Of a stretch of DNA of 64,000 nt, positions 1 to 64,000 are shown piece by piece. A model generated the notes under the pieces. It was not told where the DNA came from, searched no databases, and saw only the letters and a list, made by a program, of their open reading frames with translations. This stretch comes from Elusimicrobia bacterium GWD2_63_28 (lineage in GTDB: Bacteria; Elusimicrobiota; Elusimicrobia; Elusimicrobiales; UBA9959). The position numbers and the translations under genes are program-made. How positions within the stretch are numbered: the stretch's first letter is position 1; each line of letters opens with the position of its first letter. The stretch spans positions 1 through 64,000 of the forward strand of contig MGUI01000052.1 in the NCBI GenBank assembly GCA_001799895.1. Direction: 5' to 3'.

Positions 1-162
1 GAGGCGGGCGAGATACTGAAGAACTGGAGCGGCCTGCTGAAAGAATCTTTCACCGACTCCGACAACTTCAGCGTGGCTTTTCCCCGAGGCGCGTCAACGG
101 AGCATAAGGCCCTGCTGCTGGCGGCGCTGTTCCTGATAGATATAGTGTATTTCGAGAGGTAG
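1..162 (+). CDS. C-terminal end of a phospholipid scramblase-related protein (5' partial)
   Basis: Open from the first base to a TAG at 160-162; 53 residues remain. The tail has a 'FPRGAS' stretch, then a hydrophobic 'KALLLAALFLIDIVYFER' end. It resembles the final strand and buried C-terminal helix of the scramblase/tubby-like (LURP-one) family, where 'A(L/V)...FLID.(M/V)(Y/F)FE' closes the beta barrel. Bacterial members are of unknown function and usually small and soluble. Only the end is visible, so the assignment rests on this tail. A strong terminator follows at 218-250. Confidence 0.5.
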   Translation, partial: EAGEILKNWSGLLKESFTDSDNFSVAFPRGASTEHKALLLAALFLIDIVYFER

Positions 163-217
163 GAACCGGGGGATCAGGGGACGCTTGACTATGTGACTCT
201 CCGCTAAGCCGCGCCAG

Positions 218-250
218 AACCGCCGGGAAATCCCGGCGGTTTCTTTTTTT
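218..250 (+). terminator. Rho-independent terminator after the scramblase-like gene
   Basis: An 11-bp stem (AACCGCCGGGA / TCCCGGCGGTT) with an AA loop is followed by a T-rich run broken by one C. It ends the plus-strand gene and lies between it and the convergent lipoprotein gene. Confidence 0.9.
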
Positions 251-300
251 TGGGGAAGTTTCCAGGTGCGTTTTCCCGCCTGGGACTTCCCGGGCGCCTC

Positions 301-1908
301 TCAGCGGCACTCCGCCATGTCTTTGAGTTTCTTGCCCTTCTCAGCTACGGTCGTGGCCTTGACGGCTACCGACGCGTATTTCGAGGTCTTCTTGACGGCG
401 AAGACGAACTTGCTGAGCTTGGTTTCAAGCATTACGCCCGTATCCTGGGGGCTATCCTTGGCCGCGGTGATCAGGTCGTAGATGCCGTAGCTCAGTTCGC
501 CGACCGCCATGCACACCTCACGGTCGGCGCCCGTGACGTCGAGCGGTTCGTTCAGGAACTCCCCGTTCCGGATGACCTCGATGGTGCACTTGTTGCTCTG
601 GACGAACATCTCGTCCGTGGCCTTGTACACGCTGCAGGCCGACCGGGCCAGCTCTCCTCCCACCCTGTCCACGCAGGCCTTGTCCGTGTCGACGGGATAC
701 AGGGTGCGGTTGTGGCCTTTCGGGCAGGAGTAGCAGTTGCCGTTGAAATCCCAGAACTGCCCGTCCGCGCAGGTCATGAACTCCTTGGCCGCTCCGTGGC
801 TTTTGGCCTTGGTCAGCGTCTCTTTGAGGTTGGCGCAATCCTTCTTGTAGGCGCTGTCTACCGCGCTGTTGAACCTGGCCGCCGCGGCGGGCACGCTCAG
901 GAGCATGCTCACGGTCTTAGCCGTTCCCCGGCCCATCTTGTCGGCCAGGAGCTCGCACGACGCCCCGGCCACCACGTTCTTGGTGCAGTTGGCCCCGACG
1001 GCGAGATTGGTGTCCGACTTCAGGTTGAGGGGCCCCAGCGCCTGCCTGCAGGCGAGCACAATGCCGTCGCCGTAGAAATCGGCGAGCGAGGCCAGCCCGG
1101 CGAAGAAGGGAAGCTCGCCCGGGGCCAGCGGCACGCAGACGTTCTGCTGGAAGTTCTCCTTGAGCCCCTCGTTGCAGGAGGGGATGCGCTCCCCCAGCAG
1201 GCAGGGGCGCTCCCCGTTCTTGCCGCAATCTCCCTGCTTGCGGCAGGTCCCGCGGATGTTGAGGTAGCCGGGATCGCAGGCGCCGAAGGCCGCGCCCAGC
1301 CCCGCGAACGGCGCCGCTACGCAGGCGTCCTTAGACTTTACATGGGTCGCGGAGCGGCTGTAGTCCTTCGGGCATTTCCAGCAGGTGCCGCCGTCGATAG
1401 GGTCGAAGAAGCTGCCGGGAGGGCAGGAGAGGGACATCACCAGTTTGGCTTCATTCAGGTCCTCTTTTACCCGCTTCACGCAAGAGCGGTCATGGTCTAC
1501 GGCGTAGGCGGTACGCCTGTACCCCTCGCAGTCATAGCAGGCGCCGAGCAGCCCGTCGCCGCCCTTCACGTCCCAGAACTGCCCGTCGGGACAGCCCTGG
1601 CCGACCCGCTTGTTCTTGCGCTTCTTGTCGGCTTTCTTGAATTTCTCGTAGGAGGGCCTGACGCAGGCCTTATCGCTCTTGACGTGGTACGCCGTGCGGT
1701 TGTTGTGCTCCGGGCATTCCCAGCAGGTGCCACCGTCGATAGGATCGAAGAACGAGCCCTTCGGACACGCGCTCGGCTTTGGTCCCACCTTGGTCGCCTC
1801 GCTGATCGTGCAGGGCTTCTGGTCGTTCCCGCCGCAGCCCGCGGCGATAGCCTTGGAACTGCATGCGGCCAGCAACAGTACTGCCACTACCAATCGTATC
1901 GGAATCAT
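301..1908 (-). CDS. Cys-rich repeat lipoprotein, function unknown
   Basis: 535 residues. The N-terminus is a lipoprotein signal with lipobox LLAAC (Cys16). The body carries four copies of a Cys-rich module at about residues 48-83, 106-143, 162-197 and 380-413. Each follows the pattern 'CP.G.F(F/W)D...G.C(W/Y).CP', then an Arg-Thr/Ser-Ala-x-(H/P)-V stretch and a closing 'ACV'. Modules 1 and 3 are nearly identical (both contain 'GSFFDPIDGGTCW'), so they are recent internal duplications. The even Cys count per module suggests disulphides or metal sites outside the cytoplasm. A GGGGGA Shine-Dalgarno lies just upstream of ATG 1908. No named family is recognised; a surface or adhesive role is only a guess. 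Confidence 0.75.
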   Translation of the reverse strand: MIPIRLVVAVLLLAACSSKAIAAGCGGNDQKPCTISEATKVGPKPSACPKGSFFDPIDGGTCWECPEHNNRTAYHVKSDKACVRPSYEKFKKADKKRKNKRVGQGCPDGQFWDVKGGDGLLGACYDCEGYRRTAYAVDHDRSCVKRVKEDLNEAKLVMSLSCPPGSFFDPIDGGTCWKCPKDYSRSATHVKSKDACVAAPFAGLGAAFGACDPGYLNIRGTCRKQGDCGKNGERPCLLGERIPSCNEGLKENFQQNVCVPLAPGELPFFAGLASLADFYGDGIVLACRQALGPLNLKSDTNLAVGANCTKNVVAGASCELLADKMGRGTAKTVSMLLSVPAAAARFNSAVDSAYKKDCANLKETLTKAKSHGAAKEFMTCADGQFWDFNGNCYSCPKGHNRTLYPVDTDKACVDRVGGELARSACSVYKATDEMFVQSNKCTIEVIRNGEFLNEPLDVTGADREVCMAVGELSYGIYDLITAAKDSPQDTGVMLETKLSKFVFAVKKTSKYASVAVKATTVAEKGKKLKDMAECR

Positions 1909-1950
1909 TTGTTTGTCCCCCAGTTTAACCCAAAATCCTTCCCCGTTGGT

Positions 1951-1979
1951 ATTCTATACAATATCGAATTTTTCTACAA
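1951..1979 (-). promoter_or_regulatory. Probable promoter of the Cys-rich lipoprotein gene
   Basis: On the minus strand TTGTAG (1979-1974) and TAGAAT (1956-1951) are 17 bases apart, about 40 bases before the start codon. TAGAAT recurs as a -10 box elsewhere in this window. Confidence 0.5.
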
Positions 1980-2098
1980 ATACAACCGGAACTGAAACCG
2001 GCAGCCGTTAGCGGGGGTCTTTAACTCCGGCAAAATAATCCCGGGAAAAAGGTAAAAAATGCGCGGCTTTTTGTTACCATAGAGGGGGGTTAGCGTAT

Positions 2099-2118
2099 AT
2101 AGTGCTCAAAATCACTAT
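2099..2118. promoter_or_regulatory. Inverted repeat upstream of the secretin-like gene
   Basis: ATAGTG and CACTAT are separated by 8 bases, about 35 bases before the start of the secretin-like lipoprotein gene, in the AT-rich promoter region (1909-2151) shared with the divergent lipoprotein gene. It may be an operator; no regulator is identified. Confidence 0.3.
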
Positions 2119-2151
2119 TTTGCGTACGGTTATATCGAGGGGGGAGTTTTG

Positions 2152-3954
2152 ATGAAAAAATATATATCCCGGCTCACGCTGGTATGTCTGCTGGCCGCGT
2201 TCCAGGCGGGTTGCGCCGCCACCGGGCCGCGCGCCCGGTCCCTGGCCCCGGACTATCTCGCCACGGTCCCTGTCGCGCGCCTGCTGCCGCCCAAGGACAG
2301 CAAGAAGCCCTCTGACCTCAACATCCGCAGGGCCGTTGCTGCGCTTCAGAAAGGTAAATACGGTAAGGCGTCGCAGGAGCTGAATAATGCCCTGCGCTCC
2401 GACCCCTCTAACTCCAACTTCCAGTTCCTCAACGGGCTGGCCTATCACCTGATGGCCGAGAACGGGGACGCCAACCAGTACGAGCAGGCCCAGATAGGGT
2501 ACAACATGGCCCTTAAGTTCAATCCCGACAACTGGCTGGCCTCCCAGCAGCTGGGCCGGATCTCCCTGGCCAGGAAGGACTATGCCCGGGCCCAGGAATA
2601 TTTCGCCCACGCGCTCCTGTACCAGCCGGAGGACCCGGACCTGCTCTGCGGACTGGCCCAGGCCTCCTATTACGCGGAGGACCTGGAGACGGCGCTGCCG
2701 GCCATTATCCGCGCCAGGGAACTCAGCCCCGGGTCCGCCGGCATAGCGGGCGCCCACGCGCTTATCTCGGCCGCCGCCGGGCGGTTCGAAGAAGCCAGGA
2801 CGCAGCTGGCCACTTACAACAAGACGGAACCCAACAGGGTCCGCGTGGCGCGGCTTGCGGGCAAGCTGGCGCAATGGGAGGGCCTGCGCGACGCGATAGG
2901 GGATGAAAACGTACAGGAAATACTTTCCACAGGCCCGGTAAAGCCCGCGGAGCCGGCCGCGGCGGGTCTCGTCCCGCCTGAGGGGCCGCCGGTAGAGGAA
3001 GCGAATGAAGAGAAAATGATCATTCTCGATGTCTCCATGATCCGGACCGAGGAGTACGAGACCACCAACAAGGGCGTGAACCTGCTTGAGGGCCTTATGG
3101 CCCAGTTCAGCGGCGATGAAACCTTCACCAAGACCTGGCAGACCGCCGCCGCCCCGACCTATACGAAAGTGCTGACCCGCAAGATCTCCGTGCCGGAGGT
3201 TAAATACAACCTCAACATCTTTAACGCGGCCGACGACCGCAACGAGATCCTGGCCCGGCCTACCCTGGTGGCGCTTAACGGGAAAGAGTCGAAGTTCTTC
3301 GCCGGCTCTACGCTGGAAGTGGCCATAACCGGGACCCAGGAGGGAAGCCTGAAGACCATCGAGGTGGGCGTTACGCTGACGGTCACGCCGACTTTCCTGC
3401 CGAGCGGCCGCATCATGCTCGACGTTACGGCGGGGCGGTCCTTCTTCGAGATCGGGGCCGTGGGAACCTTCAAGGAAAGCATCCGGTCGTCGAAGAACTC
3501 GGTGACGGCCAGCGTTGTGATGTCCCCCGAACAGACCCTGGTGCTGAGCGGCTTGCGCGAGAAGCAGACTACCGAGACGAAGTCGGGCGTTCCCATCCTG
3601 CGCGATATCCCCGTCATCCAGTACCTGTTTTCCAATGAGAAGACCATGGACTTCAACAAGTCGGTCATAATCCTGATCTCGCCGCGCCGGCCGCATCCCG
3701 GGGTGGACACTTCGCCGGAACCGGAACTTGTGCGGGCGATACGCAACGAGTCACCGTACCTGAAGGCGTACCGCGAGCGCTTCGGGCATATGTTCGTGAA
3801 GGACACTAACATAGAGCATATATGGGGGAACCTGGCCCACTACAAGGTTTTCCGGGAGCTCTATAAGACCGGTACCTTCGACCAGCGCTGGTGGGGGGAA
3901 CGGGAGAGCCTTAACCAGGTACTGCGCCGCTCGCTGAGCTTCCTGTACTACTAA
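2152..3954 (+). CDS. TPR-secretin lipoprotein (type II/III secretion or pilus secretin family)
   Basis: 600 residues from ATG 2152, which has a GAGGGGGGAG ribosome site; the in-frame TTG one codon earlier is unlikely. The N-terminus is a lipoprotein signal (lipobox QAGC). Residues about 60-210 hold TPR-like repeats ('KYGKASQELNNALRSDPSN' and further copies). Residues about 285-500 match the secretin C-terminal domain: 'ARPTLVALNGKES', 'VGVTLTVTPTFLPSG', and the diagnostic 'GVPILRDIPVIQYLF'. Secretins form outer-membrane channels for type II secretion, type IV pili or type III secretion. Fusion to N-terminal TPRs instead of N-domains, together with the lipobox, is unusual. No other secretion genes are in the window, so the partner system is unknown. 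Confidence 0.85.
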   Translation: MKKYISRLTLVCLLAAFQAGCAATGPRARSLAPDYLATVPVARLLPPKDSKKPSDLNIRRAVAALQKGKYGKASQELNNALRSDPSNSNFQFLNGLAYHLMAENGDANQYEQAQIGYNMALKFNPDNWLASQQLGRISLARKDYARAQEYFAHALLYQPEDPDLLCGLAQASYYAEDLETALPAIIRARELSPGSAGIAGAHALISAAAGRFEEARTQLATYNKTEPNRVRVARLAGKLAQWEGLRDAIGDENVQEILSTGPVKPAEPAAAGLVPPEGPPVEEANEEKMIILDVSMIRTEEYETTNKGVNLLEGLMAQFSGDETFTKTWQTAAAPTYTKVLTRKISVPEVKYNLNIFNAADDRNEILARPTLVALNGKESKFFAGSTLEVAITGTQEGSLKTIEVGVTLTVTPTFLPSGRIMLDVTAGRSFFEIGAVGTFKESIRSSKNSVTASVVMSPEQTLVLSGLREKQTTETKSGVPILRDIPVIQYLFSNEKTMDFNKSVIILISPRRPHPGVDTSPEPELVRAIRNESPYLKAYRERFGHMFVKDTNIEHIWGNLAHYKVFRELYKTGTFDQRWWGERESLNQVLRRSLSFLYY

Positions 3955-3959
3955 ACGCT

Positions 3960-3988
3960 GGGGACGCTGCTTAGTTTTTGAGTTGTTT
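3960..3988 (+). repeat. Single arm of a dispersed palindromic repeat
   Basis: A 29-base unit beginning GGGGACGCTGCTTAG and ending GAGTTGTTT, five bases after the secretin-like gene. It is identical to each arm of the inverted-repeat element at 48040-48151. Such units resemble REP/REPIN-type sequences mobilised in trans by REP-associated tyrosine (Y1) transposases; no such transposase gene is present here. Confidence 0.8.
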
Positions 3989-3991
3989 AAG

Positions 3992-4015
3992 CCGCCGGGG
4001 AAACCCGGCGGTTTT
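3992..4015 (+). terminator. Terminator after the secretin-like gene
   Basis: CCGCCGGG / CCCGGCGG stem with a GAAA loop and a TTTT tail directly follows the solo repeat arm. Confidence 0.8.
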
Positions 4016-4077
4016 GCTTAAAAGGAGAGCCAAAAGGTACCAGGAGACTATTTCTCTTGCCGCGCTGATTTTCCTGT

Positions 4078-5307
4078 TCAGTCTGAGCGTGAAGTCTTAA
4101 ATCTGCCTGCCAGGCTGTCAAAAAACCGCGCCTGCAGCAGAAAGATTACCGGCAAGAGCGGCACACTAAAGCGGGAACTGCTGAAGATCAGCAGCGGCGC
4201 CGCGACACCGGCCGCGAAAGTCAGCAAAAGGCACAGCGGGGCGGCTGCGGACGGACCCTCAGCCCCGGAGCCCCCCTTGACTATAATCCCTCCCAGTAAG
4301 GCGAATAAAGACATCAGGTAAAAAACCTTTTCAATCAGGGGCGCGCGGCTTCCCGCCGCAAACTCCGAGAAGGGCAGGGGCATGCTCCAGCCATCTTTTT
4401 TAATATCCATAAAATACATGAGCCTTTGCGCCACCAGGTTTAAAAACTGCGCCGGCCGCCGCAGGATAAAGCTGAAGCCGGACGGTTCTACGATGACCGG
4501 GTAAGGCCAGCTATAACCTTTCGCATTTGGATTATTACCGGCCTGGAACCTGAACGAGGACCCCTTGGACACGAGAATAACCTGCCCTTCGCGCAGTGAA
4601 TGATGAACTGACCAGAAGCCGACTATGATCAAGAACGGGAGAAGATAGGCGCCGACAGGGGCCAGCGCTTTGCGCAGGGAGAATTCCTGGCTGGCGCGCG
4701 CCCGCAGGTAGAAGCACAGGCACCCCGCAGGCACAAGCAGCAGGTATCTAACCTGGACCAGGACGATAGCGGCAGCCAGCAGGCCGGCAAGTACCGGTAC
4801 CAGTGATCCTTTCCATGGCTTTTCGGCACGCCACACAGCAAGCAGAAAAAGATGGCACAGGATCAGGAACCCCAGGAGGGTTTCGTACTGTATAAGATTG
4901 GCGTAAATATGGAATTTATTGGACAGAGCCAGAAAAACAGCCGCCATTAAACCGGCCCGCCAGCCCAAGAATCTCGCCCCGAACAGATAAACGATAACAA
5001 CGGACAGCACATACAGGACCCAGGCAACTACTTTAACCGTCAGGAATATGCGCTGCGGGGCCGGGTCTAACCGGTACAGCAGCCCCAGATATATCTGATA
5101 GCCGGGTGAGTGGTAAATATCCTGCAGATTCAGGAAATCTTTGCTCTGGGCGATTGAAAGCATCCCATTGATGTAGGAACTGCCATCTATCTCCAGGCGC
5201 CCGCTGAACCAGGGGACATTGCCGGCCGCCATAGAGAACCTGAGGGCGGCAAACAGCCCTGCCGCTATCAGGCAGATCCCCACAGAATAAAAAATGTTTT
5301 TTTTCAT
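4078..5307 (-). CDS. Polytopic membrane protein, GT-C/PMT-type glycosyltransferase-like
   Basis: 409 residues with roughly ten hydrophobic segments. The first extracytoplasmic loop carries an acidic residue ('RLEIDGSSY') and 'HSPGYQIYLGLLY', the arrangement typical of dolichyl-phosphate-mannose mannosyltransferase/ArnT-like (PMT_2, GT39/GT83) proteins, which move sugars from polyprenyl-phosphate donors on the outer face of the membrane. At 409 residues it is somewhat short, with a reduced C-terminal soluble part. It stands alone between convergent and parallel genes. A role in lipid or protein glycosylation is inferred; the acceptor is unknown. Confidence 0.65.
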   Translation of the reverse strand: MKKNIFYSVGICLIAAGLFAALRFSMAAGNVPWFSGRLEIDGSSYINGMLSIAQSKDFLNLQDIYHSPGYQIYLGLLYRLDPAPQRIFLTVKVVAWVLYVLSVVIVYLFGARFLGWRAGLMAAVFLALSNKFHIYANLIQYETLLGFLILCHLFLLAVWRAEKPWKGSLVPVLAGLLAAAIVLVQVRYLLLVPAGCLCFYLRARASQEFSLRKALAPVGAYLLPFLIIVGFWSVHHSLREGQVILVSKGSSFRFQAGNNPNAKGYSWPYPVIVEPSGFSFILRRPAQFLNLVAQRLMYFMDIKKDGWSMPLPFSEFAAGSRAPLIEKVFYLMSLFALLGGIIVKGGSGAEGPSAAAPLCLLLTFAAGVAAPLLIFSSSRFSVPLLPVIFLLQARFFDSLAGRFKTSRSD

Positions 5308-5378
5308 GCCGGGAACTGCGCCACCTGGCCGGGGAACACCGGCGTTTAGCGGCCGCGTGCGGCCGCGGCCGTTCGCTT

Positions 5379-6008
5379 TTATTGGGGGAAGAAGGCTTTC
5401 TTGGCGCCGTCTATCATGAACTGCACCGCGGTGGCCGCCAGGATGAGGCCCATGAGGCGGGTGGTGATGTTCATGACTATAGGGTTCACCTTGGAGGCCT
5501 TTTTAATGCTGATGCGGAAGATCAGGTAGCAGGCCAGGCCCACCAGCAGGAAAAGCAAAAGGAGCATGCCGTCGTAGAGCAGGTTCTTCGCCTTGGACTC
5601 CAGCAGGATGGCCGTGGTTATGGCGCCGGGGCCGGACAGCATGGGGATGGCCAGGGGAGTTATGGAGACGTCCTGCTTGGCCGCGCCCTCCTCTTTTTCC
5701 TCTTCGGTCTCCTGCACCCCCGAGCGTTTGGCGCGCAGGTTGTCGAGCGAGACCAGCAGCAGCAGCAGGCCGCCGGCCATCTGGAAGGCGGCAATGGTGA
5801 TGCCGAACACCCTGAACAGGGCGTTGCCGGTGGCGGCGAAAAGTATCAGCACCAGGGTAGCCGTTATACAGGCGGTGCGGGCCATCTTCAGGCGCTCGCC
5901 CTCGGTGTTCTCCGGGGTCATCGCGAAGAAGGTGGGCACGGCGGCCAGTGGGTTGATAATGGCGAACAGCGAGCCGGCGCTCATGAGGGCGAAGTTTAGT
6001 ATTTCCAT
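5379..6008 (-). CDS. MarC-family integral membrane protein
   Basis: 209 residues from ATG 6008. Six hydrophobic segments in the MarC (UPF0056) arrangement: an N-terminal 'FAIINPLAAVPTFFAMT', a charged mid-loop rich in Glu (about 110-125), and 'PLAIPMLSGPGAITTAI', the family signature. MarC proteins are inner-membrane proteins of unresolved function; the old multiple-antibiotic-resistance link is not upheld. Upstream extension of the frame to 6257 has no family match and crosses the promoter. The TATACT box at 6021-6016 lies only 7 bases before the ATG, so the message is probably leaderless. Confidence 0.9.
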   Translation of the reverse strand: MEILNFALMSAGSLFAIINPLAAVPTFFAMTPENTEGERLKMARTACITATLVLILFAATGNALFRVFGITIAAFQMAGGLLLLLVSLDNLRAKRSGVQETEEEKEEGAAKQDVSITPLAIPMLSGPGAITTAILLESKAKNLLYDGMLLLLFLLVGLACYLIFRISIKKASKVNPIVMNITTRLMGLILAATAVQFMIDGAKKAFFPQ

Positions 6009-6024
6009 CGGAGCCAGTATATAA

Positions 6025-6270
6025 TTTAGAGGTCCGGCCGCGGAAGGGGCTGGCGCCCGCCAGGGTTTCGTCTTCGACAAGAACGGCCTGCTGGGCCTCA
6101 AGATGCCTGAGTTCAAGATGGTGGACGCAGCCGGCAAGGCGGTTCCCGTGAGTTCGGTCATAACCGGCGGCCAGGGGGCCCGCCGCTCTGCGTTGCGCCG
6201 GCGGTCCCGCCCGCGCACAAAAAACAGGCGGGTTTTTGATATTATAGATACAATCAAAGGGCCGTCTTAG
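6025..6270 (+). pseudogene. Orphan coding remnant between marC and the nucleotidyltransferase
   Basis: Open from just after a TAA at 6022-6024 to TAG at 6268-6270 with no credible start. The middle part reads 'GFVFDKNGLLGLKMPEFK', then 'MVDAAGKAVPVSSVITGG', with codon use like real genes of this genome; the last 30 codons look random. It appears to be a surviving piece, perhaps a C-terminal end, of a larger gene. The stretch also holds the marC promoter at its left edge and the likely promoter of the next gene at its right edge (TATTAT near 6239). The family is not recognised. Confidence 0.4.
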
Positions 6271-6282
6271 GAACTCCTGAAT

Positions 6283-7908
6283 ATGCAGATCGTCATCCCC
6301 ATGTCCGGCACCGGCAACCGCTTTTTACAGGCGGGCTACAAGGCGCCGAAGCCGCTGATAGAAGCGGACGGCAGGCCGCTCATCGAGCACGTGGTCGGCA
6401 TGTACCCCGGCGAGAAGGATATTATTTTTATCTGCTCGAAGGACCACCTGCGCGAGACGCCCCTGGAGGGGGTGCTCAGGCGCATCGCCCCCGGCGCGCG
6501 GATAGTGCCCGTGGACCCGCACAAGAAGGGGCCGGTCTTCGCCGTGTCGCAGGCCGCGGAGCTCATAAAAGACGACGAGGAGGTCATAGTAAGCTACTGC
6601 GACTTCTCGAGGCATTGCGACTACGCCGCTTTCCTTTCCTCCGCGCGCGGCCAGGGCGCCGACGGGGCCGTAACGGCCTACCGCGGCTTTCATCCGCACA
6701 TGCTCTATCCCACCAACTACGCTTTCATCCGCGAGGAAGGCGGGCTGCTGAGGGAGATACGGGAAAAACAGCCCTTTACCGCCGACCGGATGGCGGAGTT
6801 CGCGTCGGACGGCTCCTACTATTTCCGGAAGGGCGCCTACGTGAAGAAATATTTCGCCGAACTCATGGCGCTGGACCTGAACCTCAACGGCGAGTATTAC
6901 GTGAGCCTGGTCTACAACCTGCTGGTCCGCGATGGGCTGAAGGTGTCGGTTCACGAGATAGAGCACATGCTGCAGTGGGGGGCGCCGCGCGACCTGGAGG
7001 AGTACCAGAAATGGTCGGACTACTTCCGCGCCGCGGTGCTGCCGCAGCCCAACATTGCCGCGGCCCCGGGAAGCATAAACCTGATGCCGCTGGCGGGCAG
7101 GGGGGCGCGCTTCGCCAGCGAGGGCTGGGCCGCGCCGAAACCGCTGGCGGAGGTCAGCGGCCGGCCCATGGCGGTGCAGGCCGCGTCCTGCCTGCCCCGG
7201 GCGGAGAAGAATATTTTCGTCTGTCTGAACGAGCACCTTGAAAAATACCCGCTGCGCGACGCCCTGCGCGCGGCCGTCCCCGGCGCGAAGATCGTGGCGC
7301 TGGACGGGGTGACCGGCGGCCAGGCCTGCACCTGCGAACTCGGCCTGCGCGGGGAAGACCCCGAGGCGCCGCTGCTGATAGCTCCGTCGGACTGGGGCTT
7401 CCGCTGGGACGCGGCCGCCTACGCCGCGCTGGCCGGCGACCCGGGCGTGGACGCCGTGCTGTGGAGCTTCACCCGTCACCGCATGGCGGAGGCAAAGCCG
7501 GAGATGTTCGGCTGGATAGAGGCCGGCCCGGACGGCGCCGTCAGGCGGGTCTCGGTGAAGGCCCCCGTTTCCGCGGACCCCTATAACGACCACGGGATCC
7601 TGGCCGTGTTTTTCTTCAGGAAGGCCAGGTTCTTCCTGGAGGGCCTGCGGGATATCTACGCGCGCGGCCTGCGCGTGAACGGGGAGTTCTACGCGGACAG
7701 CGTTGCGCAGGCCCTGGTCGAGAGCGGGCGGCGGGTGAAGGTTTTTCCCGTCGACCATTACGCTTCCTGGGGCACGCCCGATGAGCTGCGCACCTTCGAA
7801 TACTGGCAGAGCTATTTCCACAAGGCCCCGGCCCATCCCTACCGGCTTGAGAAGGACATCTCCATGGCGCCGGGCGCGGCGCGGCGAGGGGAAAAGGCGG
7901 CGCCATGA
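6283..7908 (+). CDS. Tandem sugar-nucleotidyltransferase (two fused nucleotidyltransferase domains)
   Basis: 541 residues made of two homologous GT-A-fold nucleotidyltransferase domains, about 1-250 and 264-520. Domain 1 has 'PMSGTGNRF', 'APKPLIEADG' and a metal-site Asp107 ('SYCDF'). Domain 2 repeats this as 'LAGRGARFASEG', 'APKPLAEVSG' and Asp370 ('PSDWGF'). Both end in a parallel 'W(G)(A/T)P.(D/E)L..(Y/F).(Y/K)W' stretch. The family makes NDP-sugars from sugar-1-phosphates for capsule or LPS. The Arg of the usual GxGxR(F) loop is present in domain 2; domain 1 has Asn-Arg. The next gene starts inside its stop (ATGA), so this begins an operon. Confidence 0.85.
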   Translation: MQIVIPMSGTGNRFLQAGYKAPKPLIEADGRPLIEHVVGMYPGEKDIIFICSKDHLRETPLEGVLRRIAPGARIVPVDPHKKGPVFAVSQAAELIKDDEEVIVSYCDFSRHCDYAAFLSSARGQGADGAVTAYRGFHPHMLYPTNYAFIREEGGLLREIREKQPFTADRMAEFASDGSYYFRKGAYVKKYFAELMALDLNLNGEYYVSLVYNLLVRDGLKVSVHEIEHMLQWGAPRDLEEYQKWSDYFRAAVLPQPNIAAAPGSINLMPLAGRGARFASEGWAAPKPLAEVSGRPMAVQAASCLPRAEKNIFVCLNEHLEKYPLRDALRAAVPGAKIVALDGVTGGQACTCELGLRGEDPEAPLLIAPSDWGFRWDAAAYAALAGDPGVDAVLWSFTRHRMAEAKPEMFGWIEAGPDGAVRRVSVKAPVSADPYNDHGILAVFFFRKARFFLEGLRDIYARGLRVNGEFYADSVAQALVESGRRVKVFPVDHYASWGTPDELRTFEYWQSYFHKAPAHPYRLEKDISMAPGAARRGEKAAP

Positions 7909-8153
7909 AATTTTCGGTAGTCGTGCCCCGCTATAACGAGGCGGAGAATCTCCCGCCGCCTGATTTCTCGCTGGACCTGTACGCGCTGTACCTGGCCAGG
8001 GTCCGGGGCCTGGAGCTGCTGCGCTTCGACGTGCTCTTCCCGGAACGGCCGCGCGGCCGGTCCCATTGGAACACCGGGCTGGCGGGGAAATGGAAGTTCA
8101 TCAGGCGGACGGCGGCGTTCAGCCTTAAGCTGAAAAAGGGGCTTGGCCTATGA
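7905..8153 (+). pseudogene. Family 2 glycosyltransferase remnant with a large internal in-frame deletion
   Basis: 82 codons. Residues 1-17 are a perfect GT2 start ('MKFSVVVPRYNEAENLP'). From residue 20 the sequence jumps to what looks like a GT2 tail: 'FSLDLYALYLARVRGL', then 'ERPRGRSHWNTG' and 'WKFIRRTAAFSLKLKKGL'. The nucleotide-binding and catalytic DxD core (some 150 or more residues) is missing, yet the frame is intact and both neighbours overlap it by ATGA junctions. It cannot be an active transferase. A genuine short protein or an assembly deletion cannot be excluded. Confidence 0.75.
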
Positions 8154-8740
8154 AGTTCATCGCGCACAGGATTAACACGGCGGCGGAACTGGCCGGCGTG
8201 CCCCCGGAATACGGCGTGGAGCTGGATCTTCGCGACAGCGGCGACAAGCTTATCCTCAACCACGACCCGTTCGGCTCGGGGGAGGAGTTCTCTTCGTACC
8301 TGAAGGGTTACGGGCATGCGCTGCTGATCCTGAACATCAAGAGCGAGCGCATAGAGTGGCGCGCGCTGGACCTGCTCAGGGAGCGCGGGATCAGGGACTA
8401 TTTCTTCCTCGATTCCTCCTTCCCGATGATACACCAGCTGGCGGAGAAGGGGGAAAACAATCTGGCGCTGCGCTACTCCGAATTCGAAGGCCTCGACACC
8501 GTGCTGGCCATGAAGGGCCGGGCCAAATGGGTCTGGGTGGACTGCTTTACCCGGCTGCCGCTGGACCGGAAGAGCCACGCCGCCCTTAAGGACGCCGGCT
8601 TCAAACTGTGCCTTGTCTCGCCGGAGCTGCAGGGGCGCCCCGGCGATATCGAACCGTACAGGGAGCAGCTGCGCCGGGAGGGCCTCGTCTTCGACGCCAT
8701 CTGCGCCAAGCTGCAAAATATCCCGAGGTGGACCCGGTAG
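8150..8740 (+). CDS. Glycerophosphodiester phosphodiesterase-like (GDPD/PI-PLC superfamily) protein
   Basis: 196 residues, starting in an ATGA overlap with the GT2 remnant. The start 'MKFIAHR', 'YGVELDLRD' and 'ILNHDPF' supply the His, Glu/Asp and second His of the GDPD TIM-barrel active site; 'LLILNIKSE' and 'VWVDCF' match later strands. It is short for a GDPD. Its place behind a nucleotidyltransferase and glycosyltransferase suggests a role in surface polysaccharide or its phosphodiester decoration rather than general lipid turnover (inference). Confidence 0.75.
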   Translation: MKFIAHRINTAAELAGVPPEYGVELDLRDSGDKLILNHDPFGSGEEFSSYLKGYGHALLILNIKSERIEWRALDLLRERGIRDYFFLDSSFPMIHQLAEKGENNLALRYSEFEGLDTVLAMKGRAKWVWVDCFTRLPLDRKSHAALKDAGFKLCLVSPELQGRPGDIEPYREQLRREGLVFDAICAKLQNIPRWTR

Positions 8741-8776
8741 CCCCGGAGCAGCCGGCCGCCCGCGGCAGCAGCCTTT

Positions 8777-11233
8777 ATGTTCCCAACAGCTTTAAGCTAT
8801 CTGCTCTACTACGCCGTCCCCGTCGCCTGGGCGCTGAGTCTCTTCTTCGCGGCCAAGTTCGTCCTCGCCTGGTGGCGCAGGGAGCCGGCCCGCGCCGGGG
8901 CGCTGCTCTCGCTGGCGGCAATAGCCGCGGCGGCCGCGGCGGCGGCCTGGGCTTTGCCCGCGCGCGGCGGGTACGAGAACAACCATGACTTCCTGCGCCT
9001 CGGGGCGGATCTGTTCTCGGGCCGGCCGCTGGCCTACCCGCAGTTCAAGGAGTACTCGCCGCTCTTCACCGACGCCCTCTCGGACCTCTTCAGCGGCCGC
9101 TCCCTGCGGGCCGTGCTCTGGAAGAACCGGCTGCTGCCGGCGGTTTCCCTGGTCCTCTTTTTCGCCGGGCTGCGGCGCCTCGGCGCGGGGTTCTTCGCCA
9201 GCGCCGGGGCGGCGGCCCTGCTGTTCCTGAACTTTCTCTCCCTGCTCAACTCCTCCGCCTTCTCTACCGCCTCCTCGAACATGCTCATCTGGCTTATCTC
9301 TCTGGCCGCCCTGTTCGACGCGCACGCCGCGCCCCGCCTGGGGACGCCCGGCCTGCTCTGGATAGCCGCCTCGTCCGTCCTGGTAGCCGGCGCCCGCTTC
9401 GAGTTCCTGCCCGCCAACTTCCTCGTCTTTTCGGCCGTGCTGCTCGCAAAGCCGGCCGCGGAAAGAAGGGCGCTCCTGGCGCCCCGCAACCTCCTGGTCC
9501 TGGCGGGCGGCGCCGCCCTGCTGGCCGGGTGGCTGTGGCGGGCGGCCGGCGCCAACCCGGCCGAGCTGGCGGGGAATCTCTTTTCCCCGGCCAAGAACCT
9601 GCTTTACCACCTGGGAGAGCAGAACCTGGGCGTCCTGGCCGCCGCGCTCTCTTCCGCCTGGGGCCGCGCCGTTCCGCCGGCGGGAGCGGCCCTTCTCTGC
9701 GCCCTCTTCCTGCTGGCTTGCGTCGGCGGAAGCCTGGCCGGGGTCCGGGGCGCGGCGGGAGAAATGAAGCGGAACCTCGCGGTCCTGGCGGTTTTGCTGC
9801 TTTGGATAACCTATTTCTCGATGATCTTTACGCTGACCGAAGCCTACCCGCTGCACCTGATGCGGCATCACCTCTATTTCTTCCTTCCCTTCGCTTTGCT
9901 TTTCGCCGCCGGCCTGAACGGCCTTGAAAGCGCCGCGGAGCGCCGGCCCGGGGCGGCGAAAAAGACATTTCTCGCCGGACTCGCGGTCTTTCTCGCGGCG
10001 TACGCGGCGCTTAACGTCCGCGCGGCGCTGGGCTTCAACGGCGAGTTGAGGACGAACGACAGGGAGCTGGCCTTCCTGGCGGCCGCCAAACGGGATTGGC
10101 CGCCCGGTTGCCTGGCCGTGTATCCCGGCCTGAACCCCGCCGGCTCGCGGGCCGGCCTGCTTTCGCGGTACTTCCCCGTCCTGTCCCGGCCCGGGGAGGC
10201 GGCGGGAAACTGCCTGCTAAAATACGTGTCGGCCGAGTACTCCATATTTTCCGGCGCCGCGCCGCGGCCGATAGACCAGCAGCCGCTGCGGGCGGGCCCG
10301 GGGGCCTGGCGCGAGGCGTCTTTCGCGCACGCCTTCTATACCGTGACCGCCGGTTCGGGTTTCGCCCTTGGCGAGACAACGGCGCCCGTACCCCTTACGA
10401 TAGGGTTCTACAGGCTGGCTGAGGCCGGGCGCGACAGGGCTTACCTGGAATCGGCCGCCGGCCTGCGGGCCTTCAGCGCGGGCGCGCTCGCCAAGGCTAA
10501 CCGGAAATTTAAAAAAGCCGTCAGGGCCGATCCGTCCTGCCTGAACTGCAAATACTACCTGGCGCTCTCCGAAGCCGCCCTCGGGAGGGGCGCGTCAGCG
10601 GCCGGGCTGCTGGGGCAGATAGACGGGCTGCGCCCGGAGGCGCTGACCCGGCCGCAGCGAGAGCTGATAAGCGGCCTGGCCGCGGGAGAAAGGCAGGCCG
10701 CGGCCGACCGGGTGGCGGAGCTGGAGGCGGAAAACCCGGACTTTTTCTTCCGGGAAAATCCCGCCGCCGGGATCGCCTCCGTCGGTGGCGGGGCCGGACC
10801 CGACGCCGGCGAAAACCCCGGCGGCGCGCGGCCGCGGAGGGCGGGTGAGGCGGCTTCCAAGGAAATTTCAGACAGGGCTGTAGGGAAGATCCGGGAGGGA
10901 GACCTGCGGTCGGCGAAGCTGCTGCTCGCCGAAGCCATGGACAAGGACGAGGATAATTTCGAGGCCAGGATGAGCGCCTGCTACCTGGCCGCCAGGCTCA
11001 GGGACCGCGAGTTCGGGGAAGCCGGCTGCGGGGAAGCGGTGGACCTGGCCGTTTCGCCTCCCGCGCACGCGGTCATGCCGGGCGGCGCCCTTGAGGGCGC
11101 GTATTTATCCAGGGCGCATTTTTACCTGGCTTTTGGAGAAAAGCGGGCGGCCTGCGCGGATTTCAGGCTCTCGCTCGGCGGCGGGGCGCCGGGAGGCGCG
11201 CAGGCCGGGCTGGCGGCCGCCTGCGGGAAATAA
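8777..11233 (+). CDS. Large polytopic membrane protein with C-terminal TPR-like region
   Basis: 818 residues. About ten to twelve hydrophobic segments fill residues 1-440, with an early luminal loop ('NNHDFLRLGADLF') like GT-C proteins. The rest is soluble: a 90-residue Cys/Pro-containing stretch, then helical TPR-like pairs ('AFSAGALAKANRKFKKAV', 'RADPSCLNCKYYLALSEAAL'), a low-complexity Gly/Ala linker (about 675-695) and another helical repeat region to the end. The architecture parallels the protein at 15504-17339. Probably a membrane glycosyltransferase or O-antigen-type enzyme with a protein-binding tail; the reaction is unknown. It begins 36 bases after the GDPD-like gene, likely the same operon. 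Confidence 0.6.
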   Translation: MFPTALSYLLYYAVPVAWALSLFFAAKFVLAWWRREPARAGALLSLAAIAAAAAAAAWALPARGGYENNHDFLRLGADLFSGRPLAYPQFKEYSPLFTDALSDLFSGRSLRAVLWKNRLLPAVSLVLFFAGLRRLGAGFFASAGAAALLFLNFLSLLNSSAFSTASSNMLIWLISLAALFDAHAAPRLGTPGLLWIAASSVLVAGARFEFLPANFLVFSAVLLAKPAAERRALLAPRNLLVLAGGAALLAGWLWRAAGANPAELAGNLFSPAKNLLYHLGEQNLGVLAAALSSAWGRAVPPAGAALLCALFLLACVGGSLAGVRGAAGEMKRNLAVLAVLLLWITYFSMIFTLTEAYPLHLMRHHLYFFLPFALLFAAGLNGLESAAERRPGAAKKTFLAGLAVFLAAYAALNVRAALGFNGELRTNDRELAFLAAAKRDWPPGCLAVYPGLNPAGSRAGLLSRYFPVLSRPGEAAGNCLLKYVSAEYSIFSGAAPRPIDQQPLRAGPGAWREASFAHAFYTVTAGSGFALGETTAPVPLTIGFYRLAEAGRDRAYLESAAGLRAFSAGALAKANRKFKKAVRADPSCLNCKYYLALSEAALGRGASAAGLLGQIDGLRPEALTRPQRELISGLAAGERQAAADRVAELEAENPDFFFRENPAAGIASVGGGAGPDAGENPGGARPRRAGEAASKEISDRAVGKIREGDLRSAKLLLAEAMDKDEDNFEARMSACYLAARLRDREFGEAGCGEAVDLAVSPPAHAVMPGGALEGAYLSRAHFYLAFGEKRAACADFRLSLGGGAPGGAQAGLAAACGK

Positions 11234-11352
11234 GGCGCGCTGCCCGGCTGCCTTGCCGCAGCGGGGGCCCCGGCCCCGTTAAAGCGGGCCGTGTTTGTTT
11301 TTTGGTATCATTGGTTACTGCGGTAAATCGCGGTCCCCGGGAACTAAAACGA

Positions 11353-12264
11353 ATGAATAAGACTATCCTCGTGGTCGGTTCAGTAGCGCTGGACTCGGTC
11401 AAAACCATACATGGCGACACCAAGCGGGCCCTCGGCGGCTCGGCGGTGCACTTTTCGCTTTCGGCCTCCAAGTTCTCGCCGGTGAAGATGCTGGGCGTGG
11501 TGGGCGAGGATTTCCCGCCGCAGTTCCGCAAGTTCCTGAAGCGCCGCAACATCTGCCAGCAGGGCCTGGAAGTCATGCCCGGCAAGACCTTCCACTGGGT
11601 GGGCCAGTACGACCGCGACTACAAGAACGCCGAGACCATCGCCACCGAACTCAACGTCTTCCAGCAGTTCAAGCCCAAGCTCAACGGCGACCATACCCGC
11701 TGCGGCGTGCTGTTCCTCGCGAACATCGACCCCGACCTGCAGCGCGAGGTGCTGGACCAGATGGCCAAGCCCCGGCTGGTGGCCTGCGACACGATGAATT
11801 ACTGGATCAGCCTCAAGAAGCCCTCGCTGCTGAAGCTGCTGAAAAAGGTGGACATGCTCTTCGTCAACGAGGAGGAGGCCCGCCAGCTGACCGGGGAATA
11901 CAACCTGATAAAGGCCGCCCGGCTGATCATGAAGATGGGCCCGCGCGGCATAGTGGTCAAGCGCGGCGACGCCGGCGCCATGCTGTTCTTCAAGGACAAT
12001 GTCCTCTCCGTCCCCGCCCACCCCATCGAAAAAGTGGTGGACCCCACCGGCGCCGGCGACACCTTCGCCGGCGGCTTCATGGGCTACCTCGCGGCCGCGC
12101 CCGACTGGAAGAATTTCGACGTGATCCGCCGCGCCATGGCCTGCGGCACCGTTATGAGCTCCTTCTCCGTAGAGGACTTCAGCGTCAAGCGCGTGGGCGG
12201 CATCTCGAAAAAAGAGATAGATTCCCGCTACACCAAGTATGTGGACGCGCTCCACATAAAATAA
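11353..12264 (+). CDS. PfkB-family carbohydrate/nucleoside kinase
   Basis: 303 residues from ATG 11353; the frame is open further upstream to 11302 but the family starts at 'ILVVGSVALDSV'. Motifs: the Gly-rich 'ALGGSAVHFS' (PfkB signature 1 region) and the catalytic 'DPTGAGDTFAGGF' (signature 2, Asp base). The family phosphorylates sugars or nucleosides such as ribose, fructose or adenosine. Adenosine deaminase follows 13 bases later, so a nucleoside or ribose substrate is plausible. No lid motif decides the substrate. Confidence 0.9.
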   Translation: MNKTILVVGSVALDSVKTIHGDTKRALGGSAVHFSLSASKFSPVKMLGVVGEDFPPQFRKFLKRRNICQQGLEVMPGKTFHWVGQYDRDYKNAETIATELNVFQQFKPKLNGDHTRCGVLFLANIDPDLQREVLDQMAKPRLVACDTMNYWISLKKPSLLKLLKKVDMLFVNEEEARQLTGEYNLIKAARLIMKMGPRGIVVKRGDAGAMLFFKDNVLSVPAHPIEKVVDPTGAGDTFAGGFMGYLAAAPDWKNFDVIRRAMACGTVMSSFSVEDFSVKRVGGISKKEIDSRYTKYVDALHIK

Positions 12265-12277
12265 AGACCGGGGGCCC

Positions 12278-13300
12278 ATGCAGAAAGAGGCCGATACCAT
12301 ACTCGCCATGCCCAAGGCGGAGCTGCACCGCCACATAGAGGGCTGCGTGCGCGTGGCCACCGTAATAGACCTGGCCCGCCGCCACGGCCTGGCGCTGCCC
12401 ACCTTCGATCCCGCCGAGCTGGAACTCTCCTATAAACTCCGCGCCCCGGGCGCCTCGCTGGCCGCCGTGCTGAATATGTTCGGCCTGGCGCAGTCCTGCT
12501 TCGCCTCTTACGAGGCCGTGGAACGGATCACTTTCGAGGCGCTGGAAGACGCCTATAAAAAAGAGAATATCCGCCTGCTGGAGCTGCGCTACAGCCCGGA
12601 CTTCATGCTGGACGGCGCCGGGCTGGACTGGCAGCGGGCGCACGACCTGATAGTGAGCACGGCGGAGAAATTCGAAAAGAACAGCCACATGGTCTGCGGG
12701 ATCATCCTGATAGCCTCGCGCAGCCGCGGCCTGGCCTCGGCGCGCAAAACCATAGACTTCACCGCGGCGAACAAAAAAACCGCCATCGGCTTCGACCTGG
12801 CCGACAGCGAGTCCGAGTTCCCGTCCTCCCTCTACAGCGGCGCCGTGAAAAAACTCCACGCCGCCGGGATCCCGCTCACCGTGCATTCCGGCGAGGAGGG
12901 GCATTTCTCCCAGGTAGTCGAGACTATTAAAGAGTTGGAGCCGCGCCGCATCGGCCACGGCGTAAAGGCGGCCGAAGATCCCACCGGGCGGACGCTGGAG
13001 CTGGTGAAGAATTCCGGCGTCACCATAGAGACCAACCCCTGGAGCAATTACCTCACGCGCGCGGTGGCCTCGGTGGAGGCCCACCCGCTGAAAAAATTCA
13101 TCAAGGCCGGCGTCAAATGCACCATCGGCGCCGACGACCCCGAGATCCTCGACACCGACCTCAACAAAGAATACCGGCTGGCCCGTGAAAAAATGGGCTT
13201 ATCCCTGGAAGACATACGCTATACGCTGAAGTGCGCCGTGCAAGGCTCCTTCCTTTCTCCCGACCGGCGGCAGCAGGCCGCCAAAGAGCTGGGGGTCTAG
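12278..13300 (+). CDS. add: Adenosine deaminase-family protein
   Basis: 340 residues. It carries the metal-dependent deaminase set: 'KAELHRHIEGCV' (HxH), 'LTVHSGEE' (His and catalytic Glu), 'RRIGHG' and 'TIGADDPEILDTDLNKEY' (the Asp-Asp of the SxDDP motif, here with Ala in place of the usual Ser/Thr-Asp). The reaction is hydrolytic deamination of adenosine to inosine in purine salvage; the related adenine deaminases share the fold, so the base versus nucleoside choice is open. A GGGGG ribosome site precedes ATG 12278. Co-transcribed with the PfkB kinase. Confidence 0.88.
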   Translation: MQKEADTILAMPKAELHRHIEGCVRVATVIDLARRHGLALPTFDPAELELSYKLRAPGASLAAVLNMFGLAQSCFASYEAVERITFEALEDAYKKENIRLLELRYSPDFMLDGAGLDWQRAHDLIVSTAEKFEKNSHMVCGIILIASRSRGLASARKTIDFTAANKKTAIGFDLADSESEFPSSLYSGAVKKLHAAGIPLTVHSGEEGHFSQVVETIKELEPRRIGHGVKAAEDPTGRTLELVKNSGVTIETNPWSNYLTRAVASVEAHPLKKFIKAGVKCTIGADDPEILDTDLNKEYRLAREKMGLSLEDIRYTLKCAVQGSFLSPDRRQQAAKELGV

Positions 13301-13306
13301 CCTGCG

Positions 13307-14416
13307 ATGAACCCTTTCAGCCTTTTCGGCCTCGGCCTGTCGCTGTTCTGCCTCGCCTTCAATCTTTACACCGCCTGGTGGCTGGTCCGACGGCTGGCGT
13401 TAAAGCCTTGGGGGCGTTTCCTCGTCATCGAAGCCGCGCTGCTGCTGTCCGCGCTGTACCCGGTTTCAAGGCCTTTCGCAGCCGCTCATTCCGGCGCTTT
13501 CGCCGACGGGGTGCTGTGGCTGGGCTTCTTCGTCCTCGGGGCCTCTTTCATAATCTTCTGGTCGCTGGCCGTCTGCGACCTGCTGCTGGCCGCCGCCCGG
13601 GCCCGCGGCCGCGCGGCGGCGCTGGCCTGCCTGGCGCTGGCCGGCGGCCTTGTGATCCTGGCCGCCTGGCAGGGGCGCAAGGCGCCTGAAGTTGTAAGGC
13701 TTGAGATCGCTCTGAAGAACCTGCCCCCCGCGCTGGACGGTTTTACCGTCATGCAGGTGTCCGACCTGCACCTGGGCCGGATGATAGGCTTGGAGCGGCT
13801 GGAGGGTATAGCGGCCGAGGCCGCCGTGCTGAAGCCGGACCTGATCGCTTTCACCGGGGATTTCTCGGAGCGGCGCGAGCGCATGCCTCCGGGAGTCTGC
13901 GAAGTGCTGAAGGGCATGACGGCGCGCCTGGGCAAGGTTTCAGTGCTGGGCAACCACGATATGTTCACCGGCGGTGAGCCCGCGGCGGCCTTCTTCGAAG
14001 GCTGCGGCTTTAAAATGCTCCGCGGCCAGGTTTACGAACCCGCCCCCGGCCTGGCCGTGGGCGGGGTGGACGATCTGCGGCGCGGCAACGGGGAGTCGGT
14101 AAAAAAACTGGCGCTTTCCCTGGACCGCTCAAAGCCGCTGATCTTCCTTTCCCACCAGCCGGAAGGGTTCGACTATATAACCGCCTCCGGCTCCGGCCTG
14201 GTCCTGTGCGGACACACCCATAACGGGCAGATCTTCCCTTTTAACCTGCTCGAATTCAGGATGTTCAAGTATTTTTACGGGCTTTACCGGGAAAAGGATT
14301 TCTTTGTTTATGTAACTTCGGGCGCGGGCACCTGGGGGCCGCCGCTGCGGCTGTTCACCAGGTCCGAGCTGCCGGTCTTCACGCTGCGCGTTGACAGCCC
14401 GGGGGGCAAGCGGTAG
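13307..14416 (+). CDS. Membrane-anchored metallophosphoesterase (YkuE-like)
   Basis: 369 residues. Four hydrophobic segments fill residues 1-125; a calcineurin-like catalytic domain follows with all metal motifs: 'SDLHLGR', 'FTGDFSE', 'LGNHD', 'LSHQPE' and 'CGHTHNGQIFP'. Family members hydrolyse phosphodiesters or envelope lipid pyrophosphates at the membrane; the substrate is not determined by sequence. It begins 6 bases after the adenosine deaminase stop, so they are probably co-transcribed. Confidence 0.9.
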   Translation: MNPFSLFGLGLSLFCLAFNLYTAWWLVRRLALKPWGRFLVIEAALLLSALYPVSRPFAAAHSGAFADGVLWLGFFVLGASFIIFWSLAVCDLLLAAARARGRAAALACLALAGGLVILAAWQGRKAPEVVRLEIALKNLPPALDGFTVMQVSDLHLGRMIGLERLEGIAAEAAVLKPDLIAFTGDFSERRERMPPGVCEVLKGMTARLGKVSVLGNHDMFTGGEPAAAFFEGCGFKMLRGQVYEPAPGLAVGGVDDLRRGNGESVKKLALSLDRSKPLIFLSHQPEGFDYITASGSGLVLCGHTHNGQIFPFNLLEFRMFKYFYGLYREKDFFVYVTSGAGTWGPPLRLFTRSELPVFTLRVDSPGGKR

Positions 14417-14440
14417 AATTGGGGAAGGTTTGGAGGAAAC

Positions 14441-15427
14441 ATGAAAAAAATCTTTTTATCGGCCATAGCCGCCCTGCTGGGCGCCGGCGCGGCCTTCGGC
14501 CAGCAGGCCCTGTCGGGCGACCTGAAAGAGCAGATCGAAAGCGTGCAGGCCGCCATAGCCAAGACTGGCGCGAAGTGGACCGCCGGCGAGACCAATATCT
14601 CCGCCGCCCGCGAGGACTGGCCCTGGCTGGTGGGCTTCAACTTCGAGACCATCGACGCCGAGCCGATAGAGATGGGCGCCGCCGAGGCGCTGCCGCCCGC
14701 GCTGGACTGGCGCGCCGCCAACGGCAATTTCGTGACAGCGCCGCGCAACCAGAAGAAATGCGGCTCCTGCTGGGCCTTCGCCATGACCGGCGGCTTGGAA
14801 GCCTATACCCTGCTTAAAGAGAATACACCCGGCCGCGACCTGGATTTGTCCGAGCAGGTGATGCTGTCGTGCAGCGGGGCCGGCTCCTGCAAAGGCGGCC
14901 GTCTTACCGCCGGTTTCCTCAAGAGTTCCGGCCTGCCCCTCGAGGCGGCCTACCCCTATAACGCCACGGACAGCGAATGTTCCGCCGCCGCCCCGGGCTG
15001 GCAGACGGGCGCCTACAAGATAGGGACCTACGGCTCCGTGTCGCAGAAGGTGGAGACCATGAAGGCCGCGCTGGCCAAGTACGGCCCGCTGCCTACCGCC
15101 ATGATGGTCTACGAGGACTTCATGCATTACAAGGAAGGCGTCTATTCCTACGCCACGGGCAAGCGCCTCGGCGGCCACGCCGTGCTGCTGGTCGGCTACA
15201 ACGACGAGGGCCGGTACTTTATAGTGAAGAACAGCTGGGACCTGGGCTGGGGCGAGCAAGGCTTCTTCCGCATCGCTTACTCCGAGGTCACCGGCAAGTC
15301 CTCCTTCGGCCTGAGCACCATAGCCTACAGGGCGGCCAAGGACGAAGTCCCCGTGGGCCAGGCCGCCCGCGAGGCCGTCTGGACCCGCATAGCTCCGATG
15401 TTCGAAGGCCTGGCCTCCTGGAAGTAG
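14441..15427 (+). CDS. Secreted papain-like cysteine protease (peptidase C1)
   Basis: 328 residues with a Sec signal (about 1-20, ending AFG). Catalytic Cys110 in 'KCGSCWAFAMTGG', the oxyanion Gln just before it, His246 in 'GGHAVLLVGY' and Asn264 in 'VKNSWDLGWGEQGFF' complete the papain triad. Residues 21-85 form a short propeptide-like region. Paired Cys residues at 'MLSCSGAGSC' match the C1A fold. Excellent GGAGGAA ribosome site; TAGAAT at 14414-14419 gives a local promoter inside the end of the previous gene. Acts outside the cytoplasm on protein substrates. Confidence 0.93.
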   Translation: MKKIFLSAIAALLGAGAAFGQQALSGDLKEQIESVQAAIAKTGAKWTAGETNISAAREDWPWLVGFNFETIDAEPIEMGAAEALPPALDWRAANGNFVTAPRNQKKCGSCWAFAMTGGLEAYTLLKENTPGRDLDLSEQVMLSCSGAGSCKGGRLTAGFLKSSGLPLEAAYPYNATDSECSAAAPGWQTGAYKIGTYGSVSQKVETMKAALAKYGPLPTAMMVYEDFMHYKEGVYSYATGKRLGGHAVLLVGYNDEGRYFIVKNSWDLGWGEQGFFRIAYSEVTGKSSFGLSTIAYRAAKDEVPVGQAAREAVWTRIAPMFEGLASWK

Positions 15428-15442
15428 GCCCTGCGCTGAATA

Positions 15443-15478
15443 AACGGCGCGGGCTGAACCCCGCGCCGTTTTTTATTT
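15443..15478 (+). terminator. Terminator after the papain-like protease
   Basis: AACGGCGCGGG / CCCGCGCCGTT stem followed by TTTTTATTT. Confidence 0.93.
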
Positions 15479-15503
15479 GCCGCCGCGCCGGGAAAACGAT
15501 CCG

Positions 15504-17339
15504 ATGATAAACAAGCGCTACCTCTGGCTCGCCGTGATCGCGCTCGCAGCCGCCGGGCTGCGGGCCGCCTATGCCTGCCTGCCCCGGCCGGAGGGGGACG
15601 GCGGGCTTTACCTGCTGCTGGCGGGCAAGATACTGGCCGGTGAATATTTCTTTTCTTTCAGCGGGGATTCTTTCCCCCTGCTTTACAGGACGCCGGTTTA
15701 CCCGGCTTTCCTCGCGCTGGCTTCTTTTCTCCCGGGATCCGTTGAGGCCGCCGCCGCGGCCGTTCAGCGGCTGCTGGGCCTGCTGACGGTCTGCCTCGTT
15801 TACCGCATAGCGCTGCCGGCGTGGGGCAGCCGGGCCGCCGCCGCCGGCGGGGCGCTGTTCGCTGCGGCTCATTTTCATTTCCTGTATTTCGAAGCTTACC
15901 CGCTGAGCGAAACGCTGGCGGTGTTCCTGGCCTGCGCCGCGGTATATTACGCCCTGGCCCTGCGCTCGGCCGGGCGCCCGGCGGCCCGGGACCTGGGGTT
16001 GGGCGGGCTGCTGGCCGGCTGCGCCGCCATGTGCCGGCCGGAACTTTTCCTGGCCGCCGCCCTGTGCGCTTGGTATGTCCGGGGCGAAGGCGCCCTCCTG
16101 TCCAAGGTCCGGCGGGCGGCGCTTTACCTGGCGCCGGCGCTGCTGCTGGCCGCCGGCTGGACGCTGCGCAACGGGCTGCTGCACGATTATTGGGGGCTCA
16201 CGCCGAATTCGGCCATAACCCTTTTCTCCGGACCGGCCGGGCGCAGCCTTCAGCCGGAAGATGTGGGCGCGGATTTCATCGGCGTGCAGGCCCTGAAATA
16301 CCGCGAGTCGCAGGGCTTGGGCAACCGCGCCGTTTCAGCGCTGGAAAAAGAGGGGATTCCCTACCAGTGGGCGGCGGCGCGGATGGGCAGGCTGGCCGCG
16401 GGAGCGGCGCTTTCGCGCCCTGGAGCGTACCTGCGCGGTTCGCTGCGGCAGCTGAAAGAGCTGCTGTTCCCCCGGGGAGAGTGGCCGCCCTCAGACATAA
16501 CGGAAACCATGCCCGACCTGTTTGCCCCGCCGTTGGCCGAAACCCGGACGGGGAAAATCCTGTCCGCCCTCGGCAGGGCCGATTGGTTCCTGGAAAGATT
16601 CCTGCTGCCGTGGCTGTTTCTGGCCGGGGCGATCCTTTCTTTTCGCCGCGGCGGCTCCGGCGCCGGGCGCTTGCTGGCCGCCTTGCCCCTGGGCCTGCTG
16701 CTGATCTACGCCTTCTTAAGCCCGGTCTCCGCCCGCTACCGGGTGATAGCCGAGCCTTTCATGGGCCTGCTGGCCGCCAGGGCGGCGCAGCTGCTGTACC
16801 TGAAGCTCAGGGGCGGCGCGCCTCCCCCGGCGGCGGCGCAGCCGGGGCGGCTTCTCCCGGCAAAATTCACGCTGACCGTCCTGGCGGCGGCGGGCTGCCT
16901 TTTTGTTTTTTTCTTAACGGGTGTATCCAGGGCGTACCTGGAACGGTCGCGGGCGCTGCCGCCGGCCGCCTCCGCCGCCGGAGAAGGCCCGGCCCGGCCG
17001 GGCTACCTGGCGCTGCGGCAAGGCAGATACCCGCAGGCGCTGAAACTCTTTGACAAAGCGCTGGCCGGCGGCCGGGACAAGGCCGCGGCCGACGGCCGGG
17101 CAGAGGCGCTGTTCAGGATGGGCCGCGGGCGCGAGGCGCTGGCTGAATTGGAGGCTACGCTGCTGCTGAACCCGGGTTCGGCGGACACTCTTTACAATAT
17201 CGGCAGGCTGAATTATCTTTCCGGAGAGAATGAGGCGGCCGTTATAAATCTCTCAGGGTTCATGAAGCTGCCGGGGTCTCCGCATGAGCCCCGCCTCCGC
17301 GCCGCCGCCATGCTGGCGGAGCTGCGGGGCGCTAAATAA
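15504..17339 (+). CDS. GT-C/PMT-type membrane glycosyltransferase with C-terminal TPRs
   Basis: 611 residues from ATG 15504. About eleven membrane segments; the first periplasmic loop has 'EGDGGLYLLLAGKILAG' and 'RTPVYPAFLALASF', the loop pattern of PMT_2/ArnT-like glycosyltransferases that use polyprenyl-phosphate sugars. Residues about 500-610 carry TPR units ('GYLALRQGRYPQALKLFDKA', 'ALFRMGRGREALAELEATL', 'TLYNIGRLNYLSGENEA'). The same fusion occurs at 8777-11233. Likely transfers a sugar onto envelope lipid or protein on the periplasmic side, with the TPR part binding a partner; the acceptor is unknown. Confidence 0.75.
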   Translation: MINKRYLWLAVIALAAAGLRAAYACLPRPEGDGGLYLLLAGKILAGEYFFSFSGDSFPLLYRTPVYPAFLALASFLPGSVEAAAAAVQRLLGLLTVCLVYRIALPAWGSRAAAAGGALFAAAHFHFLYFEAYPLSETLAVFLACAAVYYALALRSAGRPAARDLGLGGLLAGCAAMCRPELFLAAALCAWYVRGEGALLSKVRRAALYLAPALLLAAGWTLRNGLLHDYWGLTPNSAITLFSGPAGRSLQPEDVGADFIGVQALKYRESQGLGNRAVSALEKEGIPYQWAAARMGRLAAGAALSRPGAYLRGSLRQLKELLFPRGEWPPSDITETMPDLFAPPLAETRTGKILSALGRADWFLERFLLPWLFLAGAILSFRRGGSGAGRLLAALPLGLLLIYAFLSPVSARYRVIAEPFMGLLAARAAQLLYLKLRGGAPPPAAAQPGRLLPAKFTLTVLAAAGCLFVFFLTGVSRAYLERSRALPPAASAAGEGPARPGYLALRQGRYPQALKLFDKALAGGRDKAAADGRAEALFRMGRGREALAELEATLLLNPGSADTLYNIGRLNYLSGENEAAVINLSGFMKLPGSPHEPRLRAAAMLAELRGAK

Positions 17340-17374
17340 GACCCGCGCCCTTCCCGAATTGATAAAATTAAGGC

Positions 17375-18583
17375 GTGAACAACCTGCTTGACCGCTGGCG
17401 CAAGGCCGACCCGGCCTTTAAGGCCTTCCTGCTCGGCGTATTCTTCCTCGGCATCAACGCCGGGGTGATCTCTTCCGCCTTCAATAATTATCTCAACGAT
17501 TCCTTCAGCCTGACCTCCAGGCAGCGCGGCTTCCTGGAGTTCCCGCGCGAGCTGCCCGGCTTCCTGGTCATCTTCATGGCCGGGCTGCTGGCGGCGCTGC
17601 CGGTGCGAAAATGGGCAATCATCACCAGCCTGCTCACGGCCGTGGGCGTGGCTGGGCTTGGCTTCCTGTCGCCGGGCTACAGCTCCATGCTGGTCTGGAT
17701 GCTGCTGTGGAGCGCCGGCAGCCATTTGTTCATGACCGTAGAGAGCGTGATGGGCCTGCGCTTCGCCAAAGAAGGCGGGCAGGGCCGGCGCCTCGGCCAG
17801 ATCAGCGGCATGACCAATTTCGCGGCCATAGCCGGGGCAGGCTCCGTGTGGATACTGGCCAAAGCGGCGGGCCCCGCGCTTTACAAGGCGGCTTTCCTGC
17901 TGGCCGCCCTCGCCTCCCTCGCCTCAGCTTTCCTCTTCGCCCGCATCCCGTCCGGCGGGGGAGAAGCCGCGCCCGGCGGCAAGCGCTTCGTGTTCCGCCG
18001 GCGCTACAAGTGGTACTACCTGCTCAATATCCTCTTCGGGGCGCGCAAGCAGATCTTCCTGACCTTCGCGCCGTGGGTGCTGGTCACGCAGTTCGGCGCC
18101 AGCCCGGCGCTGATGGCGTCGCTGATGCTCGTCTCCGCGGCCGCCGGGGTGATCTTCCGCCAGGCCTTCGGCGAGCTGACCGACAGGATAGGCGAGCGGC
18201 GGATTTTTATAGCCGACTCCGTGATCTTGCTGTTCATCTGCGCCGGCTTCGCCTTCTCCACCTTCCGGCCCCTCCTGTATTTTATCTTCATCCTCGATAA
18301 CCTGATGTTCGCCACGCGGATAGCCCGCACCACATATCTCAGCCGCATCGTCGAGGAAAAATCGCACATAGCCCCGACGGTCTCTTTCGGCATCACCATA
18401 GACCACGCCGTGTCGATGACGATACCCGCGGCCGGCGGCCTGCTATGGGCGGCTTACGGCTACAAGTCCGTGTTCCTGGCCGCCTCGCTGCTGTCCGTGG
18501 CCGGCCTCTTTACCGCCCTGGCCGTGGAAGACGGCCCCCGCGGGCCGGCGGTCCCGGCTCCGGCCCCGGTGACGCCTGACTGA
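17375..18583 (+). CDS. Major facilitator superfamily transporter
   Basis: 402 residues from GTG 17375, with twelve hydrophobic segments, a central loop around residue 195-210 and an MFS loop-like 'RIGERR' after segment 8. The substrate cannot be read from sequence. TAAAAT at 17363-17368 lies six bases before the GTG and there is no ribosome site, so translation is probably leaderless. The next gene (phytochelatin-synthase-like) starts one base after the stop, which implies a joint function. Confidence 0.85.
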   Translation: MNNLLDRWRKADPAFKAFLLGVFFLGINAGVISSAFNNYLNDSFSLTSRQRGFLEFPRELPGFLVIFMAGLLAALPVRKWAIITSLLTAVGVAGLGFLSPGYSSMLVWMLLWSAGSHLFMTVESVMGLRFAKEGGQGRRLGQISGMTNFAAIAGAGSVWILAKAAGPALYKAAFLLAALASLASAFLFARIPSGGGEAAPGGKRFVFRRRYKWYYLLNILFGARKQIFLTFAPWVLVTQFGASPALMASLMLVSAAAGVIFRQAFGELTDRIGERRIFIADSVILLFICAGFAFSTFRPLLYFIFILDNLMFATRIARTTYLSRIVEEKSHIAPTVSFGITIDHAVSMTIPAAGGLLWAAYGYKSVFLAASLLSVAGLFTALAVEDGPRGPAVPAPAPVTPD

Positions 18584-18584
18584 T

Positions 18585-19286
18585 ATGAAAATAATCGCCC
18601 TGCTGCTCCTCGCGGCCCTGCCCGCCGCCGCCGCCCCTAAATACGCGCCGGCGGACGGCCATACCGCCGCGCCGCTGTGGTCCGACAGCGCCTACCTGAA
18701 GAAGGCCGCAGCCCCGGATTACTGGAACCTGTCCTCTTTCTACATGCCGCAGCGCAAGGGCTGGTCCGTCGGCGCGGCCTCGCTGTCCATGGCCTTCAAC
18801 GCGCTGTTCAGCGCCGGGCGCGAGCGCGGCGACGAGGACGAGAACTTCGACCCGCAGCGCCTGGTGGAGCTGTCCAGCGCGGCTTCGCACGGCCTGACCC
18901 TGACCGCTCTGGCCGGGGCGGCGCGGGACCTGCTGGCCGCCTGCGGCTTGCGGGGGGAGGCGCTCGCGACCGAGCTGCCCGACGCTTCGGCGCAATCCCT
19001 TAAAATCTTCCGCGCGGCGCTGGCGGCCAATGAACGCGACCCGCGCGACGTGATGCTGCTGCACTTTACGCAGGACACGGTTACGGGCGCGCCCGGCGGG
19101 CCCTTCGCCCATATTTCCCCCGTCGGCGCCTACGACGCCAAAACCCGGCGGGTGCTGGTGCTCGATACCGACCGCAAATGGTACGAGCCGTACTGGGCCG
19201 CCGACGAGCAGGTGCTGAAAGCCGTCACGGCCGTCACGCCGAAGTACGGCCGCGGCGGCTTCGTGGTAATACGCAGGGCCCGGTAG
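18585..19286 (+). CDS. Phytochelatin-synthase-like protein lacking the catalytic cysteine
   Basis: 233 residues with a signal peptide (cleavage near AAA, residue 16-17). The core matches the phytochelatin synthase fold: 'GWSVGAASLSMAFNALF' aligns with the family's 'FCGLASL..VLNAL' active-site helix, but the nucleophile Cys position is Val62. His176 ('FAHISPVGAYD') and Asp194 ('VLVLDTDRKWYEPYW') of the triad remain. Phytochelatin synthases transfer gamma-Glu-Cys units or cut glutathione; without Cys this protein should not, unless a different residue serves. It could bind metal or peptide. Coupled to the MFS carrier just upstream. Confidence 0.75.
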   Translation: MKIIALLLLAALPAAAAPKYAPADGHTAAPLWSDSAYLKKAAAPDYWNLSSFYMPQRKGWSVGAASLSMAFNALFSAGRERGDEDENFDPQRLVELSSAASHGLTLTALAGAARDLLAACGLRGEALATELPDASAQSLKIFRAALAANERDPRDVMLLHFTQDTVTGAPGGPFAHISPVGAYDAKTRRVLVLDTDRKWYEPYWAADEQVLKAVTAVTPKYGRGGFVVIRRAR

Positions 19287-19343
19287 CCCCGGGGCGCAGG
19301 ATTTGGGATAATATCAGCTGCGGCGAGTTACAAGGACAACACT

Positions 19344-21032
<1,689 letters not shown>

Positions 21033-21051
21033 AAGGGCCGCGCGAAATAAA

Positions 21052-21080
21052 AAACCGGAGGGCTGCCCCTCCGGTTTTTT
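21052..21080 (+). terminator. Terminator after ettA
   Basis: AAACCGGAGGG / CCCTCCGGTTT stem with a TTTTTT tail. Beyond it (21081-21248) is a promoter region with the hairpin CCGCCCG-GAC-CGGGCGG at 21186-21202 and TATAAT at 21224-21229. Confidence 0.93.
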
Positions 21081-21248
21081 GCCGCCGCGTGCCGGCACAG
21101 GCGGAATGCTTGCCGCCTCCCGTCCTGAAGATTGGCCGCTTCCGTAATACTACCCGGAGGATTAAGCAAAAGTCCCAATAGATTCCGCCCGGACCGGGCG
21201 GCTATACTTACATTGCGGCAGTTTATAATCGAGCGAAGCGGAGGAACT

Positions 21249-21638
21249 ATGACCGGCAAGATTAATTTAGCCTTTGGGACAAGGGGTATCCTGGCAGTCC
21301 TGATATTAAGCGTTACCCTTACCTGTACGCTGTCGGGCAGCGGCTGGGCCATGCTGGCCCCCGCGCGCGCGCCCGCGGCCGACGGGCAGGCCTACGACCG
21401 GGCTGCCGACGTAAAGACGGTGCAGGCGGCGCTGGAGTCAAAGATAGTCCGCGAGCGCTTGAAGACGCTGGGCCTGAACGATAAGGAAATAGAGACCAGG
21501 CTGGCGAAGCTCTCGGACCGGCAGGTGCATCAGTTGGCCAAGGACGTAAAGACGCTCAGCCCGGGCGGCGGCGTGATCGGCCTGCTGGAGCTCGTGGTCC
21601 TGGTGCTGCTGATCATAATACTCTTCCGCGCGCTATGA
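21249..21638 (+). CDS. PA2779-family small membrane protein
   Basis: 129 residues from ATG 21249 (GGAGGAAC ribosome site). N-terminal signal/TM segment (about 8-35), an amphipathic middle with 'VQAALESKIVRERLKTLGL' and 'LAKLSDRQVHQLAKDV', then a Gly-rich hinge and a C-terminal TM segment ('LLELVVLVLLIIILF'). This layout and the 'LESK.V..RL..LG.' motif are those of the PA2779 family, which is normally found beside a PA2778-type cysteine peptidase; that partner overlaps its stop here (ATGA). Function uncharacterised. Confidence 0.85.
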   Translation: MTGKINLAFGTRGILAVLILSVTLTCTLSGSGWAMLAPARAPAADGQAYDRAADVKTVQAALESKIVRERLKTLGLNDKEIETRLAKLSDRQVHQLAKDVKTLSPGGGVIGLLELVVLVLLIIILFRAL

Positions 21639-22237
21639 CCTGCCGCGGGCCGCTTGAGAGTCGGGCGCGTAAGGGCCTGCACAGCGGTTTTGAGAGAGCC
21701 GCTCTGCAGGTTCTTGCGGCCTGCCTGCTGGCGGGCTGCTCGCTGAATAAAGTCTCGCTCGAGCCGCAGGCAGACCCGGAGAAGCAGGTCTCTTTAAGCG
21801 TTCCGTTCTTCCCGGACGACACCGACCAGTGCGGGCCGTCCGCCCTGGCGAGCGTCCTGGCTTACTGGGGCAGGCCGGCGGCGCCCGAGAAACTGCGCTC
21901 CGAGATCTACCGGGCGCGGTTGAAAGGCTCGCTGACATTGGACCTGCTGCTGGCGGCCGAGAGCCGGGGCCTCTCTGCTGAAATGGTAGAGGGCGGCCTG
22001 CACCGGGTGAGGGCGGAACTGGACGCGGGGCGGCCCCTGATCGCCTTTGTCAACGCCGGCTTCAGTTTCTACCCCGTCGGCCATTACCTGGTCATCACCG
22101 GGTACGACGACAGGCGCCGCTGCATCCTGGCCCACTCGGGCCTGAAGCGGAACCAGCGGATCCCTTACGGAAAGTTCGAAAGGCAATGGGAGAAGAACGG
22201 ACAATGGGCATTACTGATACTGCCTCCACCGCTGTAA
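21635..22237 (+). CDS. PA2778-type C39-like cysteine peptidase, lipoprotein
   Basis: 200 residues. Lipobox LLAGC (Cys35) after a charged leader; then a C39-like papain-fold domain with Cys66 in 'TDQCGPSALASVLAYWG' and His150 in 'VGHYLVITGYDD'. It starts in the stop codon of the PA2779-type gene and overlaps the following TPR gene by 34 bases. In the known PA2778 layout the peptidase carries its own C-terminal TPRs; here the TPR part is a separate gene. It probably acts at the periplasmic face of a membrane; the substrate is unknown. Confidence 0.85.
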   Translation: MTCRGPLESRARKGLHSGFERAALQVLAACLLAGCSLNKVSLEPQADPEKQVSLSVPFFPDDTDQCGPSALASVLAYWGRPAAPEKLRSEIYRARLKGSLTLDLLLAAESRGLSAEMVEGGLHRVRAELDAGRPLIAFVNAGFSFYPVGHYLVITGYDDRRRCILAHSGLKRNQRIPYGKFERQWEKNGQWALLILPPPL

Positions 22238-22854
22238 CGGGAGGCTTCGCCGTGAGGGCGCTCGCGCTGGCGCTGGCGGGACTGCTGGCCGGCTGCGCCG
22301 GGCTGCCGCGCCTGGCCGGCTACCGCGACGCTTTGTCGCCGGAAGAGCATCTGCGCCTGGGAACCGCGTATGAGGCGCAAGGCCTGCGGCAGGAAGCCTT
22401 GAAGCAGTATGCAGCGGCCGTCCGCGGCGACAAGGGCTGCGCCGAGTGCTGGCTGGCCCTGGGCAATTTCGAATTTACGGACGGGCGCTTCAGGGAGGCC
22501 GGGGCCGCTTTCCGCAAGGCGCTGAAGGCCGACCCTAAACACCCCGGCGCCGCCAACAACCTGGCTATGGCGCTGCTGGCGGGCCATGGCAGCCTGACGG
22601 AAGCGGAGGCGCTGGCGCGGCAGGCGCTCCCGAACGCCGGCGAGTTGCGGCCCTACGTGCTGGATACGCTGGCCAATGTCCTGCTCCGGCAGGGCCACTT
22701 TGCCGAAGCCGCGGCGGCCATAGACGAGGCCGAAGCTGAAACGCCCGCGGAGAATGGCCTTGTGCGCAGCCAGCTGCTGGAAACGCGCAAGAATATAGAT
22801 TTAGCGCGGCAAGCTGCAGCGGGAGCGGGTCCCGCGGCATCACGAGTGGAATAA
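22204..22854 (+). CDS. TPR lipoprotein, partner of the PA2778-type peptidase
   Basis: 216 residues from ATG 22204; the earlier in-frame ATG 22186 would add six residues and lies deeper in the previous gene. Lipobox LLAGC about 30 residues in. TPR units follow: 'EEHLRLGTAYEAQGLRQEAL', 'AECWLALGNFEFTDGRFREA', 'PGAANNLAMALLAG' and 'PYVLDTLANVLLRQGHFAEA'. Translationally coupled to the peptidase gene, matching the region that is fused in PA2778 proteins. Likely a scaffold for the peptidase. Confidence 0.85.
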   Translation: MGITDTASTAVTGGFAVRALALALAGLLAGCAGLPRLAGYRDALSPEEHLRLGTAYEAQGLRQEALKQYAAAVRGDKGCAECWLALGNFEFTDGRFREAGAAFRKALKADPKHPGAANNLAMALLAGHGSLTEAEALARQALPNAGELRPYVLDTLANVLLRQGHFAEAAAAIDEAEAETPAENGLVRSQLLETRKNIDLARQAAAGAGPAASRVE

Positions 22855-22874
22855 AGCCTGGGAAGGAGGGGGAT

Positions 22875-23510
22875 ATGAAACTTATAATTGCATTTATGTT
22901 TGCGGCCTCGTTCGCCGTGGCGGCACAGGCCCAGGGCGGCACAGGCTCCGGCCAGCCGGTTTATTCGGCTCCGGGCGAAGTTCCGGCCCAGCCTTCCGGC
23001 GTAAAACCGGCGCAGCCCTCCGAAGAAAAGCCGGCGCAGCCATCCGATGCAAAACCGGCTCTGCCCGCCGGAGAAAAACCGGCCCAGCCCTCGGAAGAAA
23101 AGCCGGCGCAATCAGGAATTATCACCGAGCGCGTGGATAGTACGCCTGAAATACTCCAGGCCCCGGAGAATCCCTTCTTCAGGCCCTTTCACGGCGTCGA
23201 AGGGCTGCAGGAAACCCCGGTAAAGCTTCAAAAACTTATCACGACGGATAAGAAAAGCGGGAAGAGGCGTTTGTATAATGTAGCGGAGCTCAAAAAAATG
23301 CATTCGGCGGAAATTAAAGAGCTTCGGAAAAGCCTCAAAAAAAGGCCCAATGCCGAGATACGCGAGGCGGTAGAAGCCAGGGAGGCCGGCCAGAAGACAG
23401 AGCTCAAGTCGCTGCGGGAAGCGATCCTGACCGAGGCGGAAAAAGAGCAGACCGGCGCGCCCCAGCCCAAGCCGGAGAATCGGATAATTCAGGCCGAGAA
23501 AGCGGAATAA
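22875..23510 (+). CDS. Secreted repeat-rich protein, unknown function
   Basis: 211 residues with a Sec signal (about 1-20, AQAQ). Residues 36-80 hold a tandem Pro/Lys/Glu repeat of about eight residues (variants of 'KPAQPSEE' and 'KPALPAGE', five to six copies), a flexible wall-spanning-type linker. The rest is strongly charged and helical ('KKMHSAEIKELRKSLKK', 'REAVEAREAGQKTELKSLRE'), a probable coiled coil. Good GGAGGGGG ribosome site 21 bases after the TPR gene, so it may extend the PA2779/PA2778 operon. No family recognised. Confidence 0.7.
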   Translation: MKLIIAFMFAASFAVAAQAQGGTGSGQPVYSAPGEVPAQPSGVKPAQPSEEKPAQPSDAKPALPAGEKPAQPSEEKPAQSGIITERVDSTPEILQAPENPFFRPFHGVEGLQETPVKLQKLITTDKKSGKRRLYNVAELKKMHSAEIKELRKSLKKRPNAEIREAVEAREAGQKTELKSLREAILTEAEKEQTGAPQPKPENRIIQAEKAE

Positions 23511-23562
23511 AAGCGGATCAGCCGGCGGGAAGAGGGCCTGCGGCCTGATCTCAGGAGAGCCA

Positions 23563-24096
23563 ATGAGCGTTACCGCCCACTATACCGAGTGCTATGTCCT
23601 GGGCCGCCACTTTTCTTCAGCCCTGAATTTCCGCTGGCTGGTGATCGGCTCCGCTTTTCCGGACGCGTTCGTCTTCGACCGCGTTTTCATGTACACCATC
23701 GACATGAAAATGCACCGCGATTATTTTTTCGGGTGGTTCCACAGCCTGCCGGTCCCGCTGACCGTGGGCGTACTGGTCTATTTCTTTTTCGGGCGCCGGC
23801 CGGCCCTGGCTTTTATCGTCGGGAGCTGGCTTCACGTGCTGACGGACGTGTTCGACCAGCTGGGGGTAAAGCTGTTCTGGCCGTTCCTGGACAAAAGATT
23901 CTCGGTCGGGATCTGGCCCTGGTCGGACACCACGGTCTGGTATGACTGGTACGTCTATTTCACCACCCCGGCTTCAGGGCTGTTCGAACTCTTCTTCTTT
24001 ATCTGGGCCGTGCTCATTATCAGGCGCCTGGAAGGCAAGACCTTCCTGGAGAAGGCGCTGCGGCCCTGGAAGGACTCACGGTGGTCGGACCGGTGA
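23563..24096 (+). CDS. YdjM/DUF457-type membrane-bound metal-dependent hydrolase-like protein
   Basis: 177 residues, four to five membrane segments. His residues at membrane edges ('MKMHRDYFFGWFHSLPVPL', 'GSWLHVLTDVFDQLG') and 'LDKRFSVGIWPWSD' follow the pattern of the LexA-regulated YdjM (DUF457) family, annotated as membrane-bound metal hydrolases. Activity is unproven for most members. AGGAGAG ribosome site. Confidence 0.7.
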   Translation: MSVTAHYTECYVLGRHFSSALNFRWLVIGSAFPDAFVFDRVFMYTIDMKMHRDYFFGWFHSLPVPLTVGVLVYFFFGRRPALAFIVGSWLHVLTDVFDQLGVKLFWPFLDKRFSVGIWPWSDTTVWYDWYVYFTTPASGLFELFFFIWAVLIIRRLEGKTFLEKALRPWKDSRWSDR

Positions 24097-24145
24097 AGGC
24101 GGCCGCGCGGCGGAAGCCCGCGGGGCGTACCTCGCCGGCCGGCGC

Positions 24146-24693
24146 TCAGACCAGCGAAAATATTAAGAGCAGTATCAGCACTATAAAGGCTGAATCTATC
24201 AGCTGCGGCGCTCTGACGGAATATAAAATATCGTCGAGCCCGGCGCAGCCCAGTATCTGCGTTTTAATTTCTTTGATAAATTCTTCCTTCGTACAGTCGG
24301 TTACGGGCTTATGGTGCAGTCTTCCGGGAACGCCGCTTATACAGGAGGTGCCGGTCCAAAGGGACGCGACGCCGCGGCCCAGGTCCACTTCCTTGTCCCA
24401 GACCTGTTCTTCGGCGAAAAGAGTCAGGTTGAATTCTGAATCGCAGAGTACCGCGGCGGACCTGGCCCGCGGGAACTTTATCTCTTCCGAAAACGCCAGC
24501 CGGAAGGAGATCTGTACGTGTGGCCCGCCTTTTACCAGGTTTTTAAATAATTTCAATTCCTCGCGCTTCTAAAAAAGCCGCCTGGTTCACCGGCGGTTTC
24601 ATAGACCGAGACGCTGTAGCCTAGCCGGTTTAATTCGTGGGCCGCGCTTAAACCCGAGATGCCGGCCCCGAAGATTATTATTTTCGCGGACAT
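24146..24693 (-). pseudogene. FAD-dependent oxidoreductase remnant (head and tail, centre deleted, frame shifted)
   Basis: From ATG 24693 the minus strand reads 'MSAKIIIFGAGISGLSAA', then 'YETAGEPGGFFRS', a textbook FAD/NAD-binding Rossmann start of flavin amine-oxidase-like enzymes, and stops after 46 codons (near 24553). In another frame, overlapping the stop, it resumes as 'GGPHVQISFRLAFSEEIKFP', then 'DSEFNLTLFAEEQVWDK', which looks like the later part of the same family, ending at 24146 with a hydrophobic tail. About 200 or more central residues are absent. The C-terminal piece alone (137 codons from a TTG at 24556) could still be translated but would be non-functional. Confidence 0.75.
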
Positions 24694-24704
24694 TTCGACC
24701 CTCT

Positions 24705-25850
24705 CTAAACCTGGCACTGGTTTTCTTTTTGGGGAAAGATTAGCGTGAAAATAGTCCCTTTGCCTACGGAGCTGCTTACCTCTATTCTCCCCCGGCAGGC
24801 TTCGGTTATCTGTTTAGTCACCGCCAGCCCGAGTCCCAGCCCCCCGCTTTTCCTGGTCATGTAATCAGCCACCTGGTAGAAAGGATCGTAAATAACTGTA
24901 AGTTTCTCTTTGGGTATCCCGATGCCGGCATCTTCCACGCTAAGCCTTATATCACGGGGGGTTTCGTTCAGCCTGATCTTTACGACGCCGCCCGGCGGGC
25001 CGAAGATAACGGCGTTCTTTATGAGATGCTTTATGGCCAGGCGCAGTTTGTCCGGCTCACAGTTTATGGTCGTGGCTGTTTCCGGGAAGAAAGTGAGCGC
25101 GGACGCATTATGTTCCCTGAAAACAGGCTGCAGTTCTTCAACGACTTCTTTGACCAGGACCGCGGGGTCCGCCGCCGACAATTGTGCCGGGCAGGCCGAT
25201 CTTTTTGAGGTCGTATACTCCAGGATGTCGGCAATAATTTCATTCAGGCGCAACGCGCCCGTTTCTACGGCGTTTATCACGTCCGCGCCCGCGCCCGCGG
25301 GTCCGCTCTCTTTGATCAGGTCGATCCCGCTCAATATTTTCGTCAGCGGGGTCTTTAATTCATGTCCGACCACGGACAGGAAAGCGTCTTTCATGTTTTC
25401 CAAAGCCTGCAGCTGGGAATAAGCGGCCAGGATTTCGTCCCTGGCGGCCTTGGTGTTCGCAAGCTCCAGGGAAAGGTTCCGCTTCTGAAGACACCGCTCC
25501 ACGGTAAGCTGGAGCATTTCGTCGGAGAAGGGCTTTATCAGGAAGTCGTAGGCCCCCGCTTTTATAGCGCCTATCGCGTTCTCAAGATTCGGGTCGCCGG
25601 TCATTATGATAATGTCGCAGGTGCCGGCCATGGCTTTTATTTTCCTGGTGAGGGTTATGCCGTCCATCCCCGGCAGATTTATATCGATAAGGGCCAGTTC
25701 GAAAGGCTCGATCAGCACTTTGTTCAGGAATTCCTCCGCCGACGCGGCTACAGTGACAGCAAAGCCGCGGCTAGTAAGCGAGCGGCTGAGAAAACCGGCC
25801 ATGGAAATATCGTCCTCTACTATGAGTATGGCGGTTTTAATATTTTCCAT
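24705..25850 (-). CDS. Response regulator-histidine kinase hybrid
   Basis: 381 residues from ATG 25850 (start 'MENIKTAILIVEDD'). Receiver domain about 8-120 with acidic pair 'EDD', phospho-Asp in 'LALIDINLPGMDG' and Lys in 'LIKPF'. A short helical linker leads to a HisKA domain with 'VVGHELKTPLTKI' (phospho-His) and a HATPase_c domain with 'HLIKNAVIF' (N box), 'VEDAGIGIPKE' and 'GGLGLGLAV'. No membrane segment, so cytosolic: likely a phosphorelay member receiving from another kinase. The start overlaps the end of the methyltransferase-like gene by 14 bases; the two are one operon. Confidence 0.93.
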   Translation of the reverse strand: MENIKTAILIVEDDISMAGFLSRSLTSRGFAVTVAASAEEFLNKVLIEPFELALIDINLPGMDGITLTRKIKAMAGTCDIIIMTGDPNLENAIGAIKAGAYDFLIKPFSDEMLQLTVERCLQKRNLSLELANTKAARDEILAAYSQLQALENMKDAFLSVVGHELKTPLTKILSGIDLIKESGPAGAGADVINAVETGALRLNEIIADILEYTTSKRSACPAQLSAADPAVLVKEVVEELQPVFREHNASALTFFPETATTINCEPDKLRLAIKHLIKNAVIFGPPGGVVKIRLNETPRDIRLSVEDAGIGIPKEKLTVIYDPFYQVADYMTRKSGGLGLGLAVTKQITEACRGRIEVSSSVGKGTIFTLIFPQKENQCQV

Positions 25851-26550
25851 ATTTCCTGCGCGCGGCGCCTGCGGCCGGGATGAAAAGAGTGTGGCGCAGC
25901 CCGGCTTTCTCAAGCAGTTCCCTCAATCCCTTTATCGTGCCTTTCACAAGGTCCTGACCGCCGGAAATAGACTCGCAGTTGGCGAGGAAGACCGCGGCGC
26001 CGGCCGGGTAGGCTCCGGCGGCGGCCCTCGCGAAGCGTTCCCTGGAACCCGCGCCGGCTTCGCCGGCCAACTGGTCGATGGCAAAGAACATGGTGTTCAG
26101 GCCCGGGGTAAAGGTTATACTCTTTTTTTTCGGCAAGGCGTACGCCGACACCAGGCGCACCTCGTGGAGAGGGCCCGCGAAGGAGAACAGGTTCACCATG
26201 GAGTCAAAAGACGAGACCGCGTCGAGAACCCTGACCTCTATGCCGGCGCTCCGCGCGGCCGCTATCAGGTCTACCGTGGGCGGATGGATAAAGCAGGGGT
26301 TGCCGTAGGTAAGCAGCCCCAGGGTGTCATGCCTGCCGAAGGCTGCCAGGATGGCGGCCTTCATGCCTGTAAAATCGTGGCCGGCTATCAGCTTTATCTT
26401 GCGCGCGAACCCCGGGAAGTGCCGGGCGGCCCGCCCGTCCACGCAGTGGCTGTAGATCTTTTCACAGGCCCGCGCCCCCTCGGCGGCTTCCCACGTCAGG
26501 TGGGAGGGCTTCAGGCCGAAGGAAAGCACGTAGAGCGTCTTTTTTCCCAT
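25837..26550 (-). CDS. Tetrapyrrole-methylase-fold SAM-dependent methyltransferase-like protein
   Basis: 237 residues. 'TLYVLSFGLKPSHLTWEA' resembles the family's N-terminal strand, and 'TLGLLTYGNPCFIHPPTVDL' followed by 'RVLDAVSSFDSM' matches the SAM-binding loop region of the tetrapyrrole (precorrin/corrin) methylase superfamily. Stand-alone members outside cobalamin pathways include the RsmI-type rRNA enzymes and the peptide alpha-N-methyltransferases of borosins; neither is established here and no cobalamin genes are nearby. Co-transcribed with the kinase hybrid that follows, which suggests a signalling-linked role (inference). Confidence 0.65.
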   Translation of the reverse strand: MGKKTLYVLSFGLKPSHLTWEAAEGARACEKIYSHCVDGRAARHFPGFARKIKLIAGHDFTGMKAAILAAFGRHDTLGLLTYGNPCFIHPPTVDLIAAARSAGIEVRVLDAVSSFDSMVNLFSFAGPLHEVRLVSAYALPKKKSITFTPGLNTMFFAIDQLAGEAGAGSRERFARAAAGAYPAGAAVFLANCESISGGQDLVKGTIKGLRELLEKAGLRHTLFIPAAGAARRKYGKY

Positions 26551-26604
26551 AAGCGTATTCTAGACTATGCGGCCCCGCGCTTCAAGCCCGGCCGCGGTCC
26601 GGAA

Positions 26605-26636
26605 ATAAAAAACCGCCGGGCTGCCGGCGGTTTTTC
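26605..26636 (-). terminator. Terminator of the ACT-domain gene
   Basis: AACCGCCGG / CCGGCGGTT stem, with T-runs on both strands (TTTTTTATTT on the minus strand), just downstream of the minus-strand ACT gene. Confidence 0.88.
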
Positions 26637-26653
26637 CCGAACGGCGGGGGGAC

Positions 26654-27064
26654 TTATTTCGCCCCGAGCTCGGCTTTCAGCACTTCGTAGGCCTTTTCAA
26701 CGTCGGAAGCGTTCATCAGCAGGCGGCCCGTCTGGCCGGTGTCGGAGGTGCCGTAGACCGTGGTGATGTTGATATTGTGCCCGCCCAGCAGCTTGGCCAG
26801 GCGCATCAGTTCGCCGGGCTTGTCCTGCAGGTCCACCGAGATCATCTGCGTCTCGATGGTGGTGAAGCCGGCGCCGGTGAGGAGGTGGCTGACCTTGCGG
26901 TCGGCGTCCACGGCCACGCGCACCACGCCGGAGTCGTCGCGGATCTCGGAGGCTATGCCGATGATGTTGACGCCCTCGTTGGCGAACAGCTCCACGAACT
27001 TGGAGAGCGCCCCGGGGATATTGGGAAGGAACACGGTGTATTGCCTGACAAGTTTTACCGACAT
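26654..27064 (-). CDS. Tandem ACT-domain amino-acid-binding protein
   Basis: 136 residues from ATG 27064 with a GGAG ribosome site; the frame runs on to 27139 without family sequence. Two ACT domains: 'QYTVFLPNIPGALSKFVELF' (about 8-65) and 'MISVDLQDKPGELMRLAKLL' (about 73-130), each with the Pro-Gly turn of the ligand site. Small stand-alone ACT pairs bind amino acids and regulate enzymes or transcription. The target is unknown; the neighbours give no hint. Confidence 0.9.
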   Translation of the reverse strand: MSVKLVRQYTVFLPNIPGALSKFVELFANEGVNIIGIASEIRDDSGVVRVAVDADRKVSHLLTGAGFTTIETQMISVDLQDKPGELMRLAKLLGGHNINITTVYGTSDTGQTGRLLMNASDVEKAYEVLKAELGAK

Positions 27065-27169
27065 AAAAGGCTCCGGCCGCTTTGAATTCGGGCCGCAGGC
27101 CCGTTCCTTCATTAAATAATTTTTCAAGCGGGGGGGCAAGGCGGCAAAAAGTTATATAATCGACTTGGA

Positions 27170-27706
27170 ATGAAGCTGCTCCCCGAGGGAAAATCAAAAG
27201 CGCTGTCGGCCGGCGCGCTGGCCGCGGCCGGAGCCTGCGCCTTCATGACGGTCAAGGCGGCCCTGGCCCTGCTGCCGATACTGGAACTCTCTGTTTCCCC
27301 GGCCTTCGAGCTTTCCATGCTGCGCGCCACCGTGCCCGTGGACATGCCGCCGCTGGCCAGGTTCATGGTAGACCATGTGCGGCTGTATTTCTCCTTCTTC
27401 CTTTTTTTCTGGTTGTCCGGGTTTATCCTTTCCCTGGGGCTCTGGGCCCGCAGGGAATGGGCCCGGCGCGGCGCCTGCTGGATGTTTTACCTGCTTTCGG
27501 GCGCGGCCCTGCTGGTGCTGTTCTATCCCTGGCTGGTAGTGCCGAAGCCGTTCATGCACGGGGACGTTTCCCTGGCGCCCGAGTTCAACGCGGTGGTGAA
27601 AACAGCGGCTTATATCGCCCGCCTGGTTTCTTTCCTGGGCGGGGGGCTCTGCCTGTGGGGCGCCCTGCTGCTGGACCGGGGGCGGCTGAAGGGCGAGTTC
27701 GTTTGA
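27170..27706 (+). CDS. Four-TM membrane protein, unknown function
   Basis: 178 residues with four hydrophobic segments (about 14-38, 68-92, 103-121, 142-166) and no recognised family. TATAAT at 27155-27160 lies nine bases before the ATG and there is no ribosome site, pointing to a leaderless mRNA. It is divergent from the ACT gene across a 105-base promoter region. Confidence 0.65.
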   Translation: MKLLPEGKSKALSAGALAAAGACAFMTVKAALALLPILELSVSPAFELSMLRATVPVDMPPLARFMVDHVRLYFSFFLFFWLSGFILSLGLWARREWARRGACWMFYLLSGAALLVLFYPWLVVPKPFMHGDVSLAPEFNAVVKTAAYIARLVSFLGGGLCLWGALLLDRGRLKGEFV

Positions 27707-27787
27707 AGCGGCGGGGCGGATTTAATAAAATATAGGTACCCCCCGCCAATCTCTCCTGGCGAAGTCAGCGCATTCACGAGGTCTATT

Positions 27788-28621
27788 ATGTGGAACTATA
27801 CCGAAAAAGTGTACGAGCATTTCAAGAACCCCAGGAACGTCGGGGAGATCTCCAGCCCCGACGCGGTCGGCGAGGTCGGCAGCATAGTCTGCGGCGACGC
27901 GCTGAAGCTCACCCTTAAGATCGACAAGGCCACGGACACCATCACCGACGCCAAGTTCAAGACCTTCGGCTGCGCCAGCGCCATCGCCTCCTCCTCCGCC
28001 CTGACCGAAATGGTGAAGGGCAAGAAGCTAGACGAAGCGGCCAAGATCACCAACCAGGAGATCGCCGACTTCCTGGGCGGCCTGCCCGGCGAGAAGATGC
28101 ACTGCTCGGTGATGGGCATGGAGGCCCTGGAAGCCGCCATAGCCAACTACCGCGGCGGCAAGACCGGCAAGGTGCTGCTCGGGCACGCCGAAAAGATGGT
28201 GTGCAAATGCTTCAGCGTGACAGAGTCGGCCATCCAGAAGGCCATAAAGGTTAACGGCCTGCACACCGTAGAGGAAGTGACAAATTTCACCAAGGCCGGC
28301 GGCGCCTGCGGCCAGTGCAAGGGCGAGATAGAGAAGATAATAAAGGACTACTGGGCCGAGGCCGAGCACAAGAAGTTCGACTCGATGACCGTGGTCGAAA
28401 AAATAAAAATGATCGAGAAGGTGCTGGCCGAAGAGATCAACCCCAAGCTGAAGGCCGACGGCGGCTGGATGGAGCTGGTGGACATACAGGGCCAGAAGGT
28501 CAAGCTGCGCTTCCTGGGCATGTGCCACGGCTGCCCTTCCTCCGGCGCCACGCTGAAGAACGTGGTCGAGAAAGAACTCAAAGAGCGCATCGACCCGGCC
28601 ATCGAGATAGAAGCGGAATAA
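27788..28621 (+). CDS. nifU: NifU, three-domain Fe-S cluster scaffold
   Basis: 277 residues. IscU-like N-terminal scaffold with Cys35, Cys62 and Cys106; a central BFD-like [2Fe-2S] domain with Cys139/Cys141 and Cys174/Cys177; a C-terminal Nfu domain with 'GMCHGC' (Cys246, Cys249). This full NifU layout is the scaffold of the NIF-type Fe-S assembly system and is used by many non-diazotrophs as their main system. Upstream TAAAAT (near 27727) suggests a promoter. nifS follows after nine bases. Cofactor demand in the window includes the radical SAM enzyme at 33140. Confidence 0.96.
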   Translation: MWNYTEKVYEHFKNPRNVGEISSPDAVGEVGSIVCGDALKLTLKIDKATDTITDAKFKTFGCASAIASSSALTEMVKGKKLDEAAKITNQEIADFLGGLPGEKMHCSVMGMEALEAAIANYRGGKTGKVLLGHAEKMVCKCFSVTESAIQKAIKVNGLHTVEEVTNFTKAGGACGQCKGEIEKIIKDYWAEAEHKKFDSMTVVEKIKMIEKVLAEEINPKLKADGGWMELVDIQGQKVKLRFLGMCHGCPSSGATLKNVVEKELKERIDPAIEIEAE

Positions 28622-28630
28622 GGGGGCGTC

Positions 28631-29836
28631 ATGGACAAGGTTTATTATTTCGACAATAACGCCACCAGCCGCGTGGCTCCGGAAGTCGCCAAAGAGATGG
28701 AGCCGTTCTTCAACGAGCTCTATGGCAACCCGTCCAGCATGCACTTCTTCGGCGGCGGCAACCAGAAATACCTGGACCTCGGCCGCGAGCGCGTGGCCAG
28801 GCTGCTCGGCTGCGAACCGTCCGAGATAATCTTCACCAGCTGCGGCACCGAGTCCGACTCTACCGCCCTCTGGAGCGCCCTGCGCTCCTTTCCGGAGAAA
28901 AAGCATATCATCACCACCAAGGTGGAGCATCCGGCGGTGCTCAACGTTTGCAAACACCTGGAGACGCAGGGCTACCGCGTCACCTACCTGCCCGTGGACG
29001 GCACCGGCCAGATCAACCTGGAGGACCTGAAGGTCGCGCTCACACCGGAGACTGCCCTGGTCTCCATCATGTGGGCCAATAACGAGACCGGCGTGGTCTA
29101 CCCCGTAGAGGAAGCTGCCCGCATAACCCACGCCAAGGGCGCGCTGTTCCACACCGACGCCGTGCAGGCCGTGGGCAAACTGCCGATAAACCTAAAAGAG
29201 ACCAAGATAGACATGCTCTCCCTGTCGGGCCACAAACTGCACGCGCCTAAAGGCATAGGCGTGCTCTACGTCAAGAAGGGCACCCGCTTCGCGCCGTTCC
29301 TGATGGGCGGCCACCAGGAGCACGGCCGCCGCGCCGGCACCGAGAACGTGCCTTACATCGCCGGCCTCGGCAAGGCCGCCGAACTGGCCCTGAACAACCT
29401 GGAGAAAGAGAACACCTACGTGAAGGATTTGCGCGACCGCCTGGAAGCCGGCCTGCTGAAGATCCCCAACGCCCGCGTGAATGGCGGCGGCGCCCTCCGC
29501 CTGCCCAATACCACCAATATCAGCTTCGAGTACATAGAAGGCGAGAGCATACTGCTGATGATCAGCGAGAAGGGCATCTGCGCCTCCTCGGGATCGGCCT
29601 GCACCTCCGGCTCGCTCGAGCCGTCGCACGTGCTGATGTCCATGGCCGTGCCGCAGACCTACGCGCACGGCTCCATCCGCTTCTCCCTGAGCGTCTACAA
29701 CACGCAGGAGGAAGTGGACTACATCATAAAGGAATTCCCGCCCGTCATAGAGCGCCTGCGGGCCATCTCCCCGTTCGCCGACGGCAAGCCCCTGTTCGGT
29801 ATGGACGCCTGCGACTCCCACAGCCACAAGCACTGA
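28631..29836 (+). CDS. nifS: NifS-type cysteine desulfurase
   Basis: 401 residues, PLP enzyme of aminotransferase class V. 'FDNNATSRVAPEV' start, 'WANNETGVVYPVEE', PLP-binding Lys in 'SLSGHKLHAPKGIG', and the sulphur-carrying Cys in 'ASSGSACTSGSLEPSHVL' typical of NifS/IscS group I. Supplies sulphur from cysteine to NifU, encoded immediately upstream. Confidence 0.96.
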   Translation: MDKVYYFDNNATSRVAPEVAKEMEPFFNELYGNPSSMHFFGGGNQKYLDLGRERVARLLGCEPSEIIFTSCGTESDSTALWSALRSFPEKKHIITTKVEHPAVLNVCKHLETQGYRVTYLPVDGTGQINLEDLKVALTPETALVSIMWANNETGVVYPVEEAARITHAKGALFHTDAVQAVGKLPINLKETKIDMLSLSGHKLHAPKGIGVLYVKKGTRFAPFLMGGHQEHGRRAGTENVPYIAGLGKAAELALNNLEKENTYVKDLRDRLEAGLLKIPNARVNGGGALRLPNTTNISFEYIEGESILLMISEKGICASSGSACTSGSLEPSHVLMSMAVPQTYAHGSIRFSLSVYNTQEEVDYIIKEFPPVIERLRAISPFADGKPLFGMDACDSHSHKH

Positions 29837-29961
29837 GCGGTATTTTGTGATTTGCAGCTTACTGCCGCAGAAATAGGCGGAAGTTTTCACGGAAAGGATA
29901 AGAAGATCGGTGCTCTCTGCGATTGCTTATCGCAGGAACGGTAAAACTGTATTATTTGAAT

Positions 29962-31341
29962 ATGATAGAGAGAGATCTTAATCGCTACGCCGATAAATTG
30001 AGAGGCTACACCGAGCTGCGGCTGCAGGAAAACAGAAACCTCAATATTAATCTCCTGAACGGGACATTAATGGCGAATGCTAAAACCTCGCTTTTGGGGA
30101 CTTCTGTGCGGGTTTATGATAAAGGAGGTTGGGGCTTTGCGTCTGCTCCCGGGACCGGGCCCGACGCAGTTTCCTATTGTCTGGGCCGTGCTGCGGAGAA
30201 CGCCGCTTTTTTGTCCGCACGGCGCAACTCCGAAAAACTGGATATCGCGCTGCCTCCTGTCAGGTCTGAGCATGAAATTCTTACCGTAAAGCCAAGGAGC
30301 ACACAAAAAGAGATCGTCGATTTTCTGCGCGAGACAGACCAGTATATCGTTTCCAATTGCAGAAATATTTTCAGCAGGCGGCTGTGGTTCGGGGCTCTGG
30401 AGTATGAAAAAAGCCTGCTTACCTCGGAAGGCTCGTCCGTCTACTCCCTTATACCAAGGACCCGCATCGTGATCTTCCTTTCAGCTGAAAAGGACGGAAA
30501 GCGGGCCGAACTGCGCAAGATAATAGGGGCCGGCAGGCAGTTCGAGGACACCTTCGGGGACGGCGCCGCGTTGCGCTCAGAGCTGGATTCCTTATTTGAA
30601 CATCTCAATAATAAACTCGACGGCGTTTTTCCTGATGCCGGGGAATGGGACTGCGTCCTTGCCCCGGAAATGAGCGGCATGCTCGCCCACGAGGCTATAG
30701 GCCATACCGCCGAGGCGGACAGCGTTCTCTCTGGCGCGGTTACGAGGGATAAACTCGGGAAGCAGGTCGCCAGCCCTATTATCAGCCTGACGGATTTCGC
30801 TCATACAGCTTTCGGCGCGGCGTGCCCGGTGCCGATCCTGGCTGACGACGAAGGCGCTGGAGCGTCAGACGTGCCCATAATCCGTAACGGTGTGCTTGAA
30901 AGCTACCTTCACAACCGGGAATCGGCCGCGCTCATGGGAGGTAAGGCCTGCGGGAATGCCAGGGCCGCCACGTTCGGCGACGAGCCTATCATCAGGATGA
31001 GGAATACCGCGATACTTCCGGGTAAGGATAGCCTGGAAGATATGATCTCGTCTGTAGACCGGGGGTACCTGCTCCTGGGGAGCGGCGACGGGCAGGCTGA
31101 TTCCACCGGCGAGTTCTTGTTCGGCGTGACTATCGGCTATGAGATACGGAGCGGCAGGGTCGGCAGGGCGATAAAAGATACGACCATTTCCGGCTTGGCG
31201 TATGACGTCCTGAACTCGGCTAAAACGGTTTCAAACCGGTTCGAGTGGCTTAACGGCGGGATGTGCTCGAAGCCGCAGATGGTAACGGTTGGAATGGGCG
31301 GGCCGGACATACTATGCCGCGCCCGCCTGGGGGGAAAATGA
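29962..31341 (+). CDS. tldD: TldD-family metalloprotease
   Basis: 459 residues from ATG 29962; an in-frame TTG at 29923 is the alternative, as neither has a convincing ribosome site. The zinc motif HExxxH is intact (His243-Glu-Ala-Ile-Gly-His248 in 'LAHEAIGHTAEAD'), and the C-terminal Cys region 'NGGMCSKPQMVTVG' is present. TldD pairs with TldE/PmbA as a heterodimer that degrades unfolded peptides and, in microcin B17 and other RiPP pathways, removes leader peptides. tldE overlaps its stop (ATGA). Base composition is clearly less GC-rich than the nif genes just upstream, marking the left side of a possible acquired block. Confidence 0.93.
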   Translation: MIERDLNRYADKLRGYTELRLQENRNLNINLLNGTLMANAKTSLLGTSVRVYDKGGWGFASAPGTGPDAVSYCLGRAAENAAFLSARRNSEKLDIALPPVRSEHEILTVKPRSTQKEIVDFLRETDQYIVSNCRNIFSRRLWFGALEYEKSLLTSEGSSVYSLIPRTRIVIFLSAEKDGKRAELRKIIGAGRQFEDTFGDGAALRSELDSLFEHLNNKLDGVFPDAGEWDCVLAPEMSGMLAHEAIGHTAEADSVLSGAVTRDKLGKQVASPIISLTDFAHTAFGAACPVPILADDEGAGASDVPIIRNGVLESYLHNRESAALMGGKACGNARAATFGDEPIIRMRNTAILPGKDSLEDMISSVDRGYLLLGSGDGQADSTGEFLFGVTIGYEIRSGRVGRAIKDTTISGLAYDVLNSAKTVSNRFEWLNGGMCSKPQMVTVGMGGPDILCRARLGGK

Positions 31342-32633
31342 TGCCGGGAACTTCTTCCTGCCGCGCGTACGTGGAAGCCGCCCTGGCCGCCAGAGCAGAT
31401 AAAGCGCAATGTTCCCTGGCGGAAACAGAAAAGAGCCTGATGAGTTTCGAGGGCGGGTCGGTCTCGCTTTTTAAAACATCGAAAGATATCACCGGGGAGT
31501 TGACCGGAATATTTTCCGGGAGGCAGGGCAAAATATCCGTAAGCGGAGAGCCTGCCGCCGACATCGCTTCCGTGGCCGTGGAACTGGCGGCCTCCGCGGC
31601 TTCTTCACAGCCCGACCCCGCGAACGATATCTCACCGGGGCGGGAGCCCGGAGCGTTTTCATCCGGCCCGGAGCGGCCGGATACGGACGGGATGTACGGG
31701 CGGCTGCAGGAATTCCTTGCGACGGTAAAGGAGCGCTGGCCGGAAATAGGCTTCAGAACTTCATGGCTTGCCTTTGTGAACGATTCCCGGAGTTTCGCTA
31801 ATTCGAACGGGATGGCCTTGACCGCCAGAACCGGACGGTACGAACTTTTGTCTTTGTTCTGCGCCAAAAAAGACGGCCGCACCTCTTCTTTTAATCTATT
31901 CATCGGTTCGTCCAGGGATCTCGCCAGGCCGCTCCTCGAGTGGGGCGGGCTGGAAAGGCTGCTTTCCGACTCCGTCGCGCTGACCCAGGCCAGGAAGCTG
32001 GGAGAGAAATTCCAGGGGGAAATAATACTTTCACCTGAAGGCCTGACGGAGGTCCTGCGGCATTTCGCCGAGGAATTGAGCGACACCAGGATGATTTCCG
32101 GGAATAGTTCCTACAAGGGCAAACTAGGCCAGGCTATCGCCCCGGAGATTTTTACGCTGCTGTCCTCCCCCAGGTCGCCCGAACTTGCGTCCGGAGACCT
32201 GCTTACCAGGGACGGGTTTGAGACCGAGGACTTAGTACTGGTAGAAAAAGGGATACTGAAGAACTATTTGTTGAGCGGATATGGCGCAGCCAAGACTGGT
32301 TTTCCGCATAAGCCCAGTTCAGGCGGCTGCTTCAGCGTCCTGCCCGGGGAGACCGCGTTCCCTGACCTGGTGCGGAGCGTCAAGAAAGGACTTTTAGTTA
32401 CGGTGCTGGCCGGGGCGGCCCCGAACGGAAATGGCGATTTTTCCGGCATAGCCAAGAACAGTTTCTACATTGAGGACGGAAAAATCCTGTTCCCGATTTC
32501 AGACGCCGGCGTATCCGGGAATTTACGCGAGATGCTGGCGGGGCTCAGCGGCATCTCGAGGGAACGGGTCAATACCGGCGATGCCGTCCTTCCCTGGACG
32601 AAGTTCGGCGGGGTAAATATTTCCGGAATATAA
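31338..32633 (+). CDS. pmbA: TldE/PmbA-family subunit
   Basis: 431 residues from ATG 31338 (a second ATG follows directly). It has the TldE-type C-terminal beta-rich half ('LLTRDGFETEDLVLVEKG', 'GNGDFSGIAKNSFYIEDG') and no HExxxH, as expected of the non-catalytic partner. Overlap with tldD assures co-expression. A 20-residue Pro/Ser-rich insertion near residues 95-120 is unusual. The 242-base gap downstream carries a terminator at 32778-32813, so read-through to the peptide gene is limited. Confidence 0.9.
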   Translation: MMPGTSSCRAYVEAALAARADKAQCSLAETEKSLMSFEGGSVSLFKTSKDITGELTGIFSGRQGKISVSGEPAADIASVAVELAASAASSQPDPANDISPGREPGAFSSGPERPDTDGMYGRLQEFLATVKERWPEIGFRTSWLAFVNDSRSFANSNGMALTARTGRYELLSLFCAKKDGRTSSFNLFIGSSRDLARPLLEWGGLERLLSDSVALTQARKLGEKFQGEIILSPEGLTEVLRHFAEELSDTRMISGNSSYKGKLGQAIAPEIFTLLSSPRSPELASGDLLTRDGFETEDLVLVEKGILKNYLLSGYGAAKTGFPHKPSSGGCFSVLPGETAFPDLVRSVKKGLLVTVLAGAAPNGNGDFSGIAKNSFYIEDGKILFPISDAGVSGNLREMLAGLSGISRERVNTGDAVLPWTKFGGVNISGI

Positions 32634-32697
32634 ACCGGGCCCTTAGGCTCATGCGGGACTAGGCCCTTGGGCCCTCGCGGCTGCCTGCTGGGGCGTG

Positions 32698-32813
32698 TAT
32701 ACTATTCTCGTAGATTCCTTGTAATTTGGGGGATTGGCCCCAGAGTATCCACGATCCGGCCGTAACCGGATGTATCCAGGGAAAGCAAAACACTTTTTGC
32801 TTTCCCTTTTTTT
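32698..32813 (+). ncRNA. Candidate structured leader or small RNA ending in a terminator
   Basis: Within the 32634-32875 gap: a GGGCCC-rich palindromic stretch (32638-32675), a -10-like TATACT (32698-32703), then three possible hairpins. These are GGGG/CCCC near 32728-32742, ATCCGG/CCGGAT near 32752-32771, and the terminator stem at 32778-32807. A transcript starting near 32710 would be about 100 bases. It may be a small RNA, an attenuator, or merely the end of the tldD-pmbA message. It does not match the riboswitch consensus sequences I know (GEMM, cobalamin, glycine, fluoride). Confidence 0.3.
32778..32813 (+). terminator. Strong terminator between pmbA and the peptide gene
   Basis: A 13-bp stem (AGGGAAAGCAAAA / TTTTGCTTTCCCT) with a short loop and a run of seven T. 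Confidence 0.92.
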
Positions 32814-32822
32814 ATCGCCAAA

Positions 32823-32852
32823 TTGCTCACAATGCCGCAAAAGTGGTAAAAT
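32823..32852 (+). promoter_or_regulatory. Promoter of the small peptide gene
   Basis: TTGCTC (32823-32828) and TAAAAT (32847-32852) spaced by 18 bases, ten bases after the preceding terminator and 23 bases before the ATG. Shine-Dalgarno AAGGGGGA at 32862-32869. Confidence 0.7.
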
Positions 32853-32875
32853 ATAAGGGTTAAGGGGGAATTAAA

Positions 32876-33076
32876 ATGAAAATTAACGACAAAGTTCTGG
32901 TAGCTTTCCTGGTTTCAATGGGTCTCTTCTCTTCTGTTCAGGCCAGGCAGTACGTTAGCGCGTTGTCCGCTGGCGAGAAGGCCGTCCTGATGCAGGCGCA
33001 AAACTCCGGGGCGGATGTGGGTCCTGTTGAGAGCAATGCGATAAGCGGTGGTTCGGCCGGGAACGACAAAATATAA
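32876..33076 (+). CDS. Small secreted peptide, candidate substrate of the adjacent radical SAM enzyme
   Basis: 66 residues. Residues 1-23 form a Sec signal (hydrophobic 'VLVAFLVSMGLFSSVQA'); cleavage after Ala23 would leave about 43 residues starting 'RQYVSALSAGEKAVLMQAQN' and ending in a Gly/Ser/Asn-rich tail. There is no Cys or Trp; possible modification sites are Tyr26, Lys, Met and Asn/Asp. It has its own promoter and a strong ribosome site, and its stop lies 63 bases before the radical SAM start, with a GC hairpin between. This is the layout of a RiPP precursor with its maturase. A plain secreted small protein is the alternative. No similarity to a known precursor family is recognised. 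Confidence 0.65.
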   Translation: MKINDKVLVAFLVSMGLFSSVQARQYVSALSAGEKAVLMQAQNSGADVGPVESNAISGGSAGNDKI

Positions 33077-33109
33077 TACTGTCCGCAGCCGGTAATTTTG
33101 GGACAGATT

Positions 33110-33131
33110 CGCCCGGGGCAGACCCCGGGCG
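33110..33131 (+). promoter_or_regulatory. GC-rich hairpin between the peptide and radical SAM genes
   Basis: CGCCCGGGG / CCCCGGGCG, nine base pairs with a CAGA loop, followed by TATTATTTA and then the ATG eight bases after the stem. It covers the place where a ribosome site should be; none is visible. It should lower radical SAM expression relative to the peptide, by partial termination or by blocking initiation. Confidence 0.7.
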
Positions 33132-33139
33132 TATTATTT

Positions 33140-33991
33140 ATGGATAAATTTGCCATAGTGCTGGGTTACAGGTGCAACTTCAAATGTGAGCACTGTATCG
33201 TAGGCGACAAAAAAGGAACGGGCTTGACCGCCGCGGAGAAGGATCTGGTAGCGCTCACGGTGCGGCGCGGCGGGATAGGCAACCTGCTTTTCGTGGGAGG
33301 AGAGCCGACCCTCTATATTCCGGATATGAATGAGATCGTTTCCAAACTTGGAAACCCGTTGCCGAATATCCGGATGACCACTAACGGACATTTCGCTAAA
33401 AGCAAGGCCGCCGCGGTAAAAGTACTGAGGCGCATTTCCGGCCTGTCGGGAATCAATCTTTCGTACGACAGCCTTCATGAGAAATTTTTGCCTGAGGAGA
33501 ACATCGAAAATCTTTATCTGGCCTGCAAGGAAGTCGGCCTTGGGTTTGCGGTTCTCTTATCCCTCCGCTCTCCTATGGACCTTGCCCTGCTGAACAAGAT
33601 CAGGAAGGCGGGTAAATTCCGTGTTCTGATACAGAAGCTGCTGCCGGTAGGGGCCGCCAGATCCAACGATCTGGGCTTTAAATATCCCAGCTTTAACGAA
33701 GGCGCTCTTTCGATGCACTGCCCTACGCGGGATAACCTTATTTATATGTGCGGCCAGGGATTTACCGTTTGTTGCGGTGCACTCGCGTTCGGTCCCGGAG
33801 TCTCCAGAGCCGTGTTCCCTACGCTGGAAGGGCTTATGTCCAGCGATTTCTACAAGCTGGTAGCCAAGAATTCTTTTTCCGGAATGATCAGGAAATTAAG
33901 ACTTACCGGGCTGAAGTTCAAGCCGGAACATTCCGCCCCATGCGTCCTTTGCGAGTATCTGTTTAAAAGTAAATACGGGGAGCAGACCTGA
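33140..33991 (+). CDS. Radical SAM enzyme with SPASM-like C-terminal cysteines
   Basis: 283 residues from ATG 33140; an in-frame TTG at 33098 would place the hairpin inside the coding region. CxxxCxxC (Cys12, Cys16, Cys19 in 'YRCNFKCEHC') binds the SAM-cleaving [4Fe-4S] cluster; 'LLFVGGEPTLY' is the GGE motif and 'IRMTTNGHF' the next strand. The C-terminal part has further Cys: 'SMHCPTRDNLIYMCG', 'FTVCCGALAF' and 'APCVLCEYLF', suggesting an auxiliary cluster of the SPASM/twitch kind seen in peptide maturases. Its stop overlaps the next start by one base. Probable substrate is the peptide encoded upstream (inference). Confidence 0.88.
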   Translation: MDKFAIVLGYRCNFKCEHCIVGDKKGTGLTAAEKDLVALTVRRGGIGNLLFVGGEPTLYIPDMNEIVSKLGNPLPNIRMTTNGHFAKSKAAAVKVLRRISGLSGINLSYDSLHEKFLPEENIENLYLACKEVGLGFAVLLSLRSPMDLALLNKIRKAGKFRVLIQKLLPVGAARSNDLGFKYPSFNEGALSMHCPTRDNLIYMCGQGFTVCCGALAFGPGVSRAVFPTLEGLMSSDFYKLVAKNSFSGMIRKLRLTGLKFKPEHSAPCVLCEYLFKSKYGEQT

Positions 33992-35421
33992 TGTTTCGAC
34001 GCCCCGCGGTGGCAAGAGAGGCTGGCAAAAAAGGCGGACGCCCCCTCCTTGGCGCCCTGCTCTTGCTGGCGGGTATTTGCGGTTGCCGGCCCGGAGCAAA
34101 CAGTACCTGGACAGCCCTGTTTACCTATATCCCGGAAGCGGTGCATGTGGAGACAGCGGTGGACGGCACAAGTTACTATGTCTGCCGGCAGACACATGAG
34201 CCGCTCTTTCGTCATGAGGACGGCCAAAATTACGTTTCCAGAGTTTTGTCCGCATGGTCCAGGAACCTCAAACATACTGAGTTCAAGTTCTGTCCGAAAG
34301 AGCGACTTGTGTTTGAGCCGGGCCAGCCGTTCTCTCCTGATTTTCTTGAGAAGTTCCTTTCAGGGAGCACAAAGAAGTACGGCCCCGCTTTCACTCTGGA
34401 AAGATCTGGCGCATGTTCCGTAGTTCGCTTCAGTTCGCCTCAGCCAGGCTACCTGAATTATTTGAGCAGGCTCGAGAATTCCCCTTCTATATCCAACGGC
34501 AATCGCTCAAGCGGTCTGGGTCCGTACAGCATTGAAAATATCAGTAAAAGCACGGTTCTGCTTCAGAGAAAAACACCGGTCTCAAGCGGCTACAACAGAA
34601 TTGAAATCCGGCTTTTTGGAACTGGTGAAAAAGAGCATATTGACCTGCGCAAGGTCTCCGATTTTAATAAGTTGTCATCCTTTCAGCAGCCGGATTGGGT
34701 GAAATCGGAATATGCTGGTTTTGATAATATCGAGCTGAGGGTGGTCGGCCTGGCGATCAACCATCCGGATCCTCGCGTACGCAAAATGCTGTATAACTGC
34801 ATAAATCCCCGGGAATTCAGGAAGATGGCTGTGCCGTCGAGGAAAGACTATTATGATGTGCAGACGGTCCTTCCTTTGGGCGTTCCGGGCGCACTTGGGG
34901 GAACTCCGTCTCAGACCTGTTCGGTTCCAGCGGAGCTCAAGGGAACAAGTGTTATCTTCGCTAATTCCAGGACCGATAACTATGCGCAAGTGACACAGTA
35001 TGCGCATGAGTTCAAAAAAAGGACCGGGATAGAACTAGTCGTGAAGAATTTAGGGGCTGAAGAGGTGGACGCGATGTTGTTGGACCCTAAACGAAGGGGC
35101 CAGTATAATCTGGCGCTAATCGTGACCTATAACGCCAGGCAGGATCAGGAAGGTTTCTTCGTGTTTTATGTCGGCGCGAACAAGGTGATCGGGTACGTGC
35201 CGGCAAGTCTTGATCGCATGCATTTTGCCCTGGAACGGGAGACTGACCCATTAAGAAAAAAGGAATTGGCGGAAACGTTGGCTGCCGAGTTGGGCAAACA
35301 CGCGCTTGCTATCCCGCTCTACCAGACTTTCGCTAGACTCTATTACCCTCCAGGGATTAAAAACCTTTCAGTCGGAAGGGGCTTTGAGGAAATTCCGGAC
35401 ATAGGGGACCTGAGATGGTAA
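33991..35421 (+). CDS. Oligopeptide-binding-type (family 5) solute-binding lipoprotein
   Basis: 476 residues. Signal with lipobox AGICGC near residue 30. The fold follows the family 5 extracellular solute-binding proteins (DppA/OppA type): 'YYVCRQTHEPLFRHEDGQNY' near the N-terminus, 'GLGPYSIENIS' mid-way, 'DPRVRKMLYNCINPREFRKM' and 'HALAIPLYQTFARLYYPPGI' near the end. No ABC permease or ATPase genes accompany it, so it probably serves as a binding sensor rather than an importer. It overlaps the radical SAM gene (TGATG) and the sensor kinase gene (7 bases). The most AT-rich gene of the block, with codon use unlike the kinase that follows. Confidence 0.82.
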   Translation: MFRRPAVAREAGKKGGRPLLGALLLLAGICGCRPGANSTWTALFTYIPEAVHVETAVDGTSYYVCRQTHEPLFRHEDGQNYVSRVLSAWSRNLKHTEFKFCPKERLVFEPGQPFSPDFLEKFLSGSTKKYGPAFTLERSGACSVVRFSSPQPGYLNYLSRLENSPSISNGNRSSGLGPYSIENISKSTVLLQRKTPVSSGYNRIEIRLFGTGEKEHIDLRKVSDFNKLSSFQQPDWVKSEYAGFDNIELRVVGLAINHPDPRVRKMLYNCINPREFRKMAVPSRKDYYDVQTVLPLGVPGALGGTPSQTCSVPAELKGTSVIFANSRTDNYAQVTQYAHEFKKRTGIELVVKNLGAEEVDAMLLDPKRRGQYNLALIVTYNARQDQEGFFVFYVGANKVIGYVPASLDRMHFALERETDPLRKKELAETLAAELGKHALAIPLYQTFARLYYPPGIKNLSVGRGFEEIPDIGDLRW

Positions 35422-37094
35422 AACTTTTCACCCGTGTCCTCGCCTATAACTGGCGCCATTACGCGGCGGCGGTGCTGGTGTTCATTGCTTTCTGGCAGGG
35501 CTTCTCCGCCTTTTCCGCCGTGCGGGTGGCGGACGACAAGCTGCTGACCGCCATGCGGCAGAACGCGGCCTATTTCGAGAAGGCCTTCCTCGAAGGCGAC
35601 GTGTTCGAGACCCAGCGCATCATGTGGCGCATCAAGAACGAAAACGTTAAGCGCATTACCTTTCACCCCGTGCAGTTCGATGGCAGCCGCTGGATCTTCA
35701 AAGAAGCCATAGTCGGCAACCTCTACGACCGGCCGCGCGCGCAGATAATCCACGAGGTGCCCTTTGTTTCCAACGGCGCCGAGCTGGGCCAACTGGAATA
35801 CGTGATAGACCTGGTGGACGTGAACGCCGCGGTGTTCGGGCAGAACTATGTCCTGTTCATCACCGTGGTGTTCTTCTTTCTGGGGCTGCTGATACTTTCC
35901 AACATGGGCGCCATTCAGACCCTGGCAGCCATAGAGCGCTCCGTGAATGAGATTAATTCCATAACCGATTCAGGCAAAAGCGACATTATCCGGGAATCAA
36001 TTAAAAAGAACATAGCGCGGCTGCCGGCGGGCATTATCGGCACGCCGTTCGCGCAGATGACCGAGCGCATGAGCGGCGCCCTGGAGCAGGCTGCCCGGCT
36101 GGAAAGCGAGCTGGCCGTCAGCAAGGCCATGTCCGACCTGGCCGCGCAGGTGGCGCACGATATCCGCTCGCCGCTGGCGGCGCTGGGCGCCGCGGCCAAG
36201 GGACTGGAGATGCCGGCGGACCAGCGCACGCTGATAGACGGTTCCATCGGGCGCATGCAGGGCATAGCCGACGACCTGCTGCAGCGCTACCGCGCCCCGG
36301 GCGCGGCGGCCAAGCCCAAAATGGAAACCTGCGCCCTGGCCGGGCTTATCGAGCAGGTGCTGGCCGAGAAGCGCATACAGCACAAGGACAAGGCCGGCGT
36401 GAAGATAGATTTCAGCGCCGGGACGGACGGGTTTAAGGCCGCCGTGGACCCCAAAGAGCTGCAACGCATTATTTCCAATCTCGTGAACAACTCGGTGGAG
36501 GCCTTCGCCGGCCCCGGCGCGGTCAGGGTCGGCCTGGCGGCCACCGACGGGAAAGTATTGATCGAAATAAAAGACGATGGCAAAGGCATACCTCCCGAAA
36601 TATTGGCCAAGCTCGGTCAGAAGGGCGAGACGCACGGCAAGGCCGGCGGTACTGGCCTGGGCCTTTACCACGCCCGCACTTCGGTAGAGGCCTGGGGCGG
36701 CAGCCTCAAGATAGAGTCCGAACCCGGCAAAGGCACCGCCGTGACCCTCACGCTGCCGGCCGCGGCCAAGCCGGCCGCCGGCCTGCGCGCCGTGCTGCTC
36801 GACGACGACGCTTTGGTGCACATGAACTGGCGGATGGCCGCCAAGGCCGCCGGCGCCGAGCTGAAGTCTTTTAAAACCCCGCAGGAGTTCGCGGAGGCCG
36901 CGGGCACGCTGCCGCGGGACATTCCTTTATATATAGATTCCGAACTGGGCAACGATATCAAGGGCGAGGACATCGCCGTAGACCTGCACGAGAAGGGCTT
37001 TACCGACATTACCATGGCCACCGGCCACAGCCCCGAAAAATTCTCCGGCCTCCCCTGGCTGAAAGTCGCCGGCAAAGAGCCCCCTTGGTCTTAA
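35415..37094 (+). CDS. Membrane sensor histidine kinase with C-terminal receiver-like domain
   Basis: 559 residues. TM segments at about 16-36 and 143-163 flank a 105-residue periplasmic sensor domain. HisKA with His248 ('QVAHDIRSPLAAL'), then HATPase_c with 'NLVNNSVEAF', 'DDGKGIPPEI' and 'GGTGLGLYHA'. A C-terminal receiver-like domain (about 455-559) has the acidic cluster 'LLDDDALVH' and candidate phospho-Asp508 ('LYIDSELG'). Its start lies inside the end of the binding-protein gene, so the lipoprotein is a likely ligand-sensing partner. GC content returns to the window norm here, unlike the genes before it. Confidence 0.9.
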   Translation: MVKLFTRVLAYNWRHYAAAVLVFIAFWQGFSAFSAVRVADDKLLTAMRQNAAYFEKAFLEGDVFETQRIMWRIKNENVKRITFHPVQFDGSRWIFKEAIVGNLYDRPRAQIIHEVPFVSNGAELGQLEYVIDLVDVNAAVFGQNYVLFITVVFFFLGLLILSNMGAIQTLAAIERSVNEINSITDSGKSDIIRESIKKNIARLPAGIIGTPFAQMTERMSGALEQAARLESELAVSKAMSDLAAQVAHDIRSPLAALGAAAKGLEMPADQRTLIDGSIGRMQGIADDLLQRYRAPGAAAKPKMETCALAGLIEQVLAEKRIQHKDKAGVKIDFSAGTDGFKAAVDPKELQRIISNLVNNSVEAFAGPGAVRVGLAATDGKVLIEIKDDGKGIPPEILAKLGQKGETHGKAGGTGLGLYHARTSVEAWGGSLKIESEPGKGTAVTLTLPAAAKPAAGLRAVLLDDDALVHMNWRMAAKAAGAELKSFKTPQEFAEAAGTLPRDIPLYIDSELGNDIKGEDIAVDLHEKGFTDITMATGHSPEKFSGLPWLKVAGKEPPWS

Positions 37095-37112
37095 GGCGGG
37101 GTAAACGCGCAG

Positions 37113-37139
37113 AAAGGCCGGCTTCAGGCCGGCCTTTTC
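37113..37139 (+). terminator. Terminator after the sensor kinase
   Basis: AAAGGCCGGC / GCCGGCCTTT stem with a TTCAG loop and a short T tail. Confidence 0.85.
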
Positions 37140-37232
37140 ATCTCATCAGATGCTGTGTGATGGCATAAAAAGTGTGCTATCCGTAGCGGCGTTTCCTGTA
37201 CTCTGGGCTTCAAATTGAAAAAGGAACAAGAA

Positions 37233-38390
37233 ATGAGAGCTAAGACCTGTATTTTACTGGCATTCCTGGCGCTGCTGCCGGTGCGGGCGGTCGCGGTAGT
37301 AGCCGAGGGGCAGCCGGCGCCGCAGGTGAAGATGAAGCTGCTGAAGGACGGGGGCGTGGCGGATTTCCCCGGCTGGCAGGCGTACAAGGGCAAGGTGGTG
37401 GTGGTGGAGCTGTGGGGCACCTGGTGCGTGCCTTGCGTGGCCGCCATCCCGCATATGAACGAATTGCGGCGGGCTTTCGAGGGAAAGCCGATAGAGTTCC
37501 TTGCCGTCACGGATGAAAGCGCGGCCGCGGTCAGGAAATTCCAGAAGCGGCACCCGATGGCCGGCACCGTGGGCGTGGAGGGCGGAGCCGCAGTCCGAGC
37601 CCTCGGCACCGGCAGGTTCCCGCAGACCGTGATAATAAGCAAAACCGGCGCCGTGCTCCGCTATACCATGCCCGAAGAACTTTCGGTGAAGAACCTCTCC
37701 AAGCTGCTGGAGACCGGGTCCGCAGAGGGCATCAAGCGCGTCCTGGTGGAAACGAGCGCGAAAAAGAAGGCAGAGGCTCGCTCCCTTTTTGAATTGCGCG
37801 TAGACAGCGCGGCCTGCGACGGCGGCGGCAGAGCCGGGCACAGCCCGGGAGACGCGCAATACTCCGGGGACCTGGGTTTTATGCTCGCGCAGGCCTATGA
37901 GTTCAGCGCAAGCAATATCGAGATCTCCTCCGGCCTGCCGAAACAGTGCTTCAGTTTCCGCCTGCGCTACCCGAGGGAACTGGAATACTTTATCAAGCCC
38001 CTGCTGAAAGAGGCGATAGCCTTCGCCTACGGCGCGGAGGCGCGCCGCACGGTCAAAGAAAAGCCGGTGTGCGTCCTGCGCTACGACAAGGATGCGCCCC
38101 ACGCGGGGCTGGTCCCGGCCCGCAAAAGCGGCCGCATGGCCGGCCGCGACGGAGAGTACAGCGCGGAGGGGGCAGGCATAGGCGATCTCGTCGGCCTGTT
38201 CGAGTGGGCTTGCGGCACGCCGGTGATAGATGAAACGGGGCTGACGGGCATCTACGACGTGAGCCTGAAATGGACGCCGCGCGACAAGGATTCCCTGAAG
38301 GCCGCCATTACGGAAAGGCTTGGCATAACGCTGGAGCCGTCCGTCCGGAGCGTGGAAGTCCTGGAGGCCTACCCGTCCCCGGACAGATGA
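37233..38390 (+). CDS. Secreted thioredoxin-like protein fused to a TIGR03435-type domain
   Basis: 385 residues from ATG 37233, which has an AAGGAA ribosome site; the TTG at 37215 is rejected. Signal about 1-22. A TlpA/thioredoxin-like domain follows with active site 'WGTWCVPCVAAIPHMNEL' (CxxC) and the cis-Pro in 'GRFPQTVIIS'. From about residue 190 a second domain ends with 'PVIDETGLTGIYDVSLKW' and 'ERLGITLEPSVRSVEVLEA', the signature of the TIGR03435 family, best known from Acidobacteria. Function of that domain is unknown; the thioredoxin part suggests periplasmic thiol-disulphide exchange. Confidence 0.85.
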   Translation: MRAKTCILLAFLALLPVRAVAVVAEGQPAPQVKMKLLKDGGVADFPGWQAYKGKVVVVELWGTWCVPCVAAIPHMNELRRAFEGKPIEFLAVTDESAAAVRKFQKRHPMAGTVGVEGGAAVRALGTGRFPQTVIISKTGAVLRYTMPEELSVKNLSKLLETGSAEGIKRVLVETSAKKKAEARSLFELRVDSAACDGGGRAGHSPGDAQYSGDLGFMLAQAYEFSASNIEISSGLPKQCFSFRLRYPRELEYFIKPLLKEAIAFAYGAEARRTVKEKPVCVLRYDKDAPHAGLVPARKSGRMAGRDGEYSAEGAGIGDLVGLFEWACGTPVIDETGLTGIYDVSLKWTPRDKDSLKAAITERLGITLEPSVRSVEVLEAYPSPDR

Positions 38391-38408
38391 AAGCGTCCCG
38401 CTAACTAT

Positions 38409-38446
38409 CCGCGTCTCCCCGGCCGGAGGGGGAGGCGCGGTTTTTT
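38409..38446 (+). terminator. Terminator after the thioredoxin fusion gene
   Basis: CCGCGTCTCCCC pairs with GGGGGAGGCGCGG (one mismatch), followed by TTTTTT. Confidence 0.88.
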
Positions 38447-38508
38447 GGAGAGGGGGTGGCATTAAAATTGTTCTGTAATTGGAGAAGTTGAGGATAAAGG
38501 ACTCTCCA

Positions 38509-39453
38509 ATGGAAATACTCAAAGTAAGCAACCTCACCAGGAAATTCAGCCCCACTACCGGGGTGGAAGGTGTAAATTTTACGCTCAGGGCCGGGCGGGT
38601 GCTGGCCTACCTCGGGCATAACGGCGCCGGCAAGACCACCACCATCCGCGCCCTGCTCGGGCTGCTGAAGGCCGACGCCGGCGAGATCAGCTATTTCGGT
38701 TCGCCGTGCGATACGGCCTCCGTGGAGTTCGACAGACTGCGCCGCCAGGTGGGCGTCTGCCTGGACGCCCCCGGCTTTTACGCCGAGCTTAACGCGCTGG
38801 ACAATTTGCGGCTGTTCGGCGGGCTTTACGGCCTGGCCGGCCGCGAGCTGGAGGCGCGCGCGGCCTACCTGCTGGGCAAGCTGGGGCTGGCCGACGCCGG
38901 CAGGAAGAAGGTGAAGGAATTTTCCAAGGGCATGACGCAGAAACTGGCGCTGGCCCGCGCCATGCAGCATAAGCCCAGGCTGCTGTTCCTGGACGAGCCG
39001 ATGAGCGGCCTGGACCCGGAGGCCCGCATAACCATGCGCGACTTCCTGGGCGAACTGTCCGAAAAAGAGGGCGTTTCCATTTTCCTCACCTCGCACGACC
39101 TCAACGAGGTGGAGCAGATAGCGCACGAGGTTATCATCCTGGAGAAGGGCAGGGTGAAGCTGTCCGGAGAGCTGGCCGCGCTGAAAGAATCCTTCAGGAA
39201 GATCGGAGTGTGCACGCTGGTCTTCGACAAGGTTCCGGCGCCGTCCGCAGTGGCCGCCATAGCGTCGGCGCTGGGCGCGTGCAAGCGGGAGCTGGACGGG
39301 CGCGAACTGAGCCTGGACTGCGAGCGCGAGGTAACCATAGAAGCCGCGGCGGCCGCCTGCGCCAAGGCCGGCGTAAAGCTGGAAGAGTTCAGGAAGGAGC
39401 GGGCGACGCTGGAGCAAATCTATTTCGAGTCGCTTTCTAAAAATGAAAATTGA
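38509..39453 (+). CDS. ABC transporter ATP-binding protein (ABC-2 type)
   Basis: 314 residues from ATG 38509 (AAGG upstream; the earlier TTG at 38479 is not needed). Walker A 'GHNGAGKTTTIRALLGLL', signature 'FSKGMTQKLALARAM' (variant of LSGGQ), Walker B 'LLFLDEPMSGLDPEA' and switch His in 'TSHDLNEVEQ'. The C-terminal 90 residues form the accessory domain usual in CcmA/NatA-like exporters. Overlaps the first permease gene by 11 bases. Confidence 0.93.
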   Translation: MEILKVSNLTRKFSPTTGVEGVNFTLRAGRVLAYLGHNGAGKTTTIRALLGLLKADAGEISYFGSPCDTASVEFDRLRRQVGVCLDAPGFYAELNALDNLRLFGGLYGLAGRELEARAAYLLGKLGLADAGRKKVKEFSKGMTQKLALARAMQHKPRLLFLDEPMSGLDPEARITMRDFLGELSEKEGVSIFLTSHDLNEVEQIAHEVIILEKGRVKLSGELAALKESFRKIGVCTLVFDKVPAPSAVAAIASALGACKRELDGRELSLDCEREVTIEAAAAACAKAGVKLEEFRKERATLEQIYFESLSKNEN

Positions 39454-40126
39454 GATCGACCGCTCGCTGTTCGTCTTCCAGCTCAAAACCCTGCTGGCCA
39501 ACAAGATGTCCATGGGGATGCTGCTGTTCTGGCACTGGACGCTGGGCGGCTTCGCCTTCGCTAAAAAGGGCGTGGCGGCCGGGATAGCGCCGGACGCTGT
39601 CCTGTGGACCAACTACGGGCTGTTCCTCGGGACCTGCCTGGTGGCGGTGATGGGCTCCATCTGCGTTTCCTTTACGCTGGTGAAGCCCAGGGCTTACGGC
39701 ATGGTGGAACTGCTGCTGGCTTCGCCGCTGTCCCTGCGCAAGTTCGCGGCTACCTCCTTCGCCACCTGTTTCTCCTTCAGCGCCGTTAACCTGGCGCTGC
39801 ATTTCCTGGTGCTAAAGCTGCGGTTCGGGCATGCGCCGGCCGGGGCTGGATTTTACTGGGCGCTGGCCGCGGTACTGGCTTTCGCCGCCTTTATCCTTTT
39901 CGGCATCGTCATCATGTCGCTGCGGCGCAAGGACGCGGACCAGCTGTATATCCTGCTGGTGGGCATCGGCATGGGTACCTACGCTCCGGCCATGTTCACA
40001 AAGCTGCGGCTGGACATAGCGGCCTGGCTGCCGCCCGCGCTGGCCGCGGCGTTCCTGCTGGGGGCAGCGGCGCTCTGGTTCTATTTCCATAAACTGATAA
40101 GCAAGGAAAAGGCGGTGCTCGCATGA
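39443..40126 (+). CDS. ABC-2 type permease subunit, first
   Basis: 227 residues, about six membrane segments, cytoplasmic N-terminus. Overlaps the ATPase gene and, by four bases (ATGA), the second permease. The substrate is unknown; the N-terminal 'LLANKMSMGMLLFWHW' start resembles ABC-2 membrane proteins. Confidence 0.75.
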   Translation: MKIEIDRSLFVFQLKTLLANKMSMGMLLFWHWTLGGFAFAKKGVAAGIAPDAVLWTNYGLFLGTCLVAVMGSICVSFTLVKPRAYGMVELLLASPLSLRKFAATSFATCFSFSAVNLALHFLVLKLRFGHAPAGAGFYWALAAVLAFAAFILFGIVIMSLRRKDADQLYILLVGIGMGTYAPAMFTKLRLDIAAWLPPALAAAFLLGAAALWFYFHKLISKEKAVLA

Positions 40127-40821
40127 ACTATTACAGGCACTTCGCGGCGCAGACGCTGGCCGAGGGGGTCCGTAGCCCGTTCATCTATCTGGTATCTTTT
40201 CTTTTTTCGCTGGTGGGCGTGCTCCTGCTGCGCAATCTGGACGGGGCCAGCCTGGAGCCCAAAATGATGGAATTCATCAGCATGGCCCTGGTCTTCAACG
40301 GCCTGGCTTTCCTCGGCTATGCCAGCATCTTCCTCTATGCCCAACGCGTTTTTTTTCAGGAGAAGAAAGCCAGGACGCTGACGATGACGCTCTGCTCCCC
40401 GGCCAGCCTGGGCGAGGTCTTCTGGGGCAAGGTGGCCGGGCTGGTGACAGGGGCTTTCATCGTGCCGACGCTGGTAATGCTGGCGGCCGCCGCGGTGTTC
40501 GCGCCGCGGGCCCTGCTTGAGCTGGCTTCCTGGAAGATGGCCGCGGCGCTTGGGATAGTGCTGGCGGCGCAGATCATTTACGCCGCGGTGAGCGGCATGT
40601 TCATGCTCAGTACCAGGGACGAGCGCTCCGTTTCCGTGGTTCTATATTGTTTCGGCGGGGCCCAGGTTTTTCTGACCGCGCTGACCAAAACGGCCGCCGG
40701 CCAGACCATGTTCAGGGGCATCGTTTTCCAGTACGCAGTCATCACGGCCGTGCTGGGTTTATTGACCGCGGCGGCGTATTATCTTTATTTCTCAAAAATG
40801 CGCGTGCTGGAGTCCGCCTGA
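40123..40821 (+). CDS. ABC-2 type permease subunit, second
   Basis: 232 residues, six membrane segments. 'QRVFFQEKKARTLTMTLCSP' is the coupling-helix-type segment common to ABC-2 permeases of NatB/CcmB-like exporters, and 'FWGKVAGLVTGAFIVPTLVM' is the following TM region. Forms a heterodimeric exporter with the preceding subunit and the ATPase. Last gene of the operon; a tRNA gene with its own promoter follows. Confidence 0.8.
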   Translation: MNYYRHFAAQTLAEGVRSPFIYLVSFLFSLVGVLLLRNLDGASLEPKMMEFISMALVFNGLAFLGYASIFLYAQRVFFQEKKARTLTMTLCSPASLGEVFWGKVAGLVTGAFIVPTLVMLAAAAVFAPRALLELASWKMAAALGIVLAAQIIYAAVSGMFMLSTRDERSVSVVLYCFGGAQVFLTALTKTAAGQTMFRGIVFQYAVITAVLGLLTAAAYYLYFSKMRVLESA

Positions 40822-40878
40822 GCTTTGAAATAGCCTCGGAAAGTGCTAGAATGATTATTCAGTCACCAAGAGATTTAC

Positions 40879-40952
40879 GGGCCCATAGCTCAGTTGGTTA
40901 GAGCAAGCGACTCATAATCGCTGGGTCGTAGGTTCAAGTCCTACTGGGCCCA
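40879..40952 (+). tRNA. tRNA-Ile2 (CAU anticodon)
   Basis: 74 bases. The acceptor stem GGGCCCA pairs with TGGGCCC, discriminator A; no CCA encoded. The anticodon loop CTCATAA carries CAT. The anticodon arm and flanking sequence (GACTCATAATCG) match the lysidine-modified isoleucine tRNA reading AUA rather than methionine tRNAs; confirmation needs an identity-element scan. TAGAAT at 40847-40852 is a plausible -10 box. Confidence 0.9.
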
Positions 40953-40974
40953 GTTTTTTATCGGTTAGAAAAGT

Positions 40975-41012
40975 AAAAGGCCGTCCGGTTTTGCCGGACG
41001 GCCTTTTATTTT
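40975..41012. terminator. Bidirectional terminator
   Basis: AAAAGGCCGTCCGG / CCGGACGGCCTTTT stem with a TTTTG loop, serving the tRNA on the plus strand and the repeat protein gene on the minus strand. Confidence 0.92.
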
Positions 41013-41024
41013 GCCGGGCGCCGC

Positions 41025-42257
41025 TTATTTCTTTATCGCCTTGTTCTCCGAATAGGTGTAATCGCCTTCAACTCCCCCGTCAATATTGAAGGTCCGCAGG
41101 CGCGTCAGGACGTTCTTGGTGAAGAGAAATTCCCTGGCCACCTTTCCCTCCCAATTGAAAACTTCGGCTCCGGAGGCCTTTGTGCCGTAGCTTCGCGAGA
41201 ACTTCCCGCCCTCGCTGTAGACTTTTACGGAGCCGTCGGGCAGTTTGCCATTCTGGCTTATGACGTTGAATTCCCTGTCCAGTACGATCTTCCCGACATA
41301 GCGGCCGTTGAGCCGGAAGGCCACGCTCTCTCCCCTGGCCAGGATCGTGATTTTAGCCGTCACCGCCGACTCCTGTCCCATGACGGCCGCCGAGGCCGCG
41401 GTTCTGGCCCCTGGCGCTTCGGAAGGGAACCCTTCCTGGTAATAGGTCTCCGCGGCCACCGCGCCGTCTGGGCCGTAGTCCTTTTTCCAGCCATGCAGCT
41501 TGTCGTTCCTGTAATCCGCCTCCATCAGCGGCCTGCCTTCCTCGGTGAAATATTTGAAAAGGCCTTCCCTGGCGCCCACGAAGTAATAGGCCTCAGCCTG
41601 CAGCGCGCCGGAGGGGTAGTAGGCCTTCAGCGTGCCGTTGGCCTTGCCGCCCATCATGGTCTTTACAGTCTTCAGGCCGCCTTCTTCGTAATATTCCGTG
41701 TAGGTTCCGTCGGGCGCGCGCCCTTCGGAAGCCAGCAAAGTGCCGGCCGAGTCGTAGGTTTCGGTGGCCACCGCCACGCCGTTCTCGTAATAGACCAGCA
41801 GGCGGGCGTCCGGGGCCGGCTGCGTGGTGCGGAAGGTAAGCGCGGGGGCCGCCCCTACCACGCCTTCCAGCTGGACTGCGGGGATCTCAGCCGCGGGCTC
41901 CGAGGGCGGAGCGGTGGAAATCGCTACTTGTTCCACCGGCGCTTCGACCGCAGCTGCCGTGGAAACTTCCACGATCTCGGCCGGGACGGGAGATTCTGTA
42001 ACCGCCGCAGTGGAGGCTTCCACCGGTTCGGCCGGTGCGGTGGGGGGCGCGGCGGGCGGCGGCAGCTGCGCGGCCTGCTGCTCCTGTATGTCGGCCCTGT
42101 TTATGGAGAGCGGGCCGTACTTGGTCTTAACTTGCACGACCCCGTCCATTTCGCCGGTCACTTCGCCTTCCAGGCGGCCCCCGTCTTTAAGTATAAAGGT
42201 GTCGGCCCCGCACTGGCCTGGGGCTAAAAGGAAAAACAAGGATAAGAACAGTTTCAT
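41025..42257 (-). CDS. Secreted MORN/YwqK-like repeat protein
   Basis: 410 residues with a signal peptide (about 1-19). Residues 20-60 form a small SH3-like domain ('FILKDGGRLEGEVTGEMDG', 'VQVKTKYGPLSINRADI'). Residues 60-135 are a Pro/Ala/Glu/Val low-complexity linker. From about 150 onward come MORN/YwqK-type beta-hairpin repeats ('VYYENGVAVATETYDSAG', 'KAYYPSGALQAEAYYFVG', 'KYFTEEGRPLMEADYRNDK'). Such repeats mediate binding; no enzyme motif is visible. GGGAGG ribosome site and a TAGAAT box just upstream. Monocistronic. Confidence 0.8.
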   Translation of the reverse strand: MKLFLSLFFLLAPGQCGADTFILKDGGRLEGEVTGEMDGVVQVKTKYGPLSINRADIQEQQAAQLPPPAAPPTAPAEPVEASTAAVTESPVPAEIVEVSTAAAVEAPVEQVAISTAPPSEPAAEIPAVQLEGVVGAAPALTFRTTQPAPDARLLVYYENGVAVATETYDSAGTLLASEGRAPDGTYTEYYEEGGLKTVKTMMGGKANGTLKAYYPSGALQAEAYYFVGAREGLFKYFTEEGRPLMEADYRNDKLHGWKKDYGPDGAVAAETYYQEGFPSEAPGARTAASAAVMGQESAVTAKITILARGESVAFRLNGRYVGKIVLDREFNVISQNGKLPDGSVKVYSEGGKFSRSYGTKASGAEVFNWEGKVAREFLFTKNVLTRLRTFNIDGGVEGDYTYSENKAIKK

Positions 42258-42326
42258 AAGCCTCCCGATATATTTATTCTACAAAAGAAACTCCCTATTA
42301 GCGAAAGGGCGCCGCCTTCCCGGGAC

Positions 42327-42356
42327 TTGACAGAATGATACTGATAGGGTATCATT
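42327..42356 (+). promoter_or_regulatory. rrf2 promoter with overlapping inverted-repeat operator
   Basis: TTGACA (42327-42332) and TATCAT (42350-42355) exactly 17 bases apart. Between and over them lies AATGATAC-N7-GTATCATT (42334-42356), so a bound dimer would block the promoter. The downstream gene encodes an Rrf2 repressor, implying autoregulation. Confidence 0.85.
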
Positions 42357-42364
42357 AAATTACT

Positions 42365-42760
42365 ATGACATTATTGAACAGGAACGTGGATTACGCCGCT
42401 CGGGCACTGGTTTTTATGGCGCGGGCCAACAAGCCTACCGTTTCGGTGGCCCAGATGGAGGGGGAAGTGGGGGTGAGCCGCCCTTTCCTGCGCAAAACGC
42501 TGCAGCGGTTGCACAAGGCCGGCATACTGCAGGCCGTAAAGGGCAAAGGCGGGGGCTTCGCCCTGGCCCGCAACCCGGAAAATATCCGCCTCAGCGACCT
42601 GGTTTCGGTACTGCAGGGGCCGCTCAAGCTGAATGACTGCGTTTTTCGCAAGCAGCTCTGCCGCCACCATGACGCCTGCCTGCTGCGGCACAAGGTCTCC
42701 GGTATTGAGACCCGCCTGCTGGCCGAACTGGACAGCGTGACCATAAAGGACCTCATATGA
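42365..42760 (+). CDS. Rrf2-family transcriptional regulator with three Cys
   Basis: 131 residues. Winged helix with 'DYAARALVFMARANKPTVSV' and 'RPFLRKTLQRLHKAGILQAVKGKGGGF'-like recognition region (about 35-65), then Cys92, Cys99 and Cys105 spaced as in Fe-S-binding Rrf2 proteins (IscR/NsrR group). Probably senses Fe-S status, NO or redox state. Controls itself and the ferredoxin-like gene overlapping its stop (ATGA). The ATG is nine bases after the -10 box, so the message is almost leaderless. Confidence 0.93.
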   Translation: MTLLNRNVDYAARALVFMARANKPTVSVAQMEGEVGVSRPFLRKTLQRLHKAGILQAVKGKGGGFALARNPENIRLSDLVSVLQGPLKLNDCVFRKQLCRHHDACLLRHKVSGIETRLLAELDSVTIKDLI

Positions 42761-43620
42761 AAACCAAGCGCCAGATCATCAAGATAGACGAGGCCAAGTG
42801 CGACGGCTGCGGCAATTGCGTGACCGGCTGCCACGAGGGCGCGCTGCAGGTGATAGACGGCAAAGCCCGCCTGATAAGCGACCTGCTTTGCGACGGCCTG
42901 GGAGCCTGCATAGGCGAATGCCCCAGCGGCGCTATAAAGATAGAGGAGCGCCAGGCCGAGCCTTACGACGAGGTGAAGGTGATGGAGGGCATGGTGCAGC
43001 ACGGCCCCAACACCATAAAGGCGCATTTGAAGCACCTGAAAGATCACGCCCAGAAAACTTTTTTAAAGCAGGCTTTCGATTACCTCAAGCAGCACAATAT
43101 CCCCAACCCCCTGGAGGAAGATATGAAAAAAGAAACCAAGCACGGCGGGCACGAGCCCTGCGGCTGCCCCGGCGGCAAGACGATGGATTTTCGCGAGCCC
43201 TGCGGCTGTGAAGAGACCGGGGACGCCCCCGCCGCGCCGTCACAACTGCGCCAGTGGCCGGTGCAGCTGCACCTGGCCTCTCCGATGGCGGCGTACTTCC
43301 AGAAGGCCGACGTGGTGGTGGCGGCCGACTGCACCGCTTTCGCCTACGGCAATTTCCACAACGACTTCATCAAGGGCAAGGCCATCGTGATAGCCTGTCC
43401 CAAGCTCGACGACGGGCAGGAGATCTACGCCGAGAAGATACAGGCGCTCATCGAGGACGCCAGGGTGAACACCCTTACCGTGGTGACGATGGAGGTGCCC
43501 TGCTGCGGCGGGCTGCTGGCCCTGGTCAAGAAGGCGGCGGCCGCCTCGGCGCGCAAGGTGCCGGTAAAGCACGTAGTCGTCGGCATACAGGGCGGCATCA
43601 AGAGCGAAGACTGGGCCTGA
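42757..43620 (+). CDS. Ferredoxin-domain iron-sulphur protein under Rrf2 control
   Basis: 287 residues. Two 4Fe-4S motifs at the N-terminus: 'CDGCGNCVTGCHEGAL' and 'CDGLGACIGECPSGAI'. A His/Cys-rich linker follows (about 95-150) with repeated 'EPCGC' motifs. The C-terminal 130 residues contain 'VVAADCTAFAYGNFHNDF', 'IACPKLDDGQEIYAEKI' and 'EVPCCGGLLALVKKAA', a layout found in uncharacterised anaerobe ferredoxin-like proteins linked to redox stress or iron metabolism. Cytosolic. Overlap with rrf2 makes it the regulated target. Confidence 0.88.
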   Translation: MKTKRQIIKIDEAKCDGCGNCVTGCHEGALQVIDGKARLISDLLCDGLGACIGECPSGAIKIEERQAEPYDEVKVMEGMVQHGPNTIKAHLKHLKDHAQKTFLKQAFDYLKQHNIPNPLEEDMKKETKHGGHEPCGCPGGKTMDFREPCGCEETGDAPAAPSQLRQWPVQLHLASPMAAYFQKADVVVAADCTAFAYGNFHNDFIKGKAIVIACPKLDDGQEIYAEKIQALIEDARVNTLTVVTMEVPCCGGLLALVKKAAAASARKVPVKHVVVGIQGGIKSEDWA

Positions 43621-43757
43621 CGAGGCGCGGAGCGGTACGGCGGGGCCGCTGGGGCTTTACCTCGGCGGCCCTTAACTGTAGAATATATGAAGTCCGGCCG
43701 GGGCTGCCCGTAAGTTGTTTTCCCCGGCCCGCCAGTTTTAGGTCTTAGCGGGGGAAT

Positions 43758-44444
43758 ATGAAAAAAGCCTTTATCGTTTTTATTGCGCTCGCCGGTATCT
43801 ACGCGCTGCTGCTGGCCAAGCCCGAGCTGTACTTCGGCAAGAGCTTCGCTTACAAAGGATTCACGGTGCGCGCGCACGGAGAACTGCCGGTGCAGATAGA
43901 GGCCAGGCTGGACGGGGCTTACGAGAAAATAGCCGTCTCGGAGCTTTTCAAGGAGAATTCCAGCTTCGAGCTGATAGTTCCCTCCAGCCGGGGCGAATTC
44001 GTTTTCTTCACGCCCCTGCAGAAGGGGGAGTTCTCGCGCGTGAACCCGTTCCACGGCGCCATCTTCCTGGCCGCCGCGGATTTCAAAGAGGGAGAAGTGC
44101 GCACCGCCCCGGGCGGCGCCCAGAAGCGCCGCCTCAGTTCGGAAATAGCCGGGGCCGCCGCGCGGGAGCTGTCGCGCCGCCTCTTCAAGCCGCTCTCCTA
44201 CCTGTTCCGGGACGACTGGGAGATACGCGGCTACGCCGCGCACATAGCCGGCCTGACCGGCGAGTTCTCTCCGCCCGACGCCTGTTCGGCCGCCAGCACC
44301 ACGGACCTGGAGGATTACAGGCACGGCCTGATGGTGGAAACCATCATGAAGGAAGACAATATCGGCTTTAAAGAATTGATAAACAGGAATACGAGCTTCG
44401 AGACCGCCGAAGACCGCATGAAGAAAGCTCATTGCGGCGGCTGA
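43758..44444 (+). CDS. Membrane-anchored or secreted protein, unknown function
   Basis: 228 residues with an N-terminal signal anchor (about 3-20). Mixed alpha/beta body with 'FELIVPSSRGEFVFFTPLQK' and a Cys near residue 175; no family recognised. The gene has its own TAGAAT box (43679-43684) and a roughly 70-base leader containing the stem GGCCGGGG/CCCCGGCC (43696-43729). Good GCGGGGGAA ribosome site. Confidence 0.65.
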   Translation: MKKAFIVFIALAGIYALLLAKPELYFGKSFAYKGFTVRAHGELPVQIEARLDGAYEKIAVSELFKENSSFELIVPSSRGEFVFFTPLQKGEFSRVNPFHGAIFLAAADFKEGEVRTAPGGAQKRRLSSEIAGAAARELSRRLFKPLSYLFRDDWEIRGYAAHIAGLTGEFSPPDACSAASTTDLEDYRHGLMVETIMKEDNIGFKELINRNTSFETAEDRMKKAHCGG

Positions 44445-44472
44445 CCGGCCGCCGAATTGCCCGGAAGCTGTT

Positions 44473-45087
44473 TTATTTCCCCGCCAACTGTTTCTCTATC
44501 ACCGCCTGGTAGCGCCGGCTGAAGTTTTCAAAAGCTTCAGCCTCGCGCCTTTTGTGCTCCTCGGTCCAGTTCAGATAAACCGCATCCTTTTCCTCGTCCA
44601 CGCAGGTCGGGCAGGGCAGGGCCAGGGCGTTGATGGCCTCGGGGTAGGCCTCGATAAGTTCTATCAGCCTCCTGGTGTAGCGCCCCTCGGGGCCGAAGCC
44701 CTCCGGGTCCGGGGCGGCGGCCGATATTTCGGTCAGCAGGGCTTCCTTGGCCTGTATATTGTCCGCCAGCAGTTTTTCCGCGGCGTCGGTTTTGTCCTTG
44801 AAGCGGTTGCCCCGCGCCTTCGCGGCGGCCGTTTCGGAGGCGGGGGGGCGCGACGCCACGTAAAGGGCGGTGCCGGCGGCGGAAACCACCAGCGCCAGCA
44901 GGATTGCTTTTAACAGCAGCGGCTTAAGCGGCTGCCGGACCGGGCCCGGCCGGGCGGCCGGGGGCTGGAGCTGCTTTTCGGCCGGCGCAGGAGCGGGCTT
45001 TTTATTGAAGGGTTCGTAGCAGAGGGTGCAGTAAAGAGCGTCCCCGGCGTTCCAGTAGCCGCATTTGAAACATTTTTTCTTCTTCAC
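44473..45087 (-). CDS. Zinc-ribbon membrane protein, unknown function
   Basis: 204 residues from GTG 45087. N-terminal zinc ribbon 'CFKCGYWNAGDALYCTLCYE' (two CxxC), a Pro/Ala-rich linker, one TM segment (about 58-78) and an extracytoplasmic helical domain with another CxxC-like pair ('LPCPTC'). The start codon choice follows the ribbon, which begins at residue 6. Zinc-ribbon-TM proteins often serve as scaffolds; no specific role can be assigned. Confidence 0.75.
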   Translation of the reverse strand: MKKKKCFKCGYWNAGDALYCTLCYEPFNKKPAPAPAEKQLQPPAARPGPVRQPLKPLLLKAILLALVVSAAGTALYVASRPPASETAAAKARGNRFKDKTDAAEKLLADNIQAKEALLTEISAAAPDPEGFGPEGRYTRRLIELIEAYPEAINALALPCPTCVDEEKDAVYLNWTEEHKRREAEAFENFSRRYQAVIEKQLAGK

Positions 45088-45157
45088 AACGATTTAATAA
45101 TACAAAATTAGCCGCGGCCCTTAACTTTCCGCGGCTTATTTGATAAGATATTTTTAC

Positions 45158-45229
45158 GGCGCGGTGGCCAAGTGGTAAGGCGGCAGTCTGCAAAACTGCT
45201 ATTCGCGGGTTCGATTCCCGCCCGCGCCT
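45158..45229 (+). tRNA. tRNA-Cys (GCA anticodon)
   Basis: 72 bases. GGCGCGG / CCGCGCC acceptor stem, discriminator T as usual for Cys, anticodon loop CTGCAAA, T-loop GTTCGATTC. CCA is not encoded. Confidence 0.95.
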
Positions 45230-45283
45230 TTCTTCTTTTTTTCATACCTTAATCTGGAGGGGGGGATTTTCCCCCGCACAACC

Positions 45284-46444
45284 ATGAACCTCAGCAGATT
45301 AGCCCTTTCCCTCGGCCAGTCGGCCACCCTCAAGCTGAACGCCTTAGCCAATGACCTCAAAGCCGAGGGCAAACCCGTCATCCACCTGGGCGGCGGAGAG
45401 CCAGAAGAAAAGATCCCCCGCGGCGCGCTCGAGGAGAGCGGAAAAATGCTGGACGCCGGTTTCGTGCGCTATACGCCCACGTCGGGCACGGCCGCGCTGA
45501 AGAAAGAGATCGCCGCCTACACCGAGCAGCATTACGGCGTAAAGCCCGGGCCCAAGAATATCGTAGTGGCCTCCGGCGCCAAGCAGGCCATCTACAATTT
45601 CCTCGTTTCCGTAGTGGACCCGGGCGACGAGGTCATCTTCCCGGCGCCGTACTGGGTGAGCTACCCCGAGATGGTGCGCCTGGCCTACGGCAACCCCGTC
45701 ATAGTGCGCCCGCGCGACGGCGGGCTGCTGGCGAAAGCCGCCGATATCGAAGCCCACATCACCAGCCGCACCAAGGCCATCCTGCTCAACAGCCCCAATA
45801 ACCCGTCGGGCCAGGTCTATCCCGAAGAGTTCATCCGCCGCATGGTGGAGGTCTGCGAGGACCGCGGCGTGTACCTGCTGATGGACGACATCTACAACCG
45901 GCTCGTTTTCGACGGGCTCAAGGCCCCCTCGGCTTTTTCTTTTTCCTCCAAGCCCCTCAACGAGTCGCCGATAGTGTCCATCAACGGCGTGTCCAAGACT
46001 TTCTCCATGACCGGCTACCGCATAGGGTGGAGCGTGGCCAGCGAGGCGCTGACGCAGGCCATGATCAAGGTGCAGGCGCAGGTCTCGTCCTGCCCGTCGG
46101 CCCTCAGCCAGGCGGCGGCCGCCGGCGCCCTGCGCGAAGGCAGCGGCTTCGTGGAGACGCTGCGCGACAGCCTGCAGAAGAAGCGCGACGTGATGGTGGC
46201 GGAGCTGTCCAAGCTCAAGAAGGTGAAACTGCAGAAGCCGCAGGGCACCTTCTACAGCTTCGCGGATTTCAGCGCTTACGACAAGGATTCAAAGAAGCTG
46301 TCGGACCTGCTGCTGGAGAAGGCCATGGTAGTGGCCGTGCCCGGCGTGGAGTTCGGCCTGGAAGGCCATTTGCGCCTGAGCTACTGCGGCGCCGAGAAGG
46401 ATATCATAGAGGGCGTCAGCCGCATCCGCAAGATTTTGGATTAA
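45284..46444 (+). CDS. Class I aminotransferase (aspartate aminotransferase-like)
   Basis: 386 residues. PLP-dependent fold type I: 'LGGGEPEEKIPRGALEE', 'RYTPTSGTAALKKEI', 'NSPNNPSGQVYPEEF', PLP Lys in 'INGVSKTFSMTGYRIGW', and the substrate-carboxylate Arg in 'HLRLSYCG'. Close to the Ib subgroup aspartate aminotransferases linking oxaloacetate/aspartate or 2-oxoglutarate/glutamate. pckA follows after ten bases, so both enzymes probably act around oxaloacetate. GGAGGGGGGGA ribosome site. Confidence 0.92.
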   Translation: MNLSRLALSLGQSATLKLNALANDLKAEGKPVIHLGGGEPEEKIPRGALEESGKMLDAGFVRYTPTSGTAALKKEIAAYTEQHYGVKPGPKNIVVASGAKQAIYNFLVSVVDPGDEVIFPAPYWVSYPEMVRLAYGNPVIVRPRDGGLLAKAADIEAHITSRTKAILLNSPNNPSGQVYPEEFIRRMVEVCEDRGVYLLMDDIYNRLVFDGLKAPSAFSFSSKPLNESPIVSINGVSKTFSMTGYRIGWSVASEALTQAMIKVQAQVSSCPSALSQAAAAGALREGSGFVETLRDSLQKKRDVMVAELSKLKKVKLQKPQGTFYSFADFSAYDKDSKKLSDLLLEKAMVVAVPGVEFGLEGHLRLSYCGAEKDIIEGVSRIRKILD

Positions 46445-46454
46445 CGGAGGAAAT

Positions 46455-48035
<1,581 letters not shown>

Positions 48036-48039
48036 GTCC

Positions 48040-48151
48040 GGGGACGCTGCTTAGTTTTTGAGTTGTTTGGCTTAAGTGGGGTAAATTCCCCCTGCCCGGC
48101 ATGTTTATTCGCTTTTCGGGATAAACAACTCAAAAACTAAGCAGCGTCCCC
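48040..48151. repeat. REPIN-like palindromic element
   Basis: Two perfect 29-base inverted arms (48040-48068 and 48123-48151) around a 54-base centre. Each arm is identical to the solo copy at 3960-3988. It sits between the pckA stop and the SWIB promoter. It resembles REP doublets (REPINs) or small non-autonomous elements moved by Y1 REP-associated transposases. The long hairpin may also end the pckA transcript. Confidence 0.85.
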
Positions 48152-48159
48152 CTTTTCTA

Positions 48160-48189
48160 TTGACACTGTCTAGGCAAAATAGGTTATAT
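48160..48189 (+). promoter_or_regulatory. Promoter of the SWIB gene
   Basis: TTGACA (48160-48165) and TTATAT (48184-48189) with 18-base spacing, eight bases beyond the repeat element. Confidence 0.75.
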
Positions 48190-48229
48190 GTACTTGTAAT
48201 TTGGAAGTCACCTTATAGGAGGAAGTACA

Positions 48230-48493
48230 ATGCCCGCTGCAAAAACAAACTCGAAGTTCATGTCCCCGCTGACCCCCAACGACACCCTGGCCGCGGTTAT
48301 CGGCAACAAGCCGGTTCCCCGCACCGAGATCGTGAAGAAACTGTGGGTCTACATAAAGAAGAATAACCTGCAGGACAAGAAGAACAAGCGCAACATCAAC
48401 GCTGACGAGAAGCTGCTGAAGCTGTTCGCCGGCAAGAAGCAGGTCACCATGTTCGACCTGGCCAAGATCATCGGCAAGAACGTAACCAAATAA
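48230..48493 (+). CDS. SWIB/MDM2-domain protein
   Basis: 87 residues, almost entirely one SWIB domain: 'PLTPNDTLAAVIGNKPVPR', 'EIVKKLWVYIKKNNLQD', 'RNINADEKLLKLFAGKKQVT', 'MFDLAKIIGKNV'. SWIB domains are typical of eukaryotic SWI/SNF and MDM2 proteins; in bacteria they occur in Chlamydiae (including a topoisomerase fusion) and scattered other phyla. A chromatin or DNA-associated role is presumed. Very basic. TAGGAGGAAG ribosome site and consensus promoter suggest high expression. Confidence 0.92.
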   Translation: MPAAKTNSKFMSPLTPNDTLAAVIGNKPVPRTEIVKKLWVYIKKNNLQDKKNKRNINADEKLLKLFAGKKQVTMFDLAKIIGKNVTK

Positions 48494-48510
48494 GCCGGTA
48501 ATCACGAGTT

Positions 48511-48548
48511 AACGCCGCCCGCGTCAAAAACGGGCGGCGTTTTTATTT
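48511..48548 (+). terminator. Terminator after the SWIB gene
   Basis: ACGCCGCCCG / CGGGCGGCGT stem and TTTTTATTT. Confidence 0.92.
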
Positions 48549-48550
48549 GA

Positions 48551-48640
48551 GGGGACGCTGCGTCCCCTATAGGTCTAAAGGCCTATATTAGGGGTGGTCC
48601 TTTAGGGATTGACATTTGTCAACTCATCCTCCATACTATA
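48551..48640. promoter_or_regulatory. Palindrome-rich promoter region of the trypsin-like gene
   Basis: The stretch holds GGGGACG-CTG-CGTCCCC (48551-48567, sharing its first bases with the dispersed repeat arm) and TATAGG...CCTATA (48568-48587). It also holds the promoter TTGACA (48609-48614) with CATACT (48632-48637) 17 bases away. The -35 lies inside TTGAC-ATTT-GTCAA (48609-48622), a possible operator. Confidence 0.55.
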
Positions 48641-48654
48641 CACAGGTAACCATT

Positions 48655-49854
48655 ATGAAACGCGGAATGCTGATACTAACCCTGGTGAGCGCGGCCCTGA
48701 CGGGCGGCGTTTCAGGCCTGTGCGCTGAAGGAAGGATCGACCCTTCCTATATGCCCGCTTCCTATTACGGCGACAATGACCTGCGGGATTTCTACCAGGC
48801 CAGCCAGATGATGCGCCGCCTGTCCGAATCCACCGTTTCCCTCTTTTCCCCCAGGGCCCTGCGGCTGGACGCGGCCACCGGTAACTACACGATAAGCCCG
48901 CAAACCCTCCAGGGCAAGTTCAACCTGCAGTCCGGGGAAGCCTTTGCCGACCAGCCCGTGGGCGCCTACTGCTCAGGGGTCCTGGTGGGCGAGGACCTGG
49001 TGCTGACCGCCGGCCACTGCTTCGCGCCCCACCCCAAGGGCGGCCCCTGCGGGCAGGTAAAGCTGGTCTTCGGCTACGCCCTTACCCGCGCCGGGGCCCC
49101 CGTAACCTCTTTCCCGGCCGAGAACGTTTACGAATGCGGCAGCATCATAGCGCAGCGGGTGCAGGAGCAGGATGAGAAGACCGGCGCCGGCCTCAATTTC
49201 GCCTGCCGCGGCACCGACTGCCGCAACGCCCCGCTGAACGGCAACGGCCCCGATTTCGCCCTGATAAGGCTTAAAAAGAAGGTCACCGGGCGCACCCCGC
49301 TGGCCATCAGCCGCACCGCCATAGCTCCCGGCGCCAGCGTGGGCGCGATAGGCTATCCCAGCGGCATGCCGGTCAAGATACAGGAAACCGGTTCCAGCGT
49401 GCGCGCCGTGCGCGGCAGCTATTTCGTGGCCGACCTGGACACCTTCGCCGGCAATTCCGGCAGCCCCGTCTTCAACCTGGAAACCTTCAAAATAGAGGGC
49501 ATCCTTGTGCGCGGCGGCGTGGACTATGTCTACACCCTGCGCAGCTCCACCGGCACCACGGTGGAAGATCCCCGCCACCCGACCTCCAGCGACTACAATC
49601 CCGGCAGGGCCAACGTCTACGAGCAGAACGGCGGCCGCGGCGAGGACGTGACGCTGATAAGCGAAGTGCAGGCCCTCATCCCCAGGACCGAGATGGAAAC
49701 CGCTATGGACGCGGCGCGCCAGCCTACCAGCTCCCGGCAGGCCCAGCCCAGGGTTGTGCCCGCCATCTACCTGCCCGGCGACACGGGCGTGCGGGTCCAA
49801 CCGGCGGTGTACACGCTTCCGGAGCCTCCGGCCCCGGAGATTCTCTCCATCTGA
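48655..49854 (+). CDS. Secreted trypsin-like serine protease
   Basis: 399 residues from ATG 48655; the frame opens at 48616 but that codon lies inside the promoter. Signal about 1-20. Chymotrypsin-fold triad: His121 ('LTAGHCF'), Asp200 ('GPDFALIRL'), Ser268 ('FAGNSGSPVFN'). Several Cys may form disulphides ('YCSGVL', 'GGPCGQ', 'YECG', 'ACRGTDCR'). Residues 340-399 form a Pro-rich tail. Its own promoter and terminator make it monocistronic. Confidence 0.93.
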   Translation: MKRGMLILTLVSAALTGGVSGLCAEGRIDPSYMPASYYGDNDLRDFYQASQMMRRLSESTVSLFSPRALRLDAATGNYTISPQTLQGKFNLQSGEAFADQPVGAYCSGVLVGEDLVLTAGHCFAPHPKGGPCGQVKLVFGYALTRAGAPVTSFPAENVYECGSIIAQRVQEQDEKTGAGLNFACRGTDCRNAPLNGNGPDFALIRLKKKVTGRTPLAISRTAIAPGASVGAIGYPSGMPVKIQETGSSVRAVRGSYFVADLDTFAGNSGSPVFNLETFKIEGILVRGGVDYVYTLRSSTGTTVEDPRHPTSSDYNPGRANVYEQNGGRGEDVTLISEVQALIPRTEMETAMDAARQPTSSRQAQPRVVPAIYLPGDTGVRVQPAVYTLPEPPAPEILSI

Positions 49855-49882
49855 CGCCGCGACAATAAGCGGCCAGTGCAAA

Positions 49883-49915
49883 AGGGGCGCCCCCAACGGG
49901 ACGCCCCTCAGTTTT
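49883..49915 (+). terminator. Probable terminator after the protease gene
   Basis: AGGGGCG / CGCCCCT stem with a 12-base loop and a weak CAGTTTTA tail. Confidence 0.6.
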
Positions 49916-49928
49916 ATGCCTGGGGAAG

Positions 49929-51653
49929 TTAGTCTTTGCGGCGGTCCACTATATAGTGGCTCTTGTCGGAGGCCTTGGCGCCCTTCTTGAGCTCGGTGCC
50001 GATATTGCTGACCTGCGCGAAGGAATTGAGCGGGCGCGTGGTGTTGTGCACTATGCCTATGGCGATAGAGAGGAAGGGGAATTTCTTGATATTGCCCTGG
50101 CGGTCGGAGGCCACGATGTGGCCGGCGTCCCGGTCGGTCTTGTTGTAGAAAGAGGGGGCTATCTCGTCGAAGGCGTGCGTGATGCGCCTGGCCAGCTCCT
50201 CTGAGCGCTCATAACTGGTCACCACTATAAAGTCGTCGCCGCCGATGTGGCCGATGAAGTCCTCGGAGTTCTCGTTCTGGATGGTCAGCTTCACCAGCAA
50301 ATTGGCCGTGGCCTTTAAGATGCGGTCCCCGGCCTCGAAGCCGTAGGTGTCGTTGTAGGCCTTGAAATTGTTCAGGTCCAGGTACAGCACGGCGAAAGGC
50401 CCGCCCTTGGCGATCTCGCGCTCCACCCGGGCCTGTATGGACGGGTTGCCGGGCAGCTTCGACAGCGGGTTGGTGTCTAACACCTGCTTGTTGCGCTTGA
50501 GGATCATGCGGATGCGCGCCACCAGCTCGTCGGCGTCCACCGGCTTTATCAGGTAATCGTCTATGCCCATGCTGAGGCCCTTCAGCTTGGCGTGCTTCTC
50601 GCCGTAGGCCGTCACTATCATGATCGGGATGTGGGCGAAAAGGGGGTTGTTCTTCAGGTCCGACGCCACCTCCAGCCCGTTCTTGCGCGGCATGTTGTAG
50701 TCCAGCACGATGATGTCGGGGTTGGTCTCGAAGACGGCCTTCATGGCCTCCACGCCGTCGGTGGCCGTCACCACCTCGAAGCCGGCGTACTCGATCATTT
50801 CCTTCATCAGGTAAAGCAGCTCGGTCTGGTCGTCGGCCATCAGCACGCGCGGGCGGGCGGCTTTCTGCGGCTCCGCCCCGGGCGCGGGCTCGGCGGAAGA
50901 GGCGCGGGAGGTCTGCTCGTCTATCAGCTTCAGCAGCAGGTCCCCGGGCAGGTCCCGGGCCACGATCTCGGGCAGGCCGGTCAGGATGCCCCGCTCCTGG
51001 TAGTTTTCCAGGCGCAGGCCGCTCAGCACGATTATGGGGATATTGGCCGTAGCTACGGACTCCTGCATCTCCTCCATTATTGCGAAGCCGTCCTTGCCGG
51101 GCATCATGATGTCGAGCAGCAGGACGTCGGGCTCTTCCGAGCGCAGTACGTCGAGCACCGCGGCCGGGTTGTTGACCACCACCGACCGGTAATTATTGGC
51201 CTCCAGGAACATCTTAACGAGGTCGGAAAATTCGGTGTCGTCGTCGACCACCACCACGGTCTGCTGTACGCCCGCCTTCGGGGGCGCCGCTTTGAGCAGT
51301 TCAGCCTTCAGCGCCTCGAAGTCGACCGGCTTGGTCAGGTAGCCGCGCACCTTCGGGGCCGGGCCGGTCACTATGCCGGTCTTGGCCGTCTGCGAGAAAA
51401 TTATGATCTTCTGCGCTTCGGTGAAAGGGTTCTTTTTGATCTCGTTGATGAAATCCAGCGGGTTGAAGGTCTGGATCAGGATGTTGAGGATGACCAGGTC
51501 CGGCTTCCAGTTCTGCACGGCCGTAATGGCCTGCTGGTAGTTGGCGACCGTCTGGCACAGGTAGTTGTGCTTGTCCAGGAAAGAGGTGAGCGAAGCGGCC
51601 GCCGCGGCGTCGGTGTCGACTATGAGGATCTTCTTGCCGGAGGCGGGTTCCAT
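49929..51653 (-). CDS. Triple-receiver GGDEF (diguanylate cyclase-type) response regulator
   Basis: 574 residues, cytosolic. Receiver 1 (about 8-120) is degenerate: Asn replaces the phospho-Asp in 'LVILNILIQTF'. Receiver 2 (about 132-250) has 'LLLDIMMPGKDG' but no clear conserved Lys. Receiver 3 (about 272-390) is complete ('ADDQTE', 'VLDYNMPRKNG', 'LIKPVDADEL'). The GGDEF domain (about 400-570) has 'HIGGDDF' at the active site, an acceptable GG(D/E)(D/E)F variant, and 'LDLNNFKAYND' for metal and GTP. Likely makes c-di-GMP on phosphorylation. It is divergent from the ATP synthase operon; TAGAAT lies six bases before its ATG. Confidence 0.92.
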   Translation of the reverse strand: MEPASGKKILIVDTDAAAAASLTSFLDKHNYLCQTVANYQQAITAVQNWKPDLVILNILIQTFNPLDFINEIKKNPFTEAQKIIIFSQTAKTGIVTGPAPKVRGYLTKPVDFEALKAELLKAAPPKAGVQQTVVVVDDDTEFSDLVKMFLEANNYRSVVVNNPAAVLDVLRSEEPDVLLLDIMMPGKDGFAIMEEMQESVATANIPIIVLSGLRLENYQERGILTGLPEIVARDLPGDLLLKLIDEQTSRASSAEPAPGAEPQKAARPRVLMADDQTELLYLMKEMIEYAGFEVVTATDGVEAMKAVFETNPDIIVLDYNMPRKNGLEVASDLKNNPLFAHIPIMIVTAYGEKHAKLKGLSMGIDDYLIKPVDADELVARIRMILKRNKQVLDTNPLSKLPGNPSIQARVEREIAKGGPFAVLYLDLNNFKAYNDTYGFEAGDRILKATANLLVKLTIQNENSEDFIGHIGGDDFIVVTSYERSEELARRITHAFDEIAPSFYNKTDRDAGHIVASDRQGNIKKFPFLSIAIGIVHNTTRPLNSFAQVSNIGTELKKGAKASDKSHYIVDRRKD

Positions 51654-51659
51654 ACTTTG

Positions 51660-51710
51660 ATTCTAACATTGTTTAAATGGGGAAACAAGAACGCGGAATA
51701 TTTGTAGAAT
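51660..51710. promoter_or_regulatory. Divergent promoters of the diguanylate cyclase gene and the atp operon
   Basis: Minus-strand TAGAAT at 51665-51660, six bases before ATG 51653, and plus-strand TAGAAT at 51705-51710, six bases before GTG 51717. No good -35 boxes and no ribosome sites, so both messages may be leaderless. Confidence 0.55.
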
Positions 51711-51716
51711 TTAGGG

Positions 51717-51938
51717 GTGGGTGAAAAAGAAAATTACTGGAATTACGCCCAGATAGGGCTGCAGCTGGCAGGGGCCGTGCTGCTGGGCTTCTGGGCCGGC
51801 TGGTGGCTGGACAAGAAGCTCGACACCGCGCCCTGGCTGATGCTGGGCGGCGCGGCCGCCGGCATAGGCGGCGGTTTCTACCTGGTGGCGCGCGAGCTGT
51901 TCAAGGACGGGGAGCCGCCGCCGAAGGGGAAGGCGTGA
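51717..51938 (+). CDS. AtpI/AtpQ-like small membrane protein of the ATP synthase operon
   Basis: 73 residues from GTG 51717. Two TM segments in 'IGLQLAGAVLLGFWAGWWLD' and 'WLMLGGAAAGIGGGFYLVAREL', the ATPase gene 1/AtpI-like pattern, known to help c-ring assembly or Mg uptake. First gene of the atp operon; its stop overlaps the next start (GTGA). Confidence 0.85.
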   Translation: MGEKENYWNYAQIGLQLAGAVLLGFWAGWWLDKKLDTAPWLMLGGAAAGIGGGFYLVARELFKDGEPPPKGKA

Positions 51939-52222
51939 TAGGTTCGCCCTGGGAGGCCGCCCTTTACGGCGCCCTGGCCGGCGCCGCGGCCGGCTGGCTG
52001 TCGCGGAGAGCGCTGAAGCGCTTCCTGGGCGCTTCCGACCAGGTTTTTTACCTGGCTTTCGGGGCCGGCATGCTGGCGCGTTTCCTGCTGCTGCTGCTGG
52101 CCATTTGGCTACTGCGCCATGAAAAATATATAATTATCACTTCGTTCGCGTTTCTAATGATCTTAGTTCAGATGCTCTTCGAAGCTTTTCCGCTGAAACA
52201 TGGAACTAAAACAAATCCTTGA
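51935..52222 (+). CDS. Second small ATP-synthase-operon membrane protein (AtpR/subunit I-like)
   Basis: 95 residues from GTG 51935. Three hydrophobic segments ('LYGALAGAAAGWLSRRAL', 'VFYLAFGAGMLARFLLLLLA', 'IIITSFAFLMILVQMLFEAF'), as in ATP synthase I/AtpR-type proteins encoded between atpI and atpB. Overlaps atpB by 23 bases. Sequence identity to any one family is weak; position is the main argument. Confidence 0.7.
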   Translation: MIGSPWEAALYGALAGAAAGWLSRRALKRFLGASDQVFYLAFGAGMLARFLLLLLAIWLLRHEKYIIITSFAFLMILVQMLFEAFPLKHGTKTNP

Positions 52223-52961
52223 GCACCACGTAGTGGACCAGGTCTGGTCCTGGGTATCCCTGGGCCCGCTCAAGCTTCCCCTTTCCAAACACCTGCTGAT
52301 GATGGGCATAGCCTCGCTCATCATGCTGATCGGGTTTCCCCTGCTGATCCGCAGCCGCTCGGCCGCGCTGGCGCCGTTCCGCGCGATGCTGGAGATGACC
52401 GTGCTGTTCCTGCGCGACGAGATCGTGATCCCCAACCTCGGCCATAAGGGCGCGGCTTACGTCGGCTATTTCTCCACGCTGTTCTTCTTCATCCTGATCC
52501 TGAACCTGATAGGCCTGGTGCCCTACGGCGCCACCGCCACCGGCAACCTGGCCGTCACCGGGGGGCTGGCTTTCACCAGCTTCGCCCTCATAAACTTCTC
52601 CGGCATAAAAGAGCAGGGCCTGATAGGCTATATCTCCCACCTGGTGCCCAAGGGAGTGCCGGTCTGGCTGTACCCGCTGATGTTCCCGATAGAGCTCATG
52701 GGCATGGTGATAAAGACCTTCGCGCTCTGCATCCGTCTCTTCGCCAACATGATAGCGGGCCACATCGTGATCCTGGTCTTCATCAGCTTCATCTTCATCT
52801 TCGGCTCCTTCGGCGTGTCCATCGGCCTCGGCGTGGCGCCCGTCTCGGTGGGGCTGGTGCTGTTCACGCTGCTGCTCGAGCTGCTGGTGGCCTTCCTGCA
52901 GGCCTACGTTTTTGTGACGCTGACGGCGATCTTTACGGGCGCGGCGATGCACCCGCACTAG
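52200..52961 (+). CDS. atpB: F0F1 ATP synthase subunit a
   Basis: 253 residues, five to six TM segments. Conserved stator Arg in 'KTFALCIRLFANMIAGH' and the C-terminal 'LELLVAFLQAYVFVTLTAIF' are the subunit a signatures. Forms the ion half-channels next to the c-ring. Confidence 0.96.
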   Translation: MELKQILEHHVVDQVWSWVSLGPLKLPLSKHLLMMGIASLIMLIGFPLLIRSRSAALAPFRAMLEMTVLFLRDEIVIPNLGHKGAAYVGYFSTLFFFILILNLIGLVPYGATATGNLAVTGGLAFTSFALINFSGIKEQGLIGYISHLVPKGVPVWLYPLMFPIELMGMVIKTFALCIRLFANMIAGHIVILVFISFIFIFGSFGVSIGLGVAPVSVGLVLFTLLLELLVAFLQAYVFVTLTAIFTGAAMHPH

Positions 52962-53044
52962 CCTATGGCTGTGCCGTATCAGGAGCTATGCTCATCGGAC
53001 GGCCTGACGATTTACGGTTTGATATCTTAACGGAGGTAGTACAA

Positions 53045-53338
53045 ATGAACGACATGACATTCATCGGACTCGGCTACATAGGCGCGGGCCTGGGCGCCGG
53101 CCTTACGCTGATAGGCGCGGGCCTGGGCATCGGCAAGCTGGCCTACGCCGCGCTGGAGGGCACCGCCCGCCAGCCCGAAGCCGGCCCCGCGCTGCGCACC
53201 ACCATGATCATCGCCGCCGCCCTGATAGAAGGCCTCGCGTTCCTCGCGCTGGTCATCTGCATGCTGGCCGTGATGAACTTCGCGCAGCCCAAGGCGCCCG
53301 AAGCCGCGGCCACGGCGCAGACCGAAGCCCGCCACTAA
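53045..53338 (+). CDS. atpE: F0F1 ATP synthase subunit c
   Basis: 97 residues from ATG 53045 with a GGAGGTAG ribosome site. Helix 1 Gly-rich ('GAGLGAGLTLIGAGLGIG'), polar loop 'TARQPEA', helix 2 with the ion-binding Glu in 'AALIEGLAFLALVI'. Residues after the Glu (Gly-Leu) lack the Ser/Thr usual in Na+-binding rings, so H+ coupling is more likely. The C-terminus has an unusual Ala/Thr-rich extension. Confidence 0.95.
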   Translation: MNDMTFIGLGYIGAGLGAGLTLIGAGLGIGKLAYAALEGTARQPEAGPALRTTMIIAAALIEGLAFLALVICMLAVMNFAQPKAPEAAATAQTEARH

Positions 53339-53394
53339 AAAGTCCTGACGCGCCGGGCCGCGGGACAGCCGCGCGGCCCGGGAGGGGAACCCTG

Positions 53395-53916
53395 ATGGAA
53401 GCTTTGATAAAGCCCGAATTCGGGCTGATGTTCTGGACCATAACCTGCTTTGTGCTGCTGGCGCTGCTGCTTTCGCGCACCGCCTGGAAGCCGCTGATGC
53501 AGGCCGTAGAGGAGCGCGAGCGCGCCCTCAAGCACGACCGCAACACGGCCGAGAGCGCGCGCGCCGAAGCGGAAAAGATAAAGGTTGAGCTCGAGGCCAG
53601 GCTGGCCGAGCTGAAGGCCGAGATAGGCCGCCGCATGGACGAGGCCCGCCTGATGGCCGAGAAAGAGCAGGACGTGCTTATAGAGGAAGCCCGCAAGAGC
53701 GCCGGCGTGATAGTGGAATCCGCCCGCCGCGAGATAGAGGCCCAGAAGCTGGAGGCCGCGCGCGACCTGAAGAACAAAGTGGCCGAGCTCTCCGTGCTGG
53801 CCGCCGAGCGCATCCTGCTGCACCAGCTGGACCACCGCGCGAATACGGACCTGGCCTCCAGGTACCTGGCCGAGATAGAGAAAGAGCGGCCCGAGCTGAA
53901 GCTGGAGAGCCGCTGA
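53395..53916 (+). CDS. atpF: F0F1 ATP synthase subunit b
   Basis: 173 residues. One N-terminal TM ('FGLMFWTITCFVLLALLLS') followed by a long charged coiled coil, the peripheral stalk. Its stop overlaps the atpH start by one base. Confidence 0.94.
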   Translation: MEALIKPEFGLMFWTITCFVLLALLLSRTAWKPLMQAVEERERALKHDRNTAESARAEAEKIKVELEARLAELKAEIGRRMDEARLMAEKEQDVLIEEARKSAGVIVESARREIEAQKLEAARDLKNKVAELSVLAAERILLHQLDHRANTDLASRYLAEIEKERPELKLESR

Positions 53917-54470
53917 TGGATTCGAGCGCCAAGATCCTCGCCAAGCGCTACGCCAGGGCCTACATGGGCCTGGGCGGCAAGGCGCACGGCGCGGCCCTTG
54001 AGGCCGCGGCGCACGCGAAGCTGGAAGGGCTGCGCCGCCTGTTCGAGGCCGCGCGCCCGCATGTGAAGGCGCTTACGCACCCCGCCGTGAACAGCGAGGT
54101 CAAGCTGGCGGTGCTCGCTAAAATACTCGGTTCGGGCAATTCCGGCCCGGCGGCCGCTTTCGCGGACCTGCTGGTGCGCAAGGCCCGCTTCAACCTGCTG
54201 GAAGAGATCATGCAGGAATGCCTGCGCATCCACGACGCTTTCTCCGGAGTGGCGCGAGCCGAGGTGTACAGCCGCTACCCGCTGTCCGAAGGCGAAGTTA
54301 AGAGGATAACCGCCCTGCTGGCCGAGGCCACGGGCAAGAAGATAAATTTGCGGCAGGTGGTGGCGGAGCGCGTGCTGGGCGGCTTCGAGATAAAGATAGG
54401 CGACCTGGTGATAGACGCGACCGCGCGCGGCAAACTGGACGCCCTGCGCGCCGGCCTGCTGAAAGAATAA
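53916..54470 (+). CDS. atpH: F0F1 ATP synthase subunit delta
   Basis: 184 residues. 'ILAKRYARAYMGL' start and C-terminal 'LGGFEIKIGDLVIDATARGK' are the delta/OSCP signatures. Connects the b stalk to F1. Confidence 0.94.
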   Translation: MDSSAKILAKRYARAYMGLGGKAHGAALEAAAHAKLEGLRRLFEAARPHVKALTHPAVNSEVKLAVLAKILGSGNSGPAAAFADLLVRKARFNLLEEIMQECLRIHDAFSGVARAEVYSRYPLSEGEVKRITALLAEATGKKINLRQVVAERVLGGFEIKIGDLVIDATARGKLDALRAGLLKE

Positions 54471-54476
54471 CCCCCC

Positions 54477-54499
54477 CTATCGAGGCTTCGCCTCGATAG
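54477..54499 (+). promoter_or_regulatory. Intercistronic hairpin between atpH and atpA
   Basis: CTATCGAGG / CCTCGATAG, nine base pairs with a CTTCG loop, right after the atpH stop and before the atpA ribosome site (ACGAGGAAA). No T-run, so it is likely an mRNA processing or stability element that divides F0 from F1 messages. Confidence 0.65.
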
Positions 54500-54521
54500 A
54501 CTTACGAGGAAATAGGGATTT

Positions 54522-56036
<1,515 letters not shown>

Positions 56037-56045
56037 GAAGGGCAT

Positions 56046-56969
56046 ATGAAAAAGTATCTGGTCACCGGCGGCGCCGGGTTCGTGGGATCGAACATAGCTT
56101 TCGCGCTCGAGACGGAGCGCAAGGCCAAGGTCACCGTGCTGGACAATTTCTCGCTGGGCAATTACAAGAACCTGCTCGGCTTCAAAGGCGACATCATCGC
56201 CGACGATATCCTGTCCCGCGACTGGTTCGGCAAGGCGGGCCCGGTGGACGCCATCTTCCACGAGGCCGCCATAACCGACACCACGGTGCACGACCAGCGC
56301 AGGATGATGGCGGTGAACGTGGACGGCTTCAGGAACGTGCTGGAGTTCGCCCTGAAGGCGGGCGTCAAGCGCGTGGTCTACGCCTCCTCCGCCGCCGTGT
56401 ACGGCAATTCCAAGTGCCCGATGCGCGAGGACCAGGTCCCCACCCCGGAGAACGTCTACGGCTTTTCCAAGGCCATCATGGACAACACCGCGCGCGAGTT
56501 CGCCGAGGCGCACAAAGACATGACCCTCGTCGGCCTGCGGTATTTCAACGTCTACGGCCCGCGCGAGTATTACAAGGGCAATCCCGCCAGCATGATGTTC
56601 CACCTTTACAACCAGATGAAGGCCGGCAAGCGCCCCCGCATTTTCAAGTTCGGCGAGCAGGTGCGCGACTTCGTCTACGTCAAGGATATCGTGCGCGGCA
56701 ACCTCAACGCCCTCGACGCGGAAAAAAGCTGCGTCTGCAACCTGGGCAGCGGCCGGCCCGGCAACTTCAACGAGGTGGTGGAGGCCCTGAACAAGGCCCT
56801 GCATACCGACCTCGCCCCCGACTATTTCGACAACCCGTACTCCTTCTACCAGAACAAGACCCACGCGGACCTGCGGCAGGCCAAGACCTTCCTCAACTAC
56901 CGGCCCGAGTGGAGCCTATCCGACGGCATAGCGGATTACGTGAAGATCCTGGAGAAGACGAAGATTTAA
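56046..56969 (+). CDS. NAD-dependent sugar-nucleotide epimerase, HldD-like, inside the atp operon
   Basis: 307 residues, short-chain dehydrogenase/epimerase. 'LVTGGAGFVGSNIAFALE' (NAD Rossmann), 'YASSAAVYG' (catalytic Ser), 'YGFSK' (YxxxK), 'RYFNVYGPREYYKGNPAS', 'FGEQVRDFVYVKDIV' and 'FDNPYSFYQNKTHADL' fit ADP-L-glycero-D-manno-heptose 6-epimerase (HldD/RfaD), which makes the heptose of LPS core. It sits ten bases after atpA and six before atpG, on the same strand, so it is transcribed with ATP synthase. Placement inside this operon is very unusual. A related epimerase activity is possible. Confidence 0.88.
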   Translation: MKKYLVTGGAGFVGSNIAFALETERKAKVTVLDNFSLGNYKNLLGFKGDIIADDILSRDWFGKAGPVDAIFHEAAITDTTVHDQRRMMAVNVDGFRNVLEFALKAGVKRVVYASSAAVYGNSKCPMREDQVPTPENVYGFSKAIMDNTAREFAEAHKDMTLVGLRYFNVYGPREYYKGNPASMMFHLYNQMKAGKRPRIFKFGEQVRDFVYVKDIVRGNLNALDAEKSCVCNLGSGRPGNFNEVVEALNKALHTDLAPDYFDNPYSFYQNKTHADLRQAKTFLNYRPEWSLSDGIADYVKILEKTKI

Positions 56970-56975
56970 ACTTTT

Positions 56976-59316
<2,341 letters not shown>

Positions 59317-59317
59317 C

Positions 59318-59743
59318 ATGGAAAAGAAGCGCCTCCTCCTTACCATCGTGACGCCCGAGAAGACCGTGCTCTCGGATAAGCCGGTGGATTTCGTGACCAT
59401 CCCCGCCGCCGGCGGCGAGATGGGCGTGCTGCCGGGGCACGCCCCGCAGGTGGCGCAGCTCCGTGAAGGCATGATGCATTACCGCGACGGCCACCACAAA
59501 GAAGTCTTTGCGGTGCTCAACGGCTTCGCGGAGATCTACCGGGATAAGGTGCTGGTATTGGCCGAGGCCGCCGAGCTGGCCAAAGAGGTCAGCGAAGAGC
59601 GCGCGAGACAGGCCCTGCAGAAGGCCAAGGATACGCTGGCCATGCGGGGCGCCGACCTGGACCTCGATGAGGCCAACGCGGCCCTGCGCCGCGCGGCCGT
59701 GCGGCTGAAGGTGGCGGAGTTCAGGAAGAAACACAAGCTGTAA
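59318..59743 (+). CDS. atpC: F0F1 ATP synthase subunit epsilon
   Basis: 141 residues. N-terminal beta-sandwich ('TIPAAGGEMGVLPGHAPQVA') and C-terminal helical hairpin. Starts one base after the atpD stop. Last gene of the operon. Confidence 0.96.
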   Translation: MEKKRLLLTIVTPEKTVLSDKPVDFVTIPAAGGEMGVLPGHAPQVAQLREGMMHYRDGHHKEVFAVLNGFAEIYRDKVLVLAEAAELAKEVSEERARQALQKAKDTLAMRGADLDLDEANAALRRAAVRLKVAEFRKKHKL

Positions 59744-59755
59744 GCCGCCGCGTCT

Positions 59756-59789
59756 AAAAAAAGCCGGGCTATTGAGCCCGGCTTTTTTA
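59756..59789 (+). terminator. Terminator of the atp operon
   Basis: AAAAAGCCGGGCT / AGCCCGGCTTTTT stem with a short ATTG loop and T-run; nearly symmetrical, so it also serves the convergent receptor gene. Confidence 0.93.
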
Positions 59790-59805
59790 TGCCCGGACGG
59801 AGGTA

Positions 59806-61788
59806 TTAGTGGAAGCCGAAGGCGTAGCCGAACTGCAGCAGCAGCTGCCGCGCCGGCTGGCGGTAGCGGTCGGGGGGGCGGTTGGAGGTGTGATAATACC
59901 TGCTGTTGAAGATGTTTTTCCCGATAAGGCTGGCGGTGAGGTTCCTGGAATTCAGAAAAGAGAGGGCCGCGTCGGCTACGAAAGCCGCGCCCACATAATC
60001 GCTGCCGGTGGCCGCGATGGTCCTGGTGTTCTTGCGGCGGCCCGACCAGCGCCCTTCCACGTCGAGCTTGAGCTGGCGGCCGAAGGCGTAGAAGAGCCCG
60101 GCGCCGGCGCCGTGCCGGGCGATCTCTTCTATGTCCTCTCCGGCGTCGTCCTCGGAGACCTGGCAGGTGTAGCTGAGCCGGCCCTTTAAAGGCCCGCGGG
60201 CGTATTCCAGCTGCGCCTCCAGGCCGCGCGTCTCTATGTCGCCGGAATTTACGTAGCGGTTGGCCGCGCCGTCGAGCTCAAGGATATTGTCGAGCTTGTT
60301 CCTGTAGAGCGCCAGGTCGGCCCGGAGGTTGCCGTTGAACGCGTAGGCCCCGGAAAGTTCCGCCGAGGTCATCTCTTCAGGGTGCAGGCCGGGATTGCCG
60401 GCGCCGTAGGTGCGGTCCCAGGGCTTGGGCGCGCGGAACGCTTCGCCGTAAAGCAGTTTCAGCGTGAGCTGCTCCCTGTTATAGACCAGGCCGGCCCTCG
60501 GCGTATACACCTTGCCGTAGCTGCTGCTGTTGTCGTGGCGCAAGCCGCCGGTGAACCGCAGGCCTTGCGCGATATCGTACCTGGCCTGCGCGTAGAGGCT
60601 CAGCAGCTCGTTGGACGCCATGGCCGGGGAGCCGGGCGCGGGAGGGCGGGCGAGCGGGTCGCCGCTGTAGGTAGTGGAGAAATCCCTGGCCAGGTTCTCG
60701 CGCTCAGCCGCCGCTCCGCCGGTCAGTTCCAGCCCTTCGGCCGGCTTGAGGCTCAGCTGGCTTTCCAGGCCGAAGAGGTCGTTGGGGCGGTACTGCCCCT
60801 GCTGCCCGCAGGTGGAGCAGACGAGGTTGTAAACGCTCGAGACAGTATCGTCGAGTACCGTGCTGGCGCGATAGTAAAGCCTTGAATCCAGGGTCCACCC
60901 GCTTTCGGCGGCGTAGGAGTGTTTCAGCCAGGCGTTGGCGAAGCGGATATGCCAGTTCGTGCCAAAATCCAGGTAGGCGGTACCCGCCGACTTGTCGTTG
61001 GTGGAGCGGGAAGCCCGCTTGTCCTGCACCACGGCGCCGAAGGTGAAATCCTTGTATTCCAGCTTGCCGTCGAAGGACCAGTCTTCCTCGAAGTTCTCCA
61101 TGTTCTGCGACCAGTTGTTGTCGCCGGCGGCCCCGCGCAGGGCGTGCTTGTCGGTGCGCTTCATGGCCCCTGAGAAACTGACCCCGTAGCCGGCCGCGTC
61201 GTCGCGGAAGCCGTAGCTGAAATCGGTGCCGCGCGTGCCGAAGCCGCCCGCCAGGGCCCCCGCGCTTCCGCCGCCGATGTCGGCCGGGTCTCTGGTGATG
61301 AGGTTTACCACGCCGGAAACGGCGTTGGTGCCGTAGAGGGCGGAGGCCGGGCCGTAGACCACCTCGATGCGCTTCACGTTGGCCAAATTGTGCTGGGCCC
61401 CGGCGTAAAAACCGCCGGAATTGAGCTCGTTTATCTGCACGCCGTCCACCAGCAGCAGGATCAGATTGTTCTGGCTGGGCAGGCCGCGCATGAAGACATA
61501 GCCGTTGAAGCCGGAGATCTCCCTGAACTGGAAGCCGGGCAGGCCGGCCAGCGCTTCTTCCAGGGTCAGGTAGCCGCGCTCTTTTATCTGCTCGGCGGTT
61601 ATGACGCGTACGGTGGCGGAGGCCTGGCTGGCCGCCTCCTTTTCCTTGGAGGCTGAAATAACTTCCACGTTCATCAGCTCGGCCAGGTCGTAGGAGAGCA
61701 GGTCCTGCAGGCCAGCGCCGGCGGCTTCGGCCCGGGCGTAAACCGCCGCGGCGAGCAGGATAAGGACCGCGTATTTAATATTTCTCAT
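59806..61788 (-). CDS. TonB-dependent outer-membrane receptor
   Basis: 660 residues with a Sec signal (about 1-22). Plug domain about 45-155: 'VRVITAEQIKERGYLTLEEA', 'LLLVDGVQINELN', 'RIEVVYGPASALYGTNAVSG'. The rest is a beta-barrel with alternating aromatic strands and a terminal aromatic-rich strand ending Phe-His. The plug resembles colicin I/vitamin B12 receptor-like proteins. Ligand unknown. Downstream of a YfiR-family gene in the same operon, a pairing often found with sensor kinases. Confidence 0.94.
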   Translation of the reverse strand: MRNIKYAVLILLAAAVYARAEAAGAGLQDLLSYDLAELMNVEVISASKEKEAASQASATVRVITAEQIKERGYLTLEEALAGLPGFQFREISGFNGYVFMRGLPSQNNLILLLVDGVQINELNSGGFYAGAQHNLANVKRIEVVYGPASALYGTNAVSGVVNLITRDPADIGGGSAGALAGGFGTRGTDFSYGFRDDAAGYGVSFSGAMKRTDKHALRGAAGDNNWSQNMENFEEDWSFDGKLEYKDFTFGAVVQDKRASRSTNDKSAGTAYLDFGTNWHIRFANAWLKHSYAAESGWTLDSRLYYRASTVLDDTVSSVYNLVCSTCGQQGQYRPNDLFGLESQLSLKPAEGLELTGGAAAERENLARDFSTTYSGDPLARPPAPGSPAMASNELLSLYAQARYDIAQGLRFTGGLRHDNSSSYGKVYTPRAGLVYNREQLTLKLLYGEAFRAPKPWDRTYGAGNPGLHPEEMTSAELSGAYAFNGNLRADLALYRNKLDNILELDGAANRYVNSGDIETRGLEAQLEYARGPLKGRLSYTCQVSEDDAGEDIEEIARHGAGAGLFYAFGRQLKLDVEGRWSGRRKNTRTIAATGSDYVGAAFVADAALSFLNSRNLTASLIGKNIFNSRYYHTSNRPPDRYRQPARQLLLQFGYAFGFH

Positions 61789-61799
61789 AGGTCTTTGCG

Positions 61800-62360
61800 T
61801 CAGGGCTGTTCCTTCACCAGCTTGGACACTTCCAAGAGGCGCGAGCTGATCTTCAGGCCGGATTCCCTGGCGGCTTTAAGGTTTATGGCTATCCTGACCC
61901 TGTTGTTCTCGGTGACGAAACCGATGACGCCTCCGGAGGCCGCGAAACGGGGCGCGTCGCTGACCGTCAGCACTCCAGCCGGGCGCAGGGCCCTGGCGAT
62001 CTCGGCGGCCCGCTTCTGTTTTGAGCGGCCGATGAAAAGAATGCGGCAGGAGGCCAGTCCCGCCTCGGAATCTCCCAGCAGCTTTACGCGCGTCTTTTGG
62101 CCTTTGAGGAGGGTTTCGGGCAGGAAGGTCAGCGGCTGGCTCACGGCGTCCTCGCCCAGCACGCAGATGTCGAAATGCGCCGGAGCGCTGCTGGCCGCCG
62201 GCGTTTCCCATTCAACGAACTGCGCGAAGTTGTAGATGTAGGCGGCTTTGACTTCAGCTTCTTTCGCGGGGGCGCAGGCGGCCCACCGCGGCAGGAGGGC
62301 GCAGGCGAGGGCCGCGGCCGACGCGGCTGAAAATAGCTTTCCTCTGCGGCTGGCTGTCAT
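61800..62360 (-). CDS. YfiR-family periplasmic protein (DUF4154)
   Basis: 186 residues with a signal (about 1-30). 'EVKAAYIYNFAQFVEWE' is the family hallmark start; 'CRILFIGRSKQ' and 'VLTVSDAPRFAASGGVIGFV' and 'RVRIAINLKAARESGL' complete it. YfiR in Pseudomonas represses a membrane diguanylate cyclase; relatives beside sensor kinases and TonB receptors likely sense periplasmic state. Eleven bases before the receptor gene in the same direction. Confidence 0.92.
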   Translation of the reverse strand: MTASRRGKLFSAASAAALACALLPRWAACAPAKEAEVKAAYIYNFAQFVEWETPAASSAPAHFDICVLGEDAVSQPLTFLPETLLKGQKTRVKLLGDSEAGLASCRILFIGRSKQKRAAEIARALRPAGVLTVSDAPRFAASGGVIGFVTENNRVRIAINLKAARESGLKISSRLLEVSKLVKEQP

Positions 62361-62380
62361 TATAAGGAAGGGCGGCGCCC

Positions 62381-63004
62381 TTATTTTTTATCCTTGTGCA
62401 GGCCGGGGTACATCTCGCGCATGCACTCCGGGCAGAGGCCGTGGGTGAACTCGGCGTCGGTGCGTTTGGTAATGTATTCCTCCACGCCCTGCCACTGGCC
62501 CTTGTCGGTGCGTATCTTCTTGCACTTGGCGCACATGGGCAGCAGGCCGGAGAGGGTCTTCACCTCGGCCAGGGCCTTTTCCAGGCTGCGGATCAGGTGG
62601 TTCTGCCTGAGGCTCAGAGCCTTGCGCTCTATGGCGTAATAGACGGCCCGCACCAGCAGCGCCGGGCTGAGGTCGCCCTTTACGATGTAGTCCTGCGCCC
62701 CCAGCTTTACCAGGTTCAGGGCCAGCTCCTCGTCGTCGAGGACGGTGAGCAGCAGCAGCGGCGTGTCGGGCGCGGCTTTCTGCAGGCCTTCGAAGGTGTC
62801 CTGGCCGCAGCTGTCGGGCAGGTTCAGGTCGGCTACGATGGCGTCGTAGGTTTCTGTCTTCAGGATGGCCAGCGCGTCCTTCATGGAGGCGGCGGAGGCC
62901 AGGTGCATGGGCATGGCCTTCGCCTTCCTGAAAACTTCCCGGGTCAGGGAAAGGTCGTCGAGGTTGTCCTCTATCAGCAGTACCTTAAGCGGTTTGTCCG
63001 TCAT
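62381..63004 (-). CDS. Response regulator with C-terminal zinc-ribbon
   Basis: 207 residues from ATG 63004, which has an AAGGAGCAAGG ribosome site. Receiver with 'IEDNLDD', phospho-Asp in 'AIVADLNLPDSCG' and 'DYIVKGD' Lys; a helical linker follows, then 'LLPMCAKCKKIRTDKGQW', 'GLCPECMREMYPG', a four-Cys tail common on PAS/GGDEF and receiver proteins. No output DNA-binding domain. The start overlaps the end of the sensor kinase gene by 20 bases, so they form a cognate pair. Confidence 0.92.
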   Translation of the reverse strand: MTDKPLKVLLIEDNLDDLSLTREVFRKAKAMPMHLASAASMKDALAILKTETYDAIVADLNLPDSCGQDTFEGLQKAAPDTPLLLLTVLDDEELALNLVKLGAQDYIVKGDLSPALLVRAVYYAIERKALSLRQNHLIRSLEKALAEVKTLSGLLPMCAKCKKIRTDKGQWQGVEEYITKRTDAEFTHGLCPECMREMYPGLHKDKK

Positions 63005-64000
63005 ATCCTTGCTCCTTATGTGCCTGGCTGCCGCCGTTCTCCCGGCCGTGCAGCGTGAAATAGAAAACCGCCCCGCGGTCCTCCTCGCCTTCAACCCAGA
63101 TGCGCCCGCCGTGACGCTCTATGATGCGCTGCACGGTGGTAAGCCCTATGCCAGTCCCGGGGAACTCGGCGGGGGAGTGCAGCCTCTGGAAGGGGCGGAA
63201 GAGCTTGCCGGCGTATTTCATGTCGAAGCCTTTGCCGTTGTCCCTGACGAAATAAATTCTTTCTCCGTCTTTTTCGGAAGCGCCGAACTCGATGACGGGG
63301 GCCGCGGTCTTGCCCGTGAACTTCCAGGCGTTGGAGAGCAGGTTCTCCAGCACCTCGCCCAGCAGCACCCTGTCCCCGACCGCCGTCAGGCCGCCGGCGG
63401 CCGTAAATTGCACTTTGCGCAGCGGCTCCGTTTCCCTGAGCCCGGCGAAGATCTCCTCCGCCAGCGCGCTGAGGTCCAGCTCCTTCATGTCCAGTTCCTG
63501 GCGCATCACGCGCGAGAGGCGCAGCAGGCTGTCTATCACCTGCGCCATCTGGCGGCAGCCCGCGCGGATGCGGCCGAGGTGCTCCCTGCCTTCCTCCGAC
63601 AGCTGGGCGGCGCAATCTTCCTCCAGCAGCGAGCTGAAACCGTCTATGCGCCGCAGCGGGGCGCGCAGGTCGTGGGAGGCCGAGTAGGTGAAGGCCTCCA
63701 GCTCCTTGTTGGCGAGCCGCAGTTCGGCGGTGCGCTCTCTCACCTTGCCCTCCATCTCCGTGTGCGCCTGGCGCAGCGCTTCCTCCGCGGCGTCGCGCTC
63801 GCGGCTGCGGGCGCCCAGGCTTTCCAGCAGGGCGTCGAAGCCGGCGGCCAGCGCCCCGATCTCGTCGTCCCGGCTGATGCCGCTCCTGACGGAGTAATCC
63901 CCGCGCAGAGCCACGCCGCGCTCCATGTCGGCCAGGCTCAGGATAGGCTCCGAGACCACCCGCTGCGCCCGCAGGGCCACCAGCAGCGCGGCCGCGGCCA
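62985..64000 (-). CDS. Sensor histidine kinase (5' end outside the window)
   Basis: The frame runs through the window edge; about 338 residues are visible. At its visible N-side a hydrophobic 'AAAALLVALRAQ' end of a TM segment leads into a HAMP domain, then a coiled coil ('ALRQAHTEMEGKVRERTAEL') and HisKA with 'YSASHDLRAPLRRID' (bacteriophytochrome-type His). HATPase_c follows with 'NLLSNAWKFTG', 'RDNGKGFDMKYA' and 'GTGIGLTTVQRII'. First gene visible of the kinase-regulator-YfiR-receptor operon. Confidence 0.93.
   Translation of the reverse strand, partial: AAAALLVALRAQRVVSEPILSLADMERGVALRGDYSVRSGISRDDEIGALAAGFDALLESLGARSRERDAAEEALRQAHTEMEGKVRERTAELRLANKELEAFTYSASHDLRAPLRRIDGFSSLLEEDCAAQLSEEGREHLGRIRAGCRQMAQVIDSLLRLSRVMRQELDMKELDLSALAEEIFAGLRETEPLRKVQFTAAGGLTAVGDRVLLGEVLENLLSNAWKFTGKTAAPVIEFGASEKDGERIYFVRDNGKGFDMKYAGKLFRPFQRLHSPAEFPGTGIGLTTVQRIIERHGGRIWVEGEEDRGAVFYFTLHGRENGGSQAHKEQGYDGQTA

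Follow-up and report, generated by a model that had tools for sequence, protein, structure and literature searches.

Ribosomal peptide pheromones are well known in Gram-positive bacteria and hardly known in diderm bacteria. In polymorphic pheromone loci of the ComQXPA type, a variable precursor, a modifying enzyme and a receptor evolve together. In LuxP/LuxQ, a periplasmic binding protein is combined with a membrane hybrid kinase. In the epipeptide locus epeXEPAB (yydFGHIJ) of Bacillus, the gene for the radical SAM enzyme EpeE (YydG) is immediately preceded by a short gene for a ribosomal precursor. In 2'-dG-II riboswitches (RF03165), a cytosine at position 51 determines nucleoside selectivity and a second cytosine of the pocket pairs with the ligand (PMC8872408). 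The locus analyzed here, contained in a window of 64,000 nucleotides from an uncultured member of the Elusimicrobiota, was compared with these systems. It resembles epeXEPAB in having a homologous radical SAM enzyme and in the placement of the precursor gene, but it belongs to a different phylum, its precursor is unrelated to EpeX both in sequence and in having a Sec-type signal, and a binding protein, a kinase and riboswitch control are added. As in LuxP/LuxQ, a binding protein is paired with a membrane hybrid kinase (no sequence link is claimed), whereas here the binding protein is of family 5, the peptide type, and a candidate ligand gene lies in the same operon. As in ComQXPA, precursor, modifying enzyme and receptor are variable together; in contrast, the kinase is constant, the binding protein would be the variable receptor and the envelope is diderm. 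The locus appears to represent a form of bacterial peptide signalling, in Elusimicrobiota, that has not been described before, and the reading preferred here, with a probability of about 0.58, is that of a riboswitch-gated, self-contained peptide-signalling cassette.

The source genome comprises 3.29 Mb in 74 contigs, and the relatives nearest to it in a genome scan were Elusimicrobia MAGs, among them GWA2_61_42, GWA2_62_23 and GWB2_63_16. Six open reading frames described in an initial annotation of the sequence were reproduced with their coordinates and overlaps (Table 1), including those among the last three cassette genes (1 nt between the radical SAM and lipoprotein genes, 7 nt between the lipoprotein and kinase genes). 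The lipoprotein had been noted to lack permeases, and indeed none is encoded between the binding protein and kinase genes. Pfam models recognized TldD/TldE, the radical SAM enzyme and the histidine kinase at the locus, and matched neither the binding lipoprotein nor the 66-aa peptide of the window. Because cassette genes have a low GC3, most of them escaped codon-model gene calling, and homology-based calling was used instead. Strong hairpins comparable to the candidate attenuator between the peptide and enzyme genes were found only in five other loci (L031, L033, L036, L255 and L259).

Table 1. Features of the cassette and its upstream neighbours in the window
Feature	Coordinates	Strand	Basis
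TldD-like metallopeptidase subunit, facultative neighbour	29962..31341	+	Pfam PF19289 1.6e-47
TldE/PmbA-like subunit, 4-nt overlap with tldD	31338..32633	+	Pfam PF19289 1.9e-39; best NCBIfam model PmbA
Promoter -10-like box TATACTAT	32698..32705	+	upstream sequences of 26 copies
2'-dG-II riboswitch aptamer (RF03165)	32714..32784	+	Rfam 86.1 bits, gathering 60, E 1.2e-21
Intrinsic terminator	32778..32814	+	5' arm shares 7 nt with 3' strand of aptamer P1
Precursor peptide, 66 aa	32876..33076	+	conserved family A1; purifying selection
Predicted Sec signal (...SVQA/RQYV, slash marks cleavage), sequence-conserved	32876..32944	+	column conservation
Stem-loop, candidate attenuator, between peptide and enzyme genes	33110..33131	+	9 G-C pairs
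EpeE/YydG-like radical SAM enzyme, predicted peptide epimerase	33140..33991	+	profile match to PDB 8ai1
Family-5 solute-binding lipoprotein, predicted peptide receptor	33991..35421	+	AlphaFold pLDDT 83; Foldseek E 3.5e-22
Membrane hybrid histidine kinase, periplasmic domain, C-terminal receiver	35415..37094	+	Pfam HisKA + HATPase_c
Kinase periplasmic sensor region, aa 40-140	35532..35834	+	88% mean identity

With the radical SAM protein as query, 61 genomes yielded about 20 strong homologues, sharply set apart and all from one genus. Eight further loci, in other genera of the family, and one from another family came from a search of the phylum, and RBG_16_66_12 and two Bdellovibrionota genomes from a genome scan. 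The initial annotation had made its proposal depend on the short peptide gene being kept beside homologous enzymes, and this was borne out: of the 29 Elusimicrobiota loci for which upstream DNA is available, 28 have a peptide matching the family profile immediately 5' of the radical SAM gene. In the remaining one (L263), the position is taken by a 68-aa ORF whose N-terminus is signal-like. Within the genus, a homologous peptide gene of 60-70 aa was found upstream wherever the contig extends. This order of peptide and enzyme exceeds chance by far. Downstream of the enzyme, the binding protein and kinase are present at 29 of 30 testable loci, those of the two Bdellovibrionota genomes included. 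The kinase is absent from L037, and in one genome (G028, locus L080) binding protein and kinase occur without an A1-family peptide, so parts of the cassette can separate. The gene order in Halobacteriovorax marinus and a Bacteriovoracaceae MAG runs from a signal-peptide-bearing ORF through a radical SAM enzyme, a GNAT-like protein and a binding protein to a kinase; the enzymes of the two phyla share about 30% identity and the kinase match includes the sensor region. Peptide, radical SAM enzyme, binding protein and kinase thus form one conserved unit, even across two phyla.

Between tldE and the peptide gene lies a 2'-dG-II riboswitch whose pocket carries both C51 and the C that pairs with the ligand, with GUAUCCAC in J2/3 and UCCAG in J3/1; the predicted ligand is deoxyguanosine or a near relative. 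As the 5' arm of the terminator overlaps the 3' strand of P1, ligand binding should block termination, and an ON switch is predicted for the window. This overlap was present in 26 of 26 cassette-linked copies, compared to 55 of 1040 with shuffled downstream sequence. A consensus scan of the sequence upstream of the riboswitch gave no sigma-70 pair; boxes like TATACTAT are located a few bases 5' of most cassette riboswitches among the 26 copies. The peptide gene had been credited with its own promoter, which corresponds to a -10-like box of this type; the riboswitch and terminator between box and gene had been overlooked. A riboswitch scoring above the cut-off precedes 21 of the 26 assessable type-I cassettes (the type found in the window) of Elusimicrobiota. 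A remnant was found in L049 and none in L037, L260, L263 and L317, and the Bdellovibrionota cassettes have no intact copy. TldD and TldE are encoded upstream of both riboswitch and terminator, so they are probably transcribed apart from the cassette. They had been proposed as the leader-trimming pair of the system; a core role was rejected, as they adjoin the cassette at only five of about 29 loci (the window, L031, L036, L039 and L255) and are thus facultative, and related TldDE pairs are also located away from the cassette in these genomes. Other accessory genes were detected in or beside some cassettes, namely nitroreductase (L040-L042, L045), serine beta-lactamase-like (L043, L046) and transglutaminase-like (L032) genes. 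Many other type-I loci contain a GNAT-like gene between enzyme and binding protein, a label based on reading of the sequence and without a Pfam match. Such accessory enzymes may tailor the peptide in some strains.

The riboswitch is present in all 32 genomes of the genus, with 1-6 copies per genome, and in a sample of the phylum it scored above the cut-off in 27 of 199 genomes, in families f1, f7 and f8. At 82 loci of the genus, the genes downstream of it were sorted into three main sets. One encodes a secreted ComEC-like metallo-beta-lactamase protein (27 loci) and another is an operon in which an unknown secreted protein is joined by FtsX-like, EnvC/M23, CtpA-like and TsaD-like genes (27 loci), of which the FtsX, CtpA and TsaD names were assigned by reading the sequences. 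Peptide-sensing cassettes of types I, II and III make up the third set. Type II consists of a SPASM-like radical SAM enzyme, a different short signal-bearing peptide (pattern MKS.IK.CCLVVLAM.PI.AV.FAA...), an SBP family-5 protein (Pfam PF00496, 4e-29) and a kinase paralogue, and type III of a short signal-bearing peptide, a binding protein and a kinase without a radical SAM enzyme. The same cassette logic is seen in families f7 and f8 (L266, L278, L289). Genes reported downstream of 2'-dG-II riboswitches include a 'signal receiver domain' and ComEC (PMC8872408), which agrees with the hybrid kinase and metallo-beta-lactamase found here. A literature search gave no peptide, radical SAM, binding protein and kinase cassette and no Elusimicrobiota linked to 2'-dG-II, even if parts may have been mentioned earlier.

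The precursor gene behaves as a protein-coding gene under purifying selection, judged by a dN of 0.2-0.4 against a dS of roughly 2-3 in diverged pairs. The frequency of the majority residue is 0.74 in columns 1-23, 0.54 in columns 24-40 and 0.26 in the tail, and the tails are polar and rich in Gly, Ser and Asp. No NCBIfam or Pfam model matched the 66-aa peptide, and no EpeX/YydF-like precursor was recognized by these models. The Halobacteriovorax precursor shows no more than a suggestive resemblance to the Elusimicrobiota peptides, as 16 of 835 scored shuffles did equally well. Throughout the 61 genomes, the A1 profile matched genes beside this enzyme and essentially nothing else. A weak match in one genome (G006, C87) is a fragment with a stop and may be a relic.

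The enzyme had been taken for a peptide-modifying radical SAM protein, in keeping with its relation to EpeE/YydG of a known RiPP pathway; the label 'SPASM-like' gives way to EpeE-like, which fits better. The profile of the enzyme family matched the YydG/EpeE structures 8ai1-8ai6 over the full length (best 8ai1, YydG, E 1.3e-25), and PHROGs returned generic radical SAM matches only. YydG is also the top NCBIfam model (TIGR04078, 3e-16); the score of 60 bits is far below the curated cut-off of 300, so the enzyme counts as a relative of YydG but, under this cut-off, falls outside the family. C211, which is invariant, aligns with a catalytic cysteine of EpeE, the second of its CC pair (Cys223, by reading of the construct numbering), which is proposed to finish epimerization (PMC8326336), and the invariant C194, C268 and C271 also line up with EpeE cysteines. 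Asp210 of EpeE, a position apparently altered in 8ai6, is not conserved in the enzyme family. Homology and aligned cysteines make epimerization of peptide residues the leading but unproven chemistry.

Homology to EpeE also invites a reading in which the peptide is an epipeptide-like antimicrobial and the binding protein and kinase detect own or competitor versions of it and trigger envelope protection, comparable to LiaRS. EpeX inhibits Gram-positive bacteria and induces LiaRS of B. subtilis (PMC8326336), and variable peptide tails would be compatible with competition. However, the conserved unit, at about 30 loci, lacks the EpeP membrane protease and the EpeAB exporter, or any such ABC exporter/immunity pair, the polar tails do not look membrane-active, and peptide, binding protein and kinase are retained in cassettes without the radical SAM enzyme. 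An antimicrobial role is accordingly rated as rather unlikely.

For the lipoprotein, the proposed OppA-type identity was supported by an OppA/NikA fold in the predicted structure, even though Pfam PF00496 did not match the type I binding protein. Foldseek matches were to SBP family 5, including OppA with a Phr pentapeptide and AapF with a signalling molecule. In the kinase, residues 456-559 adopt a receiver-like beta-alpha fold (pLDDT about 87) with the expected DDD/D/T/K residues in sequence and model, although the Pfam receiver model gave no match. The AlphaFold model of the whole kinase (pLDDT 60) is reliable in its C-terminal half alone, so only Foldseek matches to the catalytic core were considered. 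No dedicated response regulator was identified for the cassette. The genes of lipoprotein and kinase overlap, and the periplasmic domain of the kinase is conserved; the lipoprotein may be physically coupled to the kinase in a LuxPQ-like manner, and the pair may sense the self-made peptide.

Divergence was compared across 12 loci, where mean identity rose from the peptide tail (22%) over the binding protein (39%) and the enzyme (43%) to the kinase (75%); within the kinase, the periplasmic region reached 88% compared to 75% for the catalytic region. Although the loci are few and the tests indicative, distances of peptide, enzyme and binding protein correlated with one another (r 0.47-0.70, p 0.0002-0.005), while kinase distances did not correlate with those of the cassette genes (r -0.10, -0.21) and the peptide tail alone showed no significant correlation with the binding protein (Mantel r 0.30, p 0.07). 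A metallo-beta-lactamase species marker correlated with the kinase (r 0.56) and not with the enzyme (0.04); a CtpA marker separated them less (0.22 versus 0.19). GC3 is 0.53-0.56 in cassette genes versus 0.74 in the kinase, and in the window it shifts from 0.58 to 0.81 at the junction of binding protein and kinase. These patterns suggest that peptide, enzyme and receptor form an exchangeable cassette placed before a constant kinase; the periplasmic face of this kinase would dock all receptors. They also bear on the view that oligopeptides or muropeptides from outside are what binding protein and kinase sense, with the short secreted protein as an accessory regulator of the kinase and not as the ligand. 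Nutrient or murein peptides are frequent ligands of SBP-5 proteins (Foldseek matches include OppA, DppE and MppA), the conserved N-terminal region of the peptide could be a membrane regulator, and the 2'-dG-II regulon also contains FtsX-EnvC-CtpA-type genes. Divergence of the peptide, however, follows enzyme and binding protein and not the kinase, the opposite of what a kinase regulator would show, and the locus offers the enzyme no other evident substrate, which makes sensing of external peptides quite unlikely. That the cassette genes are mere neighbours at an insertion site beside a conserved kinase, as the foreign-like GC3 and the kinase tracking species markers might imply, is highly improbable, being contradicted by the identical order, kinase included, at about 30% identity in another phylum, by overlapping start and stop codons and by three cassette types with shared logic.

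The initial proposal of an exported, modified and sensed peptide is therefore retained as regards the conserved unit, the RiPP-type enzyme and the OppA/NikA fold, and revised in that TldD/TldE are no core part, the enzyme is better called EpeE-like than 'SPASM-like' and the riboswitch, which it omitted, is included. For the peptide-signalling cassette, we infer from MAG sequences the in vivo ligand, ON direction, modification chemistry, export and processing, binding and signalling output as follows. A rise in 2'-deoxyguanosine, or a near relative, would fold the 2'-dG-II aptamer, whose P1 helix would block the overlapping terminator and allow transcription of the peptide, enzyme, receptor and kinase genes. 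The cytoplasmic EpeE-like enzyme would modify the precursor, most likely by epimerizing residues to D-amino acids, before export by Sec and cleavage of the signal sequence. The mature peptide would comprise about 40 aa or a fragment thereof; in some strains it may be tailored by TldD/TldE, the GNAT-like protein or other accessory enzymes. It would be captured by the family-5 lipoprotein, and the loaded lipoprotein would dock on the conserved periplasmic domain of the kinase, which would signal via its receiver.

The cross-phylum operon joins an epipeptide-type enzyme to a peptide-type receptor and kinase, and the purpose of the 2'-dG-II riboswitch gains a testable context in an Elusimicrobiota regulon with several peptide-sensing cassettes. 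If the cassette acts as proposed, sensing of a DNA breakdown product would be tied to peptide communication, and epimerized RiPPs would broaden from antimicrobials to signals. A more far-reaching and tentative possibility is a new class of cell-cell signalling, in which a deoxyguanosine-gated, D-amino-acid-containing secreted peptide is exchanged jointly with its receptor as alleles in front of a constant kinase. Diderm bacteria would then have a peptide pheromone system that is polymorphic and kin-specific and that is coupled to DNA turnover or to DNA released by lysing neighbours.

A second cassette type was identified that combines a SPASM-like radical SAM enzyme with a short signal-bearing peptide, a family-5 binding protein and a hybrid kinase, and that is likewise located downstream of a 2'-dG-II riboswitch. 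The third type consists of the riboswitch, a short secreted peptide, an SBP-5-like protein and a kinase, with no evident radical SAM gene (L161, L162, L088, L089, L090, L266 and L278).

Surveyed loci with the second cassette type
Locus	Coordinates	Strand
L080	2923-7551	minus
L085	2954-7595	
L159		
L289		
L300		

Within genome G028, the type-I binding protein and kinase are encoded at L080:8522-11604, preceded by a PAP2-like gene, and neither the peptide nor the enzyme of the type-I family is present there, which possibly represents a receiver-only locus. In G003, a riboswitch follows tldDE at a contig end (C28, L359:4190-4422), but unrelated sequence stands in place of its 3' half, while the cassette of this genome (L032) begins at a different contig end without a riboswitch; an insertion may have separated the two parts.

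The peptide and enzyme genes of the window are separated by a strong G-C hairpin (33110-33131). Strong hairpins occupy the equivalent gap at L031, L033, L036, L255 and L259 and are missing from most other loci. Upstream of the radical SAM gene in Halobacteriovorax marinus, a precursor-like protein of about 312 amino acids is encoded (L329:5020-5982), whose several xIxW-form repeats (TIAWAV, TIAWVV, TITWGM, VIAWTK, AISWAR) resemble a multi-core precursor. On the window's minus strand, the Rfam hit to 'Plastid-ycf2' at 40879-40953 is a library artefact that corresponds to the antisense of a tRNA gene.

The 2'-dG-II regulon of Elusimicrobiota extends beyond the cassettes (riboswitch loci L155-L234 and L266-L305). 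A secreted ComEC-like metallo-beta-lactamase lies downstream of the riboswitch at 27 of 82 loci, and an FtsX-EnvC-CtpA-TsaD-like operon likewise at 27 of 82. An unknown protein of about 200 amino acids, encoded downstream of the riboswitch together with a membrane protease that is CPBP-like (CAAX-type) by sequence reading, is a further member (L298, L166, L169, L171, L201, L208). The start region GGAGGTGGAT at the metallo-beta-lactamase loci is complementary to ATCCACCTCC of the aptamer, and this gene is apparently controlled at the level of translation.
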